A stretch of DNA of 64,000 nucleotides, taken from the NCBI RefSeq assembly GCF_900105065.1, contig NZ_LT629749.1, positions 2,542,001 through 2,606,000 of the forward strand, given 5' to 3'. The notes under the pieces are model-generated. The model saw only the letters and a program-made list of their open reading frames with translations, made no database searches and was not told the DNA's origin. Below, in pieces: positions 1-64,000 of this stretch (position 1 is the stretch's first letter; each line of letters begins with the position of its first letter). The position numbers were made by a program, and so were the translations under genes. Source of the DNA: Friedmanniella luteola. GTDB taxonomy: Bacteria; Actinomycetota; Actinomycetes; Propionibacteriales; Propionibacteriaceae.

Positions 1-1504
1 GGAAGTCGGTGACCTCCTCGGGACGCTCGTCGACCAGCACGACCATGAGGTGGACCTCGGGGTTGTTCTGGCTGATGGCGTTGGCGATCGACTGCATGAT
101 CATCGTCTTGCCGGCCTTCGACGGCGACACGATCAGGCCGCGCTGGCCCTTGCCGACGGGCGCCACCAGGTCGATGATCCGGCCGACCAGGTTCGTCGGG
201 CCGGTCTCCAGCTTCAGCCGCTCCTGCGGGTACAGCGGCGTCAGCTTGCCGAACTCGACCCGGTTCTTCGCCGCCTCGGGGTCGCCGCCGTTGACCGTCT
301 CCAGCTTGATCAGGGGGTTGAACTTCTCCTTGCGGTCCCCCTCCTTGGAGGCCCGGATCTGCCCGGTGACGATGTCGCCCTTGCGGAGCCCGAACTTCTT
401 GACCATGTTCAGGGCGATGTAGGCGTCGTCGGGGCCCGGCAGGTAGCCCGAGGTGCGGACGAACGCGTAGTTGTCCATGACGTCGACGATGCCGCGTGCG
501 GGCACCAGGACGTCGTCGTCGGAGACGACCGGGTCGGACTCGAAGCGCTCCATGCCGCCCGAGCCACCGCGGCCGGTCGTGCGCCGGTTCTGCCGGTCAC
601 GGCTGCGCCGACGGCGTCCGCGACGGCCGCCGTCCTCGTCCCAGTCGTTGCCGCGGTCGGGGCCGCGGTCGTTGCCGCCCCGGTCGCCGCGGTTGTCGTT
701 GCCGCCGCGGTCGCCGCGGTTGTCGTTGCCCCGGTCGCTGCGGCCCTGCTGGTCGTTGCGGCCGCCGCCGTTGCCGTTGCCGCCGCCGTTGTTGTTGCCG
801 CGCTCGCCGCGGTCGTTGCCGCCGCGGTCCTGGCGGGACTCCTGCTCGCCGCGGGCCTGCTGGCCCTCACGCGGCTCGCGACCCTGCTGGGCGTCGCGGC
901 CGTTCTGCTCGCGGCCGTTCTGCTGGCCGTCGCGACCGTTCTGCTCGCGGCCGTTCTGCTGGCCGTCGCGACCGTTCTGCTCGCGGTTGCGCCGGCGGCG
1001 CTCACCGCCCTCGCGGCCGTTCTGGTCGTCCTCGGAGCCCTGGCCGGCCTCGCCCTGCTCGGGCCGGGTGCGGCCCTCGCCACCGTCGGCGCGGGCCTGG
1101 GTGGCCTCGGAACGGGCGCTCTCCTCGACGCGGGCGATCTCCTCGCGCGGTGCGCGCTGCAGGTCGCTGAGCGCGGCGGCGACGTCGGACCGGGAGGCCT
1201 CGTCGGAGCTGGGCGTGGGCGGGCCCGCCGCACGGCGGGCGGACCGGCGCTCGCCGTTGCCCCCACCGTTCGGGGCGGGGGCGCTGCCGCCCTGCGCCGC
1301 CCCGCCCGAGGAGGCCGGTCCGCGCTGGGCGGACTGGATGGCCTCGATCAGCTGGCCCTTGCGCATGGCGCCGGTGCCCTTGAGGCCGAGCGAGCCGGCG
1401 AGCTGCTTCAGCTCGGGCAGGACCATCGAGTCCAGCCCGGATCCCCGGCGCTTGCGCGCACCCTCAGCGGGAGCGTCGCTCGTCACTTCGGCGATGTCAG
1501 TCAA
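1..1504 (-). CDS. rho: Transcription termination factor Rho (3' end beyond window)
   Basis: RNA-dependent hexameric helicase that ends transcription. The reading frame opens with TTG at 1504 (TDIAEVTSD...), preceded by an AAAGGAAA ribosome site, and stays open to base 1, so about 500 residues are visible. Order: an N-terminal Rho_N helix region (LPELKQLAGSLGLKG, residues about 28-55), a long Arg/Gly/Asn/Gln-rich disordered insert (about 60-315), the cold-shock-like RNA-binding domain (GYLPGPDDAYIAL), then the ATPase core with P-loop SKAGKT (Lys466) and DERPEEVTDF. Large inserts are known in actinobacterial Rho; this one contains near-perfect short repeats. It lies 310 bases downstream of thrB with its own leader. 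The TTG start is the reason ATG-based ORF calls miss it; the opposite-strand ORFs here are shadows. Confidence 0.95.
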   Translation of the reverse strand, partial: MTDIAEVTSDAPAEGARKRRGSGLDSMVLPELKQLAGSLGLKGTGAMRKGQLIEAIQSAQRGPASSGGAAQGGSAPAPNGGGNGERRSARRAAGPPTPSSDEASRSDVAAALSDLQRAPREEIARVEESARSEATQARADGGEGRTRPEQGEAGQGSEDDQNGREGGERRRRNREQNGRDGQQNGREQNGRDGQQNGREQNGRDAQQGREPREGQQARGEQESRQDRGGNDRGERGNNNGGGNGNGGGRNDQQGRSDRGNDNRGDRGGNDNRGDRGGNDRGPDRGNDWDEDGGRRGRRRRSRDRQNRRTTGRGGSGGMERFESDPVVSDDDVLVPARGIVDVMDNYAFVRTSGYLPGPDDAYIALNMVKKFGLRKGDIVTGQIRASKEGDRKEKFNPLIKLETVNGGDPEAAKNRVEFGKLTPLYPQERLKLETGPTNLVGRIIDLVAPVGKGQRGLIVSPSKAGKTMIMQSIANAISQNNPEVHLMVVLVDERPEEVTDF

Positions 1505-1814
1505 TGTGTTTCCTTTCGGAACAGGCACCGTTGTGCCCGGTCCCCACCTCGGGGTGCGATCCCACGAGGCGCGAGTGCGATTCTCCCCACGTCCTGGCGA
1601 CGTGGCGGAGGGAAATGATGTGGCGGGAGACCCCGCACCCGCGTAGGTGGGGTGTGATGTCGTCCGAGCGCCTGCTCTGCGGCACTGCCTGGCCCCGAAC
1701 CGTTACCTGGGAGTCGCTGGTTCCCTGTGGTTCCCCTGGCCGTTGCGGCACAGAAAGGCTAGCACTGTCACCCGTCTTCGTGGCACATCCGCCGGACCCG
1801 GTGTGCCGCCCTTC
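1505..1814 (-). promoter_or_regulatory. rho upstream region: candidate promoter and ~250-nt leader
   Basis: There is no credible gene between thrB and rho. On the minus strand an extended -10 (TGC-TAGCCT, hexamer at 1761-1756) lies about 250 bases before the rho TTG, with no convincing -35. The transcript would have a long leader containing a GC-rich stem (ACCCC-ACC paired with GGT-GGGGT around 1626-1649). Long leaders are known sites of rho autoregulation in other bacteria; here that is only an inference. Confidence 0.35.
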
Positions 1815-2729
1815 TCAGCCGTCCACGGCCGTGATGGCCGCCCCCCCGCCCACGGCGAGCGGGACCCGGCGGAACCCCAACGGTTCGGCCTCCAGCTCCT
1901 GCAGCGCGGCCCGCCGGCCGAGCACCAGCACCGTCGGCCCCGCGCCGCTGATCACCGCCGCGTGGCCGAGGCCGCGCAGGTGGTTCATCAGCGTCCAGGA
2001 GTCCGGCATGGCCGGCCGCCGCTGGTCCTGGTGCAGCCAGTCGGCGGTCCCGGGCAGCAGCTGGTCGGGGTCGTGCGCCAGCGCGTGCACCAGCAGGGCG
2101 GCGCGCCCGGCGTTGCGGGCGGCGTCGCGGTGCGGGACCGAGGGGGGCAGCAGCCCCCGGGCGGCCTTGGTGGCCACGGCGACCGGCGGGACGAACACGG
2201 TGGCGGCCACGTCCGGGTGGACGGGGCTGACCGCGACCTCCACCCCAGCGGAGCCGGTCCAGGCGAGCACGAACCCGCCGTGGACGGCGGCGGCCACGTT
2301 GTCGGGATGGCCCTCGATCGTGGCGGCGTGCTGGAGGGTCCAACGCCGGCTCTCGGCCGTTTCTTCCCGGGCCCCACCCACCAGGCCGGCAGCGGCCAGG
2401 AGCCCGGCCACGATGGCCGCCGAGGACGAACCGAGGCCCCGGCCGTGCGGGATGGTGCTGTGGCAGCGGAGCCGCAACCCCGGCACCGTGTGGCCGAGGT
2501 CGGCGAGCCCGCGGAGCGTGGACCGCAGGATCAGGTGCGAGTCGTCGCGCGGGACGGCGTCGGCCCCCTCCCCCGTCACGTCGACGACGAAGCCGCCGTC
2601 GGTGACGGTCAGCTCGACCTGCTCCCGCCACGAGAGGGCCAGGCCGAAGCAGTCGAAGCCGGGACCGAGGTTGGCGCTGGTCGCGGGCACCTCGACGGTG
2701 ACCTGCCGGCCGGGTTCCAGCCGGTGCAC
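1815..2729 (-). CDS. thrB: Homoserine kinase
   Basis: Phosphorylates L-homoserine with ATP to O-phosphohomoserine, the step before threonine synthase. The 304-residue protein is a GHMP kinase: an N-terminal substrate segment (PATSANLGPGFDCFGLAL, about 14-31) and the Gly/Ser-rich ATP loop PHGRGLGSSSAA (about 93-104). Length is normal for the family. The GTG start follows the thrC stop by 7 bases, the usual actinobacterial hom-thrC-thrB operon order, so it is probably translated by coupling. No odd features seen. Confidence 0.95.
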   Translation of the reverse strand: MHRLEPGRQVTVEVPATSANLGPGFDCFGLALSWREQVELTVTDGGFVVDVTGEGADAVPRDDSHLILRSTLRGLADLGHTVPGLRLRCHSTIPHGRGLGSSSAAIVAGLLAAAGLVGGAREETAESRRWTLQHAATIEGHPDNVAAAVHGGFVLAWTGSAGVEVAVSPVHPDVAATVFVPPVAVATKAARGLLPPSVPHRDAARNAGRAALLVHALAHDPDQLLPGTADWLHQDQRRPAMPDSWTLMNHLRGLGHAAVISGAGPTVLVLGRRAALQELEAEPLGFRRVPLAVGGGAAITAVDG

Positions 2730-2736
2730 GCCCGGA

Positions 2737-3831
2737 TCAGCCGCGCAGGCCGCAGACCGCGGCCACGGACTGGAGCTCGGCCGCGACGACCTCGGCCTGC
2801 AGCGGGGTCCAGCGGGTCAGCGCGGTGTCGATGTCCTTGAGCCCGTGCCCGGTGACCGTGACGACGACCTGCTGCCCGGCGTCCAGCTCACCGGCCGCGT
2901 GCTTCTTCAGCAGGCCCGCCACGCCGGCCGCCGAGGCGGGCTCCACGAAGATGCCCTCCCGGCTGGCCAGCAGGGCCTGCGCGTCGAGGATCTGGTCGTC
3001 GGTGACGGACTCGATCAGCCCGCCCGAGGTGTCGCGGGCCTCGCGCGCGAGGTGCGCGGAGGCCGGGTTGCCGATCCGGATGGCGCTGGCCACGGTGTCG
3101 GGCTCGAGGACGCGGTGGCCGAGCACGAGCGGCGCGGCGCCCGCCGCCTGGAACCCCCACATCCGCGGCGTCCGGGTGGCCAGGCCGGCCGCGGCGTACT
3201 GGCGGTAGCCCCGCCAGTAGGCGGAGATGTTGCCGGCGTTGCCGACGGGCATGACGTGCAGGTCCGGGGCGTCCCCGAGGTCGTCGACCACCTCGAACGC
3301 GGCCGTCTTCTGGCCCTCGAGCCGGTTGTCGTTGACCGAGTTCACCAGCGAGACCGGGTAGTGGTCGGCCAGCTGGCGCGCGAGGTCGAGGCAGTCGTCG
3401 AAGTTGCCGTCCACCTGGACCACCTTGCCGCCGTGCACGATGGCCTGGGCCAGCTTGCCGGTGGAGATGCGGCCGGCGGGCAGCAGCACGATCGGCAGCA
3501 TGCCGGCCCGGGACGCGTAGGCGGCGGCGGAGGCGGAGGTGTTGCCGGTGGACGCGCAGACGACGGCCTGGGCGCCCTCGGCGGCCGAGATGCTGACGGC
3601 CACCGTCATCCCGCGGTCCTTGAACGAGCCGGTCGGGTTCGCGCCCTCGACCTTGACGAAGACCGCGCAGCCGAGCAGCTCCGACAGCGCGCCCGCCTCG
3701 ACCAGCGGGGTGCTGCCCTCACCGAGGGTGATCACGGGCCCGTCCGGGGCGATGGGGAGCCAGTCCCGGTAGCGGGCGATCAGCCCCCGGGACGTCGACG
3801 GGCTGCGCACTCCCACGGCGGCGTCGGACAT
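2737..3831 (-). CDS. thrC: Threonine synthase
   Basis: PLP enzyme converting O-phosphohomoserine to threonine. The 364-residue short-type protein has the PLP-lysine motif [11 protein letters not shown] near residue 65 and the phosphate-binding run [15 protein letters not shown] near residue 200. I chose ATG at 3831 because AAGGTGAG lies about 7 bases upstream; an in-frame GTG at 3840, which overlaps the hom stop, is the alternative. It is the middle gene of the hom-thrC-thrB operon. Confidence 0.95.
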
Positions 3832-3832
3832 G

Positions 3833-5239
3833 TCACTCACCTTCCACTCGCATCACACTGGTCACGTCCCGCACCGTGTCGAGCTCCCGGAGGGAGGCGA
3901 CGGTGGCGCTGAGCGCCGCGTCGGTCGCGCGGTGGGTGACGATGACCAGCTGGGCGTCCTCGCCCCGGCCGTTCTGGCGGACCGTCTGGATGGACACGTC
4001 GTGCTGGGCGAAGACGTGGGCGATCGTGGCCAGCACGCCCGCCACGTCGGCCACCTCGAGGGAGAGGTGGTAGCGCGTCGTCACGTGCCCGATGCTGGCG
4101 ATCGCGCGGGCGGCGTAGCTCGACTCGCCCGGCCCGACCGCGCCGCGGACCCGGTTGCGGGCCACGGTGACGAGGTCGCCGAGCACCGCGCTGGCGGTCG
4201 GTGAGCCGCCAGCCCCCGGGCCGTAGAACATCAGCCGGCCCGCCGAGCGCGACTCGACGAAGACGGCGTTGTAGGCGCCGCCGACCCCGGCCAGCGGGTG
4301 GCTGCGCGGGATCATCGCCGGGTGCACGCGGACGGAGACGGTGCGGTCCGCGTCGTCGGCGGCGTCGGAGAGCTGGCAGATGGCCAGCAGCTTGACCACG
4401 CAGCCGATGGCCTTGGCCGAGGCGATGTCGGAGGAGCTGACCTCGGTGATGCCCTCGCGGTAGACGTCGGCGGCGGTGACGCGGGAGTGGAACGCGAGGC
4501 TGGCCAGGATGGCGGCCTTGGCGGCGGCGTCGAAGCCCTCGACGTCGGCCGTCGGGTCGGCCTCGGCGTAGCCGAGCTCCTGCGCCTCGGTGAGGGTGTC
4601 GCCGAACCCGGCGCCGTCGGTGTCCATCTTGTCGAGGATGAAGTTCGTGGTGCCGTTGACGATGCCGATCACCGAGGTGATCTCGTCACCCACCAGCGAC
4701 TCGCGCAGCGGCCGGATGATCGGGATGGCCCCCGCGACGGCGGCCTCGAAGTAGAGGTCGGCCTCGGCCCGGGCGGCGGCGGCGAACAGCGTCGCCCCGT
4801 CCTCGGCGAGCAGGGCCTTGTTGGCGGTGACCACGGACGCGCCGTGCCCGAGAGCGGTGAGGATCAGGGAGCGTGCGGGCTCGATGCCGCCGATCACCTC
4901 GATCACCAGGTCGACGTCGGGCCGGGCGGCCAGCGCCTCGGCGTCGGTGGTGAACAGCGCGGGGTCGATGCCCGGCCGCGGCCGGTTGCCCCGGCGGACG
5001 GCGATGCCGACCAGCTCCAGCGGCCGGCCGACGCGGGCCTGCAGGTCCACGGCCTGCTGCGTCAGCAGCCGGGCGACCTCGGAGCCGACCACGCCGCAGC
5101 CCAGCAGGGCGACCCGCAGGGGGGTCGCGCGGGTCCCGTCCGCCGACGTCTCCGGACCGGTCGCGGTCACCGCGCCGTCGCTTCGGAGGACACCCGTCGG
5201 TGTCGCGCTGGTCATCGTCACGGAGGTCCTCACCTGCAT
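3833..5239 (-). CDS. hom: Homoserine dehydrogenase
   Basis: NAD(P)H-dependent reduction of aspartate semialdehyde to homoserine, the branch point to threonine and methionine. The 468-residue protein has a Rossmann loop [14 protein letters not shown] near residues 43-56, the catalytic domain ([11 protein letters not shown] and [14 protein letters not shown]) and a C-terminal ACT domain ([18 protein letters not shown], about 390-407), which in this family senses threonine. The start is uncertain: ATG 5239 gives the full length, while ATG 5215 would remove eight residues. Its last codons overlap the GTG alternative start of thrC. Confidence 0.94.
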
Positions 5240-5344
5240 CTCTTACGGCCAGGATGGGCCGGCGGCGCCTCATTCTCTCCCATCGGCCCGGCGAGCACGC
5301 ATGATCTGTCCGCCCTGTGGCGGCGCGCACCGGACCGGCCCGGG

Positions 5345-6745
5345 TCAGCCGACGTCGAGCGCCAGCAGGTCCTCGACCGTCTCGCGGCGGATCAGCGTGC
5401 GGACCTCGCCGTCGCGGACGGCGACGACCGGCGGCCGCGGCACGTGGTTGTAGTTGCTGGCCATCGAGCGGCTGTAGGCGCCCGAGGCAGGTACCGCGAC
5501 GAGGTCGCCAGGACGCACGTCGGCGGGCAGGAACTCGTCGCGGACCAGGATGTCGCCGCCCTCGCAGTGCTTGCCGACCACCCGCGCGAGGGCCGGCGGG
5601 GCGTCCGAGCGGCGGTTCGCGAGGGTGGCGGAGTACTCCGCGGCGTAGAGCGCGGTGCGGATGTTGTCGCTCATCCCGCCGTCGACGGCCACGTAGGTGC
5701 GGCTGGTCCCGCCGTCCAGCAGCACCTGCTTGACGGTGCCGACCCGGTAGAGGGCGAAGGCGCTGGGTCCGCTGATCGCCCGGCCCGGCTCGATGGACAG
5801 GTGCGGCACGGCCACCCCCTGCGCGGCGCACTCGGCCTCGACGATGCGGCGCAGCGCCCCCGCCAGGACGACCGGGTCGGCCGGGGTGTCGGCGCTGGTG
5901 TAGGCGATGCCGAAGCCGCCGCCGAGGTCCAGCTCGGGCAGCTCGACGCCGGTGGCGCGAGCGTGCTCGGCGTGCAGCCGGAGCGTCCGGCGGGCCGCGA
6001 CCTCGAAGCCGTCGGGCTCGAAGATCTGCGAGCCGATGTGGGAGTGGATGCCGCGCAGGTCCAGCGACGCGGCGTCCGCGCACGCCTGCAGCGCCCGGGC
6101 CGCCTGGCCGCCGGCGATGGAGAAGCCGAACTTCTGGTCCTCGTGGGCGGTGGCGATGTACTCGTGGGTGTGCGCCTCGACGCCGGTGGTCACCCTGACC
6201 ATGACCCGGGCGCGCACCCCCAGCTCGGCCGCCAGGGCGGACAGCCGGCCGATCTCGTCGAAGGAGTCGACGATGATGCGCCCCACCCCGGCGGTCAGGC
6301 CCTGGCGCAGCTCGTCGAGGCTCTTGTTGTTGCCGTGCAGCCCCACCCGGGACAGGTCGACGCCGGCCCGCTGGGCGACGGCCAGCTCGCCGCCGGTGCA
6401 GACGTCGAGCCCGAGGCCCTCCTCGCTCACCCAGCGCGCGACGGCCGTGCAGAGGAACGACTTGGCGGCGTAGTAGACCTCCCAGCCGGCGAACGCCTCG
6501 GCGAAGGCGCGGGCCCGGGCCCGCAGGTCGTCCTCGTCGACGACGTAGACCGGGGTGCCGCACCGCTCGGCGAGCTCGGCGACGTCCACCCCGGCGACCG
6601 TCAGCACACCGTCGTCGTCCTTGGCGACGTTGCGGCTCCACAGCCGCGGCAGCAGCGCGTTGACGTCGTCGGGCAGCGCCAGCCACCCGGGGGCACGGGA
6701 GGTCGCGTCGGCGTGGATCGAGCCGGCGACGTGGGTGTGGGTCAC
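5345..6745 (-). CDS. lysA: Diaminopimelate decarboxylase
   Basis: Last step of lysine synthesis: PLP-dependent decarboxylation of meso-diaminopimelate. The 466-residue alanine-racemase-fold protein carries the PLP lysine in YYAAKSF (Lys95), a glycine-rich phosphate site (LDLGGGFGIAY) and the C-terminal CEGGDILVRDE active-site motif. The GTG at 6745 (VTHTHVAGSIH) is chosen because the upstream in-frame extension is compositionally odd and runs into the tRNA-Arg promoter. A CAGGCT hexamer 7 bases before this GTG could drive a leaderless mRNA. In many actinobacteria argS lies directly upstream; here it is absent. Confidence 0.95.
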   Translation of the reverse strand: MTHTHVAGSIHADATSRAPGWLALPDDVNALLPRLWSRNVAKDDDGVLTVAGVDVAELAERCGTPVYVVDEDDLRARARAFAEAFAGWEVYYAAKSFLCTAVARWVSEEGLGLDVCTGGELAVAQRAGVDLSRVGLHGNNKSLDELRQGLTAGVGRIIVDSFDEIGRLSALAAELGVRARVMVRVTTGVEAHTHEYIATAHEDQKFGFSIAGGQAARALQACADAASLDLRGIHSHIGSQIFEPDGFEVAARRTLRLHAEHARATGVELPELDLGGGFGIAYTSADTPADPVVLAGALRRIVEAECAAQGVAVPHLSIEPGRAISGPSAFALYRVGTVKQVLLDGGTSRTYVAVDGGMSDNIRTALYAAEYSATLANRRSDAPPALARVVGKHCEGGDILVRDEFLPADVRPGDLVAVPASGAYSRSMASNYNHVPRPPVVAVRDGEVRTLIRRETVEDLLALDVG

Positions 6746-6830
6746 GGCGCCGAGCCTGCCAGACCCGGTGCAGCCCGCCCGGGCCGCGTCGCGGGCTGGA
6801 CGTCCGGTGGCGCGGGTCGCGCCGGGACAC

Positions 6831-6839
6831 TGGTACATT
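6831..6839 (+). promoter_or_regulatory. Candidate promoter (-10) of tRNA-Arg
   Basis: Extended -10 TGG-TACATT, with the predicted transcription start about 40 bases before the tRNA 5' end. No clear -35. Confidence 0.4.
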
Positions 6840-6884
6840 TCTCTTCGGCCCGAACGGGCTGGACGTCGGTCCCGACCGGCTCCG

Positions 6885-6959
6885 GCCCCCGTAGCTCAGG
6901 GGATAGAGCACCGCCCTCCGGAGGCGGTGGCGCAGGTTCGAATCCTGCCGGGGGCGCCA
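6885..6959 (+). tRNA. tRNA-Arg (anticodon CCG)
   Basis: Cloverleaf drawn by hand: acceptor GCCCCCG pairs with CGGGGGC, anticodon stem CCGCC/GGCGG closes the loop CTCCGGA (anticodon CCG, reads CGG), the T-loop is GGTTCGAATCC and CCA is encoded at 6957-6959. It reads CGG, a common arginine codon in such GC-rich genomes. A strong hairpin follows 6 bases downstream. Confidence 0.97.
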
Positions 6960-6964
6960 CCCAC

Positions 6965-7002
6965 CACGACGAGCCGGACCCGCACGGGTCCGGCTCGTCG
7001 TG
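6965..7002 (+). terminator. Hairpin terminator after tRNA-Arg
   Basis: A perfect 17-bp stem (6965-6981 with 6986-7002) and GCAC loop, without a U-run, lying just after the tRNA. U-less hairpins are common actinobacterial terminators. Confidence 0.8.
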
Positions 7003-7068
7003 CGTCCGGAGCCCACCCGCCGCCGCCCTGGTGGGAGGGCTGTCCTCCCGTCCGCCGGGCTCGCCCGG

Positions 7069-7077
7069 TGGTAGATT
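7069..7077 (+). promoter_or_regulatory. Candidate -10 for the GT87-like gene
   Basis: Extended -10 TGG-TAGATT, about 33 bases before the GTG at 7110; no recognisable -35. Confidence 0.4.
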
Positions 7078-7109
7078 CCTCGCGATCTGACGTCGGACGG
7101 GAAGCTGCT

Positions 7110-8420
7110 GTGTCTGCCAACGCCCCTGCCCCCACCCGACCGGGTCCCGGGGGACCCCTGCACCGGCTGGTGGGCTGGTGGGAGGCCCGCCGCAGCGGAC
7201 CGACGCTGGCGCTGGCCTGGGTCCTCACCCGGCTGGCCGTGCTGGGCGTGCTGGCCCTGTTCGAGCGGTTCGTCGTGGGCGACGTCTTCTACTACCACCG
7301 CAAGATCCGGGCCCTCCTCGACGTCGGCCTCGAGCACACGCTCAACGAGTACCCGACACCCGTCACCTGGCTGCTCTGGCTGCCCTACGGCGCCACCGGT
7401 GGTCACCGCGTCGGCTACCTGGTGGCGTTCATCGTCTTCATGCTGGCCCTGGACGCCGCGTTCACCGTGGCCCTGTACCGCACGAGCGGGCGGCGGCACA
7501 CCGGGCCGGCCGACTTCTGGCTGGCCTTCGTCCTGCTCGTCGGCCCGCTCTCCTACCTGCGCTTCGACATCCTCCCCGCCGTGCTCGCCGGCGGTGCCCT
7601 GCTCGCCGCACGGCGGCGGCCGTGGGTGACCGGTGCGCTGACCGGGCTGGGCGCGGCGATGAAGCTGTGGCCGGCGCTGCTCATCCCGGCGTTCCTGGCG
7701 CACCGGCCCGACCGCAAGGCGGCGGGCTGGGCCTTCGTCGGCGTGGGCTTCGGGTTGGCGGCGCTCAGCCTGCTGGCGGGCGGCTGGTCACGGCTCGTCT
7801 CCCCGCTCACCTGGCAGTCGGACCGCGGCCTGCAGATCGAGTCGGTCTGGGCCACCCCGGTGATGCTGGCCCGGGCCGTCCGGCCGTCGGCCTGGCTGGT
7901 GGACATCTCGAAGTACCAGGCCTACGAGATCTTCGGGCCTTCGGTCGCGCTCTGGTTGACGGTGGCCACGCTCGCGACCGTGGCCGGGCTCGTCGTCATC
8001 GTGGCCCTCTACCTGCGCGCGTTCCGCAACCCCGCCCCGACGGCGCTGGCCGTCGGCCTGGTCGTCCTGGCGACGGTCGCGGTGATGACGGTGACGAACA
8101 AGACCCTCAGCCCGCAGTACCTGCTCTGGCTGGGCGGACCGATGGCGGCGCTGCTGCTGCTCGCCCGCGACGGCACGGCCGGGCAGCGGGACCAGCTGCG
8201 CCGGCTCGCGGGCTTCCTGCTGGCGCTCGCCCTGCTCACCCACCTGGTCTACCCGCTCTTCTACGACGGACTGCTGGGCCGTTCGGGCCACCCCATGGTC
8301 GTCGTCTCCACCCTGGTGACGGCCGTCCGCAACCTCGCCCTCGTGGTGTTCACGGTGCAGGTGGTGCGGCTGGCGTGGCGCTGGCTGGCCCTGGCCGACC
8401 GCGACGCCGTCGCCGGCTGA
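7110..8420 (+). CDS. Polytopic membrane glycosyltransferase, GT87/DUF2029-like
   Basis: Predicted 436-residue integral membrane protein with about ten hydrophobic segments. The acidic first loop and the motif LGAAMKLWPALLIPAF (about 185-200) resemble the GT87 family of polyprenyl-phosphate-mannose-dependent mannosyltransferases, which build envelope glycans outside the membrane; the late motif NKTLSPQYLLWL is also typical. The specific sugar and acceptor cannot be told. Start GTG 7110 follows GGAAG; the longer frame upstream covers the tRNA and its terminator and is rejected. It stands alone, convergent with the GlcNAc importer. Confidence 0.75.
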   Translation: MSANAPAPTRPGPGGPLHRLVGWWEARRSGPTLALAWVLTRLAVLGVLALFERFVVGDVFYYHRKIRALLDVGLEHTLNEYPTPVTWLLWLPYGATGGHRVGYLVAFIVFMLALDAAFTVALYRTSGRRHTGPADFWLAFVLLVGPLSYLRFDILPAVLAGGALLAARRRPWVTGALTGLGAAMKLWPALLIPAFLAHRPDRKAAGWAFVGVGFGLAALSLLAGGWSRLVSPLTWQSDRGLQIESVWATPVMLARAVRPSAWLVDISKYQAYEIFGPSVALWLTVATLATVAGLVVIVALYLRAFRNPAPTALAVGLVVLATVAVMTVTNKTLSPQYLLWLGGPMAALLLLARDGTAGQRDQLRRLAGFLLALALLTHLVYPLFYDGLLGRSGHPMVVVSTLVTAVRNLALVVFTVQVVRLAWRWLALADRDAVAG

Positions 8421-8434
8421 CCGGACGACGACGA

Positions 8435-8464
8435 CGCCCCGCCACCCGGACGGGTGACGGGGCG
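8435..8464. terminator. Bidirectional hairpin terminator
   Basis: A 14-nt arm pair (8435-8448 with 8451-8464, one C/A mismatch) lies between the convergent GT87-like gene and the importer operon, placed to end both transcripts. Confidence 0.7.
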
Positions 8465-8492
8465 GGCGGCGTCCCCGGAGACCGGGGCGGAC

Positions 8493-9398
8493 CTACTTCG
8501 AGGTGCCCTGGGAGACCGAGCCCTGCAGCTGGCGCTGGAAGATCACGTAGACCACGAGCACCGGCGTCACGGTGATCACCACGGCCGCGAACAGCGCGCC
8601 GAAGTCGACGGCGTAGCCCGCCTGCGAGGCGAACGAGGCCATCCGCTGCGACAGCACGTAGTTCTGCACGTTGGTGTTGAGCGCCACCGGGATGAGGAAC
8701 TGGTTCCACAGCCCGAGGAAGTTGAAGATCAGCACCGACGTCAGGCCGTTCTTGGCCATCGGCAGCATCACCAGGAAGAACGTCTTCCACTCCCCCGCCC
8801 CGTCCAGCGCGGCCGCCTCGGCGATCTCGTCGGGCAGGGTCTTGAAGAAGGAGAACAGGAAGAAGACGGTGAACGGCAGCGCGAACGCGACGTAGGTGAT
8901 CGTCAGGCCCGGCAGGGTGTTCAGCAGCCCGAAGTTCCGCAGCGTGAAGAACAGCGGCACGATCGCGAGGAAGATCGGGAACGTCAGCCCGGCCAGCATC
9001 GCGTAGTAGACGAGCCGGTTCCCCGGGAACGAGAAGCGGGCCAGCACGTAGGCGCACATCGCCCCGAGGATCATCACGAGCACCAGCGCCGAGCCCACCA
9101 CGATGATCGTGTTGAGGAAGGCGCTGCCGATCCCGGCGGTCGTCCAGGCGTTGACGTAGTTGGTGAAGTTGAACGACGTCGGGAAGGTGAAGGGCGAGGA
9201 GAAGATCTGGTTGGTCGTCTTGAACGACGTCATGAACGTCCACAGCAGCGGCAGCACGACGATCAGCGCCCACAGGATGAGGATCGCGTGCGCGACGCCG
9301 CCGAACGCCTTCTCCCCGGCCGGCACCTGCGTCTTGCGGCGCGGCGGGTCGGGGCGCCGGTCCGCGCGGCGGGGCTCGGCCACCTGCGTCGCGGTCAT
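8493..9398 (-). CDS. ngcG: Sugar ABC transporter permease (NgcG/MalG type)
   Basis: Inner-membrane subunit of a carbohydrate importer, 301 residues, six predicted membrane segments, with the EAA loop EIAEAAALDGAGEWKTFF (about 190-207) that docks the ATPase. ATG 9398 overlaps the ngcF stop by four bases and has a strong AAGGAGGAGG ribosome site. There is no ATPase gene in the cluster; actinobacterial sugar importers commonly borrow a shared MsiK-type ATPase encoded elsewhere. The assignment to NgcG rests on the neighbouring NgcE-like binding protein. Confidence 0.85.
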   Translation of the reverse strand: MTATQVAEPRRADRRPDPPRRKTQVPAGEKAFGGVAHAILILWALIVVLPLLWTFMTSFKTTNQIFSSPFTFPTSFNFTNYVNAWTTAGIGSAFLNTIIVVGSALVLVMILGAMCAYVLARFSFPGNRLVYYAMLAGLTFPIFLAIVPLFFTLRNFGLLNTLPGLTITYVAFALPFTVFFLFSFFKTLPDEIAEAAALDGAGEWKTFFLVMLPMAKNGLTSVLIFNFLGLWNQFLIPVALNTNVQNYVLSQRMASFASQAGYAVDFGALFAAVVITVTPVLVVYVIFQRQLQGSVSQGTSK

Positions 9399-10387
9399 CG
9401 CGCCTCCTCCTTGCCACCCAGCAGCCGGTTGACGGCGAAGACCAGGCCGGAGAAGACCAGCGTGATCACCGCGAGCACCACGCCCATGGCGCACGCGACG
9501 CCGAACTGGCCCTTGGTGAAGGCCGTGGTCAGCAGCTGCTGCGACATCACCAGGGTCGAGTTGTTCGGGCCGCCGCCGGGGTTCAGCGCCGCCATGTAGA
9601 CGAACGCGTCCAGTGCGAGGATGCCCATGTAGACGTAGGCGGTCTGCACGTTGTCGCGGATCAGCGGGACCGTGATGGCGACCGCGGTGCGCAGCCGGCC
9701 GGCACCGTCGATCCGGGCCGCCTCGAAGATCTCGGCCGGGATGCCCTTGATCGCGGCCACGAACAGCACCATGTAGAAGCCGACGAAGCCCCAGACGATG
9801 ACGAAGATCGTCGCCGCCATCGCCGTGCGCTCGTCGCCCAGCCAGGGGAAGGACGCGGCGCTGTCCACCCCGATCCTGGTCAGCAGCCCGTTGAGGATGC
9901 CGGCGCTCGGGTCGTAGATCCGGCTCCACATGATGCCGATGACGATGGCCGGGATCACGTAGGGGAAGAAGGACACGACGCGGTAGAAGTCCGAGCCCCG
10001 CAGCCCCCGGGTCTGGCCGCGGCTGCTGCCACCGACCGTGAGCAGCGAGGCGAGCGCCAGGGCGAGCACGATCGTCACCAGCGGCAGGACGAGCACCAGG
10101 ATGATGTTGTTCCGCATCGCCCGCAGGAAGATCGAGTCCGTCAGCACCCGCGCGTAGTTGTCCAGCCCGACGAAGGTCTGGGTGGGGGTGAACCCGCTCC
10201 AGCTGGTCAGGGAGTAGTAGATCGCCTGCAGGAACGGCGACACCACGAAGATCACGTAGATCGCCAGCGGCACCCCGAGGAACACCAGCATGAAGCTGAC
10301 CCGGTCGAAGGTCAGCTTCCGCCGGCGCGGCCGGGCAGGGGCGGCGGCGCCCCGGCCCGGCTGCAGCGGAGTGACGACCGCGGTCAC
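9395..10387 (-). CDS. ngcF: Sugar ABC transporter permease (NgcF/MalF type)
   Basis: 330 residues with six predicted membrane spans after a basic N-terminus, and the EAA-loop motif EIFEAARIDGAGRLRTAV in the C-terminal third. The first periplasmic loop (LTSWSGFTPTQTFVGLDNY) is typical of MalF-like permeases. GTG 10387 overlaps the end of the binding-protein gene by four bases, and its own end overlaps ngcG by four, so the three genes form one operon. Confidence 0.85.
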   Translation of the reverse strand: MTAVVTPLQPGRGAAAPARPRRRKLTFDRVSFMLVFLGVPLAIYVIFVVSPFLQAIYYSLTSWSGFTPTQTFVGLDNYARVLTDSIFLRAMRNNIILVLVLPLVTIVLALALASLLTVGGSSRGQTRGLRGSDFYRVVSFFPYVIPAIVIGIMWSRIYDPSAGILNGLLTRIGVDSAASFPWLGDERTAMAATIFVIVWGFVGFYMVLFVAAIKGIPAEIFEAARIDGAGRLRTAVAITVPLIRDNVQTAYVYMGILALDAFVYMAALNPGGGPNNSTLVMSQQLLTTAFTKGQFGVACAMGVVLAVITLVFSGLVFAVNRLLGGKEEAR

Positions 10388-11796
10388 TTCACCTCGATCT
10401 TCTTGACCGAGTCGTCCTTCGCCACCTTGTCCGTGATCCCCTGCAGCGCCTTGGTCAGGGTCGCCACGTCGGACTTGCCGTCGAGGAAGGTGTTCCAGAC
10501 GACGAGCTGGTCGGTGTTCAGGCCGTAGTAGTCGACGAACTGCCAGGAGAAGATGTTGGTCCCGGCCGCCTCCAGCAGCGTGGTCTGGCTGACCAGCGCG
10601 GTGGAGCCGAAGCCGTCGGCCGGCACGGTGCCCTTGACGATGGTCGGAGCCAGCAGCTCCTTGGCGAAGTTGGTCGCCGCGTCCTTGCTGAGCATGATCC
10701 GCAGCAGCTCCTTGCCGCCGGCGACGTTCGCGGCCTTCGACGGCACCACGAACGGCTCACCGGCGGTGCTGTGCAGCGCCTCGTACGGCAGCGCGCTGCC
10801 GGAGGTGACCGTCGGCTCGGCGGCCCCGGTCATCTTGAAGCCGGACTTGGTCGTGTCCTTCATCTCGTTCTCGATCCACGAGCCCGAGGGGTAGAGGATC
10901 GCGTCCTGGTCGTTGCTCCACTGGGCCTGCGCGGCCGTGAACTGGGTGCCCGACCCGCCCGGCTTGAAGTAGCCCGCGTCGATGATCTTCTTCAGGCCCT
11001 CGAAGACCGACTGGACGGCCGGCTTCGACCAGCAGTCGGGCTCGAGGTTCTCCAGCGCGAGCCGGACCTCGTCGCCGCCCTCCTTGATCGCGGACGCGAT
11101 GGCGAGGGTCTGGTAGTAGGTGGCCGCTTCCTTGCCCCAGGCGAAGAGGAACTTGCCCTTCGCCTTGGCCTTGGTGCCCAGCTCGTAGGCCTCCTCCCAC
11201 GTCTTCGGCGGGGTCCAGCCGTTCTCCTCGAACAGCGACGCCGAGTACCAGAGGGCGTAGACGGTGAGGACGTAGTTCAGGGCCGCGAACTTGCCGTCGA
11301 AGGTGCCGGGCTCGACGACGCCGTCGTAGAGGGTGTCGCGGATCTTCGTGCCCTCGAGGTTCGGGGCGTCGATGACGGAGGTCAGGTCCTCGAGCTGGTC
11401 GACGATCGTGCTGATGCCGATGGCGTTGGCGCCGGAGTTGTCGATCAGGTCCGGCGGGTTGCCGCCGACGAAGCGGGGCTGCAGCTCCTGCGCGATCTGG
11501 GTGGACGGCGCGACCTTCGGCGTCACGGTCGGGTGCACGGTCTTCAGCTTGTCGGCGGCGAACGTCACGTAGTCGATGCCGTAGCCACCCTTGAAGATGA
11601 CGGCGTCGACGGTCGAGCCGTCGGCCACGCCGAACGGGTTCTCCGCCGACACCGCGCCGGTCGGGCCCGAGCTGGCCGCGGGCTCGCCGCCGCCGGCCGC
11701 GCACGAGGCCAGTCCTCCGGCCACCGGGGTGAGGGCGGCCGCCGTCAGCGCGATGCGCAGGAAGTGCCGGCGCTGCAGGGTTCGTGAGGTGTCCAT
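10384..11796 (-). CDS. ngcE: N-acetylglucosamine/chitobiose-binding lipoprotein (NgcE-like)
   Basis: Extracellular solute-binding lipoprotein of the importer, 470 residues from ATG 11796. The N-terminus (RRHFLRIALTAAALTP) looks Tat-like and ends in the lipobox LASC. The segments IFKGGYG, LQPRFVGGNPPDLIDNSGA and SGSWIENEM match what I know of Streptomyces NgcE proteins that take up GlcNAc and diacetylchitobiose. The divergent gene across the promoter region is a GlcNAc-type kinase, which fits import followed by phosphorylation. The longer in-frame extension to 12072 runs through the regulatory region and is not used. Confidence 0.85.
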   Translation of the reverse strand: MDTSRTLQRRHFLRIALTAAALTPVAGGLASCAAGGGEPAASSGPTGAVSAENPFGVADGSTVDAVIFKGGYGIDYVTFAADKLKTVHPTVTPKVAPSTQIAQELQPRFVGGNPPDLIDNSGANAIGISTIVDQLEDLTSVIDAPNLEGTKIRDTLYDGVVEPGTFDGKFAALNYVLTVYALWYSASLFEENGWTPPKTWEEAYELGTKAKAKGKFLFAWGKEAATYYQTLAIASAIKEGGDEVRLALENLEPDCWSKPAVQSVFEGLKKIIDAGYFKPGGSGTQFTAAQAQWSNDQDAILYPSGSWIENEMKDTTKSGFKMTGAAEPTVTSGSALPYEALHSTAGEPFVVPSKAANVAGGKELLRIMLSKDAATNFAKELLAPTIVKGTVPADGFGSTALVSQTTLLEAAGTNIFSWQFVDYYGLNTDQLVVWNTFLDGKSDVATLTKALQGITDKVAKDDSVKKIEVK

Positions 11797-12169
11797 GTGC
11801 TGCCTTTCATCGGGATGCGGGACTGGACCGCGGGGAGGTGACCGGAGAGGGAGGGCGACCCGCCGGGATCCGGTGACCCACTCCACCTGCTGATCGCCGA
11901 CCAGGAGGTGCCGCCACGCCGTCGGACGCCGCTGCGTCCCCGGCGGGATGGGTAGCGTGGGCCCGGTGACCGGACCGGCGGGGACGGCGTGGCGGCCGGC
12001 GACGCGCAGGAGCTCTGCGAAGGCGCTGCACCGGACTCCTCTCGCCCCGTCGAAGTACCGACACTCAAACACAGATGCGCGAGTTTTGCAGTATGTGGGC
12101 TAGATATTGCACGAACTTGCAACACCGCCGACACATTCGGGCCCGCGGGGCCCCGCAGGAGGGTGCGCG
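11797..12169. promoter_or_regulatory. Divergent control region of the ngcEFG-like operon and the GlcNAc-type kinase
   Basis: 373 bases without a credible gene. The stretch 12060-12125 is markedly AT-richer than its surroundings. It holds the palindrome TTGCA-N6-TGCAA (12107-12122) and a related element TGC-N9-GCA (12076-12090); both share the pattern TGCRCGA followed by TTGCA. Such paired sites between divergent transport and kinase genes are typical of a repressor operator. The classical DasR box was not found here. Confidence 0.5.
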
Positions 12170-13108
12170 ATGACCGAGCTCGTGGTGGGCGCGGACGTCG
12201 GCGGGACCTCCACCCGGGTCGCCGTCGCCGACCTCGACGGCCACGTGCTGGCCGTGGCGGCGGGCGGTCCCGGCAACCCGAACCTCGTCGGCACGGCGGG
12301 GTCCGCCGCGGAGATCCGCGCCACCGTCCGGCGCGCCCTCCAGGACCTGCCCGGCCCCGTCCGCGGGGTGGTGATCGGGCTGGCGGGCGGCTCCCGGGCC
12401 GCGGGCGACCCCGCGTTCCTCCCCGCCGCCGTGCCGGGCCCCTCGGGGGTGCCCGCCGCCCTGGTCTCCGACCTCGCCGTCGGCTTCTCCTCGGCGACCT
12501 CCGCGGCGGAGGGCTGCATGGTGATCGCCGGCACCGGGGCCGTCGCGGGCCGCATCAGCGGTGACGACCTGCACCGCCGGCGGGACGGCTGGGGTTACCT
12601 GCTGGGCGACCGCGGCTCCGGCTTCTGGCTGGGCCGGGCCGCCGTCCGGTCCACGCTGGCGGCGCTGGACGAGGAGCGGCCGCTCTCCGCCCTGCACACC
12701 GCCGTCCTGGCCGACGCGGACGCGGAGGACTACCTCGGCCTCGTGGAGGCCAGCTACGCCCACCCGCCGACCTGGCTGGCGCGGTTCGCCCCGCTCGTGA
12801 GCCGGCACGCCGACGACGACCCGGTGGCCGGCGCGATCGCCGACGCGGCGGCGGACCTGCTGGCGGAGACGCTCGCCGGCCTCGACCCCCGACCCGGCGA
12901 GCCGGTGGTGCTGGGCGGCTCGGTGCTCGCCACCCCGGGGCCGGTGCGCGACCGCTTCGCCGCCCGGGTACCGCCCGGCCTGGCGCTGCTGAGTGCGGAG
13001 TCGGGCCTGGTGGGAGCCACCTGGATCGCGCTGCGCCGGCTGGGGAGGGCCTCCGAGGCCCGGCACGCGAGGCTCGTCGCGACCCTCGCCACGGCGCCGC
13101 ACCGCTGA
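12170..13108 (+). CDS. BadF/BadG-type sugar kinase, probable N-acetylglucosamine kinase
   Basis: ATP-dependent sugar kinase of the ASKHA superfamily, 312 residues. The N-terminal phosphate-1 motif GADVGGTSTRVAVADLDG and the central VIAGTGAVAGR and GWGYLLGDRGSGFWLG segments are the signature of the BadF/BadG/BcrA/BcrD ATPase family that includes eukaryotic-type GlcNAc kinase. ATG 12170 follows GGAGG. Divergent from the GlcNAc importer genes, it most likely makes GlcNAc-6-phosphate from the imported sugar; glucosamine is another possible substrate. Confidence 0.8.
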   Translation: MTELVVGADVGGTSTRVAVADLDGHVLAVAAGGPGNPNLVGTAGSAAEIRATVRRALQDLPGPVRGVVIGLAGGSRAAGDPAFLPAAVPGPSGVPAALVSDLAVGFSSATSAAEGCMVIAGTGAVAGRISGDDLHRRRDGWGYLLGDRGSGFWLGRAAVRSTLAALDEERPLSALHTAVLADADAEDYLGLVEASYAHPPTWLARFAPLVSRHADDDPVAGAIADAAADLLAETLAGLDPRPGEPVVLGGSVLATPGPVRDRFAARVPPGLALLSAESGLVGATWIALRRLGRASEARHARLVATLATAPHR

Positions 13109-13164
13109 CCGCGGCCGGGTGACGACACCTGGCACCAGTCGCCCGCTGGTCTGCTGTGTGTGGG

Positions 13165-13170
13165 TAACCT
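13165..13170 (+). promoter_or_regulatory. Candidate -10 of kgd
   Basis: TAACCT after a GT-rich run, about 119 bases before the kgd ATG, implying a leader of roughly 110 nt. The -35 is weak. Confidence 0.3.
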
Positions 13171-13288
13171 AGTCCCGGGCTTGCCCGGAATGCGTACGGA
13201 ATCGTGTTGGGGTGGAGCCTGGGCGCCGGAGCACACCTGCACACCGACGCACGACGACAATCGCACGGAAGAAGGCGACCAGGCCACC

Positions 13289-17173
<3,885 letters not shown>

Positions 17174-17182
17174 GCGGGGCGC

Positions 17183-17362
17183 GTGTACTTCACCGACCGC
17201 GGGATCGAGGAGCTGGAGAAGCGCCGGGGTGACGACGAGGTCACCCTGGCCTGGCTCGCCGAGCAGCTGCGGACGTTCGTCGACCTGAACCCCGAGTTCG
17301 AGACGCCCGTCGAGCGGCTGGCGACCTGGCTGGCCCGGCTCGACGACGACGAGGACGAGTAG
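17183..17362 (+). CDS. Small conserved protein, DUF6104 family
   Basis: A 59-residue acidic protein starting with GTG at 17183, nine bases after the kgd stop: VYFTDRGIEELEKR, a helical middle (TLAWLAEQLRTFVDLNPEFE) and an Asp/Glu tail. I recognise it as the small actinobacterial DUF6104 family, which commonly follows kgd. It has no known function. The tight spacing suggests cotranscription with kgd, hence a possible accessory role in that complex; this is inference. Confidence 0.85.
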   Translation: MYFTDRGIEELEKRRGDDEVTLAWLAEQLRTFVDLNPEFETPVERLATWLARLDDDEDE

Positions 17363-17534
17363 GCGCCCGGGCGGTTCCGACCGGCCGGCCACGCCCTCGC
17401 CGCCCTGCGGCTGACGGTTGGACCGGGCGCGGGACCGCTTGGACGCTGTCGAGCGGTTCCCGCTGGTGCGCCGTCGGGAGGACCCGTGCACCTCCTACGC
17501 GCGCGGTGGGGCGCGTCAGCGGGTCCACCGGTCC

Positions 17535-18062
17535 TCAGCCCTGGGCTGGGCTCGTCCCGGCCCCTCGCACCATCCGGATCTCGGCGACGCCGCCCAGCAG
17601 GTCGTCGACCCTCTCGGCGCCGTCCGGCCGGAACCCGTGCCGGGCGTAGAAGGTGCGTGCGCGGACGTTGGCGCGCAGCACCCACAACGAGCAGGCCGCG
17701 TCCCCGACGGCGGCGGTGAGCAGCCGGTCGCCGACCCCGGTGCCCCACCGCGGGCGCCGGACGTAGAGCGCGTAGAGCTCCACGCCCTCGAGGTCGTCGT
17801 CCCGCTGCGGTCCGGCCGAGACGAAGCCGACGACCTCCTCGCCGGCCACGGCCAGCGTCGTCCCGTGCTCCCCCGCCAGGATCTGCCGCCACCGGTCGAC
17901 CCGCTGGTCCACCGCGGCCAGCGCCGCCGCGAGGGCGTCGCCGTCGACCAGCCCGCCGTAGGCCTCGGCCCAGCAGGTCAGGTGGCAGCGGCCGAGCGCC
18001 TCGGCGTCGTCCGGCCGCGCGCCCCGCAGCAACGGGGCGGGGCCGGGATCGGCGCCGGTCAC
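17535..18062 (-). CDS. GNAT-family N-acetyltransferase
   Basis: 175 residues with the GNAT fold: an N-terminal helix pair (CHLTCWAEAYGGLVDG), beta strands GTTLAVAGEEVVGFVSAG and ELYALYVRRPRWGTGVGDRLL, the latter holding the acetyl-CoA loop R-x-x-W-G-T-G-V-G, and a late RTFYARHGF motif. The acceptor is unknown. Its start overlaps the end of the oxidoreductase gene by four bases, so the two form an operon. Confidence 0.85.
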   Translation of the reverse strand: MTGADPGPAPLLRGARPDDAEALGRCHLTCWAEAYGGLVDGDALAAALAAVDQRVDRWRQILAGEHGTTLAVAGEEVVGFVSAGPQRDDDLEGVELYALYVRRPRWGTGVGDRLLTAAVGDAACSLWVLRANVRARTFYARHGFRPDGAERVDDLLGGVAEIRMVRGAGTSPAQG

Positions 18063-19030
18063 GGCTCGAAGACGACCTTCCCGAAGACTTCACCCGCGGC
18101 GAGCGCCGCGTAGCCCTCGGCGGCGTCGGCCAGCGGCAGGGTGCGGTCGACGACGGGACGCAGCCCGGTGGTTTCCAGCAACCGGAGCAGCGCCTCCAGC
18201 TCGTCGCGCGTGCCCATCGTCGAGCCGACGACGCGCAGTGGCTTGAAGAAGATCTTCGTCAGCTCGGCCCGGCTGGGCTCCGCCCCCGACGTGGTGCCGC
18301 TGATGACCAGCGTGCCACCCGGGCGGAGCGCGTTGACCGAGTGGGACCAGGTGGCCGCGCCGACCGTCTCCATCACGGCGTCCACCCGCTCCGGGAGCCG
18401 CTCCCCCGCCGCGAAGGCGCGGTGGGCTCCCATCTGCACGGCCCGCGCGCCCCGCGCCTCGTCGCGGGAGGTCACCCACACCCGGTAGCCGGCCTGCCGG
18501 CCGAGGGCGACGAGCGCGGTGGCCACGCCGCCGCCGGCGCCCTGGACGAGCACCGTGTCGCCCGGCCGCAGGCCCGACTGGGTGAACAGCATCCGGTAGG
18601 CCGTCAGCCATGCCGTCGGCAGGCAGGCCGCCTCGGCGAAACCGAGCCCGGCCGGCTTGTCGACGAGGTTGGCGGCGGGCACCCGGACGACCTCGGCGTG
18701 GGTGCCCGGGTGCCGCTCGGAGAGCAGCGAGCGCCGGGGGTCGTGGGTGGAGTCGACGCCCGCGAAGCCGGGGTCGTTCACCACCGCGTGCACGACGACC
18801 TCGCGGCCGTCCGCGGTCACCCCGGCCGCGTCGCAGCCGAGGACCATCGGCAGCCGCTCCGCGGGCAGACCGACGCCGCGCAGCGACCAGAGGTCGTGGT
18901 GGTTCAAGGCAGTGGCCCGGACGGTCACCTGCACCCAGCCCTCGGGCACCGGCGGCGGGTCGACGTCGGCGACCCGGAGGCCGGCGAGCGGGTCGTCGGG
19001 GTCGGTCGTGACGGCGAGGGCAGCGAGCAC
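18059..19030 (-). CDS. Zinc-type alcohol dehydrogenase/quinone oxidoreductase family protein
   Basis: 323-residue MDR-superfamily oxidoreductase: a GroES-like N-terminal domain (ATALNHHDLWSLRGVG), then a Rossmann domain with VLVQGAGGGVATALVALGRQAG and VMETVGAATW. The structural zinc cysteines of classical alcohol dehydrogenases are not evident, so it may be a zinc-independent NADPH reductase. GTG 19030 is exactly 7 bases from a TAGGCT hexamer, which predicts a leaderless mRNA. Substrate unknown. Confidence 0.85.
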   Translation of the reverse strand: MLAALAVTTDPDDPLAGLRVADVDPPPVPEGWVQVTVRATALNHHDLWSLRGVGLPAERLPMVLGCDAAGVTADGREVVVHAVVNDPGFAGVDSTHDPRRSLLSERHPGTHAEVVRVPAANLVDKPAGLGFAEAACLPTAWLTAYRMLFTQSGLRPGDTVLVQGAGGGVATALVALGRQAGYRVWVTSRDEARGARAVQMGAHRAFAAGERLPERVDAVMETVGAATWSHSVNALRPGGTLVISGTTSGAEPSRAELTKIFFKPLRVVGSTMGTRDELEALLRLLETTGLRPVVDRTLPLADAAEGYAALAAGEVFGKVVFEP

Positions 19031-19036
19031 AGGGGC

Positions 19037-19042
19037 AGCCTA
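19037..19042 (-). promoter_or_regulatory. -10 of oxidoreductase operon (leaderless)
   Basis: TAGGCT on the minus strand, six bases before GTG 19030. Confidence 0.5.
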
Positions 19043-19098
19043 GGGCCGCCGGGCGCGGACGGGGCGCCGGTGGTCCCGGCCCCGCCCGCCCCCACCGA

Positions 19099-19104
19099 TA
19101 GAGT
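19099..19104 (+). promoter_or_regulatory. -10 of galK (leaderless)
   Basis: TAGAGT, seven bases before GTG 19112; transcription would begin at or one base before the start codon. Confidence 0.5.
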
Positions 19105-19111
19105 TCCGCAG

Positions 19112-20260
19112 GTGACCTCCGCCGACGCCGACGCCGTGACGCAGGACTTCGCCGACCGCCACGGGCACCCGCCCACCGGGGTCTGGGTGGCCCCGGGCCG
19201 GGTCAACCTGATCGGCGAGCACACCGACTACAACGACGGCTTCGTGATGCCCTTCGCGCTGGCCCAGGCCGTCACCGTCGCCGCCGCGCCGCGCGACGAC
19301 GACCGGTGGAGCGTCACCTCGCTGAGCAACGGCGAGACCCAGGAGTTCGGCCGGTCCGACCTGGAGCCGGGGACGAGCGGCTGGCACGCCTACGTGGCCG
19401 GCGTGGTCTGGGCCCTGACCGAGGCCGGTCACCGCGTCAGCGGCGCCGACCTCGTCCTCACCTCCGACGTGCCGATCGGCGCCGGGTTGTCCTCCTCGGC
19501 CGCCCTGGAGTGCGCGGTGCTGGCCGCGCTGGCCGACCTCGACGGGCTGTCGATCGACCCGCTGGAGCGGGCCAAGCTGGCCCGCCGCTGCGAGAACGAG
19601 TTCGTCGGCGCCCCCACCGGGCTGATGGACCAGGCCGCCTCGACGCTCTGCACCGCCGACCACGCGCTCTTCTTCGACTGCCGCACGTTCGAGGCCACCC
19701 AGGTGGCGCTCGACCTCGGCGACGCCGACCTGGAGCTGCTGGTGCTGGACACCAACACCCCGCACACCCACGTCGACGGCGAGTACGCGGACCGGCGGCG
19801 CACCTGCGAGGAGGCCGCCGGGCTCCTCGGCGTGCCGGCCCTGCGCGACGTCACCGACCTGGACGCGGCCCTCGCCGCCCTGCCCGACGCGGTGATGCAG
19901 CGCCGGGTCCGGCACGTCGTCACCGAGAACGCGCGGGTCCGGGCCGCGGCCGAGGTGCTGCAGGCCGGCCGGGTGGCCGAGCTGGCCCCCCTGCTCGACG
20001 CCTCGCACACCTCCATGCGCGACGACTTCGCGATCACCGTCCCCACCGTCGACCTCGCCGTGGAGACCGCGCGATCCGCGGGCGCGCTCGGGGCGCGGAT
20101 GACCGGCGGCGGGTTCGGCGGCTGCATCATCGCCCTCGTCCCGTCCGGCTGGGCCGACGCGGTGGCCGCAGCCGTCGCCGAGGCGTTCGCCGCCGCCGGC
20201 CACGCGGCCCCGCAGCACTTCGTCGGCTCGCCCTCCCAGGGGGCGCACCGCGCCGGCTGA
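19112..20260 (+). CDS. galK: Galactokinase
   Basis: Phosphorylates galactose at C1 (Leloir pathway), 382 residues, GHMP family. The galactokinase signature is RVNLIGEHTDYNDGFVMPFAL near residues 31-52 with the ATP loop GAGLSSSAALECA near 127-139, and a late MTGGGFGGCIIALV motif. Length is normal. No galT or galE adjoins it. The start is GTG, placed immediately after a good -10, with no ribosome-binding site, consistent with a leaderless message. Confidence 0.95.
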   Translation: MTSADADAVTQDFADRHGHPPTGVWVAPGRVNLIGEHTDYNDGFVMPFALAQAVTVAAAPRDDDRWSVTSLSNGETQEFGRSDLEPGTSGWHAYVAGVVWALTEAGHRVSGADLVLTSDVPIGAGLSSSAALECAVLAALADLDGLSIDPLERAKLARRCENEFVGAPTGLMDQAASTLCTADHALFFDCRTFEATQVALDLGDADLELLVLDTNTPHTHVDGEYADRRRTCEEAAGLLGVPALRDVTDLDAALAALPDAVMQRRVRHVVTENARVRAAAEVLQAGRVAELAPLLDASHTSMRDDFAITVPTVDLAVETARSAGALGARMTGGGFGGCIIALVPSGWADAVAAAVAEAFAAAGHAAPQHFVGSPSQGAHRAG

Positions 20261-20465
20261 CCAGCCCCGCGTTGCAATCAGGTTTCCTGCCTGTGCACGG
20301 CCGCAGATCACGCGCGGCGCGTGCGAGGATCGTCTGAGGTGAGCCTTCAACGCCCACCTCGTCGGCGACCGCCCCAGGGTCGGTGCGCCACGTCGGATCG
20401 CAGCAGCGCGCGTCAGCGCCACACCCCGGGACATCTTCTGGATCGGGGTCAGAGGAGGAGAACTC

Positions 20466-21356
20466 GTGAACGTACGTCGAAAGCTCGGCCTGGCGACCGC
20501 CTGCATCGCGGCGCTGGCGCTGAGCGCCTGCGGCTCGGACTCGCTGAGCGGCGAGCCCGCCGGCGCGGGAGCGCCCTCGGTGTCGGTCAGCTCGGACGCG
20601 GACCTGGCGTCGAAGCTGCCGGCGGACATCCGCGAGGCCGGGGTGATCAAGGTGGGCACGGACGCCAGCTACGCCCCCAACGAGTTCCTGGCCGGCGACG
20701 GCAAGACGGTGCAGGGCATGGACGTCGACGTCTTCAACGCCGTGGCGGCCAAGCTGGGCGTCAAGGCCGAGTTCCAGCCGGCCGACTTCTCCTCGATCAT
20801 CACCGGCGTGCAGGGCAACAAGTACGACGTCGGCGTCTCGTCGTTCACCATCAACGACGAGCGCAAGCAGCAGGTCAACATGATCAGCTACTTCTCCGCC
20901 GGCACCCAGTGGGCCACGGCCGCCGGCAACCCGAAGGGCATCGACCCCGAGAACGCCTGCGGCACGACGGTCGCCGTGCAGACCGGCACCGTGCAGGAGA
21001 CCGACGACCTGCCGGCGCGGCAGAAGCAGTGCGGCGCCGACAAGATCGAGATCCTCCAGTTCAAGGGCCAGGACCAGGCCACCAGTGCGGTCGTGACGGG
21101 CAAGGCGGACGCCATGCTGGCCGACTCCCCCGTCGTCGCCTACGCGGTGAAGCAGTCCGCCGGCAAGCTCGAGACGCTGGGCGACATCTACGAGGCCGCC
21201 CCGTACGGCTACGTCGTGCCCAAGGAGGAGACGGAGTTCGCGGACGCGCTCGCCGCCGCCCTGGCGGCCGTCGAGGCCGACGGCAGCTACCAGGCCGCCC
21301 TCACCAAGTGGGGCGTCGAGCAGGGCGCCATCACGGACTTCGCCGTCAACCCATGA
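20466..21356 (+). CDS. Amino-acid ABC transporter substrate-binding lipoprotein
   Basis: 296-residue family 3 periplasmic-type binding protein. A signal peptide ends in the lipobox ALSAC (Cys at about residue 22); the mature part starts [15 protein letters not shown] and includes [16 protein letters not shown] and the late hinge [12 protein letters not shown], all typical of polar amino-acid binders. GTG 20466 has an AGAGGAGGAGA ribosome site. The specific amino acid cannot be read from the sequence. The permease and ATPase follow with four-base overlaps. Confidence 0.9.
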
Positions 21357-22327
21357 CCACGACAGCGCCGGCCGCACCACCGGTCGCCGAGGAGCGGCCG
21401 GGCCTGATCGAGGCCCGGCCGGTCCGGCACCCGTGGCGCTGGGTGGCGATCGCGGTGCTGGCGGTGCTGGCCCTGATGCTGGTCAACCTGCTGGTCAACA
21501 ACGAGGCGTTCAACTGGCCGTTCGTCTTCCAGGCCATGAACCAGAGCCCGGTGCTCGAGGGCTTCTGGAAGGGCACGATCATCGTGACGGTCCTGGCGAT
21601 GGTGTTCGGCGTCGCGCTGGGCGTGCTGCTGGCCGTCATGCGGCTCTCCGACAACCCGGTGCTGCGCGGGGTCTCCTGGGTCTACACCTGGTTCTTCCGG
21701 GCCATCCCGCGCTACGTGCTGCTGACGATCATGGGCGCGCTGGGCATCCTCTTCCAGCAGGGCATCGCGATCGGCGTGCCGTTCGACTGGCTGATCATCG
21801 ACTGGCTCGGCCTGTCCGGGGACTGGCGCATCGCCACCTTCGACGCCAACGCCCTCTTCGTCGGCCTGGCCGGCGGGGTGATCGGGCTGGCCGCGTCCGA
21901 GGCCGCGTACATGGCCGAGATCGCGCGCGCCGGCATCCTCAGCGTCGACAAGGGCCAGATGGAGGCCGCGCAGGCGCTGGGCATGAGCCGCGGCAAGGCC
22001 ATGCGGCGGGTCGTGCTGCCCCAGGCGATGCGGGTGATCGTGCCGCCGACGGGCAACGAGACGATCGCGATGCTCAAGGACACCTCCCTGCTGCTGGCGA
22101 TCCCCGTCGGCACCGAGCTGTTCTTCCAGCTCCAGGCGATCGGCAGCCGCACCTACCAGACCTTCCCGGTGCTGGTGGCGGCGACGCTGTTCTACCTCCT
22201 CGCCTCGAGCGTGCTGATGGTCGGCCAGGCCTACCTGGAGAAGCGGTTCGGCCGCGGCTTCGGCACCACGGTGAGCTCGGACGCCGACCAGGCGGTCAAG
22301 GGCCTGGCGGCGGGGTCGGCCAAGTGA
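21353..22327 (+). CDS. Amino-acid ABC transporter permease (HisM/GlnP type)
   Basis: 324 residues. An N-terminal cytosolic arm is followed by a membrane segment and a [11 protein letters not shown] run, then the conserved docking loop [20 protein letters not shown]...[10 protein letters not shown] and a final [10 protein letters not shown] motif of polar amino-acid permeases. ATG 21353 overlaps the binding-protein stop (ATGA), and the 3' end overlaps the ATPase start (GTGA). Confidence 0.92.
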
Positions 22328-23178
22328 GCGGCGCGAGCGCGGTCGGAGCGCCGGCCGAGCACCTGGTGCGGGCGGTCAACGTCACCAAGTCCTTCGGCAG
22401 CAACGAGGTGCTCAAGGGCATCGACCTGACCGTCGACCCCGGGGAGGTGGTCTGCCTGCTGGGCCCGAGCGGCTCGGGCAAGACGACGTTCCTGCGGCTG
22501 ATCAACCAGATGGAGACCCTGACCGGCGGGCGGATCTGGGTCGGCGGCGAGCTCGTCGGGATCGAGGAACGCGGTGGCCGCCTGCACATGCGGACGGACG
22601 CCGACATCGCCCGGCAGCGCTCGCGGATCGGCATGGTGTTCCAGCGCTTCAACCTCTTCCCGCACATGACGGCGATCGAGAACGTCATGGAGGCGCCCGT
22701 CCAGGTCAAGCGGCTGCCGAAGGCCACCGTCCGGCAGGAGGCGGAGCGGCTGCTCGACCTGGTGGGGCTGGCCGACCGGGCGGGCTTCTACCCCAGCCAG
22801 CTCTCCGGCGGGCAGCAGCAGCGGGTCGCCATCGCCCGGGCGCTCGCGATGAAGCCCGAGCTGATGCTGTTCGACGAGCCCACCTCCGCGCTGGACCCCG
22901 AGCTGGTGGGCGAGGTCCTCGGCGTGATGCGCAGGCTGGCCGAGGAGGGGACGACGATGATCGTCGTCACCCACGAGATGAGCTTCGCCCGCGGGGTCGC
23001 GGACCGGGTGGTCTTCATGGACCAGGGCGTCGTCGTCGAGGAGGGCCCACCTGACGCGGTGCTGCTGCACCCGCGGGAGGAGCGCACCCGCACCTTCCTG
23101 CAGCGGGTCAAGGCCGAGGCCCAGGCCGAGGCCGAGCGGGACGCGGAGCTCGCCGCCACCCTGGAGGAGGCGGGCTGA
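22324..23178 (+). CDS. Amino-acid ABC transporter ATP-binding protein (GlnQ type)
   Basis: 284-residue ATPase energising the importer: Walker [10 protein letters not shown] near residue 49, Q-loop [12 protein letters not shown], signature [16 protein letters not shown], Walker [14 protein letters not shown] and the switch His in VVTHEMSF. The C-terminus is extended with a Glu/Ala-rich helix. GTG 22324 overlaps the permease stop. Last gene of the three-gene operon. Confidence 0.94.
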
Positions 23179-23225
23179 GGTCGCTCGCCCGAGCCGACCG
23201 TCGCCGGAGCCCGACTCCGTCGCCC

Positions 23226-23254
23226 GAGCTCGTCGAAGGCCCTTCGACAGGCTC
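23226..23254. repeat. REP-like palindrome
   Basis: Imperfect inverted repeat of 14-nt arms (23226-23239 and 23241-23254, core GTCGAAGG/CCTTCGAC), of a type scattered in intergenic regions of many GC-rich genomes. It sits just after the ATPase stop. Confidence 0.6.
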
Positions 23255-23260
23255 AGGAAG

Positions 23261-23314
23261 CGGGGTCGGCCCAGGGCGCGGGGTCGGCCCAGGGCGCGGG
23301 GTCGGCTCAGGCCG
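23261..23314. repeat. Three tandem copies of an 18-bp unit
   Basis: Unit CGGGGTCGGCCCAGGGCG at 23261-23278 and 23279-23296 is identical; the third copy (23297-23314) has two changes and overlaps the last codons of the leftward membrane-protein gene. Confidence 0.85.
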
Positions 23315-23714
23315 TGGGGTCGCCCGGTCGGGGGGTGCCCTCGGCGAGGAAGGCCCGGGTGGAGGACGGCGCGAGCAGGCAGACCAGCACGGCCAGGGCC
23401 ACCAGGCCCATCACCAGGCCGGCCGCGGTGGTCGGCGGCTGGCGGAAGCTGTAGCCGAGCAGCAGCAGGACCAGCTGGGTGACCACGGCGAGGCCACGGC
23501 TCCACCGGCGGCCGAGGGCGACCCCGCGGGCGACGAGCCCGAGCAGCACGCCGTAGCCGAGCATGATCACCGTGACGCCCAGGCCCATCACGGCCCGGAC
23601 CGGCGAGATGTTGCTCGCCTCCAGCACCCCGAAGACGAGGGCCGCGAGCGCCTCCACCCCGAGCAGCGCGGCGGCCAGGAGCAGGAGCCGGGCGCGGCCG
23701 GCGGGCGTCGTCAC
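23307..23714 (-). CDS. Small integral membrane protein, unknown function
   Basis: 135 residues with four predicted membrane helices separated by short basic loops (ARGVALGRRWSRGL), N-terminus cytosolic. I do not recognise a family beyond the generic actinobacterial four-helix membrane protein. GTG 23714 is six bases from a TAGGCT hexamer, so the message is predicted leaderless; there is no ribosome site. The 3' end is made of tandem-repeat DNA, so its C-terminus may vary among strains. Confidence 0.75.
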   Translation of the reverse strand: MTTPAGRARLLLLAAALLGVEALAALVFGVLEASNISPVRAVMGLGVTVIMLGYGVLLGLVARGVALGRRWSRGLAVVTQLVLLLLGYSFRQPPTTAAGLVMGLVALAVLVCLLAPSSTRAFLAEGTPRPGDPTA

Positions 23715-23720
23715 CGATCC

Positions 23721-23726
23721 AGCCTA
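23721..23726 (-). promoter_or_regulatory. -10 of small membrane protein gene (leaderless)
   Basis: TAGGCT on the minus strand, six bases before GTG 23714. Confidence 0.5.
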
Positions 23727-23962
23727 CGGCGCGCGCCCGGGCGCAGGACCTCTCACGGGCGGCGCCCCGGGGAGACCTGGGGGAGATTCGGCCGTAACCC
23801 GGTCGAAATGTGAGGCACCCGACGCGCCAAACCCTTGTGCGCGACCGAGATACTTGAAAAGGTTGCATCCGAAGCCGAGTTCATCAGTGTAGAGGACGGG
23901 GCTCCGGACCTTCCCGGGCGCGCGAGATCGGCCCGAGTAACCGAGTAAGGAGCGAGCAAACG

Positions 23963-24214
23963 ATGGATTGGCGCCACAAGGCCGCCTGTCTGGACGAGGA
24001 CCCCGAGCTGTTCTTCCCGATTGGGAACACCGGACCGGCCCTCCTCCAGATCGACGAGGCCAAGCAAGTCTGCCGGCGGTGCGACGTGCGCGACGCGTGC
24101 CTGCAGTGGGCGCTGGAAGCAGGCCAGGACCACGGGGTCTGGGGCGGACTCAGCGAGGACGAGCGCAGGGCGCTGAAGCGTCGTGCTGCGCGGGCCCGCA
24201 TCCGCACCGCGTAG
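23963..24214 (+). CDS. whiB1: WhiB-family iron-sulfur regulator, WhiB1 type
   Basis: 83-residue [4Fe-4S] protein with Cys9, Cys37, Cys40 and Cys46 (spacing C-x2-C-x5-C), the GVWGG turn at 58-62 and a basic C-terminal tail that contacts DNA. The N-terminus MDWRHKAACLDEDPELFFP is the WhiB1 form. WhiB1 in mycobacteria is essential, binds the principal sigma factor and responds to nitric oxide. AAGGAGCG precedes the ATG. Its neighbour pdtaS is the same as in Mycobacterium, which supports the subfamily call. The 236-base upstream region has a single TGTGA half-site (about 23809) but no full CRP box. Confidence 0.95.
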   Translation: MDWRHKAACLDEDPELFFPIGNTGPALLQIDEAKQVCRRCDVRDACLQWALEAGQDHGVWGGLSEDERRALKRRAARARIRTA

Positions 24215-24244
24215 GAGCACCGGCAGCCCGCACAGCGGACCGCC

Positions 24245-24275
24245 AGGACGTCGGGAGAGCTTCTCCCGGCGTCCT
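24245..24275. terminator. Hairpin terminator between whiB1 and pdtaS
   Basis: Stem of AGGACG/CGTCCT and GGGAGA/TCTCCC separated by a 2x2 mismatch, loop GCT, followed by TCTC; it lies between convergent genes. Confidence 0.65.
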
Positions 24276-24300
24276 TCTCACGTCCGGGGGCGGACGCCGC

Positions 24301-25761
24301 TCAGACCGGGATCTCGAAAACGGCCCGGGTGCCGGGTCGACCCTCGGGCTGGGCGCCGATCTCGAAGGTGCCCTCCATCTCCGCGATCAAGGTGTTGACG
24401 ATGGAGAGCCCGAGGCTCCGGGACTGCCGCCAGTCGAAGTCGGCGGGCATCCCCAGGCCGTCGTCGCTGATCTCCACCCGTAGCCGGCCGTCGCGCCGGC
24501 TCGGCAGCACGAGCACCTCGCCCGAGCCCTCGGCGAGCCCGTGCTCCACCGCGTTCTGGCACAGCTCGGTGACCACCATCGACAAGCCGGTGGCCATGTC
24601 GGCCGACACCACGCCGAAGGTCCCCCGGCGCACCGCCGACACCCCGACGGCGGTGGAGGACACGTCCCCGACCATCTTGAGCAGGCCGTCGGCGACCTTG
24701 TCGAACTCGACCGCCTCGTCGAAGGCCTGCGAGAGCGTCTCGTGCACGATGGCGATCGAGGCCACCCGCGACGTCGCGTCGTTCAGCGCCACCTTCGCCT
24801 CGGGCGACTCCATCCGGCGCGCCTGCATGCGCAGCAGCGCCGCGACCGTCTGCAGGTTGTTCTTGACCCGGTGGTGGATCTCGCGGATCGTCGCGTCCTT
24901 GGTGACGAGCTGGCGCTCCTTGCTGCGGATGTCGCTGACGTCGCGGCAGAGGACGATGGCGCCGACCCGCTCGCGGCCGTCGAGCAGCGGCAGCACCCGG
25001 ACCATCAGGTGCGCGTCTCCGGAGACCAGCTCGGTGCGGCGGGCGGTCCGGCCGGCCAGCACCGAGGTGACCGAGTCGTCCACCGGTCCCGGACCCGTGG
25101 GGACCAGGGACGCGGTCAGGCTCGGCAGGTGCTCGTCGACCAGGTCGCCGATCTGGCCCAGCCGGCGGTAGGCGCTCAGCGCGTTGGGGCTCGCGTACTC
25201 GACCTCACCACCGGCGTCGACGCGGATGAACCCGTCCCCGACCCGCGGGCTGAAGGCCAGGTTGGAGGAGTCGGCGGGCATCGGGAAGGCGCCGACCGTG
25301 ACCATCCGGGCCAGCAGGTCGCCGGTACCGGTGTAGGCCGACTCCAGCGAGCTGGGCGAGCGCACCCCGAGCTGGCTGGTGTGCTGCTCGACCACCGCGA
25401 TCACCCGGTCGGCCAGCTTCACCGGGATGGCGTGGGTGTCGACGGGCATCCCCGCCTGCAGCTTGGCGGCGCTGGTGCGGGTGATCTGCCCGCTGCCGAA
25501 GGCCTCGGAGACCAGGTGCTCCGGGGAGTAGGCGATGAGGTCGCCGACGACGTCGTCGAGCAGCGCCGTGGGCCCGGTGTTGGGGCGGATCTGCGCGGCG
25601 GCCCAGAAGACGTTCTCGTCGCGGTCGGGCACCCACAGCACGAGGTCGGAGAACGACAGGTCGGCCAGCAGTTGCCACTCCGACACCAGCATCTTCAGCC
25701 AGCGCTGGTCGGCGTCCGAGAGGTCGGTGTGCTCGGCGACGATCTCGGACATGGACGGCAT
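24301..25761 (-). CDS. pdtaS: PdtaS-type sensor histidine kinase
   Basis: Soluble 486-residue kinase: N-terminal GAF domain (about 20-160), PAS domain (about 170-280), then the HisKA_2 helix REIHHRVKNNLQT with His296/His297, and an HATPase_c domain (ELCQNAVEHGL, ISDDGLGMP, SLGLSIVNTL). This order and its place next to whiB1 match PdtaS, whose partner PdtaR is an ANTAR RNA-binding antiterminator. ATG 25761 lies seven bases after TAAAGT, suggesting a leaderless mRNA; ATG 25752 is an alternative. No cognate PdtaR lies nearby, as is also the case in mycobacteria. Confidence 0.93.
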   Translation of the reverse strand: MPSMSEIVAEHTDLSDADQRWLKMLVSEWQLLADLSFSDLVLWVPDRDENVFWAAAQIRPNTGPTALLDDVVGDLIAYSPEHLVSEAFGSGQITRTSAAKLQAGMPVDTHAIPVKLADRVIAVVEQHTSQLGVRSPSSLESAYTGTGDLLARMVTVGAFPMPADSSNLAFSPRVGDGFIRVDAGGEVEYASPNALSAYRRLGQIGDLVDEHLPSLTASLVPTGPGPVDDSVTSVLAGRTARRTELVSGDAHLMVRVLPLLDGRERVGAIVLCRDVSDIRSKERQLVTKDATIREIHHRVKNNLQTVAALLRMQARRMESPEAKVALNDATSRVASIAIVHETLSQAFDEAVEFDKVADGLLKMVGDVSSTAVGVSAVRRGTFGVVSADMATGLSMVVTELCQNAVEHGLAEGSGEVLVLPSRRDGRLRVEISDDGLGMPADFDWRQSRSLGLSIVNTLIAEMEGTFEIGAQPEGRPGTRAVFEIPV

Positions 25762-25768
25762 GGGCGCC

Positions 25769-25774
25769 ACTTTA
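25769..25774 (-). promoter_or_regulatory. -10 of pdtaS (leaderless)
   Basis: TAAAGT on the minus strand, seven bases before ATG 25761. Confidence 0.5.
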
Positions 25775-25849
25775 GTGGCGCACGACAGGCCTCCCCGCCA
25801 GCCCCGCCACGCCGGACCGGGGCTGCTGCCCGGCCCCCGGAGCGGGCAG

Positions 25850-25855
25850 TAGCGT
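25850..25855 (+). promoter_or_regulatory. Candidate -10 of symporter operon
   Basis: TAGCGT, 42 bases before ATG 25898; about 35 nt of leader with a GAGGAGG ribosome site. Confidence 0.4.
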
Positions 25856-25897
25856 GCACTCGGGTCACGCGGTCGTGGCCGCCCCGAGGAGGCAACG

Positions 25898-26188
25898 ATG
25901 GACGAGGTAGCAGCACGCCGGGTCGACCCCGGCGGTACGGATCCGCGGTGGCGGATCACCCCCACCAAGATCGCCGTGGCCGGGATCTTGCTGGTCGGCA
26001 TCGTGGCGCCGCTGCTGGTCGGCACCTACGACCGGGTGGAGCCCCGGCTGTTCGGGTTCCCCTTCTTCTACTGGTACCAGCTGCTCTGGGTCTTCATCGC
26101 CGCCGCGCTCTGCGCCCTCAGCTTCTGGCTGCTGCGACGTGAACGGCTGGCCCACGAGCGCCGCACAGGGACCGGTGAGCAGCGGTGA
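25898..26188 (+). CDS. DUF3311 small membrane subunit of a solute symporter
   Basis: 96 residues with two predicted membrane helices (IAVAGILLVGIVAPLLVG and YQLLWVFIAAALCALSFWLL) joined by a loop with GFPFFYWYQ. DUF3311 proteins are almost always encoded directly before a sodium:solute symporter, as here with a four-base overlap (GTGA), so it probably acts as its accessory subunit. The ribosome site GAGGAGG precedes the ATG. Confidence 0.88.
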   Translation: MDEVAARRVDPGGTDPRWRITPTKIAVAGILLVGIVAPLLVGTYDRVEPRLFGFPFFYWYQLLWVFIAAALCALSFWLLRRERLAHERRTGTGEQR

Positions 26189-27819
26189 ACGTCGACTGGG
26201 TGGCCCTGGTCGTCGTCATCGTGCTGTTCGCGGTGGTGACGGTGATGGGGTTCATGGCGGCGCGCTGGCGCCGGCCGGCGAACCTGGAGTCGCTGCACGA
26301 GTGGGGCCTGGGCGGCAAGAGCTTCGGCACGGTCACCACGTGGTTCCTGCTGGGCGGCGACCTCTACACCGCGTACACCTTCATCGCCGTCCCCGCGGCC
26401 ATGTGGGCGACGGGAGCGGTGTCCGGCTTCTTCGCCGTGCCGTACACCATCGTCCTGTACCCGGTGATCTTCTTCTTCCTGGGCCGCATGTGGTCGGTGG
26501 CGCACCGGCACGGCTACATCACGACCGCCGACATCGTGCAGGGCCGCTACGGCACCCGCAGCCTCAGCCTGGCCGTCGCCGTCACCGGCATCCTCGCGAC
26601 GATGCCCTACATCGCGCTGCAGCTGGTCGGCATCCAGGCCATCCTCGAGGTGCTGGGCGTCGGCGGGCAGAGCCTGCTGGCCCGCGACCTGCCGCTGCTG
26701 ATCGCGTTCGCGGTCCTGGCGGCCTACACCTACTCCTCGGGCCTGCGGGCGCCGGCCATGATCGCCGTGGTCAAGGACCTGCTGATCTACATCGTCATCT
26801 TCGTCGCGATCATCCACCTGCCCGGCCTGTTCGGCGGCTGGAGCAGCATCTTCGACGCCGCCCAGACCAAGATGGCCACCCCGTCGGCGGCGAACCCGGC
26901 CGTCCCCACGGGCGTCTTCATCCCCGGGCCGACCCAGCACTGGGCCTACGCCTCGCTGGCCCTGGGCTCGGCTCTGGCCCTGTTCATGTACCCGCACTCG
27001 GTGACGGCGGCGCTCAGCTCCAAGGACCGCAGCACCGGGCGCCGCAACGCCGCGATCCTGCCGGCCTACTCGCTGCTGCTGGGCCTGCTCGCCCTGCTGG
27101 GCTACGTCGCGATCAAGGCCGGCACGAAGCCGATCGGGCTGGACGGCAAGGTGAACCCGCAGCTGGTCATCCCGCAGCTGTTCGAGGACCACTTCCCCAG
27201 CTGGTTCACCGGCGTGGCCTTCGGGGCCATCGCGGTCGGGGCGCTGGTGCCCGCGGCGATCATGTCGATCGCGGCCGCGAACCTGTTCACGCGCAACATC
27301 TACAAGGCCTACCTGCGGCCGGAGGCCACCGACGCCACCGAGGCGAAGGTCTCCAAGATCGTCTCCCTGGTCACGAAGGTCGGCGCCCTGCTGTTCGTGC
27401 TGCTGCTCGACAAGCAGAACGCGCTGAACTTCCAGCTGCTCGGCGGGGTGTGGATCCTGCAGACCCTGCCCTCGATCGTCTTCGGCCTCTTCACCCGGTG
27501 GTTCCACCGCTGGGCGCTGCTGGCCGGCTGGGCGGTCGGCATGCTCTACGGCACCATCACCGCCTACGGCGGCTGCACGGCCTGCACCACGCGGCCGTTC
27601 GGCAACTCCCTCGCGGTGGTGCCGGGCCTGGGCGACGCCGGCTACATCGGCCTGACGGCGCTGGCGCTGAACGTCGTCGTCGCCGTCGTGCTGAGCGCCC
27701 TGCTGAACGGCGCGCGGGTGGCCAACGGCACCGACATCACCAGCCAGTCCGACTACTTCGCCGACGTCGGCGACCCGGGCGTGGAGCCGGTGCTGGCCGC
27801 CGACAAGCCGCTGCACTGA
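26185..27819 (+). CDS. Sodium:solute symporter family protein (monocarboxylate-type)
   Basis: 544-residue SSS-family transporter with about 13 predicted membrane spans. The early motif LGGKSFGTVTTWFLLGGDLYTAYTF and the span 5-6 region GLRAPAMIAVVKDLLIYIV fit the branch that takes up pyruvate, lactate or similar short acids with a DUF3311 partner, though substrate cannot be proven. GTG 26185 overlaps the DUF3311 gene. It interrupts the otherwise whiB1-pdtaS-rshA-like gene order. Confidence 0.88.
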   Translation: MNVDWVALVVVIVLFAVVTVMGFMAARWRRPANLESLHEWGLGGKSFGTVTTWFLLGGDLYTAYTFIAVPAAMWATGAVSGFFAVPYTIVLYPVIFFFLGRMWSVAHRHGYITTADIVQGRYGTRSLSLAVAVTGILATMPYIALQLVGIQAILEVLGVGGQSLLARDLPLLIAFAVLAAYTYSSGLRAPAMIAVVKDLLIYIVIFVAIIHLPGLFGGWSSIFDAAQTKMATPSAANPAVPTGVFIPGPTQHWAYASLALGSALALFMYPHSVTAALSSKDRSTGRRNAAILPAYSLLLGLLALLGYVAIKAGTKPIGLDGKVNPQLVIPQLFEDHFPSWFTGVAFGAIAVGALVPAAIMSIAAANLFTRNIYKAYLRPEATDATEAKVSKIVSLVTKVGALLFVLLLDKQNALNFQLLGGVWILQTLPSIVFGLFTRWFHRWALLAGWAVGMLYGTITAYGGCTACTTRPFGNSLAVVPGLGDAGYIGLTALALNVVVAVVLSALLNGARVANGTDITSQSDYFADVGDPGVEPVLAADKPLH

Positions 27820-27825
27820 CCACCC

Positions 27826-27853
27826 GGTCCCGCCGCCGTCCGGCGGCGGGGCC
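27826..27853 (+). terminator. Hairpin terminator after symporter
   Basis: CCCGCCGCCG/CGGCGGCGGG stem (27829-27838 with 27841-27850), extended by three more pairs, starting 7 bases after the symporter stop. Confidence 0.65.
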
Positions 27854-27867
27854 GGGCGGCGCCGGTG

Positions 27868-27876
27868 TGGCAGAAT
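27868..27876 (+). promoter_or_regulatory. Candidate promoter of the bL37 gene
   Basis: Extended -10 TGG-CAGAAT, about 67 bases before ATG 27943. Confidence 0.35.
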
Positions 27877-27942
27877 GGTCGGCCGTGCCCCGGGCCACCG
27901 CGCTCCGGGACGCGCACCGACCGCACATGTGAGGAGGCACGG

Positions 27943-28017
27943 ATGGGTAAGACTGGCCGCAAGCGCCGCGCCCGCAGGAAGAAGGGCGCGAACCACGGCA
28001 AGCGCCCCAACGCCTGA
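27943..28017 (+). CDS. Ribosomal protein bL37 (24 residues)
   Basis: Tiny basic protein MGKTGRKRRARRKKGANHG-KRPNA. It matches the 24-residue bL37 found in the large subunit of mycobacterial ribosomes, which ends ANHGKRPNA as I recall it. GAGGAGGCACGG provides a strong ribosome site, a promoter-like element lies upstream and a 20-bp hairpin terminator follows, so the gene is an independent unit. It is below most gene-finder cut-offs. Confidence 0.9.
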   Translation: MGKTGRKRRARRKKGANHGKRPNA

Positions 28018-28047
28018 GGCGACGCGCCGACGAGCACTTCGTCTGAC

Positions 28048-28090
28048 GACGACGAGACCCCCGCGGGCAACCCGCGGGGGTCTCGTCGTC
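28048..28090. terminator. 20-bp perfect hairpin, bidirectional terminator
   Basis: Arms 28048-28067 and 28071-28090 pair perfectly around the loop CAA. It separates the rightward bL37 gene from the leftward sigH-rshA operon. Confidence 0.85.
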
Positions 28091-28113
28091 CTCGCGCCCG
28101 GTCGCGCCCGGGC

Positions 28114-28389
28114 TCAGTCCTGCTGCGCGTGCGCGGTCGCCTGCGCCGCCGCCAGCTGGCCCAGCACCTTCGTGCGCAGCGCGCTCGGGGCCTTGTCGCC
28201 CCCGCAGCACCGGTTCACCAGGCTCTTGACGGCCTGCTCGACGTCGTAGCGGTCCAGGCAGGGCTCGCAGGCCACGAGGTGCGCCCGGATCTCATCACTG
28301 CTGGCCGAGTCGAGCTCCTGGTCCAGGAACTGGTGCACCCGCGCGAGCATGTGCTCGCAGTCGGCGCTCGTGGTGCTCTGGTCGCTCAC
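28114..28389 (-). CDS. rshA: Zinc-binding redox anti-sigma factor (RsrA/RshA type)
   Basis: 91-residue ZAS-family anti-sigma factor that holds the SigH/SigR-type sigma inactive until thiol oxidation expels zinc. His37, Cys41 and Cys44 form the HxxxCxxC motif, with Cys11 as the usual extra ligand; Cys61-Cys62 near the C-terminus are additional. GTG 28389 overlaps the sigma-factor stop by four bases, the conserved arrangement for this pair. Confidence 0.95.
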
Positions 28390-29117
28390 TTCGATCCCCC
28401 CTGACGAACCATCCCGCGGTCACGCGCGTAGTCGGCGAGCAGCGCCCGCAGCTGGGTGCGGCCGCGGTTGAGCCGCGACATCACCGTGCCGATGGGCGTG
28501 CCCATGATCCCAGCGATCTCCTTGTAGGAGAAGCCCTCGACGTCGGCGAGGAACACCGCGAGCCGGAAGTCCGGGGCGAGCTGCTGCAGCGCCTCCTTGA
28601 CGTCGGAGTCGGGCAGGTTCTCCAGCGCCACCGTCTCGGCGGACTTGAGGCCGCTCGAGGTGTGCGACTCCGCCCGGGCCAGCTGCCAGTCCTCGACGTT
28701 CTCCCCGTCGGACAGCTGCGGCTGGCGCTGCTTCTTCCGGTAGGAGTTGATGTAGGTGTTGGTGAGGATCCGGTACAGCCAGGCCTTGAGGTTCGTGCCC
28801 GGCGTGAACTGGTGGAACGAGCCGTACGCCTTGGCGAAGGTCTCCTGCACTACGTCCTCGGCGTCGGCCGGGTTCCGCGTCATCCGCATCGCCGCCGCGT
28901 ACAGCTGGTCGAGGTACTGCAGCGCCTCGGTCTCGAACCGGAGCGTCCGCTCGGCGTCGGTCTCGGTGCTGCGCGGGTCGACCGGGTCGGCGACCGGTGC
29001 GTCGGTCACGGCCCCGCTGGGGGTGGAACTCGTCGGGATGCTCATCACGTACGAGAGTACCGGCGAGCGTCCGGGCAGTGTCGGCTGCTCGGTCACACCC
29101 GGCATGGTCATCGGCAT
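28386..29117 (-). CDS. sigH: ECF sigma factor of disulfide stress (SigR/SigH)
   Basis: ECF sigma factor that turns on thioredoxin and other thiol-stress genes. Region 2 ([26 protein letters not shown], with the -10 contact helix [16 protein letters not shown]) and region 4 ([31 protein letters not shown] type helix-turn-helix) are clear. Two starts are plausible: ATG 29117 (243 residues) or ATG 29045 (219 residues, MSIPTSS). The autoregulatory promoter's predicted start site lies 1-2 bases before ATG 29117, which favours a leaderless long form; Streptomyces SigR also has a long isoform. It forms an operon with the anti-sigma factor. Confidence 0.93.
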
Positions 29118-29124
29118 GCCGGTA

Positions 29125-29151
29125 CAACGCGAGCCGACCGGCGCTATTCCC
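29125..29151 (-). promoter_or_regulatory. SigH/SigR-type autoregulatory promoter
   Basis: On the minus strand: GGGAAT (29151-29146), 17-nt spacer, GTTG (29128-29125). This matches the GGAAT/GTT consensus of SigR/SigH promoters. The -35 lies inside the last codons of the upstream hydrolase gene. Confidence 0.8.
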
Positions 29152-29806
29152 CGTCCGCGCCCGAGCGTGCCGGACCCGCCCCGAGCAGGCCGGCCACCTC
29201 GGCGACCAGCCGGTCCCGCAGGTCCGCCGGGGTGAACGGCGCGCCGGCCGGCAGCCGGTACCCGTGGTCGGCGCCGGGCAGCTCGACCACGACCACCCCG
29301 GGGTCCCCCGCCGCCGCAGCGCGCACCTCGGCGGGCCCGCCGAAGGTGTCCCGGGTGCCCTGGAGCACCAGCCGCGGAACGGCGGGCGCCAGCAGCTCGA
29401 CGGCCCGGGAGCGGTCCGGGCGGCCGGGCGGGTGCAGCGGGAAGGCCAGGCAGACCACGGCGGCGGCGCCCGTCGCGGCGGCGGTGCGGCAGGCCACCCG
29501 CGCGCCGGAGCTGCGTCCCCCGGTGGCCAGGGGCAGGCCCGCCGGGAGTGCGGACCGCAGCACGGGCAGCGCCTCCGACCAGGCCTCGTCCAGCCGCGGA
29601 GGGGCGACGGCGACCCGGCGGCCGGCCGTCCGCCAGGGCTGCTCGAAGCGGGCCACGGTCACCCCGAGCGGGGGCAGCCGGCGGGCCAGCACCGCCAGGT
29701 CGGCCGCCTCCGGCCCGCCGCCCGCCCCGTGGCCCAGCACCAGGGCGGCGCCGACGTCGTCGGCCTCGTCGAGCAGCCAGTGGGCGGGACCCTGGGCCGT
29801 GACCAC
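29144..29806 (-). CDS. Alpha/beta hydrolase family protein (KANL3/TEX30-like)
   Basis: 220 residues with the dienelactone-hydrolase-like fold: [13 protein letters not shown] near the N-terminus, the nucleophile elbow [11 protein letters not shown], a [10 protein letters not shown] acid loop and a C-terminal GADHGYRL histidine motif, giving a Ser-Asp-His triad. Substrate unknown. The start is uncertain; GTG 29806 keeps the family's N-terminus and lies 18 bases after the SRAP gene stop, so it is likely cotranscribed with it. Its 3' end contains the sigH promoter. Confidence 0.75.
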
Positions 29807-29823
29807 CGGCAGATCGCGGGTGC

Positions 29824-30615
29824 TCAGAGCAGCCGGTCCTGCTCGGGCGGGTCGGCCGGCGCGTCGTCCCGCACCGTCGGCCCCGCCTCGGCGAGGGGCT
29901 CCAGCAGCGACGGGTCGTTGTTCTGCACCTTGTTGACGGCGGTGGAGACGGCGTAGGCCTCGAGCTCGGCCGCGTCGGTGACCGACAGCAGGCCGAGGGC
30001 CTGCTCCGGGTCGGTGAGCGCGGGGTCCAGCCACCCGTCGACGGCGTCGGCGGGCACGACGAGCGGCATCCGGTCGTGGATGTGTCCGGCCGCGTCGGTG
30101 GCCCGGGTCGTGATCACCGAGCAGGTGCGGAGCCAGGCCGTGTCGTCGTCCCGGTCCTTGGTGGGGTCGCGCCAGATCTCGTAGAGGCCGGCCATCACCA
30201 GCAGCCCGCCGTCGGCCCGGTGCAGGAAGAACGGCTGCTTGGCGGGCTTCCGGCCGCCGGGCGGGGTCTCGGGCTCGTACCACTCGTAGAAGCCGGCGGC
30301 GGGCAGCAGGCACCGGCGGGACCGGAAGGCCTTCGCGAAGGCCGGCTTCTCGGCCACCGTCTCCAGCCGGGCGTTGATCATGCGCGCGCCGATCGAGCGC
30401 TCCTTGGCCCACGAGGGCACCAGGCCCCAGACCAGGGGCGCGAGCCGGCGGCGGACGTCCCCCGACGCCCGGTCGACCCGTTCGAAGACGGCGGGCACCG
30501 CCACGGTCGGGGCCACGTTGTAGTCCGGGCCGGGCAGGCCGTCGAGGATGTCGTCGACGTCGAACTCCTCGGCCAGCTGCCGGGGGCTCGCGGTGGAGGC
30601 GTAGCGACCGCACAT
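29824..30615 (-). CDS. SRAP-domain abasic-site DNA-protein crosslinking protein (YedK/HMCES)
   Basis: 263 residues. ATG 30615 places the catalytic cysteine at position 2 (MCGRYA), which after Met removal becomes the N-terminal Cys that crosslinks to abasic sites in single-stranded [37 protein letters not shown] (catalytic Glu) and HDRMP (His) all match the family. The ORF extension to 30666 would bury this cysteine and is rejected. A TAGCCT hexamer lies seven bases upstream, so the mRNA is probably leaderless. Confidence 0.95.
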
Positions 30616-30622
30616 GCCGGGC

Positions 30623-30628
30623 AGGCTA
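30623..30628 (-). promoter_or_regulatory. -10 of SRAP gene (leaderless)
   Basis: TAGCCT on the minus strand, seven bases before ATG 30615. Confidence 0.5.
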
Positions 30629-30680
30629 CCGGGGGCGGGCCGGGGTTGGCTGGTCCCGGCCGGCACGGTAGGAATAGCCC

Positions 30681-31637
30681 ATGACGTTGTTGCGCGCCGC
30701 CGCCCGTACCCTGCTCGCCTCCTACTTCGTCGCGAGCGGCTTCAAGTCCGTCCGGCACCCCGAGCTGCTCGTCCCGGCCGCCGAGCCGGTGACCGACAAG
30801 CTCGTGCCGTTCGTGAAGAAGTACGCCCCCGCCTCGGTGGCGGGCTACGTGCCGGAGGACGCGCAGACCCTCGTCCGGGTCAACGGCGCCGCCCAGCTCC
30901 TCGGCGGCCTGGCGCTCGCCACCGGCAAGGGCCGCCGGCTCGGCGCCGTGGTGCTCGCCACCTCGCTGATCCCCAGCACGCTGGCGAAGCACCCCTACTG
31001 GACGCGCACCGACCCGGTCGAGAAGGCCGAGGACCGGTCGCACTTCCTCAAGAACATCAGCCTGCTCGGGGGCGTGCTGCTCGCGGCCCGGGACACCGAG
31101 GGCCGGCCGGGCCTGGTCTACCTGGCCGCCAAGGGCGGCGAGAGCCTCGCCCGCGACACCCGCCGCACCACCCAGAAGCTGGGCCGTCGTGCCGGGGTGA
31201 CCTCGGGCGCGCTCAGCAAGGGCGTCGGCAGCCTGACGGAGGCGGCCGGCGACCTGGCCGAGAACGTCGGCAAGGGCACCAGCCAGCTCGCCGACGGCGC
31301 ACTGGCCAGCGGTGCGGCCCTGGTCGGGGCGGCCGTCGCCAGCTCCCGCAAGGCGCGCAAGCAGGCCTCCAAGCAGTTCAAGCAGGCCCAGGTGGCGGCC
31401 GCCAAGCAGCTCAAGGAGGCCCGCGAGGTCGCCGCCCAGCAGGCGGCGGTGGCCAAGAAGGAGGGCGCGAAGCGGGCCAAGGTCGCGGAGAAGGAGCGGG
31501 CCAAGCGCGACGCCGTGGCCGCCAAGGAGCGCGCCAAGCGCGACGCCGTGGCCGAGAAGCGCAACCGCCAGCAGATCAAGAAGGCCGCCGCCAAGGCCGA
31601 GAAGGTCAACAAGAACATCCACCGCGGCGAGAACTGA
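30681..31637 (+). CDS. DoxX-family membrane protein with long Lys/Ala-rich tail
   Basis: 318 residues. Residues 1-145 are a DoxX-like four-helix membrane domain (LLASYFVASGFKSVRHPELL, then LVRVNGAAQLLGGLALATG). Residues about 155-318 form a soluble tail: first a low-complexity Gly/Ala part, then a strongly basic, helical Lys/Ala/Gln region with two near-identical 11-residue repeats (KERAKRDAVAA/KERAKRDAVAE). The tail resembles histone-H1-like or coiled-coil stretches and is longer than the DoxX domain itself. A near-consensus TAGGAA lies 6 bases before the ATG. Function unknown; the membrane domain is confident, the role of the tail is open. Confidence 0.8.
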   Translation: MTLLRAAARTLLASYFVASGFKSVRHPELLVPAAEPVTDKLVPFVKKYAPASVAGYVPEDAQTLVRVNGAAQLLGGLALATGKGRRLGAVVLATSLIPSTLAKHPYWTRTDPVEKAEDRSHFLKNISLLGGVLLAARDTEGRPGLVYLAAKGGESLARDTRRTTQKLGRRAGVTSGALSKGVGSLTEAAGDLAENVGKGTSQLADGALASGAALVGAAVASSRKARKQASKQFKQAQVAAAKQLKEAREVAAQQAAVAKKEGAKRAKVAEKERAKRDAVAAKERAKRDAVAEKRNRQQIKKAAAKAEKVNKNIHRGEN

Positions 31638-31692
31638 GACGTCCGGGTCTCGCCGCCGGGCCGGCCGGGCCCGGCGCGCCGGCCCGGGACCC

Positions 31693-31698
31693 TAGAAT
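31693..31698 (+). promoter_or_regulatory. -10 of aroA (leaderless)
   Basis: TAGAAT, seven bases before GTG 31706. Confidence 0.5.
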
Positions 31699-31705
31699 CG
31701 CCCCC

Positions 31706-33046
31706 GTGCCCAGCACCTCACCCCCGCAGCCCTGGGCCGCCCCTGAGGCGCCCGCCCCGATCAGCGCGACGGTCACCGTGCCCGGCTCGAAGTCGGAGAC
31801 GAACCGCGCGCTGGTCCTGGCCGCCCTGGCCGACCGGCCGTCGGTGATCACCAACGGCCTCGACGCCCGTGACACCGTGCTGATGCGCGAGGCGCTGCGG
31901 ACCCTCGGGGTGGTCATCGTCGAGAACGGCCGGCAGTGGCTGGTGACCCCACCGGCGCAGTTCACCGCGGGCGGGACCGTCCAGTGCGGTCTCGCCGGCA
32001 CCGTCATGCGGTTCGTGCCGGCGCTGGCCGCACTGGCCGACGGCGACGTCCGCTTCGAGGGCGACGAGCAGGCCGCCTCCCGCCCCATGGCGCCGCTGCT
32101 CGACGCGCTCACCGCGCTGGGCGCCGACAGCCGGACCGACGGCGGGCCCGGCCTGCCCTTCACCGTCACCGGCCGGGCCGGGCTGCGGGGTGGGGCGGTG
32201 ACCGTCGACGCCTCCACGTCCAGCCAGTACGTCTCCGCGCTGCTGCTGGTCGGCGCCCGCTTCGCCGACGGGCTGGACCTGCGCCACGTCGGCGGCCCGC
32301 TGCCGTCCCTGCCGCACATCGCCATGACCGTGGCCATGCTCCGCGAGCGGGGGGTGGCGGTCGACGACTCCGAGCCGGGCCGCTGGCGGGTCTCCCCCGG
32401 CGTCCTGCACGCCCACGACGTCGTCGTCGAGCCCGACCTGTCGAACGCCGCGCCCTTCCTGGCCGCGGCCGCCGTCACCGGCGGCATGGTGACGGTCCGG
32501 CACTGGCCGGCCGGCTCGCTGCAGCCGGGCGACCAGATCCGGGGCATCCTGCGGGCCTTCGGGGCCGAGGTCACCTGGTTCGAGGGCGACCTGACGGTCA
32601 GCGGCCGTCACTTCCTGCACGGCGTCGACCTCGACCTGCGGGAGGCCAGCGAGCTGACGCCCGTCGTCGCCGCGGTCGCCGCGCTCGCCGAGGGCACCAG
32701 CCGGATCAGCGGGGTCGGCCACATCCGCGGTCACGAGACGGACCGGCTGGCCGCCCTCGAGGCCGAGCTGTCCGCGCTCGGCTGCAGCGTCAGCAGCGAC
32801 GACGACGGCCTGACCGTCAACCCGAAGCTGCTGGGCAGTGCCGTCTTCCACACCTACGCCGACCACCGGATGGCGCACGCCGCCGCCGTGCTGGGCCTGG
32901 TCGTCGCCGGGATCGTCGTCGACGACGTCAGCTGCACCAGCAAGACCATGCCGGAGTTCGTCGACCTGTGGGCCGCCATGGTGGCCGAGACCGACGCGGG
33001 GATCGAGACGGTCGGCGCGGTCGACCCCGAGCGGCCGGCCCCGTGA
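31706..33046 (+). CDS. aroA: 3-phosphoshikimate 1-carboxyvinyltransferase (EPSP synthase)
   Basis: Shikimate-pathway enzyme joining phosphoenolpyruvate to shikimate-3-phosphate, 446 residues. Motifs: VPGSKSETNRALVLAAL near residue 26, LAGTVMRFVPALAALADG, the shikimate-site STSSQYVSALLL, HIRGHETDRLAALEAEL (the RxKExDR region with a Gly-His change) and the terminal DHRMAHAAAVLGL. The GTG start is immediately downstream of a -10 with no ribosome site. rsgA follows 16 bases later; the aroA-rsgA order is conserved in mycobacteria. Confidence 0.96.
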   Translation: MPSTSPPQPWAAPEAPAPISATVTVPGSKSETNRALVLAALADRPSVITNGLDARDTVLMREALRTLGVVIVENGRQWLVTPPAQFTAGGTVQCGLAGTVMRFVPALAALADGDVRFEGDEQAASRPMAPLLDALTALGADSRTDGGPGLPFTVTGRAGLRGGAVTVDASTSSQYVSALLLVGARFADGLDLRHVGGPLPSLPHIAMTVAMLRERGVAVDDSEPGRWRVSPGVLHAHDVVVEPDLSNAAPFLAAAAVTGGMVTVRHWPAGSLQPGDQIRGILRAFGAEVTWFEGDLTVSGRHFLHGVDLDLREASELTPVVAAVAALAEGTSRISGVGHIRGHETDRLAALEAELSALGCSVSSDDDGLTVNPKLLGSAVFHTYADHRMAHAAAVLGLVVAGIVVDDVSCTSKTMPEFVDLWAAMVAETDAGIETVGAVDPERPAP

Positions 33047-33062
33047 GCCGGGTGGTCGGCCC

Positions 33063-34073
33063 GTGACGTCCCGGCAGTTCCGCACCGACGAGAACGCCGC
33101 CTTCGAGCGGCCCCGGCGCCGCACCCGGCCCCGCACCAAGGACCGGCCGAGCTACTCCGAGGCCGAGGTCGGGGTGGTCATCACCGTCGACCGCGGCCGT
33201 TTCCGGGTGCTGCTCGGCGGTCACGAGACCACCGCCACCAAGGCGCGCCAGCTGGGCCGGACGGGCGTCATCGTCGGCGACCGGGTGCGGATCGTCGGGG
33301 ACACCTCCGGGGAGGAGGGGACGCTCGGCCGGATCGTGGAGGTCGAGGAGCGGACGACCGTGCTGCGGCGGACGGCCGACGACGACGACCCCTACGAGCG
33401 GCCGATCGTGGCCAACGCCGACCAGCTGGTCATCGTCACGGCGCTGGCCGACCCGCCGCCGCGGACGGGGATGATCGACCGGATCCTGGTGGCCGGCTTC
33501 GACGCCGGGCTCGACCCGCTGCTCTGCCTGACCAAGGCCGACCTCGCCGGGCCCGAGGAGCTGCTGGCCCAGTACGAGCCGCTCGGCGTCCTCGTCCAGA
33601 CGGTGCAGCCGGGTGCCGACCTCACCGAGCTGCGGGCCGCCCTGGCCGGCCGGACCAGCGTCTTCGTCGGGCACTCCGGCGTCGGCAAGTCGACGCTGGT
33701 CAACGCGCTGATCCCCGACGCCCACCGCGGCATCGGTGCGGTCAACGAGGTGACGGGCCGCGGCCGGCACACCTCCAGCTCGGCGATCGCGCTGCGGCTG
33801 CCCCCGGTCGCGGGCTCGGACGCGCGGGGCGCCGAGGACGGCGGCTGGGTCATCGACACCCCGGGCGTCCGGTCGTTCGGGCTGAGCCACGTCACCCGGG
33901 AGAGCATCATCGCGGCGTTCCCGGACCTCCAGGCGCAGACCGCGGGCTGCTCGCGCGGCTGCACCCACGAGACCGGGGTCCCCGAGTGCGGGCTGGACGC
34001 GGCCGTCGCGCGGGGCGAGCTGTCCCGGGCCCGGCTGGAGTCGTTCCGGCGGATGATCGACGCCGGCCAGTAG
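33063..34073 (+). CDS. rsgA: Ribosome small subunit-dependent GTPase A
   Basis: Late 30S assembly GTPase, 336 residues: an OB-fold domain after a basic N-terminus, then a circularly permuted GTPase with TKAD (G4), GHSGVGKSTLVNAL (G1), RHTS (G2) and DTPGVRSFG (G3), and a C-terminal zinc knuckle CSRGCTHE with further Cys/His. GTG 33063 is chosen after the aroA stop; the longer frame overlaps aroA and is a shadow. Confidence 0.95.
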   Translation: MTSRQFRTDENAAFERPRRRTRPRTKDRPSYSEAEVGVVITVDRGRFRVLLGGHETTATKARQLGRTGVIVGDRVRIVGDTSGEEGTLGRIVEVEERTTVLRRTADDDDPYERPIVANADQLVIVTALADPPPRTGMIDRILVAGFDAGLDPLLCLTKADLAGPEELLAQYEPLGVLVQTVQPGADLTELRAALAGRTSVFVGHSGVGKSTLVNALIPDAHRGIGAVNEVTGRGRHTSSSAIALRLPPVAGSDARGAEDGGWVIDTPGVRSFGLSHVTRESIIAAFPDLQAQTAGCSRGCTHETGVPECGLDAAVARGELSRARLESFRRMIDAGQ

Positions 34074-34076
34074 GTT
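34071..34076 (+). promoter_or_regulatory. -10 of hisN (leaderless)
   Basis: TAGGTT, formed partly by the rsgA stop codon, seven bases before ATG 34084. Confidence 0.45.
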
Positions 34077-34083
34077 GGCGGCC

Positions 34084-34941
34084 ATGCCCCCCGAGAGCCC
34101 GCTGCACCGCAACCTGACCGACGACCTGCGGCTGGCCCACCTGCTCGCCGACGACGCGGACTCGATCACCATGAGCCGCTTCAAGGCCCTCGACCTGCGG
34201 GTGACGGCGAAACCGGACCTCTCCCCTGTCTCCGACGCCGACACCGCCGTCGAGGAGGCCATCCGGCGCACGCTCGGCAAGGCCCGACCGCGCGACGCCG
34301 TGCACGGCGAGGAGATGGCCGACACCGGGTGGGGGCCGCGCCGCTGGGTGGTCGACCCGATCGACGGCACCAAGAACTACGTCCGCGGCGTGCCGGTCTG
34401 GGCGACGCTGATCTCGCTGCTGGTCAACGACGAGCCGGTGGTCGGCGTGGTCAGCGCCCCGGCGCTCGGCCGGCGCTGGTGGGCCTCGCTCGGCGGCGGC
34501 GCCTACGCCGGCAAGTCGCTGATGAACCCCAGCCCCTGCCGCGTCTCGCAGGTCGCCGACCTCGCGGACGCGTCCCTGAGCTACGCGGAGCTCGGCGAGT
34601 GGGTCGCGTCCGGGCAGGGCCAGGGCTTCGTCGACCTGCTGCGCAGCTGCTGGCGGACGCGGGCCTACGGCGACTTCTGGTCCTACATGCTGCTGGCCGA
34701 GGGCGCGGTCGACATCGCCTGCGAGCCGGAGCTGGAGCTGCACGACATGGCCGCCTGCGCGATCGTCGTCACGGAGGCGGGCGGGCGGTTCACCGACCTC
34801 GACGGGCGCCCCGGCCCGCACGGCGCCGGCGCGTACGCCACCAACGGGCTGCTGCACGACACCGTGCTCGCGCACCTGCGGCCGCCCGGCCCGGAGGAGG
34901 ACGAGGACGAGGAGCTCGGGGACGACCAGGTCGCCGGCTGA
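34084..34941 (+). CDS. hisN: Inositol-monophosphatase-family histidinol-phosphatase
   Basis: 285 residues, IMPase fold, Mg-dependent removal of phosphate from histidinol phosphate. It has the metal-binding GEEM (Glu) and VDPIDGTKNYVRG motifs near residues 76 and 96 and a late LHDMAACAIVVTEAGG. This matches actinobacterial HisN, though inositol or other sugar phosphates are also possible substrates. ATG 34084 follows TAGGTT by seven bases; an alternative TTG at 34075 is less likely. Confidence 0.85.
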   Translation: MPPESPLHRNLTDDLRLAHLLADDADSITMSRFKALDLRVTAKPDLSPVSDADTAVEEAIRRTLGKARPRDAVHGEEMADTGWGPRRWVVDPIDGTKNYVRGVPVWATLISLLVNDEPVVGVVSAPALGRRWWASLGGGAYAGKSLMNPSPCRVSQVADLADASLSYAELGEWVASGQGQGFVDLLRSCWRTRAYGDFWSYMLLAEGAVDIACEPELELHDMAACAIVVTEAGGRFTDLDGRPGPHGAGAYATNGLLHDTVLAHLRPPGPEEDEDEELGDDQVAG

Positions 34942-34954
34942 GGCCGCACCCCGC

Positions 34955-35542
34955 GTGGTGGGGCTGCTGCTCGCGGCCGGCGCCGGTCGCCGGGCGGGCG
35001 GCCCGAAGGCGCTGCGCCGCGACGCGGACGGCACCCCGTGGCTGTCCCGCGCCGTCCGGGTGCTCGCCGACGGCGGCTGCGCGCCGGTCGTCGTCGTGCT
35101 CGGCTGCGCCGCCCCCGAGGCGGCCGCACTGCTGGCCGCCCACCCCCTGCCCGGCGCCGACGTGCGGCCGGTGACCCACCCAGGCTGGGCCGACGGCCTG
35201 GCGGGCTCCCTGCGCTGCGGGCTCGACGCGGCGGCCGCCCTCGGGGCGGCGGCCGTCGTCGTCCACCTCGTCGACCTCCCCGACGTCGGCGCCGACGTCG
35301 TCCGCCGGCTGCTCACGGTGGTGCCGCCCGAACCGGAGGCGCTGGCCCGCGCCGGCTACCACGGCCGTCCCGGGCACCCGGTGCTGGTCGGCCGGGCGCA
35401 CCTGCCCGCGCTGCGGGAGACCGTGTCCGGGGACGCCGGGGCGCAGGCCTACCTGAGCGACCACGACGCCCTGGTCGTGGCCTGCGACGACCTGGCCGGC
35501 GGCCACGACGTCGACGAGCCCGCCGGGAACCGGCGTGCGTGA
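34955..35542 (+). CDS. MobA/MocA-like nucleotidyltransferase
   Basis: 195 residues with the nucleotide-binding motif LLLAAGAGRRAGGPKALR at the N-terminus, the metal site HLVDLPDVG near residue 108 and a closing GRPGHPVLVGR, as in molybdenum-cofactor cytidylyltransferases (MocA type). It overlaps the XdhC gene by eight bases. No molybdenum hydroxylase genes lie nearby, so the target enzyme is elsewhere. Confidence 0.8.
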   Translation: MVGLLLAAGAGRRAGGPKALRRDADGTPWLSRAVRVLADGGCAPVVVVLGCAAPEAAALLAAHPLPGADVRPVTHPGWADGLAGSLRCGLDAAAALGAAAVVVHLVDLPDVGADVVRRLLTVVPPEPEALARAGYHGRPGHPVLVGRAHLPALRETVSGDAGAQAYLSDHDALVVACDDLAGGHDVDEPAGNRRA

Positions 35543-36683
35543 CGTGCTGCCCGCGCTGCTGGGCTGGTGGCGGGAGGGCCGGACGGTGGCCCTGGCCACG
35601 GTCGTCGGCACCTGGGACTCCGCGCCCCGACCGGTCGGCGCGGCCATGCTGGTGGGCCCCGACGGCAGCGTCGTCGGCTCGGTGTCCGGCGGCTGCGTCG
35701 AGGCCGACGTCTGCGCGCTCGCCGAGGAGGTGCTGGCCGACGGCGTCCCCGTGCTGCGCCGCTACGGCGTGAGCGACGCGGACGCGCTGGCCGTCGGGCT
35801 GCCCTGCGGCGGCACCCTCGACGTGCACGTCGCGGCGGTCTCGCCCGCGACCTTCCCGGGGCTCGACGAGCTCGCCACGCTGGTCGACGCCGGGGAGCCG
35901 GTGGCCGTCGCCACCGTCGTGGCCGCGCCGCGCCCCGACCAGCGGGGCCGTCGGCTGGTGCTGCGCCCGGACGGGGCGCGGCTGGCCGGCGGTCTGGGCT
36001 CGCCCCGCGTCGACGCCGCCGTCACCGACGACGCCCGCGGCCTGCTGGCCGCCGGGCGCGACGAGCTGCTGACCTACGGCCCCGACGGCGAACGGCTGGG
36101 CGAGGGCCTGCAGGTCCTGGTGGCGGTGCTCGCCCCGCGGCCGCGGATGCTGGTCTGCGGGGCCAGCGAGTTCGCCACGGCGCTCGCACGGATGGGCGCG
36201 TTCCTGGGGTACCGGGTCACCGTCTGCGACGCCCGCGCCCGGTTCGCCACCCCGGCCCGCTTCCCCCAGGCCGACGAGGTCGTGGTCGACTGGCCGCACC
36301 GCTACCTGGCGGCGGAGGCCGCCGCGGGCCGGCTCGACGGGCGCACCGCGCTCTGCGTGCTGACCCACGACCCGAAGTTCGACGTGCCGCTGCTGGCCGC
36401 CGCGCTCCGGCTGCCGCTGGGCTACGTCGGGGTGATGGGGTCCCGGCGGACGCACGCGGACCGGGTCGCCCGGCTGCGCGCCGAGGGGCTCACCGACGTC
36501 GAGCTGGGCCGGATGGCCAGCCCGCTGGGCCTCGACCTGGGTGCCCGCACGCCCGAGGAGACCGCGGTCTCCATCGCCGCGGAGCTGGTCAGCCGGCGGT
36601 GGGGCGGGCAGGGCCGGCCGCTGAGCGAGGGCAGCGGGCGGATCCACCACGAGCCGGGCGGACCCGGGACCGCTGAGCCCTGA
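35535..36683 (+). CDS. XdhC/CoxI-family molybdenum enzyme maturation protein
   Basis: 382 residues. The N-terminal XdhC_CoxI domain shows ATVVGTWDSAPRPVGAAMLV and VSGGCVEADV; a Rossmann XdhC_C domain follows with MLVCGASEFATALARMG and YVGVMGSRRTHADRVARL, then LDLGARTPEETAVSIAAEL. These proteins carry and sulfurate molybdopterin for xanthine dehydrogenase or CO dehydrogenase type enzymes. The GTG start at 35535 overlaps the MocA-like gene. Convergent with serA. Confidence 0.88.
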   Translation: MRDVLPALLGWWREGRTVALATVVGTWDSAPRPVGAAMLVGPDGSVVGSVSGGCVEADVCALAEEVLADGVPVLRRYGVSDADALAVGLPCGGTLDVHVAAVSPATFPGLDELATLVDAGEPVAVATVVAAPRPDQRGRRLVLRPDGARLAGGLGSPRVDAAVTDDARGLLAAGRDELLTYGPDGERLGEGLQVLVAVLAPRPRMLVCGASEFATALARMGAFLGYRVTVCDARARFATPARFPQADEVVVDWPHRYLAAEAAAGRLDGRTALCVLTHDPKFDVPLLAAALRLPLGYVGVMGSRRTHADRVARLRAEGLTDVELGRMASPLGLDLGARTPEETAVSIAAELVSRRWGGQGRPLSEGSGRIHHEPGGPGTAEP

Positions 36684-36736
36684 CGTCGGGCCCGCCCCCC
36701 GGGACGCGACCCGTCAGCGGTTCCGCAGGACGCCCG

Positions 36737-37933
36737 TCAGGCGATGATGCGCAGCCGGACCGTCTCCGGCAGGCTGCGCAGCTTGTCCAGCAGCTCGTCG
36801 CTGAACGGGGCCGCGATGTCGGTGACGACGTAGCCCAGCTGGCCGCGGGTGGAGAGCGTCTGGCTCTCGATGTTGACCCCGAAGTCGGCCAGCACCCCGT
36901 TGACGGTGGCCAGCACCCCCGGGACGTTGTGGTGCACGTGCAGCACCCGGTAGCGCTCGGGACCGTCGCTGGCCTGCACGTGCGGCAGGTTGACCGACAT
37001 CGTCGTCGTGCCGGCGAGCGCGTAGTCGGCCAGCTTCCCGGCGACGTAGCGGCCGATGTCCTGCTGCGCCTCCTCCGTCGAGCCGCCGACGTGCGGGGTC
37101 AGGATGACGTTGGGCAGCCCCTGCAGCGAGGACACGAACGGGTCGCCGGCCGTCTTCGGCTCCTCCGCGAACACGTCGAGGGCGGCGCCGGCGATGTGGC
37201 CGCTGAGCAGGTGCTCCCGCAGCGCCTCGTGGTCGACGACGATGCCGCGGCACAGGTTGAGGAACAGGCTGCGGGGGCGCATCTTCGCGAACTGCTCGGC
37301 GCCGAACAGCCCGGTGTTGCCGGCCCGGCCGTCGACGTGCAGCGTGACGGTCTCGGCCTCGGCCAGCAGCTCGTCCAGCGAGCCGCAGCGACGCGCGTTG
37401 CCCAGCGCGAGCTTGTCCGCGACGTCGTAGAAGAGCACCCGCATGCCGAGGGACTCCGCGACGACGGACAGCTGGCTGCCGATGTTGCCGTAGCCGACGA
37501 TGCCCAGCGTGCGGCCGCGGACCTCGTGGGCGCCCTTGGCCGACTTGTCCCAGACCCCGGCGTGCATCTTGGCGTTCTTGTCCGTCAGGTGCCGCGCCAT
37601 GGCGATGATCTCGGCGATCACCAGCTCCACGACGCTGCGGGTGTTGGAGAACGGGGCGTTGAAGACGACGGTGCCGCGCTCGGCGGCCGCCTCCAGGTCG
37701 ATCTGGTTGGTGCCGATGCAGAACGCCCCGATGCCGAGCAGGTCGGGTGCGGCGTCCAGCACGGCCTGGGTGACCGTGGTCTTCGAGCGGATCCCCAGCA
37801 GCTGGACGTCGCGCACCGCCTCGACCAGCTCGGCCTCGTCGAGGGCTCCCCTGACCGTGGCCACCTCGATGCCGCGCTCGGTGAGGAGGTGGACGGCGTC
37901 GGGGTGGATGTTCTCGAGCAGGAGAGCCTTCAT
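36737..37933 (-). CDS. serA: D-3-phosphoglycerate dehydrogenase (SerA, ACT type)
   Basis: 398 residues. First committed step of serine synthesis. Two catalytic segments flank a Rossmann domain (LGIVGYGNIGSQLSVVAESLG); catalytic residues are in the RG(I) run NLCRGIVVDHEALREHL and the final TPHVGGSTEEAQ (His). The C-terminal ACT domain (HHNVPGVLATVNGVLADFGV) is serine-binding in the E. coli-type enzyme, so it is probably feedback-controlled. It is the short type without the intervening ASB domain. A TAGACT element lies about 43 bases upstream and GAGGAACC is a ribosome site. Confidence 0.88.
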   Translation of the reverse strand: MKALLLENIHPDAVHLLTERGIEVATVRGALDEAELVEAVRDVQLLGIRSKTTVTQAVLDAAPDLLGIGAFCIGTNQIDLEAAAERGTVVFNAPFSNTRSVVELVIAEIIAMARHLTDKNAKMHAGVWDKSAKGAHEVRGRTLGIVGYGNIGSQLSVVAESLGMRVLFYDVADKLALGNARRCGSLDELLAEAETVTLHVDGRAGNTGLFGAEQFAKMRPRSLFLNLCRGIVVDHEALREHLLSGHIAGAALDVFAEEPKTAGDPFVSSLQGLPNVILTPHVGGSTEEAQQDIGRYVAGKLADYALAGTTTMSVNLPHVQASDGPERYRVLHVHHNVPGVLATVNGVLADFGVNIESQTLSTRGQLGYVVTDIAAPFSDELLDKLRSLPETVRLRIIA

Positions 37934-37975
37934 GGTTCCTCGTCAGCTGGCCGGGTGCACGCGGGGCGCGGCCCA

Positions 37976-37981
37976 GTCTAG
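37976..37981 (-). promoter_or_regulatory. Candidate -10 of serA
   Basis: TAGACT on the minus strand, 43 bases before the ATG; predicted leader of about 36 nt. Confidence 0.4.
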
Positions 37982-38047
37982 GAAGAGGTGCCCGCGCGCG
38001 CCCGGTCGTCTCAGGCCTGCCCGCCCGCGCGGGGCCGGCCCGCCGGC

Positions 38048-39025
38048 TCAGGGCCGCGCGGCCGGCACCAGGTCGGTGTACGCGGGCCAGGGAGGGCGGC
38101 CGGTGGCGGCGAGCATCGCGTCGAGGCAGGCGGCGGCGAAGACGTCGGCGGCCGCGGTCAGCAGCGCCGTGAACCCGGCCAGCGCCGCCGCCGGGTCGGC
38201 GGGCTCCGGCAGCCGGCCCGCGGCGAGGCAGAAGACGGTGTCGCCGTCGGTCATCGAGTGCACGGGCCGGACGGCGCGGGCCAGCCCGTCGTGGGCGACC
38301 GCCGCCACCTTGCGCGCCTGGGCCGGGACGAGCGCCCGGTCGGTCATCACGACGCCGATCGTGGTGGCCAGGGACGGTGCCGGGTCCGCCTCCGCGGTCG
38401 CCAGCGCCGCCCGCTCGGCGGCGGAGGGCCGGGGCAGCCGGTGCTCGACGTCGGCCCAGAGCCGCCCCGTGCGCGGGTCGACGGCGGACCCGGCGGCGTT
38501 GACCACGACGGCCGCCGCGACCGCCGCCCCGTCGGGCAGCGTCTGCTCGGCGAAGCCGAAGCCGCCCTTGAGCCCGCCGCACTTCGCGCCCGTGCCGCCG
38601 CCGACGCAGCCGCTGGCCGGGCGACCCGGCCGGGCGGCGGCCAGCGCGGCGGCGCCGAACTCCGCCGTCGGCCGGTGCCCGAAGTCGCCGCCGCGACCGA
38701 GGTCGAAGATCACCGCGGCCGGGACGATGGGCACGACCTGGCCCGGCTCGGGGCCGACCGGGAAGCCGAGCCCCCGCGCCTCCAGGCCGCCCATGACGCC
38801 GTCCGCGGCGGCCAGGCCGTAGGCGCTGCCGCCGGTGAGGACCACCGCCTGCACCTGCTGGACCAGGGTGCTGGGGTCCAGCAGGTCGGTCTCCCGGGTG
38901 CCGGGGCCGCCGCCGCGCACGTCGACACCGCCCACCGCGCCGTCGCGGGCCAGCACCACCGTGGTCCCGGTCAGCCAGCCGTCGCCGTCGGCGGTGTGGT
39001 GCCCGATCTCGAAGCCTGCGACCAT
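38048..39025 (-). CDS. P1-family peptidase (DmpA/NylC-like)
   Basis: 325-residue Ntn-hydrolase fold, S58/P1 family. Conserved runs: VVLTGGSAYGLAAADGVMGGLEARG, the GCVGGGTGAKCG loop near residue 138 and the TTIGVVMTDRALVPAQARKVA segment near 220, in which a Thr of TTIGVV is the expected self-cleavage nucleophile in NylC-like members (not tested). Substrate unknown; known relatives act on N-terminal amino acids of peptides or on nylon oligomers. ATG 39025 is 6 bases from TAGGGT, so the mRNA is predicted leaderless. Confidence 0.85.
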   Translation of the reverse strand: MVAGFEIGHHTADGDGWLTGTTVVLARDGAVGGVDVRGGGPGTRETDLLDPSTLVQQVQAVVLTGGSAYGLAAADGVMGGLEARGLGFPVGPEPGQVVPIVPAAVIFDLGRGGDFGHRPTAEFGAAALAAARPGRPASGCVGGGTGAKCGGLKGGFGFAEQTLPDGAAVAAAVVVNAAGSAVDPRTGRLWADVEHRLPRPSAAERAALATAEADPAPSLATTIGVVMTDRALVPAQARKVAAVAHDGLARAVRPVHSMTDGDTVFCLAAGRLPEPADPAAALAGFTALLTAAADVFAAACLDAMLAATGRPPWPAYTDLVPAARP

Positions 39026-39031
39026 CCGCCC

Positions 39032-39037
39032 ACCCTA
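39032..39037 (-). promoter_or_regulatory. -10 of P1 peptidase gene (leaderless)
   Basis: TAGGGT on the minus strand, six bases before ATG 39025. Confidence 0.5.
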
Positions 39038-39089
39038 GGGCGCCGGCCGTGCCGCCCGCTGAGGTCGGCCGAGCGGGTAGACAGGGGCC

Positions 39090-39452
39090 GTGCCGCTCGA
39101 CGACCGCGACGACCTGCTGGCCCGCTACCGCCGGCTGGTGCTGCACGCGCTGCCCGCGCGCGCCCGCGCCGAGCGCTGGGTGGTGACCGCCGACCACTGC
39201 TTCGGTCGGATCGTGCTGGACCACGCGGTCGGCGGCTGCTGGTACGACGTGCTGGACCGCCGCCGGTCCCCCGCCTTCGCCCAGCTGGACGACGTCCAGC
39301 TGGGGGCGGCGGTCCGGCTGGCCGAGCGGATCGACGCCGAGGGCGACCCGCTGCTGCGCCGGCTCGACGAGCAGAGCCTGCGCTGGCGCGGCCGCCCGCC
39401 GAAACCCGGCCGCCGCCCGGCCCGACCGGCCGCTGAGCCCCCGCCGTGCTGA
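39090..39452 (+). CDS. Conserved hypothetical protein, 120 residues
   Basis: Not recognised. The N-terminal 100 residues are helical with a central CFGRIVLDHAVGGCWYDVLDRR run, suggesting a compact soluble domain; the C-terminus is Pro/Arg-rich and disordered. GTG 39090 lies six bases after TAGACA, a near-consensus -10. It overlaps the nucleotidyltransferase gene by seven bases, so the two are translationally coupled and may work together. Confidence 0.65.
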   Translation: MPLDDRDDLLARYRRLVLHALPARARAERWVVTADHCFGRIVLDHAVGGCWYDVLDRRRSPAFAQLDDVQLGAAVRLAERIDAEGDPLLRRLDEQSLRWRGRPPKPGRRPARPAAEPPPC

Positions 39453-40291
39453 GCGACGTCCGCCTGCACGAGCTGGCCGCGGCGCTGGTGGGGGTCGGGG
39501 GCGTCGAGGCCGTCACGCTCGGCGGCAGCCGGGCCCGCGGGACCCAGCGGCCCGACTCCGACGTCGACCTCGGCCTCTACTACCGGCCCCCGCTGGACGT
39601 CGCCGGCCTGCGGGCGCTGGCCGCCACGCTGGCCCGGGCCCGGGACGGGCAGGTCCCGCAGGTCACCGAACCGGGGGCCTGGGGGCGGTGGGTGGACGGC
39701 GGCGGCTGGCTGCTGGTCGACGGGATGGCCGTCGACTGGATCTACCGGGACCTGGACCGGGTGCGCGCCTCCTGCGCGGCCGCGCAGCAGGGCTCCGCGG
39801 AGTTCCACGCCCAGGTGGGGCACCCGCTGGGGGTGCCGGACTTCGCCTACGCCGGCGAGGTGGCGCTCGGCCGGGTGCTGGCCGACCCGGCCGGCGAGCT
39901 GGCCGTGCTGCGCACGGAGGTCGCGACCTACCCGCCGGCCCTGGCCCGGGCCCTGGTGGGTCGGCTGGCGGAGGCCGCGTTCCTGCTGGGTGGTCTCGAC
40001 AAGCCGGCCGGCCGCGGGGACGCCGCCTTCGTCGCAGGGGCGCTGTTCCGCGTCGTCGGGCTGTGCGCGCACGCCCTGCACGCCCGGGCCGGGCGCTGGG
40101 TGATCACCGAGAAGGGCCTGGTCGACGCCACCGGCACGCTGGCCGGGGCGCCGACCGACTTCAGCCGCCGGGCGCACACCCTGCTCGGCGGGCTCGGCAC
40201 GACCCCGGACGGACTCCGCGCCTCGGTGGCCGCCGCGGCGGCTCTGCTCGCCGAGGTCGTCGACGCGTGCGCCGACCCGCCCGCCCGCTGA
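39446..40291 (+). CDS. Nucleotidyltransferase-fold protein
   Basis: 281 residues. The N-terminus has the pol-beta-type nucleotidyltransferase motif TLGGSRARGTQRPDSDVDLGLYY with GGS-x-x-R and D-x-D metal ligands (about 29-50), and a third acidic MAVDWIYRD site near residue 95. The rest is helical. It resembles aminoglycoside or DUF4037-type nucleotidyltransferases, but the acceptor is unknown. GTG 39446 overlaps the upstream hypothetical gene. Confidence 0.75.
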   Translation: MLSDVRLHELAAALVGVGGVEAVTLGGSRARGTQRPDSDVDLGLYYRPPLDVAGLRALAATLARARDGQVPQVTEPGAWGRWVDGGGWLLVDGMAVDWIYRDLDRVRASCAAAQQGSAEFHAQVGHPLGVPDFAYAGEVALGRVLADPAGELAVLRTEVATYPPALARALVGRLAEAAFLLGGLDKPAGRGDAAFVAGALFRVVGLCAHALHARAGRWVITEKGLVDATGTLAGAPTDFSRRAHTLLGGLGTTPDGLRASVAAAAALLAEVVDACADPPAR

Positions 40292-40301
40292 CCGGGCGGG
40301 G

Positions 40302-42347
40302 CTAGAGGGCGAAGCGGGTGCCGCTGTAGCGGCCGGCGAGCGTGGTGCCCGCGCCCAGCCCGCCCTTCCCGTCACCTCGGAACAGCATGAGCTCACCGGC
40401 CTGCGTCCGGGCCACCACGTCGCCCCGCCCGTCGCCGGTCAGGTCGCCGACCGCGGTGATCGCCGGGTAGGCCGACCAGCCGGTGCCGAGCGACACCGCC
40501 GCCCCGAACCCACCGGTCGTCCCGCGGTGCAGGTACAGCCGGTCGCCCCGGGCGGTGAGCAGGTCCGGGCGCCCGTCCCCGGTCAGGTCGCCCGGGCCGC
40601 GCAGGGCGTCCCGGTCCTGCCAGCCGCTGGCCAGCTTGGTCAGGCGGGCCCGGCCGGTGCGGCCGTCGCCGGCGTGCAGCCAGAGGTTGCCGGCGGGGCT
40701 GATGCTGACGAGGTCGGGCCGGCGGTCGCCGGTGACGTCGCCGACGGCCGCGAGGGTGCGGATGCCGCCGCCGAAGCGCATGTCCACCCCGGCGGCGAGC
40801 CGACCGGTGCTGGAGCCGCGACGCAGCAGCAGCGTCCCGTCGCCGGAGCGGGTGATGACGTCCTGGTAGCCGTCGCCGTTCCAGTCCCCGGCGTTGAGCA
40901 CGTGGGTGGCGGAGCCGTACCCCGTGCCGAGGGTGACCGGCGGCTGCAGGACGCCCCTGACGACCGGGTACCGCCGCAGGGTGCTGCCGCTGACGAGCAG
41001 CAGGTCGGCCCTCGACGCCGAGCTGTAGGTCCGGGGGTGGCTGGCGTAGGCCGGGCCCGGCTCCAGCGTGGTCGGCGCCGGTGGCGGCGGGGTCGGGGCG
41101 GTGCCACCCGTGCTGGCCCCCGCGACGGTGAAGAGCGAGGAGCGCATCCCGAAGCGGTACTGGAAGGTCTCACCGCCCACGGTGACCGAGCCCTTGCTGC
41201 CGGTGACCGTGATCTTCTCGACCCGGCCACCCCAGGCGCCCGACCCGTCCCGGCGGGTGACCTGCAGGCGCTGCACGGTGCCGACCGAGGGCCACGACCG
41301 GCTGATGGCGGCTGCGGTGAGCGTGCGCGACCAGGCCTGGGAGGTGATGACGCCGTCGTACGGGTCGGCCTTGGCCACGAGGTAGGGCAGGTTGCTGGCG
41401 GCCAGCGCGCCGCCGTTGGAGGAGGCGAACTGGGTGAGGGCGACCCGCCCGCCCTGGCTGACGACCCGGCCTGCCGTCGCCTTGACGGCCGCGTCGCCGC
41501 CGCCGGTCTCGGCGCGCTTGCCGCCGTAGACCTGGCAGGTGTCGGTGTCGCAGATGTCGTAGCCGGGCCGGTCGGAGAAGTCCCGGGTGCGGACGGCGTA
41601 GGAGCGGGCGGCCACGGCCTGGCTGCGCACCGCGTCGGCCGCCCAGGAGGTCGGCATCTCGACCGGCACGACGGCCCGCACGTAGTCCTCGAGCAGGACG
41701 GTGTTGACCGTGCGGCCACCCGAGCCGTTGCGGACCAGCGCCAGCGATCCCCGGTACGCCCGGGTCGAGCCGCCGGGCCGCACGAGCGTCAGGACCTTCG
41801 CGGAGGAGGAGAACGACCACGTGCCGCCGCCGAGGCCGGTGGCCCGCGTCTTCCAGGTACCAGCGGCGTCGAGGGAGGCCAGCTGGTAGCCGTCGCCCTT
41901 GCGGCTGATCCGCCACGAAGTGTGGGCTGCGCCCGTCGGCACGGTGTACCGGCCGCCCTCGCCGTCCCTGACCTGGAGGCCCTTCGTCGGCTGCACGCGG
42001 AGGTCGCCGTCGCTGTCGGCGGTCAGCAGCACCTTGATCGTCGTGCCGGTGGGCATCGTCGTCAGCGTGGTGCCGGGGTAGTAGAAGGCGAGGATCTGCT
42101 TCCAGGTGCGGCCCTGCTGCGCCGCCCCGTAGGCGCCGTACTGGGACATCCCGTGGCCGTGGCCGAAGCCGGCCCCGCGGATCGTGAAGCTGCCCCGGGC
42201 CGGCGCCACCGCCGAGTCGGCCGCGGCCGTCGGGGGGAAGAGCAACGTCAGGGAGGTGAGCAGGCTGAGAGCCACCGCGCCGCCCCAGAGCCGCCCCGCA
42301 CGGCTCCGGACGGTGGTGACGGCGCGTGTCGGGGAGGACATGACCAT
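40302..42347 (-). CDS. Exported SpoIID/LytB-domain protein with FG-GAP repeats
   Basis: 681 residues. A signal peptide (VALSLLTSLTLLFPPTAAA) is followed by a SpoIID-type domain (GAGFGHGHGMSQYGAYGAA, VLLEDYVRAVVPVEMPTSWAADA, RSYAV, VYGGKRAETGGGDAAVKAT), which in SpoIID is a lytic transglycosylase-like peptidoglycan enzyme. After a Pro-rich linker (about 405-430) four FG-GAP/VCBS-like repeats follow (GDWNGDGYQD, GDVTGDRRPD, GDLTGDGRPD, GDLTGDGRGD), likely a calcium-binding beta-propeller. The combination suggests a cell-wall-associated enzyme with a binding module. Start ATG 42347 or 42341. Confidence 0.85.
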   Translation of the reverse strand: MVMSSPTRAVTTVRSRAGRLWGGAVALSLLTSLTLLFPPTAAADSAVAPARGSFTIRGAGFGHGHGMSQYGAYGAAQQGRTWKQILAFYYPGTTLTTMPTGTTIKVLLTADSDGDLRVQPTKGLQVRDGEGGRYTVPTGAAHTSWRISRKGDGYQLASLDAAGTWKTRATGLGGGTWSFSSSAKVLTLVRPGGSTRAYRGSLALVRNGSGGRTVNTVLLEDYVRAVVPVEMPTSWAADAVRSQAVAARSYAVRTRDFSDRPGYDICDTDTCQVYGGKRAETGGGDAAVKATAGRVVSQGGRVALTQFASSNGGALAASNLPYLVAKADPYDGVITSQAWSRTLTAAAISRSWPSVGTVQRLQVTRRDGSGAWGGRVEKITVTGSKGSVTVGGETFQYRFGMRSSLFTVAGASTGGTAPTPPPPAPTTLEPGPAYASHPRTYSSASRADLLLVSGSTLRRYPVVRGVLQPPVTLGTGYGSATHVLNAGDWNGDGYQDVITRSGDGTLLLRRGSSTGRLAAGVDMRFGGGIRTLAAVGDVTGDRRPDLVSISPAGNLWLHAGDGRTGRARLTKLASGWQDRDALRGPGDLTGDGRPDLLTARGDRLYLHRGTTGGFGAAVSLGTGWSAYPAITAVGDLTGDGRGDVVARTQAGELMLFRGDGKGGLGAGTTLAGRYSGTRFAL

Positions 42348-42443
42348 CCATTCGTTCGGGTGGGCCCAGCCTGCCCGAGGTCAACTCGACACGCCAGAGG
42401 CGCAACAACTTTCCTGGGGCTGAGGGGACATCCGGGACGAAAG

Positions 42444-42495
42444 ACCCGAGCCGCCCGTCCCTGCCCGTTCGGGGCAGGGGTGGGGCGGCTCGGGT
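42444..42495 (-). terminator. Hairpin terminator after the ThuA/Gfo-Idh operon
   Basis: Outer stem of 13 bp (42444-42456 with 42483-42495), small internal loop, inner 8-bp stem and GTTC loop, immediately past the leftward Gfo/Idh stop. Confidence 0.75.
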
Positions 42496-42535
42496 GGGCT
42501 GCGCCGATGGCGACGCAGGGTGTCGGGACCTCAGC

Positions 42536-43639
42536 TCAGAGTTGGACCTCGGAACCCTGCTCGGCCGAGGCGTAGCACGCGTCGACCACGGCGGCCCGGA
42601 CCAGCGCCTCGTCCCCCTGGTGGCCCTCGACGTCGCCGGCCAGCACCGCGGCGACGAAGTCGAGCACGGCCGCCGTGTGCTGGCCGTCCGGCGGCACGTT
42701 GGGCTGCAGGACCGCGGGGACGCCGTCCTTCTCGGTCCAGATGTCCAGCGACCGGTACGGGTCGGAAGGACTGCCGCCCCACTCGATGCTGGCTCCGCCC
42801 TCGGAGCCGTAGAGCGTGACGTAGCACTGGTCCCGCGGGATCCACTGCGCCCAACTCGACTCCAGCAGCAGGGTGCCGCCGCCCTCGAGCCGGAGGAACG
42901 CCGTCGAGAGGTCCTCGACGTCGTAGGCGCTGCTCTCGACGCCCGTCTTCCCGGTCGAGGCGTACGGGGACCCACCGCGGCCGCGGGGCCCGAACTCGGC
43001 GTAGGTCGCCGCGGTCGCCGAGGTCACGGCCGGCTCCCGGAGGAGGTGCAGGGCCATGTCGAGCATGTGCACGCCGATGTCCATCAGCGGGCCGCCGCCG
43101 GCGGTGGCGCGCCGGGTGAACCAGCTGCCGAGGCCGGGGATGCCCTCACGCCGCAGCCAGCCGGCCTTGGCGTAGTAGATGTCGCCCAGCAGGCCGGCGT
43201 CGACGATCTTCTTCAGGGCCGCCACGTCGCCACGGCGGCGGTGGTTGAACGAGACGTCGAGGACCTTGCCGTTGCGCTTGGCCGCGTCCACCATCGTCTG
43301 CGCGACGGTCGCGTTCTCGGCCATCGGCTTCTCGCTCAGCACGTGCAGGCCGGCGTCGAGCGCCGCGACGGCGATCGGGGCGTGCAGCGTCGTCGGCGTG
43401 GCGATGCTGACGACGTCGAGCCCCCCGTGCGCGATGAGGTCGTGCCAGTCCGCGTGCCGCTGCTCGGCGGCGATGCCGTACTGGTCGCCGAGCTCCTGCA
43501 TCGGCTCGGCCTCCAGGCCGGCCAAGCCCACCAGCTCGACGTCCGGGGACCCGGCGTAGGCGGCCATGTGCTGGCGGCCGGCCCAACCGAGGCCGACGAC
43601 GCCGGCGCGGAGCTTCCGGCTCTCCGGGCCCGCGCTCAC
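42536..43639 (-). CDS. Gfo/Idh/MocA-family oxidoreductase
   Basis: 367 residues. The N-terminal Rossmann domain has GVVGLGWAGRQHMAAYAG and the family motif VLSEKPMAENA (EKP lysine) near residue 108; a C-terminal alpha/beta domain follows with MDIGVHMLDMALHLL. Such enzymes oxidise or reduce sugars or inositols with NAD(P). GTG 43639 overlaps the ThuA gene by four bases (GTGA), so the two form an operon. Substrate not identifiable. Confidence 0.88.
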   Translation of the reverse strand: MSAGPESRKLRAGVVGLGWAGRQHMAAYAGSPDVELVGLAGLEAEPMQELGDQYGIAAEQRHADWHDLIAHGGLDVVSIATPTTLHAPIAVAALDAGLHVLSEKPMAENATVAQTMVDAAKRNGKVLDVSFNHRRRGDVAALKKIVDAGLLGDIYYAKAGWLRREGIPGLGSWFTRRATAGGGPLMDIGVHMLDMALHLLREPAVTSATAATYAEFGPRGRGGSPYASTGKTGVESSAYDVEDLSTAFLRLEGGGTLLLESSWAQWIPRDQCYVTLYGSEGGASIEWGGSPSDPYRSLDIWTEKDGVPAVLQPNVPPDGQHTAAVLDFVAAVLAGDVEGHQGDEALVRAAVVDACYASAEQGSEVQL

Positions 43640-44406
43640 GCGCGGATCGCCTTGCCGCCCGCGAGGTACGGGGCCGGCTCGTTCACGACCTGCGGGGCGA
43701 CGAAGTCGGCCGCCTGGTCGGGCCGGGCCCACTGCACCGCGTTCGCCAGCACCCGCTTGATGTCGGGGTGGTGGTAGACCGGGTACTCCTGGTCGCCCGG
43801 GGAGAAGTAGAAGACCTTGCCCTTGCCGCGGCGCCAGGTGCAGCCGGAGCGGAACACCTCGCCGCCGGAGAAGGTGGAGAGGAAGACCTGCTCGTCGGGC
43901 GCGGGGATGTCGAAGTACTCGCCGTACATCTCCTGCTCGTCGATGACGATCGGCGAGGGAACGCCCTGGCTGATCGGGTGCGCCGGCGAGACGTTCCAGA
44001 CCAGCTCGGTGTCGGCGGAGTTGCGCCACTGGAGGGAGCAGGTGGTGCCCATGAGCTTGATGAAGATCTTGGAGAAGTGGGCCGAGTGCAGGGCCAGCAG
44101 GCCCATCCCGCCCAGCACCCGACGGTGCACCTTCTCGACCACGGCGTCGTCGACGGCGGCGTGCCGGGCGTGGCCCCACCAGGTGAGGACGTCGGTGGAC
44201 GCCAGCACCTCGTCGGTCAGACCGTGCTCGGGCTGGTCGAGGGTGGCGGTGCGGACCTCGACCTGGTCCCCGAGGAGCTCGCTCAGCCCGGCGGCGATGG
44301 CGCCGTGCATGCCCTGCGGGTAGCGCTCGGCCATGCCGGCGCGGTCGCGGTCGCTGTGTTCGTGGAAGTTCTCGCCCCATACGGTGACGCGGATCGGTGA
44401 GTTCAC
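43636..44406 (-). CDS. ThuA-like protein (trehalose-utilisation family)
   Basis: 256 residues of the ThuA/DUF1080-associated class I glutamine-amidotransferase-like fold: VLTWWGHARHAAVDDAVVEKV, GLLALHSAHFSKIF, and a late FRSGCTWRRGKGKVFYFSPG. ThuA acts with ThuB, a Gfo/Idh oxidoreductase, in making 3-keto-trehalose in rhizobia; here it precedes a Gfo/Idh gene, so a similar 3-ketoglycoside pathway is plausible. Start GTG 44406 has AGGGGACC upstream. Confidence 0.85.
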   Translation of the reverse strand: MNSPIRVTVWGENFHEHSDRDRAGMAERYPQGMHGAIAAGLSELLGDQVEVRTATLDQPEHGLTDEVLASTDVLTWWGHARHAAVDDAVVEKVHRRVLGGMGLLALHSAHFSKIFIKLMGTTCSLQWRNSADTELVWNVSPAHPISQGVPSPIVIDEQEMYGEYFDIPAPDEQVFLSTFSGGEVFRSGCTWRRGKGKVFYFSPGDQEYPVYHHPDIKRVLANAVQWARPDQAADFVAPQVVNEPAPYLAGGKAIRA

Positions 44407-44413
44407 GGTCCCC

Positions 44414-44419
44414 TAGTCT
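44414..44419 (+). promoter_or_regulatory. Candidate -10 of FUSC-like gene
   Basis: TAGTCT, between the divergent ThuA and FUSC-like genes, about 35 bases before ATG 44454. Confidence 0.4.
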
Positions 44420-44453
44420 GCCCGTTCGCACCGACAGCTCGTGCACCGGGATC

Positions 44454-45596
44454 ATGTCGGGCATGGCGTCGGGTTTCTCGGTCCAGCAGATGAAGCTGCG
44501 TGCGTTCGACCTCAGCGAGCGGACCACCCGGCTGGGTCGGCGGTCGCTGGACGCCCGGTGGTCCCGGCTGCGCTCGCGGGGCTTCCTCATCCCGCAGACG
44601 GCGGTCACCGCCGGCCTCGCGTGGCTGCTGGCCAGCGAGCTCTTCCAGCACTCGAACCCGTTCTTCGCCCCGATCGCCGCGATCATCTGCCTGGGCGGCA
44701 CCTTCGGCCACCGGATGCGTCGCGGCCTGGAGATCGCCCTGGGCGTGGCCGTGGGGATCGCCGTCGGCGACCTCTTCGTCCAGCTGTTCGGCCAGGGCAC
44801 CTGGCAGGTCGTGCTGGTGGTCGGGGTGTCGATGGGACTGGCCACCCTGCTGGGCGCCGGCCAGCTGATGACGACGCAGGCCGGGGTGCAGTCCCTGGTG
44901 GTGACGCTGCTGCTGCCCGACCCCAACCAGGGGCTCGAGCGCTGGCTCGACGCCGTGGTGGGCTGCGTCGTCGCGCTGCTGGTGGCGACGATCGCCCCCA
45001 GCTCACCGCTGCGCCGGCCCGGGAAGCTGGCCGCCTCGATCCTGGCCGAGGTCGCGGCCACGCTCGAGGAGGCCGCCACGGCGCTCCGGCTCGACGACGA
45101 GGCCGCGGCCGACCGGGTGCTGGAGCGGGCCCGGGCGACCGAGGACCAGCTCCAGACGCTGGCCGAGGCCAACCGGGAGGGCCTGGCCGTGATCCGGCAC
45201 TCCCCCTTCCGGCGCCGGCAGCTGAGCGAGGTGCAGGCCTACGCCCAGCTGCTCGACCCGCTCGACCGGGCGAGCCGCAACCTCCGCGTGCTGGCCCGCC
45301 GCGCCGTCGTGCTCGTCTGGCGGGAGCAGCACGTGCCGCCGGGCTACCTCGACCTGCTGCGCCGCCTCGGCGCTGCGGCCCGGTCGATGTCGGTCGAGCT
45401 GGAGCAGGGCCGGCTCCCCCGCTCCGCCCGTGACGAGCTGGTCGCCCTCGGCGAGGTCAGCTCCCACCTGGAGCTCCCGCACACCCTCTCCGCCGTCGCG
45501 GTGCTGGCGCAGGCGCGCTCGATGATCGTCGACCTCCTCGAGCTCACCGGCCTGCCCACCGAGGACGCCCGGGAGCTGGTGCCGGAGGTGGACTGA
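44454..45596 (+). CDS. FUSC/aromatic-acid-exporter-like membrane protein
   Basis: 380 residues. Five or six N-terminal membrane segments (ending ALLVATIAPSS near 180) precede a cytosolic helical domain of about 190 residues. The early run FFAPIAAIICLGGTFGHRMRRGLEIALGV is the FUSC/ALMT-type signature. Family members export aromatic acids or other anions; the substrate here is unknown. Start ATG 44454 is preferred; ATG 44463 is possible. It stands alone before the initiator tRNA. Confidence 0.8.
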   Translation: MSGMASGFSVQQMKLRAFDLSERTTRLGRRSLDARWSRLRSRGFLIPQTAVTAGLAWLLASELFQHSNPFFAPIAAIICLGGTFGHRMRRGLEIALGVAVGIAVGDLFVQLFGQGTWQVVLVVGVSMGLATLLGAGQLMTTQAGVQSLVVTLLLPDPNQGLERWLDAVVGCVVALLVATIAPSSPLRRPGKLAASILAEVAATLEEAATALRLDDEAAADRVLERARATEDQLQTLAEANREGLAVIRHSPFRRRQLSEVQAYAQLLDPLDRASRNLRVLARRAVVLVWREQHVPPGYLDLLRRLGAAARSMSVELEQGRLPRSARDELVALGEVSSHLELPHTLSAVAVLAQARSMIVDLLELTGLPTEDARELVPEVD

Positions 45597-45627
45597 GCCC
45601 CGGACCACAGGCCCCAGGCTCCCCGAT

Positions 45628-45656
45628 TTGGCATCCTGGTGGGGACTGGGTAGTGT
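45628..45656 (+). promoter_or_regulatory. Promoter of initiator tRNA-Met
   Basis: TTGGCA (-35) and TAGTGT (-10) with a 17-base spacer; predicted start about six bases before the tRNA. Confidence 0.75.
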
Positions 45657-45668
45657 TCTGCTCAGCGG

Positions 45669-45742
45669 CGCGGGGTGGAGCAGCTCGGTAGCTCGCTGGG
45701 CTCATAACCCAGAGGTCACAGGTTCAAATCCTGTCCCCGCTA
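45669..45742 (+). tRNA. Initiator tRNA-Met (anticodon CAT)
   Basis: Acceptor CGCGGGG...CCCCGCT leaves the first pair as C1/U72, the mismatch used by initiator tRNAs. The anticodon stem carries three G-C pairs (CTGGG/CCCAG) around loop CTCATAA, a second initiator hallmark. T-loop GGTTCAAATCC. CCA is not encoded. The D-arm matches the actinobacterial fMet form as I know it. Confidence 0.97.
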
Positions 45743-45748
45743 CGAACG

Positions 45749-45782
45749 GAACGGCCCGCACAGGTGACTGTGCGGGCCGTTC
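45749..45782 (+). terminator. Hairpin terminator after tRNA-fMet
   Basis: 15-bp perfect stem (45749-45763 with 45768-45782), loop GTGA, followed by TT; seven bases after the tRNA. Confidence 0.85.
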
Positions 45783-45994
45783 TTGCATCCGGCAATCGGG
45801 TTCCACTGGTCAGCGCCGCACCGCCCTCGAGCTCCTGCCTCCCTCAGCACCGCCCACCCCGGCGTCGAGGCCTGGCTGACGGCGGGTCCTTCGGCCTCGG
45901 ACCCTCGGCGTCGACCCTGGTCTTGGTCACTCCGGTGAGGGTGGCTGCCCTGAGATTCGCCGGCTTCTGGACAGTGGCGTCGGCACGTGGTCGT

Positions 45995-47146
45995 TCAGGC
46001 ATTCCCCGGTGTGAGAGTTCGCATGATCAGTTCGGCCAGGTCGGGCGGGTTGGCCAGTGAGTCGTTGGTCAGGACGACGATCACGGCGTCCCGGGAGGGC
46101 ACGTACCAGAGGACGGACCGGAAACCGGGCAGGAAGCCGCCGTGGCCCCAGATGACGGTGCGGTAGTCGGGCCGGAGGATCTCCAGGCCGAGACCGTAGT
46201 TGCTGTTGCGAGGGTGGAACGGCCCCTCGGCCACCATCGCCATCAGGGTGGCGGGCCGCAGCAGGTGGCCGCGGAACAGCGCGTCGCCGAAGGCGAGGAG
46301 ATCGGCAGCTGTCGAGATGAGGGCGCCCGCTGGCCCCTCCGAGGTCTCCAGGGCCAGCCAAGGCCCCCCGGTCTCCACGTTCTCCTCGTCCCCGTCATTG
46401 TCGGCGTCGAAGTAGCCGGGCAGCACCGCTGCGCGCGCCGGCTCTAGCCCCGCGATGAAGGTGTGGGTGAGCTGCAAGGGGTCGAGCAGGCGCTGGCGCA
46501 CCTGCCGCGCCCAGCTGGTGCCGGTGACGACGCGGATCACCTCGCCCAGCACGACGTAGTCGGTGTTGGAGTACTGGTAGCCGGTGCCTGGGGGGAACTG
46601 CGGCTTGTCGTGCGCGACGAGGGCGAGCACCTCGGTGGTCGACCAGCGCCGGTTCCGGTCCTCGAGCAACTCCTTGCCGAGGCCGGCGGCCTGGGAGTAG
46701 TCGGGGAGGCCGCTGGTGTGGTTGAGCAGCTCGCGGACCGTCACCCGCCCGGCGCTGACGTCGGGGAGGTAGCGGGCGACGGGGTCGTCCAGGCGCAGCC
46801 GGCCCTCCTCCACCAGCTGCAGCGTCACCACGGCGACGAAGACCTTGGTGATGCTGGCGGTGCGGAAGGAGGCGGAGGTGCTGACCGGGGTCGCGCTCCC
46901 CCGCTCCGGGCTCCCGCTGGCCCCGACCCACGTCGTGCCGTGTGCGTCATCGAGACCGGCGACGACCGCCGGGACGTCGGCGCGGGAGCGCCAGCGGTCG
47001 AGCAGTGCCTGCCTCGCCTGCGGGGTCTGCTGCTGGGGGCCGGCGGATTGCACGGCGCCGCACGCTGCTGCGGCGGTGACCAGCAGTGCTGCGGTCAGGA
47101 CGGCGCCGAGCACGCGCTGGGTCGTCGACCGGGGTGTTGTCGCCAT
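45995..47146 (-). CDS. Serine hydrolase, beta-lactamase/class C-like lipoprotein
   Basis: 383 residues. Signal peptide with lipobox AAAC (Cys29). Motifs of class C beta-lactamases and DD-peptidases: SITK (Ser98-Lys101), YSN (Tyr192) and a late HGG. The family includes true beta-lactamases, DD-carboxypeptidases and esterases, and the activity cannot be told. ATG 47146 follows GAAGGGAG and lies 14 bases after the permease gene, so it ends the ABC exporter operon. The run downstream to the tRNA terminator (45783-45994) has no gene. Confidence 0.88.
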   Translation of the reverse strand: MATTPRSTTQRVLGAVLTAALLVTAAAACGAVQSAGPQQQTPQARQALLDRWRSRADVPAVVAGLDDAHGTTWVGASGSPERGSATPVSTSASFRTASITKVFVAVVTLQLVEEGRLRLDDPVARYLPDVSAGRVTVRELLNHTSGLPDYSQAAGLGKELLEDRNRRWSTTEVLALVAHDKPQFPPGTGYQYSNTDYVVLGEVIRVVTGTSWARQVRQRLLDPLQLTHTFIAGLEPARAAVLPGYFDADNDGDEENVETGGPWLALETSEGPAGALISTAADLLAFGDALFRGHLLRPATLMAMVAEGPFHPRNSNYGLGLEILRPDYRTVIWGHGGFLPGFRSVLWYVPSRDAVIVVLTNDSLANPPDLAELIMRTLTPGNA

Positions 47147-47160
47147 GGTGGGTGCTCCCT

Positions 47161-47913
47161 TCAGGTGATGTCGCTGCGGTGCAGCTGGAGGGCCCCTGCG
47201 CCGAGAAGCAGGACGGTGTAGCCGAGCAGGGCCGCGCCACCCGCCCAGACCGGGAGGAGGAAGGGCAGGGTGCCAGCGTTCTGGACGGCGGCTGTCACAC
47301 CGTGGAGCGACCAGCGGAGGGACGCGGGCGGCAGCCCGGACAGGGCCAGTGGCTCGATCCCCCACACCCAGACGAGCGGAAGGAGCACCGCGAGCGGCTG
47401 GTTGCGGCGCAGCAGGGCGCCGACGGCGGTGCCGAGGAGGGCGTACAGCGGGTAGGTGAGCAGCAACCCGAAGCCCGCCAGGGCGGTCGACGCGTTGACG
47501 AGACCGCCGGCCCACGCGCCGCTGAGGATGCCGAGGGCCGAGACGACCAGCAGGGACACGAGGCCGAGACCAAGACCCAGCAGGAGCGCGGTCAGCACCT
47601 TGGCCACCAGCAGCCGGACCCGGTCGGGCGCCTGGAGGAGGAACGTGGCGACGGTCCCGTGCCGGAAGTCGGTCGTGACCACGAGCACGCCGAGCAGCAG
47701 TGCCCCGAGCGCAGCCTGGCCCATGGCGTCGAGCACCCCGAGCGCGGCACCGGCGGTGCCCAGGGACGGGGTGCCCCCACGGCCGGCCCGGGCGATCGGC
47801 TGGACCGCGAGCACCAAGGTGGCGAGCGAGGTCGCGAGCACCAGGAGCCAAGGCATCCGGGTGGTGCCGAGCTTCAGCAGCTCGGAGCGGACGAGGGTGC
47901 GCAGGGCGGGCAC
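47161..47913 (-). CDS. ABC-2-type exporter permease (second)
   Basis: 250 residues with six predicted membrane helices. The N-terminal VRSELLKLGTTRMPW and the TDFRHGTVATFLLQAPDRVRLLVAK loop are those of ABC-2 permeases. It is a paralogue of the preceding permease (same start and loop pattern). The GTG start at 47913 lies 12 bases before the end of the upstream gene. Cargo unknown. Confidence 0.85.
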   Translation of the reverse strand: MPALRTLVRSELLKLGTTRMPWLLVLATSLATLVLAVQPIARAGRGGTPSLGTAGAALGVLDAMGQAALGALLLGVLVVTTDFRHGTVATFLLQAPDRVRLLVAKVLTALLLGLGLGLVSLLVVSALGILSGAWAGGLVNASTALAGFGLLLTYPLYALLGTAVGALLRRNQPLAVLLPLVWVWGIEPLALSGLPPASLRWSLHGVTAAVQNAGTLPFLLPVWAGGAALLGYTVLLLGAGALQLHRSDIT

Positions 47914-47924
47914 GATGCGCCTGC

Positions 47925-48659
47925 TCAGCTGACGTCGGAGCGGACGAGGCGGCGGGCGCCGAGCAGCGTCAGCGCGGTCCCGTACCCGAGCAGCACCAGC
48001 GCCGCTGCCCAGACGGGTAGCAGTCCGGCGGCGATGTCGCCGGAGATCGCCCGAGTGGCCCCGCCTGGTGTCCACGGCACCAGGACGTCCAAGCCGTAGG
48101 CGGGCAGCAGGGTCTCGACGACGAGCATCCAACCCAACGGCAGGATCAGGGCGGCCGTCTGGTTGCGGACCAGGAGGCCCACGGCGACGCCGAGCCAGGC
48201 CCACCATGCGGCGGTCAGCAGCCCTCCCGGGATGGCGCAGACCAACGCACCGTCCGGGTTGAGGTGCACCGCGCCGGCCGCCATCGCCCGGACGACTGTT
48301 ACGAGCAGGAGGAGTGCCGCCACCGCCGCCCCGGTGAGCGCTGCCGCCACCACCTTCGCGACGACGACCCGAGTCCGGTCCGGGCTGGCCAGCAAGGTCG
48401 ACGTCCACGTCGCGCTGTGGAACTCCCGGGTGACGCTGACCACGCCGAGGAGGGTGATGACGAAGATCCCCACGCCGCTGGTTCCCAGGACGGCGAGGGT
48501 GAGCTCGCGGCTGCCGGGCGTCGGAGCCCCGACGCGACCGAGGCCGGCGAGCAGGAGCTCGAGGCGGACCAGCACGAGCAGGACGGCGACGACGAGGAAG
48601 ACCCAGGTTGCCCGGGTCCAGTAGAGCTTCAACAGCTCGGTCCGGATGAGGGTGGTCAT
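47925..48659 (-). CDS. ABC-2-type exporter permease (first)
   Basis: 244 residues, six predicted membrane helices, N-terminal LIRTELLKLYWTRATWVF and the loop TREFHSATWTSTLLASPDRTRVVVAK. ATG 48659 overlaps the ATPase stop by four bases. Paired with the second permease it probably forms the membrane heterodimer of the exporter. Confidence 0.87.
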   Translation of the reverse strand: MTTLIRTELLKLYWTRATWVFLVVAVLLVLVRLELLLAGLGRVGAPTPGSRELTLAVLGTSGVGIFVITLLGVVSVTREFHSATWTSTLLASPDRTRVVVAKVVAAALTGAAVAALLLLVTVVRAMAAGAVHLNPDGALVCAIPGGLLTAAWWAWLGVAVGLLVRNQTAALILPLGWMLVVETLLPAYGLDVLVPWTPGGATRAISGDIAAGLLPVWAAALVLLGYGTALTLLGARRLVRSDVS

Positions 48660-49555
48660 GACGCGCTCGGTCCGGTCCCGGTGAGCTCGAGGAAGGCGTC
48701 CTCGAGGTTGTGCCGCTCCGCCTGCATCTCGTAGACGACGAGGCCCGTGGCCGCGACGGCCTCCCCCACCTGCTGCGTGGTGACCCCACGGGCGATCACC
48801 CCGTCCGGCGGGGCGAGCTCAGCGGTGATGCCGCGGGAGATGAGCATCTGGTGCAGCTTCTGCGCCTGCGGCGTCTTGACGCGGACGGTGTTGCCGGTGT
48901 CGCCGGTCAGCTCGCGGACGCTGCCCTGCATCTTCAGCCGTCCGTTCTTCACGATGACGACGGAGTCCGCCGACAAGGCCAGCTCCGCGATCAGGTGGCT
49001 CGAGACGAGGACGGTCCCGCCCTGCTCGACGCGGCGGCGCAGGAGCTGACGTAGCCAGTGCACACCGGCGGGGTCGAGCCCGTTGGTCGGCTCGTCCAGG
49101 ACGAGGATGGCCGGGTCGCCCAGCAGGGCGCCGGCGAGCATGAGTCGCTGGCGCATCCCCAGCGAGAAGCCGCCGACCCTGCGGCGGGCAGCGTCGGCCA
49201 GCTCGACCTCGGCCAGCACCTCGTCGACCCGGGAGGTCGGTATCCCGCTGGGGTGGGCGAGGATCCGGAGGTGGTTGCGGGCCGTCCGTCCTGGGTGGAA
49301 GCCGGTCGCCTCGAGAGCGGCGCCGACGGTGAACGCGGGCCGGCGGAGCTCGGGGTAGGGCGCCCCGTTGACCAGCGCGACGCCCGCCGAGGGGTGCACC
49401 AGACCCAGCAGCATCCGCAGGGTGGTCGTCTTGCCGGACCCGTTCGGGCCCAGGAACCCGGTGATGGTGCCGGCTTCCACCTCGAAGCTGAGGTCGTCGA
49501 CGGCCGTGACACGGCCGAAGTGCTTGCTGAGCCCGTGCACCGAGAGAGCGGCCAT
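48656..49555 (-). CDS. ABC exporter ATP-binding protein
   Basis: 299-residue ATPase of the lipoprotein/peptide-exporter CcmA type: Walker A GPNGSGKTTTLRML, signature FSLGMRQRLMLAGALL, Walker B ILVLDEPTNGLDP, and VSSHLIAELALSADS. The C-terminal extension (about 215-299) carries the regulatory domain of BcrA-type ATPases. ATG 49555 has the ribosome site GAAGGAAGGG; the ORF start at 49615 is rejected. First gene of a four-gene operon; the neighbouring two-component system suggests regulation, perhaps by an envelope or peptide signal. Confidence 0.9.
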   Translation of the reverse strand: MAALSVHGLSKHFGRVTAVDDLSFEVEAGTITGFLGPNGSGKTTTLRMLLGLVHPSAGVALVNGAPYPELRRPAFTVGAALEATGFHPGRTARNHLRILAHPSGIPTSRVDEVLAEVELADAARRRVGGFSLGMRQRLMLAGALLGDPAILVLDEPTNGLDPAGVHWLRQLLRRRVEQGGTVLVSSHLIAELALSADSVVIVKNGRLKMQGSVRELTGDTGNTVRVKTPQAQKLHQMLISRGITAELAPPDGVIARGVTTQQVGEAVAATGLVVYEMQAERHNLEDAFLELTGTGPSAS

Positions 49556-49685
49556 GGCCCTTCCTTCCCGAGGGTGGTGCGATGTGCTCTCCACGTTAGG
49601 AACGGGACCGCTCAACCTCGTCAGCCCGGAGCGGGCTCTCGGCCTACCGCACCGGTTGGAGCCGTCTCATCCCGGAAGGGGATGC

Positions 49686-50354
49686 TCAGCTGCCGCCGGG
49701 GTGGACGAGCCCGCTCTCGTAGGCCAGCACCACCAGCTGGGCCCGGTCCCGGGCCTGCAGCTTGGCCATCGCCCTCGACACGTGGGTCTTGGTGGTCGCC
49801 TCGCTCACCACGAGCGCGGCCGAGATGTCGGCGTTGGACAGGCCGCGGCCGACGAGCGCCACGACCTCCCGCTCCCGGTCCGTCAAGCCGGCCAGCAGCC
49901 GCATGGCGTCGGGCCGGGCGTGCCCGCGGGCCTGGACGAACGCCTCGATCAGCCGCCGGGTGGCGGCCGGGGCCAGCAGCGCCTCCCCCGCGGCCACCAC
50001 CCGGACCGCGTCGAACACCCGCTCCGGCGGAGCGTCCTTGAGCAGGAACCCGCTCGCCCCCGCCTCAAGTGCCGCGTAGACGTACTCGTCGGCGTCGAAG
50101 GTCGTCAGGATGAGGACGCGCACGGCAGCCGTCGTCGCGTCGGCCTTGATCATCCGCGTGGCCTCGATGCCGTCCAGCAGGGGCATCCGGATGTCGGTGA
50201 GCAGCACGTCCGGCTCGAGGGAGCGGACGAGGTCCACCGCTGCGCGTCCGTTCCCGGCCTCCCCGACCACGGTGATGTCGTCGGCGTGCGCGAAGATCGC
50301 CTGCAGGCCGGCCAGCACCAGCGGCTGGTCGTCGGCGATCACCACCCGCGTCAT
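49686..50354 (-). CDS. NarL/LuxR-family response regulator
   Basis: 222 residues. Receiver domain with acidic pair DD8-9, phosphoacceptor Asp54 (LTDIRMP) and Lys106 (FLLKDAPP), then a LuxR helix-turn-helix (LTDREREVVALVGRGLSNADISAALVVSEATTKTHVSRAMAKL). ATG 50354 overlaps the kinase gene (ATGA). It lies next to the ABC exporter operon and is transcribed in the same direction, so the exporter is its most likely target. Confidence 0.93.
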   Translation of the reverse strand: MTRVVIADDQPLVLAGLQAIFAHADDITVVGEAGNGRAAVDLVRSLEPDVLLTDIRMPLLDGIEATRMIKADATTAAVRVLILTTFDADEYVYAALEAGASGFLLKDAPPERVFDAVRVVAAGEALLAPAATRRLIEAFVQARGHARPDAMRLLAGLTDREREVVALVGRGLSNADISAALVVSEATTKTHVSRAMAKLQARDRAQLVVLAYESGLVHPGGS

Positions 50355-51544
50355 CGATCGCCCGTCACGTAGGGGAGCCTCGCCTCGACGCACCAGCCGC
50401 CGCCCGTCCGCGGTCCGGCCGAGACCGTGCCCCCGTAGAGCTCCAGCCGCTCGCGCATCCCGATCGCCCCGTGACCCCCGCCGCTCGTGGCCGCAGGCTT
50501 CCAGCCGGTCGCGGCGCCGTCGTCCTCCACCCGGATCGCCAGCAGCTGGGCGCCCGCCTGCACCTCCAGCCGCGCGCGGGTGGCGCCGGCGTGGCGCACC
50601 ACGTTGGTCAGGGCCTCCTGGACCACCCGGTACGCGGCGAGGGACACGCCGGCCGGGACGTGCTCGAGATCGCCCTCCGTCCGCACGTCGACGGTGACGC
50701 CGGCCTCCACGACCCTGGACACGAGGGTGTGCAGCTCCGCGACGCCCGGAGCGGGACCGCGTGCGGCGGCTCCGGCGTCCTCGTCCCGCAGGACCGTGAC
50801 CAGTCGTCGCATCTCGGCCAGTGCCTCCCGGCTCGCGCGCTCGATCACGTCGAGGGCGGCCAGCTCCTGCTCCGGCTTCTTGCCGACCGCCAGCCGCGCC
50901 GCCCCGGCGTGCATGGCGATGACGCTCATGCTGTGTGCGACGACGTCGTGCAGCTCGCGGGCGATCCGCAGTCGCTCGGCCGCCACGGCGTGCCGGGCGA
51001 GCTCGTTTCGCGCCTGCTCCAGCTCGGACGCCCGCTCTGCGCTCTCGCGGGCCAGGTTCTGCCAGCGGCGGGCCAGGGTGCCGAGGAACCAGGCCGCGGC
51101 CACCAGGGCGGCGAAGAGCACGACGGAGTCCCACCCCGGGAAGCCGGCGCTGAGAGCGAGGAGCAGCACGAGCGCGACCTCGGTGCACCCCAGCAGGACG
51201 GCCGCCCGGCGCCGCGGGAACTCGCTGCCGAGGGCGTACGCGACGAACAGCACCGCCGGCCCCAGCATGTAGACGGGCAGCCGCAGAACTAGGCCGAAGG
51301 CGGCAGCCGTGCCGAGCAGCCCGCCCAGGCACGGCAAGGGCGCCATCCGGCGCAGGGCGACCACTCCCCCGTGCAGCACTGCCAGGACGTGGGCCGTCCA
51401 TCGCGTTGCGGGCGGAAGTGCCTGGGTGATCTCCGAGGCCAGCAGCCAGGCGGCGTAGCCGGACACCACGGCCAGGAACAGGTCGACGAGCCGCGCCCGC
51501 GTCGGCGGCACGACCCTGAGCGCCTCCCGCCGGTCGGCCGACAT
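50351..51544 (-). CDS. Sensor histidine kinase (NarL-partner, HisKA_3)
   Basis: 397 residues. About five N-terminal membrane segments and no large outside domain, then the HisKA_3 helix RELHDVVAHSMSVIAMHAG with the phosphoryl His, and an HATPase_c domain (QEALTNVVRHAGAT, VEDDG, GHGAIGMRERL). ATG 51544 is chosen; the upstream frame reaches 51616 but is less likely. Partner of the response regulator directly downstream. Confidence 0.9.
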   Translation of the reverse strand: MSADRREALRVVPPTRARLVDLFLAVVSGYAAWLLASEITQALPPATRWTAHVLAVLHGGVVALRRMAPLPCLGGLLGTAAAFGLVLRLPVYMLGPAVLFVAYALGSEFPRRRAAVLLGCTEVALVLLLALSAGFPGWDSVVLFAALVAAAWFLGTLARRWQNLARESAERASELEQARNELARHAVAAERLRIARELHDVVAHSMSVIAMHAGAARLAVGKKPEQELAALDVIERASREALAEMRRLVTVLRDEDAGAAARGPAPGVAELHTLVSRVVEAGVTVDVRTEGDLEHVPAGVSLAAYRVVQEALTNVVRHAGATRARLEVQAGAQLLAIRVEDDGAATGWKPAATSGGGHGAIGMRERLELYGGTVSAGPRTGGGWCVEARLPYVTGDR

Positions 51545-51818
51545 CTGCTCAGTAAAGCAGCGCCGGAGCGGCTTGTCCCGGGTCCGCGGCGATGACGGTT
51601 CCGGTGCGGCCAGCACCCCGGTCGGCGGCGGCGCCGGGCCGTCGACTTCGCGCGGGACGCTCGAACCCGGCCGAGACGGACGTCACCGCGAGCTGGGCTG
51701 GAGGCACGGTGAGATCACCGTCGGCGGAGGATCCGACCATGGACAGGCGGGCCGCGTTGGAGGAACGTTCACGAGATCCTGGTCGCGATCCCGCACCAGC
51801 GAGAGGCAGGACAGCACC

Positions 51819-52490
51819 ATGGTGGTCGACACCGCAACCGTCCCTCGCTCCGCACGCACGCCTGACCGGTGGGGGGCCGGGTTCGCGCTCAGCTTCATCG
51901 TTCTACTCCTCGGCACCGAAGGAGCCGCTGCCCTGCCTGATGTCGGCGACAGCGCCCCCGTGGTCGCTGCCTTCTACAGCGCGCATCGCGGCTTCATCAT
52001 CACGCTCCAGCTGCTGGGGCTGACGGGTGCGGTGATGCTCGGCGCCTACGGGTGGCGCCTACGGGCCGTCGATCGGCTGGTCGGCGGCATCGGGATGGTC
52101 GTCGCGGTCTGCGCCGTGACGCCGGGCCTGCTGACGCTGGTGCTCGCGCTCGTGGCGAACCCGGCCGCGCCGGGCCGCGCGGGCACCTGGAACGGGCTGA
52201 TTCCCTGGGGCGACGACCTCCTGTTCCTGGGCATCGTGGCGTTCGGGGCGGCTGTGGCGTGGCGCCTCGGGCGTCGGCTGCCTGCACTCGGGGTCCTCGG
52301 CGCGGTGGTGTCGCTCGCGTGCCTCTCCCGGCTGCTGCTGGAGGCGATGGGCCGGCCTCGAGGCCCGCTGGAGTCGATCGGCCCTCTGTCGTTCGTGGTG
52401 CTGGTAGCGGTGATGGCGGTCCTGAGCTTTCTCGGCGTGCTCCCGCGTTCCGGTGCCGCAGGCGGCGGTTCCGGACCGGCGGCCGGGTGA
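51819..52490 (+). CDS. Membrane protein of unknown function, 223 residues
   Basis: After a cytosolic N-terminus (VDTATVPRSARTPDRWG) there are about six hydrophobic segments, one with FIVLLLGTEGAAALPDVGDSAPVVAAFYSAHRG, a loop seen in actinobacterial membrane proteins of unknown role. I do not recognise the family firmly. ATG 51819 follows GAGAGGCAGG; the in-frame extension back to 51573 is composed of odd Gly/Arg-rich sequence and is rejected. It sits between the two divergent kinase systems. Confidence 0.6.
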   Translation: MVVDTATVPRSARTPDRWGAGFALSFIVLLLGTEGAAALPDVGDSAPVVAAFYSAHRGFIITLQLLGLTGAVMLGAYGWRLRAVDRLVGGIGMVVAVCAVTPGLLTLVLALVANPAAPGRAGTWNGLIPWGDDLLFLGIVAFGAAVAWRLGRRLPALGVLGAVVSLACLSRLLLEAMGRPRGPLESIGPLSFVVLVAVMAVLSFLGVLPRSGAAGGGSGPAAG

Positions 52491-52569
52491 CCCTGCGCCT
52501 GGGACTTCGCCGACCACAGCCGCCTGGTGAGGGCAGGCGGCGGGCGCGCAAGCAGAGGCAGGTGGATGG

Positions 52570-53253
52570 TCAGGTCGGGGGATGCTCCGGTTGGTGGGCC
52601 ACCGGGCGAGCGTCGAAGAGCCCGGTCTGGTAGGCCAGCACGACCGCCTGGACGCGGTCACGGAGGTTGAGCTTCTGCAGGATGTGCGTCACGTGGGTCT
52701 TCACGGTCATCTCGCTGATGAAGAGCTCGCGGCCGATCTCCAGGTTGGACAGTCCCCGCGCGACAGAGCGGAAGACGTCGATCTCGCGCTGGGTCAGGTG
52801 CTCGAGTTCTGGTGGCGGTGTCGAGCGGGGGATGCGTGTGAACTGCTCGATCACGCGCCTGGTGATGGCGGGCGAGAGCAGCGCATCGCCGGCGGCGACC
52901 GTACGGATCGCCGCGATCAGCTGCTCGGGCGGGTCGTCCTTGAGGACGAAGCCACTGGCTCCGGCGCGCAGCGCCTCGTACACGTAGTCGTCGAGGGCGA
53001 AGGTGGTCAGGATGAGCACCCGGGCGGTGCGGTCGGCGGCGATGATGCGCTGCGTGGCCTGCAGCCCGTCGAGCTCGGGCATCCTGATGTCCATCAGAAC
53101 CACGGTCGGGCGCAGCCGGGCAGCGCGGGCGACCGCCTCAAGGCCGTTGCTCGCGTCGGCGACGACCTCGATGTCGGATTCGTTGGCCAGCAGCATGCGG
53201 AATCCGGCGCGGACCATGGACTGGTCGTCGGCCACGAGGACACGAATGCTCAT
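52570..53253 (-). CDS. NarL/LuxR-family response regulator
   Basis: 227 residues. Receiver with acidic pair DD9-10, Asp55 in VLMDIRMPELDG and Lys near 107 (FVLKDDPP); C-terminal LuxR helix-turn-helix (LTQREIDVFRSVARGLSNLEIGRELFISEMTVKTHVTHILQKLNL). It overlaps its kinase by four bases (ATGA). Close paralogue of the other regulator in this block. Confidence 0.93.
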   Translation of the reverse strand: MSIRVLVADDQSMVRAGFRMLLANESDIEVVADASNGLEAVARAARLRPTVVLMDIRMPELDGLQATQRIIAADRTARVLILTTFALDDYVYEALRAGASGFVLKDDPPEQLIAAIRTVAAGDALLSPAITRRVIEQFTRIPRSTPPPELEHLTQREIDVFRSVARGLSNLEIGRELFISEMTVKTHVTHILQKLNLRDRVQAVVLAYQTGLFDARPVAHQPEHPPT

Positions 53254-54449
53254 GGCTGGTCCGGCCCGATAGGGAGGCGGGCGGTCAGGACGAAACCGCC
53301 AGAGCCTGCGGGGCCGGCGCTCATCTCGCCGCCGTAGATCTTCACGCGCTCGCGCACGCCGACGAGCCCACGACCGAAACCGTCGCTCGCCGACGCCCCC
53401 ACGCCGTCGTCCCGCACCTCGATCTCCAAGGCCCCGGGCTGGTAGTCCAGCGTCAACGCGGCCTGGTGCGCCTGGGCGTGCTTCAGGACGTTGGTGAGGC
53501 CCTCCTGAGCGATCCGGTACGCGAAGAGGTCGAGCGTCTGTGGCAGGGGTACCCGCTCCCCCCGCACCTCCAAGCTGGCGGGGAGCCCGGCGCGCCCGAT
53601 CTCCGCAATCAGCGCGTTCAGGTTGTCGAGGCCCGGCTGCGGCTCGAGCTCGGGCGCCTCCCCCTCCGGACGCATCGCGGCCAGGAGTCGGCGCATCTCG
53701 GTCAAGGCGGTGCGCCCGACCCGCTCCACCCCGCGGAGCGCATCGCTCTGATCAGCCATGCCAGCGGGGAGTCCGTGCCGCACAGCGCCCACCTGCAGCA
53801 CCATCACGCTGATGGCGTGGGCGACGATGTCGTGCAGCTCGCGGGCGACCCGTGCACGCTCCTCCGCGACGGCGACCCGAGCCACCATGTCCCGTTCCTT
53901 CTCCGCGCGGGCGGCCCGGTCCTCCGCCGCTTCAGCCTGCAGGACGCGCTCCTGGAGGATGGAGCCGGCCAGCCAGGAGATGGCAAAAGGCAGCGGCGTG
54001 AAGACCAGCTGACTGATCGTGTGTCCAGGCAGGTTGCTGATGACGACCACCATGCACGCCAGCACGAGGACCAGCCCGATGCGGCCCTTCCGCGGGTCGC
54101 GTACGTTGCCCAGCAGGAAGGCGGCGGCCATCCCGAGCACGAACACGCTGTTGACAGACGGGATCAGCGGCCCGTCAGCTAAGGAGATCGCCGCCGCCAG
54201 CAGCCAGTAGGCCGCCGGCGCACCAAACGGGAAGCGGCGTCGCACGAACAACGGCAACACCATGGCCACCAGGGCCACCGCCTCGAGCCCGAGCGACATC
54301 TCCGGCGCAGTCGGCGCGTCGCCACCGATCATCAGCTCCAGAACGCTCGTGATGGTCAGCAACACGGTGACGGCGTCGAGCGCATGGTTCCGCGCGAGAA
54401 ACCCCCAGCGTCCCACCAGAGGAACGTACCGCCCGCCCCGACCGCCCAC
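53250..54449 (-). CDS. Sensor histidine kinase (HisKA_3)
   Basis: 399 residues: about five N-terminal membrane helices without a recognisable external sensor domain, a coiled-coil linker rich in Ala/Glu, the HisKA_3 helix RELHDIVAHAISVMVLQVG with its phosphoryl His, and HATPase_c (EGLTNVLKHAQAH, VRDDGVGAS, GLVGVRERV). Start GTG 54449 is the first codon; the true start could be internal. Divergent from the CPBP protease genes, which are candidate targets. Confidence 0.88.
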   Translation of the reverse strand: MGGRGGRYVPLVGRWGFLARNHALDAVTVLLTITSVLELMIGGDAPTAPEMSLGLEAVALVAMVLPLFVRRRFPFGAPAAYWLLAAAISLADGPLIPSVNSVFVLGMAAAFLLGNVRDPRKGRIGLVLVLACMVVVISNLPGHTISQLVFTPLPFAISWLAGSILQERVLQAEAAEDRAARAEKERDMVARVAVAEERARVARELHDIVAHAISVMVLQVGAVRHGLPAGMADQSDALRGVERVGRTALTEMRRLLAAMRPEGEAPELEPQPGLDNLNALIAEIGRAGLPASLEVRGERVPLPQTLDLFAYRIAQEGLTNVLKHAQAHQAALTLDYQPGALEIEVRDDGVGASASDGFGRGLVGVRERVKIYGGEMSAGPAGSGGFVLTARLPIGPDQP

Positions 54450-54534
54450 CTCCTACCTGAGGAGGAGACGGAGTCGTCGCCGCGGGGGACTCCGAACACC
54501 GCTTTCCGGCGATGTGGTCCGCACCCGCCGCTCC

Positions 54535-54540
54535 TAGCGT
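54535..54540 (+). promoter_or_regulatory. Candidate -10 of CPBP protease genes
   Basis: TAGCGT, 67 bases before ATG 54607; the leader has an AAGGGGAG ribosome site. Confidence 0.35.
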
Positions 54541-54606
54541 CGAAGCATCTTTCAGTGTCCACCTCGGCCGCAGCCCGCTCCGGCCGTCACGGCAAAGGGG
54601 AGCACG

Positions 54607-55398
54607 ATGACAGCAACGGCAGCACCCCCTCTCGGGGCTGGGACCACCGACGACGGCACCCGCGACCTCCCGCAGTACTCACTGCGCCAGATCCTGGGGA
54701 TCTGGGCTGCGGCGACCGTTCCGATGGGCCTTCTCGGCTGGGTCGTCACTCCGTGGATGAGTCACTGGCTGCGGAGCCGCGACCCCTTCATCGACGCCCT
54801 CATGATCTGCTTCAACCTCGGACTGGTGTGGATGCTGGTCATGGTGCTGGCCCTCGTCAGACGAGAGCAGGGTTCCCTCGCCTGGCCCGCCGTCCGCGAC
54901 GCGCTCTGGCTCAGGGCTCCCCGCGACCCGAAGACCGAGCGGGTCGGCGGTCGCACGTGGTGGTGGGTGCTCCCGTTCGTCGTCCTCTCCGCGGGCGTCA
55001 ACGCGCTGCCCCTGGATCCCACCGGCCCGCTCCCCCGCGACTTCCCCGAGGCCATCCTCACCGACCGGGTGACGAACTACTTCCACGGCAACTGGGCCGG
55101 ATTCGCGCTGCTCATCGCCGTGGCGTTCCTCTCCCCCATCGTGGAGGAGCTGCTGTTCCGAGGACTCCTGCTGCCGCGGATGCGCGGGGTGTTCGGCCGC
55201 GCCGACATCCTGGCGAGCAGCGCCGCATACACCCTCTACCACCTCCATCAGCCGTGGAGCATGCCCGAGAGCTTTCTCGACGGCGTCCTCAACCTGGCCT
55301 ACCCCACGCGCCGCTTCCAGAGCACCTGGATGGGGCTCATCGTCCACACGGCTCCGAGCCTGCTCGTCGCCGTCACCACGCTCACCCTCGTCCTGTGA
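54607..55398 (+). CDS. CPBP-family intramembrane metalloprotease (first copy)
   Basis: 263 residues, about six membrane helices. The CPBP (CAAX protease/Abi) motifs are PIVEELLFRGLLLPRM (Glu-Glu pair near 182), a YTLYHLHQPW histidine motif and a C-terminal MGLIVHTAPSL histidine. These Glu and His residues bind catalytic zinc. The N-terminus LPQYSLRQILGIWAAATVP is shared with the following gene. Members process peptides or protect against bacteriocins in other species; the role here is unknown. Confidence 0.9.
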   Translation: MTATAAPPLGAGTTDDGTRDLPQYSLRQILGIWAAATVPMGLLGWVVTPWMSHWLRSRDPFIDALMICFNLGLVWMLVMVLALVRREQGSLAWPAVRDALWLRAPRDPKTERVGGRTWWWVLPFVVLSAGVNALPLDPTGPLPRDFPEAILTDRVTNYFHGNWAGFALLIAVAFLSPIVEELLFRGLLLPRMRGVFGRADILASSAAYTLYHLHQPWSMPESFLDGVLNLAYPTRRFQSTWMGLIVHTAPSLLVAVTTLTLVL

Positions 55399-55475
55399 CC
55401 ACCGACGAGGCCACGCGCGCCGCCCTGCCCATTCACGCGCAATCACCCGCCACCGCGATCAGGAGCAGCACCACC

Positions 55476-56276
55476 ATGGCCTGCACGACGCCCCCCTCGG
55501 TCGAAGCCCCGACCGACCGCCCCACCCCCGGGGATCCCACCCCGCTACCGCAGTACAGCCCGACACGCATCCTCGCCACCTGGGCGTCCGCAGCCCTGCC
55601 GATGGCCGCCATGGCCTGGATCGTGGCTCCCCTCCTCGCGCACGGCTTCGCCGGTCCCACCGCCCTGCCCCGCGCGCTCATCCTCGCGCTGACCGCCGGG
55701 CTGTTCTGGCAGTTCGTGGTCGTGCTCTTCCTGGTCCGCCGGGAGCAGGGCTCGTTGCGGTGGTCGGTCCTCAAGGAGGCGCTGTGGCTCCAAGCACCAC
55801 GCCGCCCCAAGGGCGGAAGGCGCGGCGGCTGGATCTGGCTGGTCGTCGTCCCCTTGATCATCGGCCTCGCGGCCAAGGAGTTCCTGCCTACCTTGCCCAC
55901 GCCAGCCGCCCGCGACATGGGCCTGTTCCTGCAGTCCGCCACCGGACAGACCTTCCTGTCCTCCAACTGGGGCTGGCTCGCGATCATCCTCGCGCTGCAG
56001 ATCCTCAACACGGTCCTGGGGGAGGAACTGCTCTTCCGTGGCCTTCTCCTCCCCCGCATGCAAGGCGTTTTCGGACGCTGGGACTGGGCCGCCAACGGGG
56101 TCCTCTTTGCGCTCTACCACCTTCACGTGCCCTGGGTGATCCCCCAAACCCTGCTCGACAGCTTCGTCGTCGCCTACCCCTCCAAGAGGTACCGCAGTGC
56201 CTTGATCGGGATCGTCGTCCACAGTGCGCAGAGCCTCTACTTCAGCATCCTCGTCGTCGCGCTCGTGCTGCGATGA
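55476..56276 (+). CDS. CPBP-family intramembrane metalloprotease (second copy)
   Basis: 266 residues, tandem paralogue of the preceding gene: shared LPQYSPTRILATWASAALP start, LVRREQGSL loop and GEELLFRGLLLPRMQGVFGR catalytic segment, then ALYHLHVPW and IVVHSAQSL histidine motifs. ATG 55476 has AGGAG upstream and makes the N-termini of the copies align; a GTG at 55395 overlapping the first gene is possible. The two genes likely arose by duplication and form an operon. Confidence 0.88.
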   Translation: MACTTPPSVEAPTDRPTPGDPTPLPQYSPTRILATWASAALPMAAMAWIVAPLLAHGFAGPTALPRALILALTAGLFWQFVVVLFLVRREQGSLRWSVLKEALWLQAPRRPKGGRRGGWIWLVVVPLIIGLAAKEFLPTLPTPAARDMGLFLQSATGQTFLSSNWGWLAIILALQILNTVLGEELLFRGLLLPRMQGVFGRWDWAANGVLFALYHLHVPWVIPQTLLDSFVVAYPSKRYRSALIGIVVHSAQSLYFSILVVALVLR

Positions 56277-56293
56277 CCGCGCTCCGAGATCGC

Positions 56294-56310
56294 CGGAGGC
56301 CGCGCCTCCG
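56294..56310 (+). terminator. Weak hairpin after CPBP genes
   Basis: 7-bp stem CGGAGGC/GCCTCCG, loop CGC, with a TTTT run about 20 bases later. Confidence 0.4.
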
Positions 56311-56929
56311 ACGTGGGCCCGGGCTTTTGTCGTGCGGTCCTGCCAATCAGCAGAGTCGACCATGGACGACTGCTGGATCCGCCACGATCGTGCGGTTGGC
56401 ATGGCCGTCGCGTGCGACGCCCTGACCATGCACAGAGTGGAGAGCCACCTGACGGTCGCCGCTGACGGGGCAGCGACGACAGTCAGCCGCAGCAGCGCAG
56501 CACCGTTCGCGGACCGACCATGCGATAGCGCGCGTCCGATCCAGGTCGTCGTGAGTGATCCCGACGTGGTGCTCACCATGTCTGCTCCGCGGATGTGCCC
56601 GGATTTCGTGAGAAGAGCGCGCGGAGGACGGGCAGGGCCAGGCCGCCTGGCCGGGTCTGCCGGAGTTCGGACAGGGCCTGTACTCAGCAGTGCCTGCCCG
56701 GGTGCCGATCAAACCCGAGGACGTGCAGCAGGAACGATCGGCGCGGCCCGCAGGGGCCGCCCCGGACCGGCAGCGACGATCCCTGAGCCATCTCGGTTCC
56801 TCTCGCCCAGATGTCCGACCCCTGTGGTTCGATCGGAGGAAGTCGAAGGGGTGGCAGATGCCTGGGCAGGGTTCACAGCACGCGAGAGAGCAGTCTCCGC
56901 CAACAGCGCGATCGCAGATCTGCGCGGTC

Positions 56930-56942
56930 TCCCCGCTACGAA
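56930..56942 (+). repeat. 13-bp direct repeat of the tRNA-fMet 3' end (possible att remnant)
   Basis: TCCCCGCTACGAA is identical to 45734-45746, which covers the tRNA acceptor 3' end and four bases beyond. No integrase gene is seen between the two copies, so an attachment site is only a hypothesis. Confidence 0.4.
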
Positions 56943-56943
56943 G

Positions 56944-56999
56944 CAGGACAGATCAGGGCCAGGTTCCCCAGCGGGGAGCCTGGCCCTGATCTCGTCCTG
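56944..56999. repeat. Long inverted repeat / hairpin, terminator-like
   Basis: A 20-bp stem (56950-56969 with 56973-56992, one G-T pair) around loop AGC, extended by six pairs (56944-56949 with 56994-56999) across one bulged base. It starts two bases after the tRNA-like 13-mer, as a terminator would follow a tRNA. Confidence 0.8.
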
Positions 57000-57161
57000 G
57001 GCAGCGATCCCGCCGGGAGCTCCGCCCGATCGGGTGCGCGCGGCCGCAGGTTCCGCAGACTCGGGGACCTGCTGGGGCGCTGTGTCGACGTCGCGTCCGC
57101 ACTGGAGCACCTCGGAGCGCCGGGCCGGTCCGACCGGCGGCTCCGGCCAGACCGCGTGGCG

Positions 57162-57992
57162 TCAGGTCCTGGGCTCGCTGGGGCTCTCGGCAGGGATCAC
57201 CTCGGTGGTGGAGAGCCGCCCGTCGATCACCTGCCGGGCCACCGCGTGCAGCGGCTCGCCGTGGCGCTGGGCGTGGGCGCGCAGGTACGAGAACGTGGCG
57301 GCCGGGTGCAGCCCGGTGCGTTCGGCGAGCACACCCTTGGCCTGCTCGATCAGGATCCGCGTGTTGAGCGCCACCTGCAGCTGCTCGGCCAGGATCGACG
57401 GGTCCCGCCCGGTGCGCTGCTGCAGCAGCGAGATGGTGGCCACGTCCGCCAGCGCCTGGCCGAGGGCGACGTCGCCGTCGGACAGGCGCTGCTCCGCCTT
57501 CGAGAAGATGTTCACCGCACCGATCAGGTCGCCGCGCAACCGCAGGGGCAGGGCATGCGTCGACCTGATACCGGCCTCGAGCGCCTCGGCCGTGAACCGC
57601 GGCCACCGCTCCCGCGCCTGGCGGACGTCGACGTTGATGACCGCCTTGCCGGTGCGGATGGTGTCCAGGCACGGGCCCTCCTCGCTCTGCAGCTCGAAGA
57701 CCTCGAGGTCGTGCATCAGGTCGGGCGCCGAGGCGACCAGGCGCAGCTCACCGCTGGAGTCGACGAGCATCAGCCCGGCCGCATCCACGGCGAGCAGCTC
57801 GATGCAGGCCTCCGCCAGCTCGAGCATCAGCTCCGCCACGTCGAAGTCCCCGACCAGGGTGTCGGCCAGCTGGACGAAGACCTGGGCGATCCGGATCTCA
57901 CGCGACACCATGTCGGTCCACCTGTCCTCGGGTTGGGGTGCTGGCGGGAGCCGCGAGGCTCCCGCCCGGGCTCCGGTGACTCCGGCGGTCAT
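57162..57992 (-). CDS. GAF-ANTAR domain RNA-binding regulator (second)
   Basis: 276 residues: GAF domain (about 45-190; DAAGLMLVDSSGELRLVAS, EGPCLDTIRTG) then a C-terminal ANTAR helix bundle (LNTRILIEQAKGVLAERTGLHPAATFSYLRAHAQRH) that binds twin hairpins in mRNA leaders and prevents termination. The LxTR(I/V)xIEQAKG core is intact. GTG or ATG at 57992 overlaps the first gene (ATGA); an internal ATG (MVSREIR) at 57911 is an alternative. No partner kinase in the same operon. Confidence 0.88.
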   Translation of the reverse strand: MTAGVTGARAGASRLPPAPQPEDRWTDMVSREIRIAQVFVQLADTLVGDFDVAELMLELAEACIELLAVDAAGLMLVDSSGELRLVASAPDLMHDLEVFELQSEEGPCLDTIRTGKAVINVDVRQARERWPRFTAEALEAGIRSTHALPLRLRGDLIGAVNIFSKAEQRLSDGDVALGQALADVATISLLQQRTGRDPSILAEQLQVALNTRILIEQAKGVLAERTGLHPAATFSYLRAHAQRHGEPLHAVARQVIDGRLSTTEVIPAESPSEPRT

Positions 57993-58705
57993 CGGTGGTC
58001 ATGGCTGAACCTCAGGTTCCGGGCGACGACGTCGCGGGCGACCTCGACGATGGGGCGTCCGTCGGCGAAGGCCCGGGCGCGCAGCACCGTGAGGGCGTCC
58101 GCGAGGTCCGCCTCGATCTGGATGGCGATCATGCCCGTCGCCTGGTGGACGACGGCACGGTCCACCAGGCTGTCCGCCAGGTCGACGTGGACCTCCCCTG
58201 GTCCGGAGTTCAGCTGGAGGTGCAGCAGGACCGCCGTCGCAGCGCCGGCCAGCGCCATCGCCTCCCGCACGTCGACGTCGGTGAGCGGCCCGACGGCGTC
58301 GCGCGAGAAGTCCATGGCCCCGAGCGTGATGGCGCCCACCTGGAGGGGGAAGGCGAAGACGGCGGCGACGCCGACGTCCAGGGCGCCGGCGGTGAACCCC
58401 GGCCACAGCGACGAGCCCGTCAGGGCCAGGTCGCCGTGCAGGACCGGCCGGCCCGTGCGGACGCTCTCGACGCACGGACCCTCCCCGAGGCTGAACTGCA
58501 GCTCCTCGATCGCGCCCGCCTGGCCGTCGGTCGCCGCCAGGACCGCACTGGGGGCGGCATCGCTGGTCATCACCGACAGCCCCACCCCGGTGACGTCCAT
58601 CGCCTCCCGCCCGATGCGCACGAGGCGGTCGGCGAGACCACCGCCCGCGGGCTCGGACGCCTGGAGCTCGGCAAGGATCATCGCCACGCGATCCGCGTTC
58701 GCCAT
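57989..58705 (-). CDS. GAF-ANTAR domain RNA-binding regulator (first)
   Basis: 238 residues: a GAF domain (about 20-165; GVGLSVMTSDAAPSAVLAATD, EGPCVESVRTGRPV) and an ANTAR domain (LVDRAVVHQATGMIAIQIEADLADALTVLRARAFADGR). The two GAF parts share the EGPC motif, so the genes are related. ATG 58705 has GGGGAGGAACGG upstream; the six extra codons to 58723 are unlikely. The tandem arrangement suggests two signals feeding into antitermination. Confidence 0.87.
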   Translation of the reverse strand: MANADRVAMILAELQASEPAGGGLADRLVRIGREAMDVTGVGLSVMTSDAAPSAVLAATDGQAGAIEELQFSLGEGPCVESVRTGRPVLHGDLALTGSSLWPGFTAGALDVGVAAVFAFPLQVGAITLGAMDFSRDAVGPLTDVDVREAMALAGAATAVLLHLQLNSGPGEVHVDLADSLVDRAVVHQATGMIAIQIEADLADALTVLRARAFADGRPIVEVARDVVARNLRFSHDHR

Positions 58706-58944
58706 GTCTCCGTTCCTCCCCATCCTTCGCCGCTCGATCGCCGGGAGACAGCGCGTCGTCCACCGAGCGTGCTGTCACCCGCGTCCGTGCTCCCGCGTCG
58801 AACCGAGGACACGATCGACCGGGCCGCCGCGAGCGACTCTAGTTCGAGGGGCCGGTGGGCACCAGCGCGAGCGGCCGGCGCGGCGGCGGCGACCCTGCCC
58901 GGCCGGCCCTCAGCACCCCGACCGACGGGACGATCCCGCCCGCG

Positions 58945-58974
58945 TTGACAGTGCTCGGTCGCGCGCGATCTGAT
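58945..58974 (+). promoter_or_regulatory. Candidate promoter of STAS-like gene
   Basis: Consensus -35 TTGACA (58945-58950), 18-base spacer and TCTGAT (58969-58974); the predicted start site falls on the first codons of the frame, so it would be leaderless. Confidence 0.4.
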
Positions 58975-58975
58975 C

Positions 58976-59542
58976 GTGGTGCTGACCACCTCAGCCCTGT
59001 GGGACTCGCCCCGGCCGCTGCCTCGTGCCGCCTGGCGCCTCGCCCTCACCACCACCACGACTGACGACCGCCCGGCGGTTGCGTTGCCCTTCCCTCCTGA
59101 CTCCCGCGTGCTCGCCCTCCTGTCGGTGTTCGACGACCGCTCGGTGCCCGCTCCCCCTCGCTACGACGCCAGCACCTGGGGCGAGGGCCGCCGGCACGTC
59201 TACCGGGCCCGGGCCGGCGACCTCGAGGTGACCGTCTGGAACCACTCCGGGACCGCCTGGGTCGGCCTCCGGGGGCTCCTGTGCCGACGGGCCGCGCGGG
59301 CCCTGGCGACGATGCTGGCGAGCACCGAGGCCGCCGAGGTGGTCCTGAACGTCGCGGAGCTGACGCTGCCGTCGGCGAGCGGCGGGACGCCCCTGGTGCG
59401 GTTGTGCGCCACCTTGAGCTACGCCGGCTACTCCGTGGCGGTGGTCGGGCGCGAGGACGACGCCGTCGTCGACGGCGCGGAGCCGGGCCCGGAGGAACCG
59501 GAGCCGCTGGAGGTCCTGCGCACGCACCGGCTGTCCTCGTGA
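58976..59542 (+). CDS. STAS-like protein, possible anti-sigma antagonist
   Basis: 188 residues. The C-terminal 110 residues resemble a STAS fold: a short strand pair (LEVTVWNHSGTAWVGLRGLL), a helix (RRAARALATMLASTEAAEVVLNVAELTLPS) and SGGTPLVRLCATLSYAGYSVAVVG. The usual phosphorylated Ser/Thr could be in the LPSASGG turn. The N-terminal 60 residues are low-complexity and the start (GTG 58976 or 58979) is uncertain. It is divergent from the ANTAR genes, so a joint regulatory role is plausible. Confidence 0.55.
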   Translation: MVLTTSALWDSPRPLPRAAWRLALTTTTTDDRPAVALPFPPDSRVLALLSVFDDRSVPAPPRYDASTWGEGRRHVYRARAGDLEVTVWNHSGTAWVGLRGLLCRRAARALATMLASTEAAEVVLNVAELTLPSASGGTPLVRLCATLSYAGYSVAVVGREDDAVVDGAEPGPEEPEPLEVLRTHRLSS

Positions 59543-59673
59543 GGACCGCCGCGGTGGCGCGGTGGCACGCGGTCGCCAGGGCGTCGTCGCCGCGCGTGCC
59601 GGGTGACCCGCTTGCCCTGACGGGGCGGGGCCGCCAGGATGGTCGCCAGCATCCCCGAGCACGAGGTACAGCC

Positions 59674-59727
59674 ATGACGGGCACCACCGGTTCCGCGCCA
59701 CTCCCCGGCGCCGACGCCCTGAGCTGA
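59674..59727 (+). CDS. Possible 17-residue leader peptide before the ABC-F gene
   Basis: Short frame MTGTTGSAPLPGADALS with GAGGT eight bases before the ATG. It lies in a 364-base leader and is followed eight bases later by a GC-rich hairpin. Leader peptides of ABC-F genes sense ribosome-targeting drugs in other bacteria. No direct evidence of translation. Confidence 0.3.
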   Translation: MTGTTGSAPLPGADALS

Positions 59728-59734
59728 CCCCCCG

Positions 59735-59770
59735 GCTCCGGTCCCGGCGCACCCGCCGAGACCCCGGAGC
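59735..59770 (+). terminator. Hairpin in ABC-F leader, possible attenuator
   Basis: GCTCCGG/CCGGAGC outer stem (59735-59741 with 59764-59770) and CGGCG/CGCCG inner stem (59745-59749 with 59754-59758). No U-run. Confidence 0.4.
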
Positions 59771-59906
59771 GCCCATGCCGCAGCCGCCGCACCCCTGCCC
59801 GACCCTGCACCCCCTGGTCCTGCCGACCCGGACCCTGCTGCCGCGCGCCCCGCCGGACTGGTCGTCCCACCGACCCCGTCCGAGCCGCACCCCCGCGAGG
59901 AGCTCC

Positions 59907-61526
59907 ATGCCCAGCGCCATCACCCTGCACGACCTCTCCTTCGAGTGGCCCGACGGCACCGTCGTGCTGTCCGGGCTGAACGCCACCTTCGGCACCGGGC
60001 GCACCGGTCTGGTCGGGGACAACGGCACCGGCAAGTCCACCCTGCTCCGGCTGGTCGCCGGCCGGCTGAGCCCGACCGCCGGCGCCGTCGTCACGACCGG
60101 CTCGGTCGGCCACCTGCCGCAGACGGTGACGCTCACCCGCGAGGCCACCCTCGCCGACCTGCTCGGCATCACGCCGAAGGTGGCCGCCCTGCACGCCATC
60201 GAGGCCGGCGACGTCGACGAGCAGCACTTCGAGACCCTCGGCGACGACTGGGACATCGAGAGCCGGGCGGCCGCGGCGCTCGCCGAGGTCGGCCTGGCCG
60301 ACGCGGCGCTCGACCGCCGGGTCGAGCAGCTGTCCGGCGGGGAAGCGGTCCTCGTCGCCACCCTGGGACTGCGGCTGCTCCGCCACCCGGTCACCCTCCT
60401 CGACGAGCCGACGAACAACCTCGACCGCGACGCCCGGGCCCGGCTCCGGGCGATCGTCCGGGCCTGGCCGGGCACCCTCGTCGTCGTCAGCCACGACACC
60501 GCGCTGCTCGACGTGCTCGACACCACCGCGGAGCTGCACACCGGGTCCTTGACCACCTTCGGCGGCCCGTACGACGCGTGGCGACGCCACCTCGACCAGC
60601 AGCAGGCCGCAGCCGCCCAGGCGGTCCGCGCCGCCGAGCAGACCCTCGAGGTCGAGCGGCGGCGGCGCCAGGAGGCGGAGGTGAAGCTGGCCCGGCGGGC
60701 CCGGACCGCGCAGACCAACCGGGCCAACAAGAAGGCCGCCAAGATCGTCATGAACGGTCGCGCCTCCGACGCCCAGAACGCGGCCGGCAAGCTCCGGACC
60801 GGCCTCGACGACCGGCTCCAGGACGCGCAGGCCACGCACGCCGCCGCGGCCGCCCACGTCCGCACCGACCAGCACGTCAGCCTGGTCCTGCCCGACCCGG
60901 ACGTGCCCCGGGGGCGCCGGATCGCCGCGCTGCAGGGCGGCGACCGGACGTTCGTGGTGCAGGGGCCGGAGCGGGTCGTGCTCGTCGGTCCCAACGGCGT
61001 CGGCAAGTCCACCCTGCTGCGCCAGCTGGTCGAGCGCCGGAACCCCGAACCGGGCCGCGCCTCCGGTCGACTGGAGACCGACCGGGTCGGCTACCTGCCG
61101 CAGCGGCTCGACGACCTCGACGACGACCTGACCGCGGTGGAGAACATCCGGCTCGCCGCCCCCGCCCTCGACGCCGGAACGGTGCGCAACCAGCTCGGCC
61201 GGCTCCTGCTGCGGGGCGACAGCGTTCACCGGCCGGTGAGCACCCTCTCCGGCGGCGAACGCTTCCGGGTCTCCCTCGCCCGCCTCCTGCTCCGGCAGCC
61301 GCCGGCGCAGCTGCTGGTCCTCGACGAGCCGACCAACAACCTGGACGTCGGCACCGTCACCCACCTCGTCGAGGCCCTCGCCGCCTTCCGAGGAGCCCTG
61401 CTGGTCGTCAGCCACGACGACGCCTTCGTCCGACGCCTCGACCCCACGACGGTGCTCGCCCTGGACGCTGACGGCGGGCTCACCCCCGTCGACCCGGCAG
61501 CCGACGCGGAGCCGGGGACCGGCTGA
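59907..61526 (+). CDS. ABC-F family ATPase (ribosome-associated or antibiotic protection)
   Basis: 539 residues with two ABC domains and no membrane segments: Walker A GDNGTGKST and GPNGVGKST, signatures LSGGEAVLVATLGL and LSGGERFRVSLARLLL, Walker B VTLLDEPTNNLDR and LLVLDEPTNNLDV. The interdomain linker (about 215-325) is a long, basic helix pair. ABC-F proteins bind the ribosomal E site and either tune translation or displace antibiotics; this one lacks a clear subfamily label. ATG 59907 has GAGGAG upstream; a longer in-frame extension to 59775 is Pro-rich and rejected. Confidence 0.9.
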   Translation: MPSAITLHDLSFEWPDGTVVLSGLNATFGTGRTGLVGDNGTGKSTLLRLVAGRLSPTAGAVVTTGSVGHLPQTVTLTREATLADLLGITPKVAALHAIEAGDVDEQHFETLGDDWDIESRAAAALAEVGLADAALDRRVEQLSGGEAVLVATLGLRLLRHPVTLLDEPTNNLDRDARARLRAIVRAWPGTLVVVSHDTALLDVLDTTAELHTGSLTTFGGPYDAWRRHLDQQQAAAAQAVRAAEQTLEVERRRRQEAEVKLARRARTAQTNRANKKAAKIVMNGRASDAQNAAGKLRTGLDDRLQDAQATHAAAAAHVRTDQHVSLVLPDPDVPRGRRIAALQGGDRTFVVQGPERVVLVGPNGVGKSTLLRQLVERRNPEPGRASGRLETDRVGYLPQRLDDLDDDLTAVENIRLAAPALDAGTVRNQLGRLLLRGDSVHRPVSTLSGGERFRVSLARLLLRQPPAQLLVLDEPTNNLDVGTVTHLVEALAAFRGALLVVSHDDAFVRRLDPTTVLALDADGGLTPVDPAADAEPGTG

Positions 61527-61593
61527 GCCCGCCCGGACCCGGACCGGGCACGCCATGGTCGCCTCGCTCCCCTCCTGCCCACCCGGAACCGGT

Positions 61594-61613
61594 CCCGCGG
61601 CCCGGTCCGCGGG
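61594..61613. terminator. Hairpin terminator between ABC-F and cyclophilin-like genes
   Basis: 7-bp stem CCCGCGG/CCGCGGG with a 6-base loop, between convergent genes. Confidence 0.45.
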
Positions 61614-61626
61614 CCCGACCGCCGCG

Positions 61627-62169
61627 CTAGGCCGGTCGGAGGAGCGCGACGAACCGGATCCCGGCGGAGGCGGTCAGGGTCAGGCCGCTCGTCACGGTGC
61701 CGAGCCGGACCAGACCGGGCGGGGGCACGGTCTGGCCGAGGTCGTCGTACAGGATGGCGAGGTCCTGGCTGGGCGGCCAGTAGTACAGCGCGCCTCCCTC
61801 GGGGTCGAGGACCCGGTCGGAGCCCGGGACGGTGAGCGGGCGCGGCAGCCGGGCTGACTTCGCCTGACCCATCGGGTCGCGGAACGTCAGCCGCAGTGGC
61901 AGCAGGGCTGCGAGCTGCCGGCCTGCTGACGTGTCCTCGAGCGCGATGTCGACCGGGCCGTCGGCCAGCTGCAGCACCGCCCGCGTCTGACCTGCCGGTG
62001 GCGGGGCCGGACGGCCGACGGTGGGCGCGGCGACGGGGGCGGGGACCGGCGGGAGCGCCCGGTCGACGGCGGCCAGCGCCAGCGTGGCCACGACGAGCAG
62101 CGCGGTGGTGGGGATCAGCGCGGCCGCGCGGCAGAGGTCTGCCCGGGAGCGGCGCTCGACGGTGTTCAT
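61627..62169 (-). CDS. Membrane-anchored cyclophilin-like fold protein
   Basis: 180 residues. An N-terminal membrane anchor (AALIPTTALLVVATLALAAV) and Pro/Ala-rich linker precede a cyclophilin-like domain (ALEDTSAGRQLAALLPLRLTFRDPMGQAKSARLP, then GALYYWPPSQDLAILYDDLGQ and LVRLGTVTSGLTLTASAG). These domains are of the bacterial cyclophilin_like2 type and lack a proven isomerase activity. ATG 62169 is used. Divergent from an XRE-family regulator gene, which may control it. Confidence 0.75.
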   Translation of the reverse strand: MNTVERRSRADLCRAAALIPTTALLVVATLALAAVDRALPPVPAPVAAPTVGRPAPPPAGQTRAVLQLADGPVDIALEDTSAGRQLAALLPLRLTFRDPMGQAKSARLPRPLTVPGSDRVLDPEGGALYYWPPSQDLAILYDDLGQTVPPPGLVRLGTVTSGLTLTASAGIRFVALLRPA

Positions 62170-62258
62170 GCCGTCCAGACAAGTCGGTCCACCGGTGGTG
62201 CAGAAGTCACCGTCGATGGGTGTACTCCGAGGGCATTCCTCCTCCGCGACGGCCGTCC

Positions 62259-62264
62259 TAGGGT
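62259..62264 (+). promoter_or_regulatory. -10 of XRE regulator gene (leaderless)
   Basis: TAGGGT, seven bases before ATG 62272. Confidence 0.5.
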
Positions 62265-62271
62265 CGTCGCC

Positions 62272-63171
62272 ATGGACAACCGAACGGAGGTCCGCGAGTT
62301 CCTGACCTCGCGGCGGGCCAAGGTCACTCCTGAGCAGGCCGGTGTGCCCCAGTTCGGGCACCGCCGCGTCCCGGGTCTGCGGCGCAGCGAGGTCGCCTCG
62401 CTGGCGGGGGTGAGCGTCGAGTACTACGCCAAGCTCGAGCGCGGATCCCTCGGTGGCGTCTCAGCCGGCGTCCTCGACGCGCTGGCCCGCGCCCTGCGGC
62501 TCGACGACGCCGAGCGCCGCCACCTGTTCCTCCTCGCCCAGGCGGCCGACGGCACCAGCGCGGCCATGCGGCCACGTCGTGGCGGTGGGAGGGCGTGGAG
62601 CGTCCGGCCGGCCCTGCAGTGGGTGCTGGACGCCATCACCACCGGCCCGGCGATCATCGGCAACGAACGGTCCGACCTGCTGGCCGCCAACCACCTGGGC
62701 CGCGCCCTCTACGCCGATCTCCTCGCCGACCCGACCCGGCCGCCCAACTTCGCCCGCTTCACCTTCCTCGACCCAGCGGCCCGACGCTTCTTCCCCGACT
62801 GGGAGCTGGCCGCCGACATGTCGGTGGCCAACCTGCGCACCGCCGCCGGCCAGCACCCCCACGACAAGGACCTCCACGACCTCGTCGGCGAGCTCTCCAC
62901 CTGCAGCGACGCGTTCCGCCGGCGGTGGGGCTCCCACGACGTCCGCACCCACGGCTCCGGCGTCAAGCACTACCACCACCACGTCGTCGGCGACCTCGAG
63001 CTCAGCTACCTGAGCTCCGACCTCCGCGCCGACCCCGGGCTCAGCCTCACGATCTACGCCGCCGAACCGGGTTCCCCGACCGCGGAGGCCCTGGCTCTGC
63101 TGGCCTCCTGGGCCGCCACCGACGAGGGGGGTCGGCCCACCCACGGGACGGTCGTCGGCCTGCAGCCGTGA
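62272..63171 (+). CDS. Helix-turn-helix regulator, XRE type with MmyB-like ligand domain
   Basis: 299 residues. N-terminal helix-turn-helix (VPGLRRSEVASLAGVSVEYYAKLERG, about 33-58; the RSEVAxLAGVS motif is typical) followed by an MmyB-like ligand-binding domain (SVRPALQWVLDAITTGPAIIGNERSDLLAANHLGRALY and FARFTFLDPAARRFFPDWE). This family commonly sits next to a transporter or reductase that it regulates; here the MFS exporter follows with a four-base overlap (GTGA). Leaderless start predicted. Confidence 0.9.
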   Translation: MDNRTEVREFLTSRRAKVTPEQAGVPQFGHRRVPGLRRSEVASLAGVSVEYYAKLERGSLGGVSAGVLDALARALRLDDAERRHLFLLAQAADGTSAAMRPRRGGGRAWSVRPALQWVLDAITTGPAIIGNERSDLLAANHLGRALYADLLADPTRPPNFARFTFLDPAARRFFPDWELAADMSVANLRTAAGQHPHDKDLHDLVGELSTCSDAFRRRWGSHDVRTHGSGVKHYHHHVVGDLELSYLSSDLRADPGLSLTIYAAEPGSPTAEALALLASWAATDEGGRPTHGTVVGLQP

Positions 63172-64000
63172 ACGAGCCGACGACGACCGCCCCGGCGCAC
63201 CTCGGCTACTGCCCCGACTGCGAGTACCTGGGCGACCACCCCGAGATCGAGCCGGGCCTCGACCCTGGCCAGGCCCGCCTCACCTCTGCCGTGGTGGCGA
63301 CCGTGGTCTTCCTGACCGCCATCGCACCGCTGGCCACGGACATGTACGTCCCGGCGTTCCCCCGCGTCGCGGCCGAGCTGGGCGGGAGCGCCACGCAGGT
63401 CCAGCTGACCCTGACCACCTTCTTCGTCGGCATGGCCCTCGGCCAGCTGGTCGGCGGCCCCGTCTCGGACCAGCGCGGTCGCCGCCGACCCCTGCTCGCC
63501 GCCGTGCTGGTCATGACCCTCGCCTCGATCGCGTGCGCGCTGACCCCGACGATCGGGGTGATGATGGCCGCCCGCTTCGTCCAGGGCTTCGCCGGCGGCT
63601 GGGCCATGGTGATCGGCCGAGCCGTCGTCGTCGACCTGGCCACCGGCGCCCGGCTGGTGCGGGTGCTGAACGTCATCGCCGGCGTCGGCGGCATCGCCCC
63701 GATCGTCGGGCCGCTCCTGGGCGCAGTCATCCTGCAGCTCTCGGACTGGCGGGTGTCCTTCTGGGTCGTCGCCAGCCTGGGCGTGCTGATGACCGGCTGC
63801 GTCCTGGCCGCGGTGCCCGAGACGCTGCCGCCGGCCCGCCGCCACGGCGGCGGGCTCCGCGCCTTCGCCCGCGCCGGACGGCAGGTGCTGCGCAACCGCC
63901 GCTACGTGGGGTACCTGGTGGTCTGCGGGTCGGCCATGGGCGCGCTGTTCGCCTACGTCGCCACCTCGGCGTTCGTGCTGCAGTCGATGAACGGCCTGTC
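63168..64000 (+). CDS. MFS drug-resistance transporter, Bcr/CflA-like (3' end beyond window)
   Basis: The first 277 residues are visible. A cytosolic N-terminus of about 40 residues contains YCPDCEYLG, then membrane helix 1 (TVVFLTAIAPLATDMYVPAFP, with the D-M-Y-x-P motif of Bcr/CflA drug exporters), GGPVSDQRGRRRPLL (loop 2-3) and further helices. The frame is open at base 64000. GTG 63168 overlaps the regulator stop, so the two form an operon; regulation of export by this regulator is inferred. Confidence 0.85.
   Translation, partial: MNEPTTTAPAHLGYCPDCEYLGDHPEIEPGLDPGQARLTSAVVATVVFLTAIAPLATDMYVPAFPRVAAELGGSATQVQLTLTTFFVGMALGQLVGGPVSDQRGRRRPLLAAVLVMTLASIACALTPTIGVMMAARFVQGFAGGWAMVIGRAVVVDLATGARLVRVLNVIAGVGGIAPIVGPLLGAVILQLSDWRVSFWVVASLGVLMTGCVLAAVPETLPPARRHGGGLRAFARAGRQVLRNRRYVGYLVVCGSAMGALFAYVATSAFVLQSMNGL

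Follow-up and report, generated by a model that had tools for sequence, protein, structure and literature searches.

The sigH gene of Friedmanniella luteola raises the question of whether one reading frame can yield two sigma factors, the N-terminus of each being set by the promoter from which its transcript begins. The gene lies in a 64-kb stretch of DNA (64,000 nucleotides, here called the window) of a 4.7 Mb genome assembled as a single contig. On the minus strand sigH, the sigR orthologue, occupies 28386–29117 in its long, 243-residue frame and matches the curated SigH/SigR family TIGR02947 at 338.4 bits (cut-off 251.55). It is followed on the same strand by rsrA (28114–28389), whose product scores 90.6 bits as the mycothiol-system anti-sigma-R factor TIGR03988 (cut-off 62.5) and carries the zinc anti-sigma motif H-x3-C-x2-C in the form HLVACEPC. 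The GTG start of rsrA overlaps the sigH stop codon and is preceded by an SD-like AGGGGGG. Just 3′ of rsrA (28045–28090, minus strand) we noticed by eye a strong GC-rich inverted repeat, possibly a terminator, with no T-run after it. Lying 5′ of sigH on the same strand are genes for an alpha/beta hydrolase (PF20408) and a SRAP protein (PF02586); the latter, SOS-response-associated, is at 29827–30666, directly upstream of the hydrolase gene and sigH. The sigH sequence finds matches at 16 further places in its own genome (E ≤ 0.001), and it is likely that F. luteola has many additional ECF-type sigma factors.

A SigH-type autoregulatory promoter, here p2, had been proposed for the minus strand in a preliminary description of this DNA, and its elements are indeed present: the −35 element GGGAAT at 29151–29146 and the −10 element GTT at 29128–29126, separated by 17 nt. 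Eight nucleotides after GTT is ATG 29117 (29115–29117), which opens the 243-codon frame ending at 28386; a second ATG in the same frame, at 29045, gives 219 residues. The locus thus shares with the SigR/SigR′ system a putative autoregulatory promoter of SigR type ahead of an additional, upstream start in the same frame. Two details of the preliminary description need amending. The predicted p2 start site is near ATG 29117, but the suggested position 1–2 nt before it is matched by an equally likely start on the A of the ATG itself, because the pyrimidine–purine step falls at C29118/A29117. The −35 hexamer does overlap the upstream hydrolase gene, but only at its very end, where it runs through the final two codons into the T of the TAG stop (29146–29144). 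GGGAAT-N16–18-GTT occurs once in the 64 kb, both strands considered; shuffled versions of the window contain it 0.13 times on average, and since 13 of 100 shuffles hold at least one copy the motif alone is weak evidence. Its evidential weight comes from conservation.

To look at conservation, 197 genomes of the Propionibacteriaceae were searched. A sigH match was found in 176, and 110 of these loci from 28 genera were analysed, comprising the 30 best matches and 80 picked by hand among the matches listed, for genus spread. Using the pattern [N]GGAA[TC]-N16–20-GTT, and choosing the promoter by its own sequence, we find a SigH-type promoter upstream of sigH in 104 of the 110 loci. The strict pattern went unmatched in the other six (L092 and L097, which are truncated by contig ends, and L163, L183, L191 and L197). 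Spacers of 18 (47 loci), 19 (37) and 17 nt (20) were seen, so that the F. luteola promoter has the shortest spacer length observed. In 100 of the 104, GTT is followed after 6–10 nt by an ATG or GTG whose frame continues uninterrupted into sigH, such in-frame triplets peaking at 8 nt (35) and 9 nt (56), in agreement with the near-leaderless 243-residue form that had been proposed. When the stretch between GTT and the conserved core was shuffled with dinucleotides kept (200 rounds), this p2 rule was satisfied on average by 1.50 of the 104 loci and never by more than 5. A pyrimidine precedes the long start in 92 of the 100. The family loci are related and the counts are therefore not independent; each of the 28 genera nevertheless has at least one p2 of the leaderless type, as do all members in 22 of them, and this spread rules out a quirk of a single genome.

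As scored, the p2 rule does not hold in four of the 104 loci. One of them, L198, has another candidate promoter that puts an ATG at 10 nt, and in L111 a GTG is near the expected place but its frame is not open. In the other two (L105 and L107, the M. parietis type) inspection by eye reveals a GGAGG SD sequence before a start further down, in place of the leaderless-type long start. Related genomes with leaderless-type and SD-led p2 transcripts would offer a natural contrast in which the value of leaderless initiation under oxidative stress could be judged.

What the preliminary description missed is that the short form has a predicted near-leaderless promoter of its own, equally conserved. Within the long reading frame a −10 hexamer of housekeeping type, TACTCT (29054–29059, minus strand), is followed after exactly 8 nt by the short-isoform start, ATG 29045 (29043–29045), the start of the proposed 219-residue form. 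A G two bases before the hexamer (29061), as in an extended −10 element, is kept in 98 of the 110 family loci. Between the long start and the conserved core, all 110 have a TANNNT followed, again after exactly 8 nt, by a start in frame; this start is ATG in 109 and GTG in one (L169, where GTG was accepted only after ATG had failed). At every other spacing from TANNNT (0–30 nt) an in-frame ATG occurs in at most three of the 110 loci. Among the loci with p2 the TANNNT-N8-start arrangement, ATG or GTG being allowed, is present in 104 of 104, against a mean of 0.46 and a maximum of 3 in shuffles; both rules together are satisfied by 100 observed loci and by none in the shuffles, which rules out a chance origin of the two geometries. 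We call this second promoter p1. Immediately before its start codon there is a pyrimidine at −2 in 110 of 110 loci and a G at −1 in 106, which suggests that transcription begins on the base preceding the ATG, G29046 in F. luteola. GTG 29048 was considered as an alternative short start and rejected, its G being conserved in 55% of loci versus 109 of 110 for the ATG of the next codon. No −35 element stands out for p1, no column exceeding 0.5 bits from −50 to −19 in the 110 family loci. The separate downstream promoter for a short form, the other trait of the SigR/SigR′ system, thus has a putative counterpart in TACTCT-N8-ATG, and promoter spacing together with the conserved start steps predicts transcription starts within about 10 nt of both start codons.

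The hexamer lies in coding sequence, and one could suppose that only the long form is used and that TANNNT-N8-ATG is kept for another purpose, for example to encode a peptide V/L-x-S-Y-x-M; peptides such as VLSYVM and LGSFVM do recur around the inner start. The residues vary, however, while the hexamer never departs from T and A at its first two positions or from T at its last, and the A sits at the wobble position of a GC-rich gene. In every one of the 110 loci the TA forms the end of a GTA or CTA codon; in the core, by comparison, these two codons together account for only 30 of 19,790. Such regular use of otherwise rare codons argues that selection acts on the DNA. The 8-nt spacing moreover returns outside the family, and we regard a long-only sigH as highly improbable.

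The complementary possibility is that only the short protein is made: p2 transcripts would begin near 29117 and ribosomes would use ATG 29045, the intervening 24 codons (29046–29117, minus strand), which contain p1, serving as a 5′ leader and not as the N-terminal extension of a long isoform. The extension is poorly conserved in sequence across the family. Its GC content by codon position (0.670, 0.639, 0.734) is less coding-like than that of the core (0.641, 0.443, 0.887), notably at the third position, which suggests that constraint at the protein level is loose. Against this, the frame is kept open: in the 98 loci where p2 and p1 leave 24 nt or more of readable sequence between them, frame 0 is interrupted in 2, compared with 47 and 29 for the other frames. 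Both promoter-to-start spacings hold, moreover, while the distance between the starts drifts (15–58 codons, median 26, in 100 family loci). The in-frame ATG or GTG on the predicted 5′ end of nearly every p2 transcript argues in the same direction, as do the initiation signals. With a permissive definition, an SD-like motif precedes the inner start in only 3 of 110 loci (107 are without one) and the outer start in 8 of 100; it is found at rsrA in 27 of 30 (the first 30 loci, either of the first two candidate starts being counted). In F. luteola both sigH starts are ATG and neither has an SD-like motif. In most loci, F. luteola included, a p2 transcript therefore offers ribosomes no SD at the inner start, and we consider it quite unlikely that the short protein is the only product.

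As to what the extension may do, a search for a Clp degron motif in the long N-termini of 100 loci gave a weak tendency only, on which we base no claim. Residue 4 is T in 45 of these N-termini and residue 5 is L in 31, which recalls the MGSTI start of a Streptomyces-like locus (L210) and may reflect either a degron or a preference at the start of translation. Given its poor conservation, a degron-like function of the extension, suggested by analogy, is an unproven candidate.

We also inspected the genome for other promoters of this kind. The strict SigH-type pattern has 20 sites in F. luteola and the reversed pattern none. Genes downstream of the 20 include those for a thioredoxin, a glutaredoxin-type protein, Fe-S assembly, a nitroreductase and luciferase-like oxidoreductases, which are of the kind known as SigR and SigH targets. 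Some sites have no clear gene. At five of the 20, sigH included, an ORF of at least 80 codons starts 8–9 nt after GTT. The other four, all with the start at 9 nt, precede genes for a nitroreductase (L228), a glutaredoxin-like protein (L236, which has GGAG between GTT and the start), a GNAT protein (L238) and a luciferase-like monooxygenase (L241), and this suggests a leaderless subset of the SigH regulon. It could be argued from these four that the p2 geometry is simply how SigH promoters ordinarily look in this clade and is irrelevant to isoforms. Other targets, namely the thioredoxin, Fe-S assembly, NmrA-like and second luciferase-like genes, nevertheless have SD-led starts 26–53 nt away. 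Since SD-led and near-leaderless targets coexist in one genome the geometry is optional; sigH, by contrast, keeps it almost without exception, and there the start shares its reading frame with another start that is likewise coupled to a promoter. An explanation by habit of the clade is thus unlikely.

Nine Clp loci were scanned for SigH-like sites. One such site, CGGAAT-N18-GTT (L312, 1272–1298), precedes the Clp_N match of clpC by about 230 nt and is possibly an arm of negative feedback. Another lies about 370 nt upstream of a further gene with two Clp_N matches, taken for ClpB (L316), and a third is far upstream (L315); four clpP loci, clpX and L314 have none. The background for such sites was 25 in 177 kb with strands counted apart, a value inflated by the choice of 20 of the 28 loci for their motif, and 4 in 128 kb, counted in the same way, for the F. 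luteola window. A plasmid search added nothing.

The arrangement at sigH is real and strongly conserved in the family. What we infer from it is the mechanism: the positions of the start sites, induction under stress, the use of each 5′ end for translation and an unstable long form. The gene would be read from two nested promoters, each with a transcript that begins at its own in-frame start codon or no more than about 3 nt from it. p1, with its housekeeping-type extended −10, would supply a near-leaderless mRNA for the short SigH of 219 residues, to be held inactive by RsrA. Thiol oxidation would free SigH, which would then fire p2, and the near-leaderless p2 mRNA, beginning at ATG 29117, would encode the long SigH of 243 residues. 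As no SD precedes the inner ATG, translation of the p2 mRNA is expected to yield mostly the long form, which would amplify the response and then, by analogy with Streptomyces SigR′, be cleared by Clp. We hold it very probable that p2 serves the long form (24 additional residues) under stress and p1 the short form at basal level, the choice of promoter being the choice of start codon. If so, the locus would be an isoform switch that dispenses with ribosome-binding sites and with a separate translation regulator, two sigma factors acting at two promoters to fix the N-terminus of a protein. It also suggests that annotation with one start per gene would miss one of the two SigH forms.

To see how far the arrangement extends, a search of the class was made, in which 192 of 197 genomes matched, two of these within the Propionibacteriaceae. 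We analysed 88 loci outside the family, from 30 families (the 28 best matches and 60 picked by hand among the matches listed); five families are absent from this sample, one having no match and four being absent among the matches listed. A SigH-type promoter is present in 82 of the 88; among these, 30 have a long start of the leaderless type, 33 an SD-led one and 19 one that is neither. Of the 88 loci, 47 have the TANNNT-N8 start, spread over 20 of the 30 families, and 41 lack it. The preference for this spacing is sharp, an in-frame ATG occurring 46 times at 8 nt and at most once at every other spacing; GTG has no peak there in the 88 loci. In family f2, of the same order, 14 loci have 13 TANNNT-N8 starts and a long start that is leaderless-type in 9 and SD-led in 4. 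The TANNNT-N8 start is lacking from all loci of family f15 (9/9) and family f5 (4/4), and from all 10 named Micromonospora loci, where the first in-frame start is 37–41 nt past GTT. It is likewise lacking from all 13 loci of family f17, taken as Streptomyces from its having the arrangement of a named Streptomyces locus (L014). As judged from these genomes, many families but by no means all have the putative short near-leaderless start, and the near-leaderless long start is present in some lineages and missing from others.

The logic of two isoforms is already known from Streptomyces. As reported for S. coelicolor, the downstream promoter sigRp1 gives short SigR and the SigR-dependent upstream promoter sigRp2 gives long SigR′ (PMC5472188; PMC4921905); SigR′ is described as having 58 extra residues and as a Clp substrate (PMC5472188), and short SigR as starting at GTC behind the SD AGGAGGTG (PMC5472188; PMC4921905). 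F. luteola resembles this system in its orthologous sigma/anti-sigma pair and in a long form that would arise from an upstream in-frame start. It differs in having two starts of putative near-leaderless type and an extension of 24 residues in place of 58; the Streptomyces form, with SD-led starts and GTC for the short one, is not seen, both starts being ATG. In the Streptomyces-like loci of family f17 the long start is mostly 44–60 nt after GTT and is SD-led in 13 of 13, a score that depends on the length of sequence scanned for the SD (4 of 13 with a narrower stretch). The SigR/SigR′ logic would thus extend past Streptomyces in a different form, with single-base predictions for many species.

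A more general principle may be sought in initiation factor IF3. The conserved point could be that SigH is kept on starts restrained by IF3, either near-leaderless TANNNT-N8 starts, as in the Propionibacteriaceae and 20 of the 30 other families sampled, or the Streptomyces GTC under a strong SD, while rsrA keeps an SD-led start. If so, stress of the oxidative or translational kind, by shifting the initiation factors, would alter the ratio of SigH to RsrA, and the long form could still be made from a leaderless p2 transcript when initiation at SD-led starts is impaired. Raised infC expression is reported to lower translation of model leaderless mRNAs in E. coli, in an account that gives IF3 a dual effect (PMC9031893). 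YchF is reported to fall under stress, and its absence to stimulate leaderless translation together with enhanced IF3 activity (PMC8138138). Because the latter report couples stronger IF3 activity with more leaderless translation, the idea is made less likely, and we find it rather doubtful.

Leaderless mRNAs are reported from several Actinobacteria, where they are described as lacking an SD and as having at most 10 nt between the 5′ end and the start codon (PMC3848588; PMC4633059; PMC4895711). For C. acnes, itself of the Propionibacteriaceae, the report places the centre of the TAnnnT boxes at −9 on average and describes many leaderless mRNAs, with 50 annotated start codons overlapping a start site and 88 more following one within 10 nt (PMC3848588). 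As far as these accounts of C. acnes, Mycobacterium and Streptomyces go, leaderless mRNAs are counted gene by gene, whereas sigH stacks two leaderless-type starts in one frame. We found no description of leaderless SigH/SigR isoforms in the open-licence literature, a scope outside which Kim 2009 and Kim 2012 fall, where mention is possible; nor did the literature searched yield the double near-leaderless arrangement, its conservation or its distribution. In M. tuberculosis, 25 SigH start points are reported, 18 leadered, 3 no further than 5 bp from a start codon and 4 lying inside genes by more than 5 bp, the intragenic ones possibly giving alternative protein forms or reflecting mis-annotation according to the authors (PMC4803200). 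The closest case is sigE of M. tuberculosis, with promoters P1–P3, in which P2 is reported to coincide with the start codon and give a leaderless mRNA and the SigH-dependent P3 to lie inside the coding region (PMC10027907). There too, by that report, promoter choice decides the isoform, but the internal stress promoter leads to shorter forms with non-canonical starts (PMC10027907). At F. luteola sigH the stress promoter would instead be external and give the longer form, the internal promoter being of housekeeping type. On this account sigE of M. tuberculosis is the nearest relative of F. luteola sigH in logic, with the opposite geometry.
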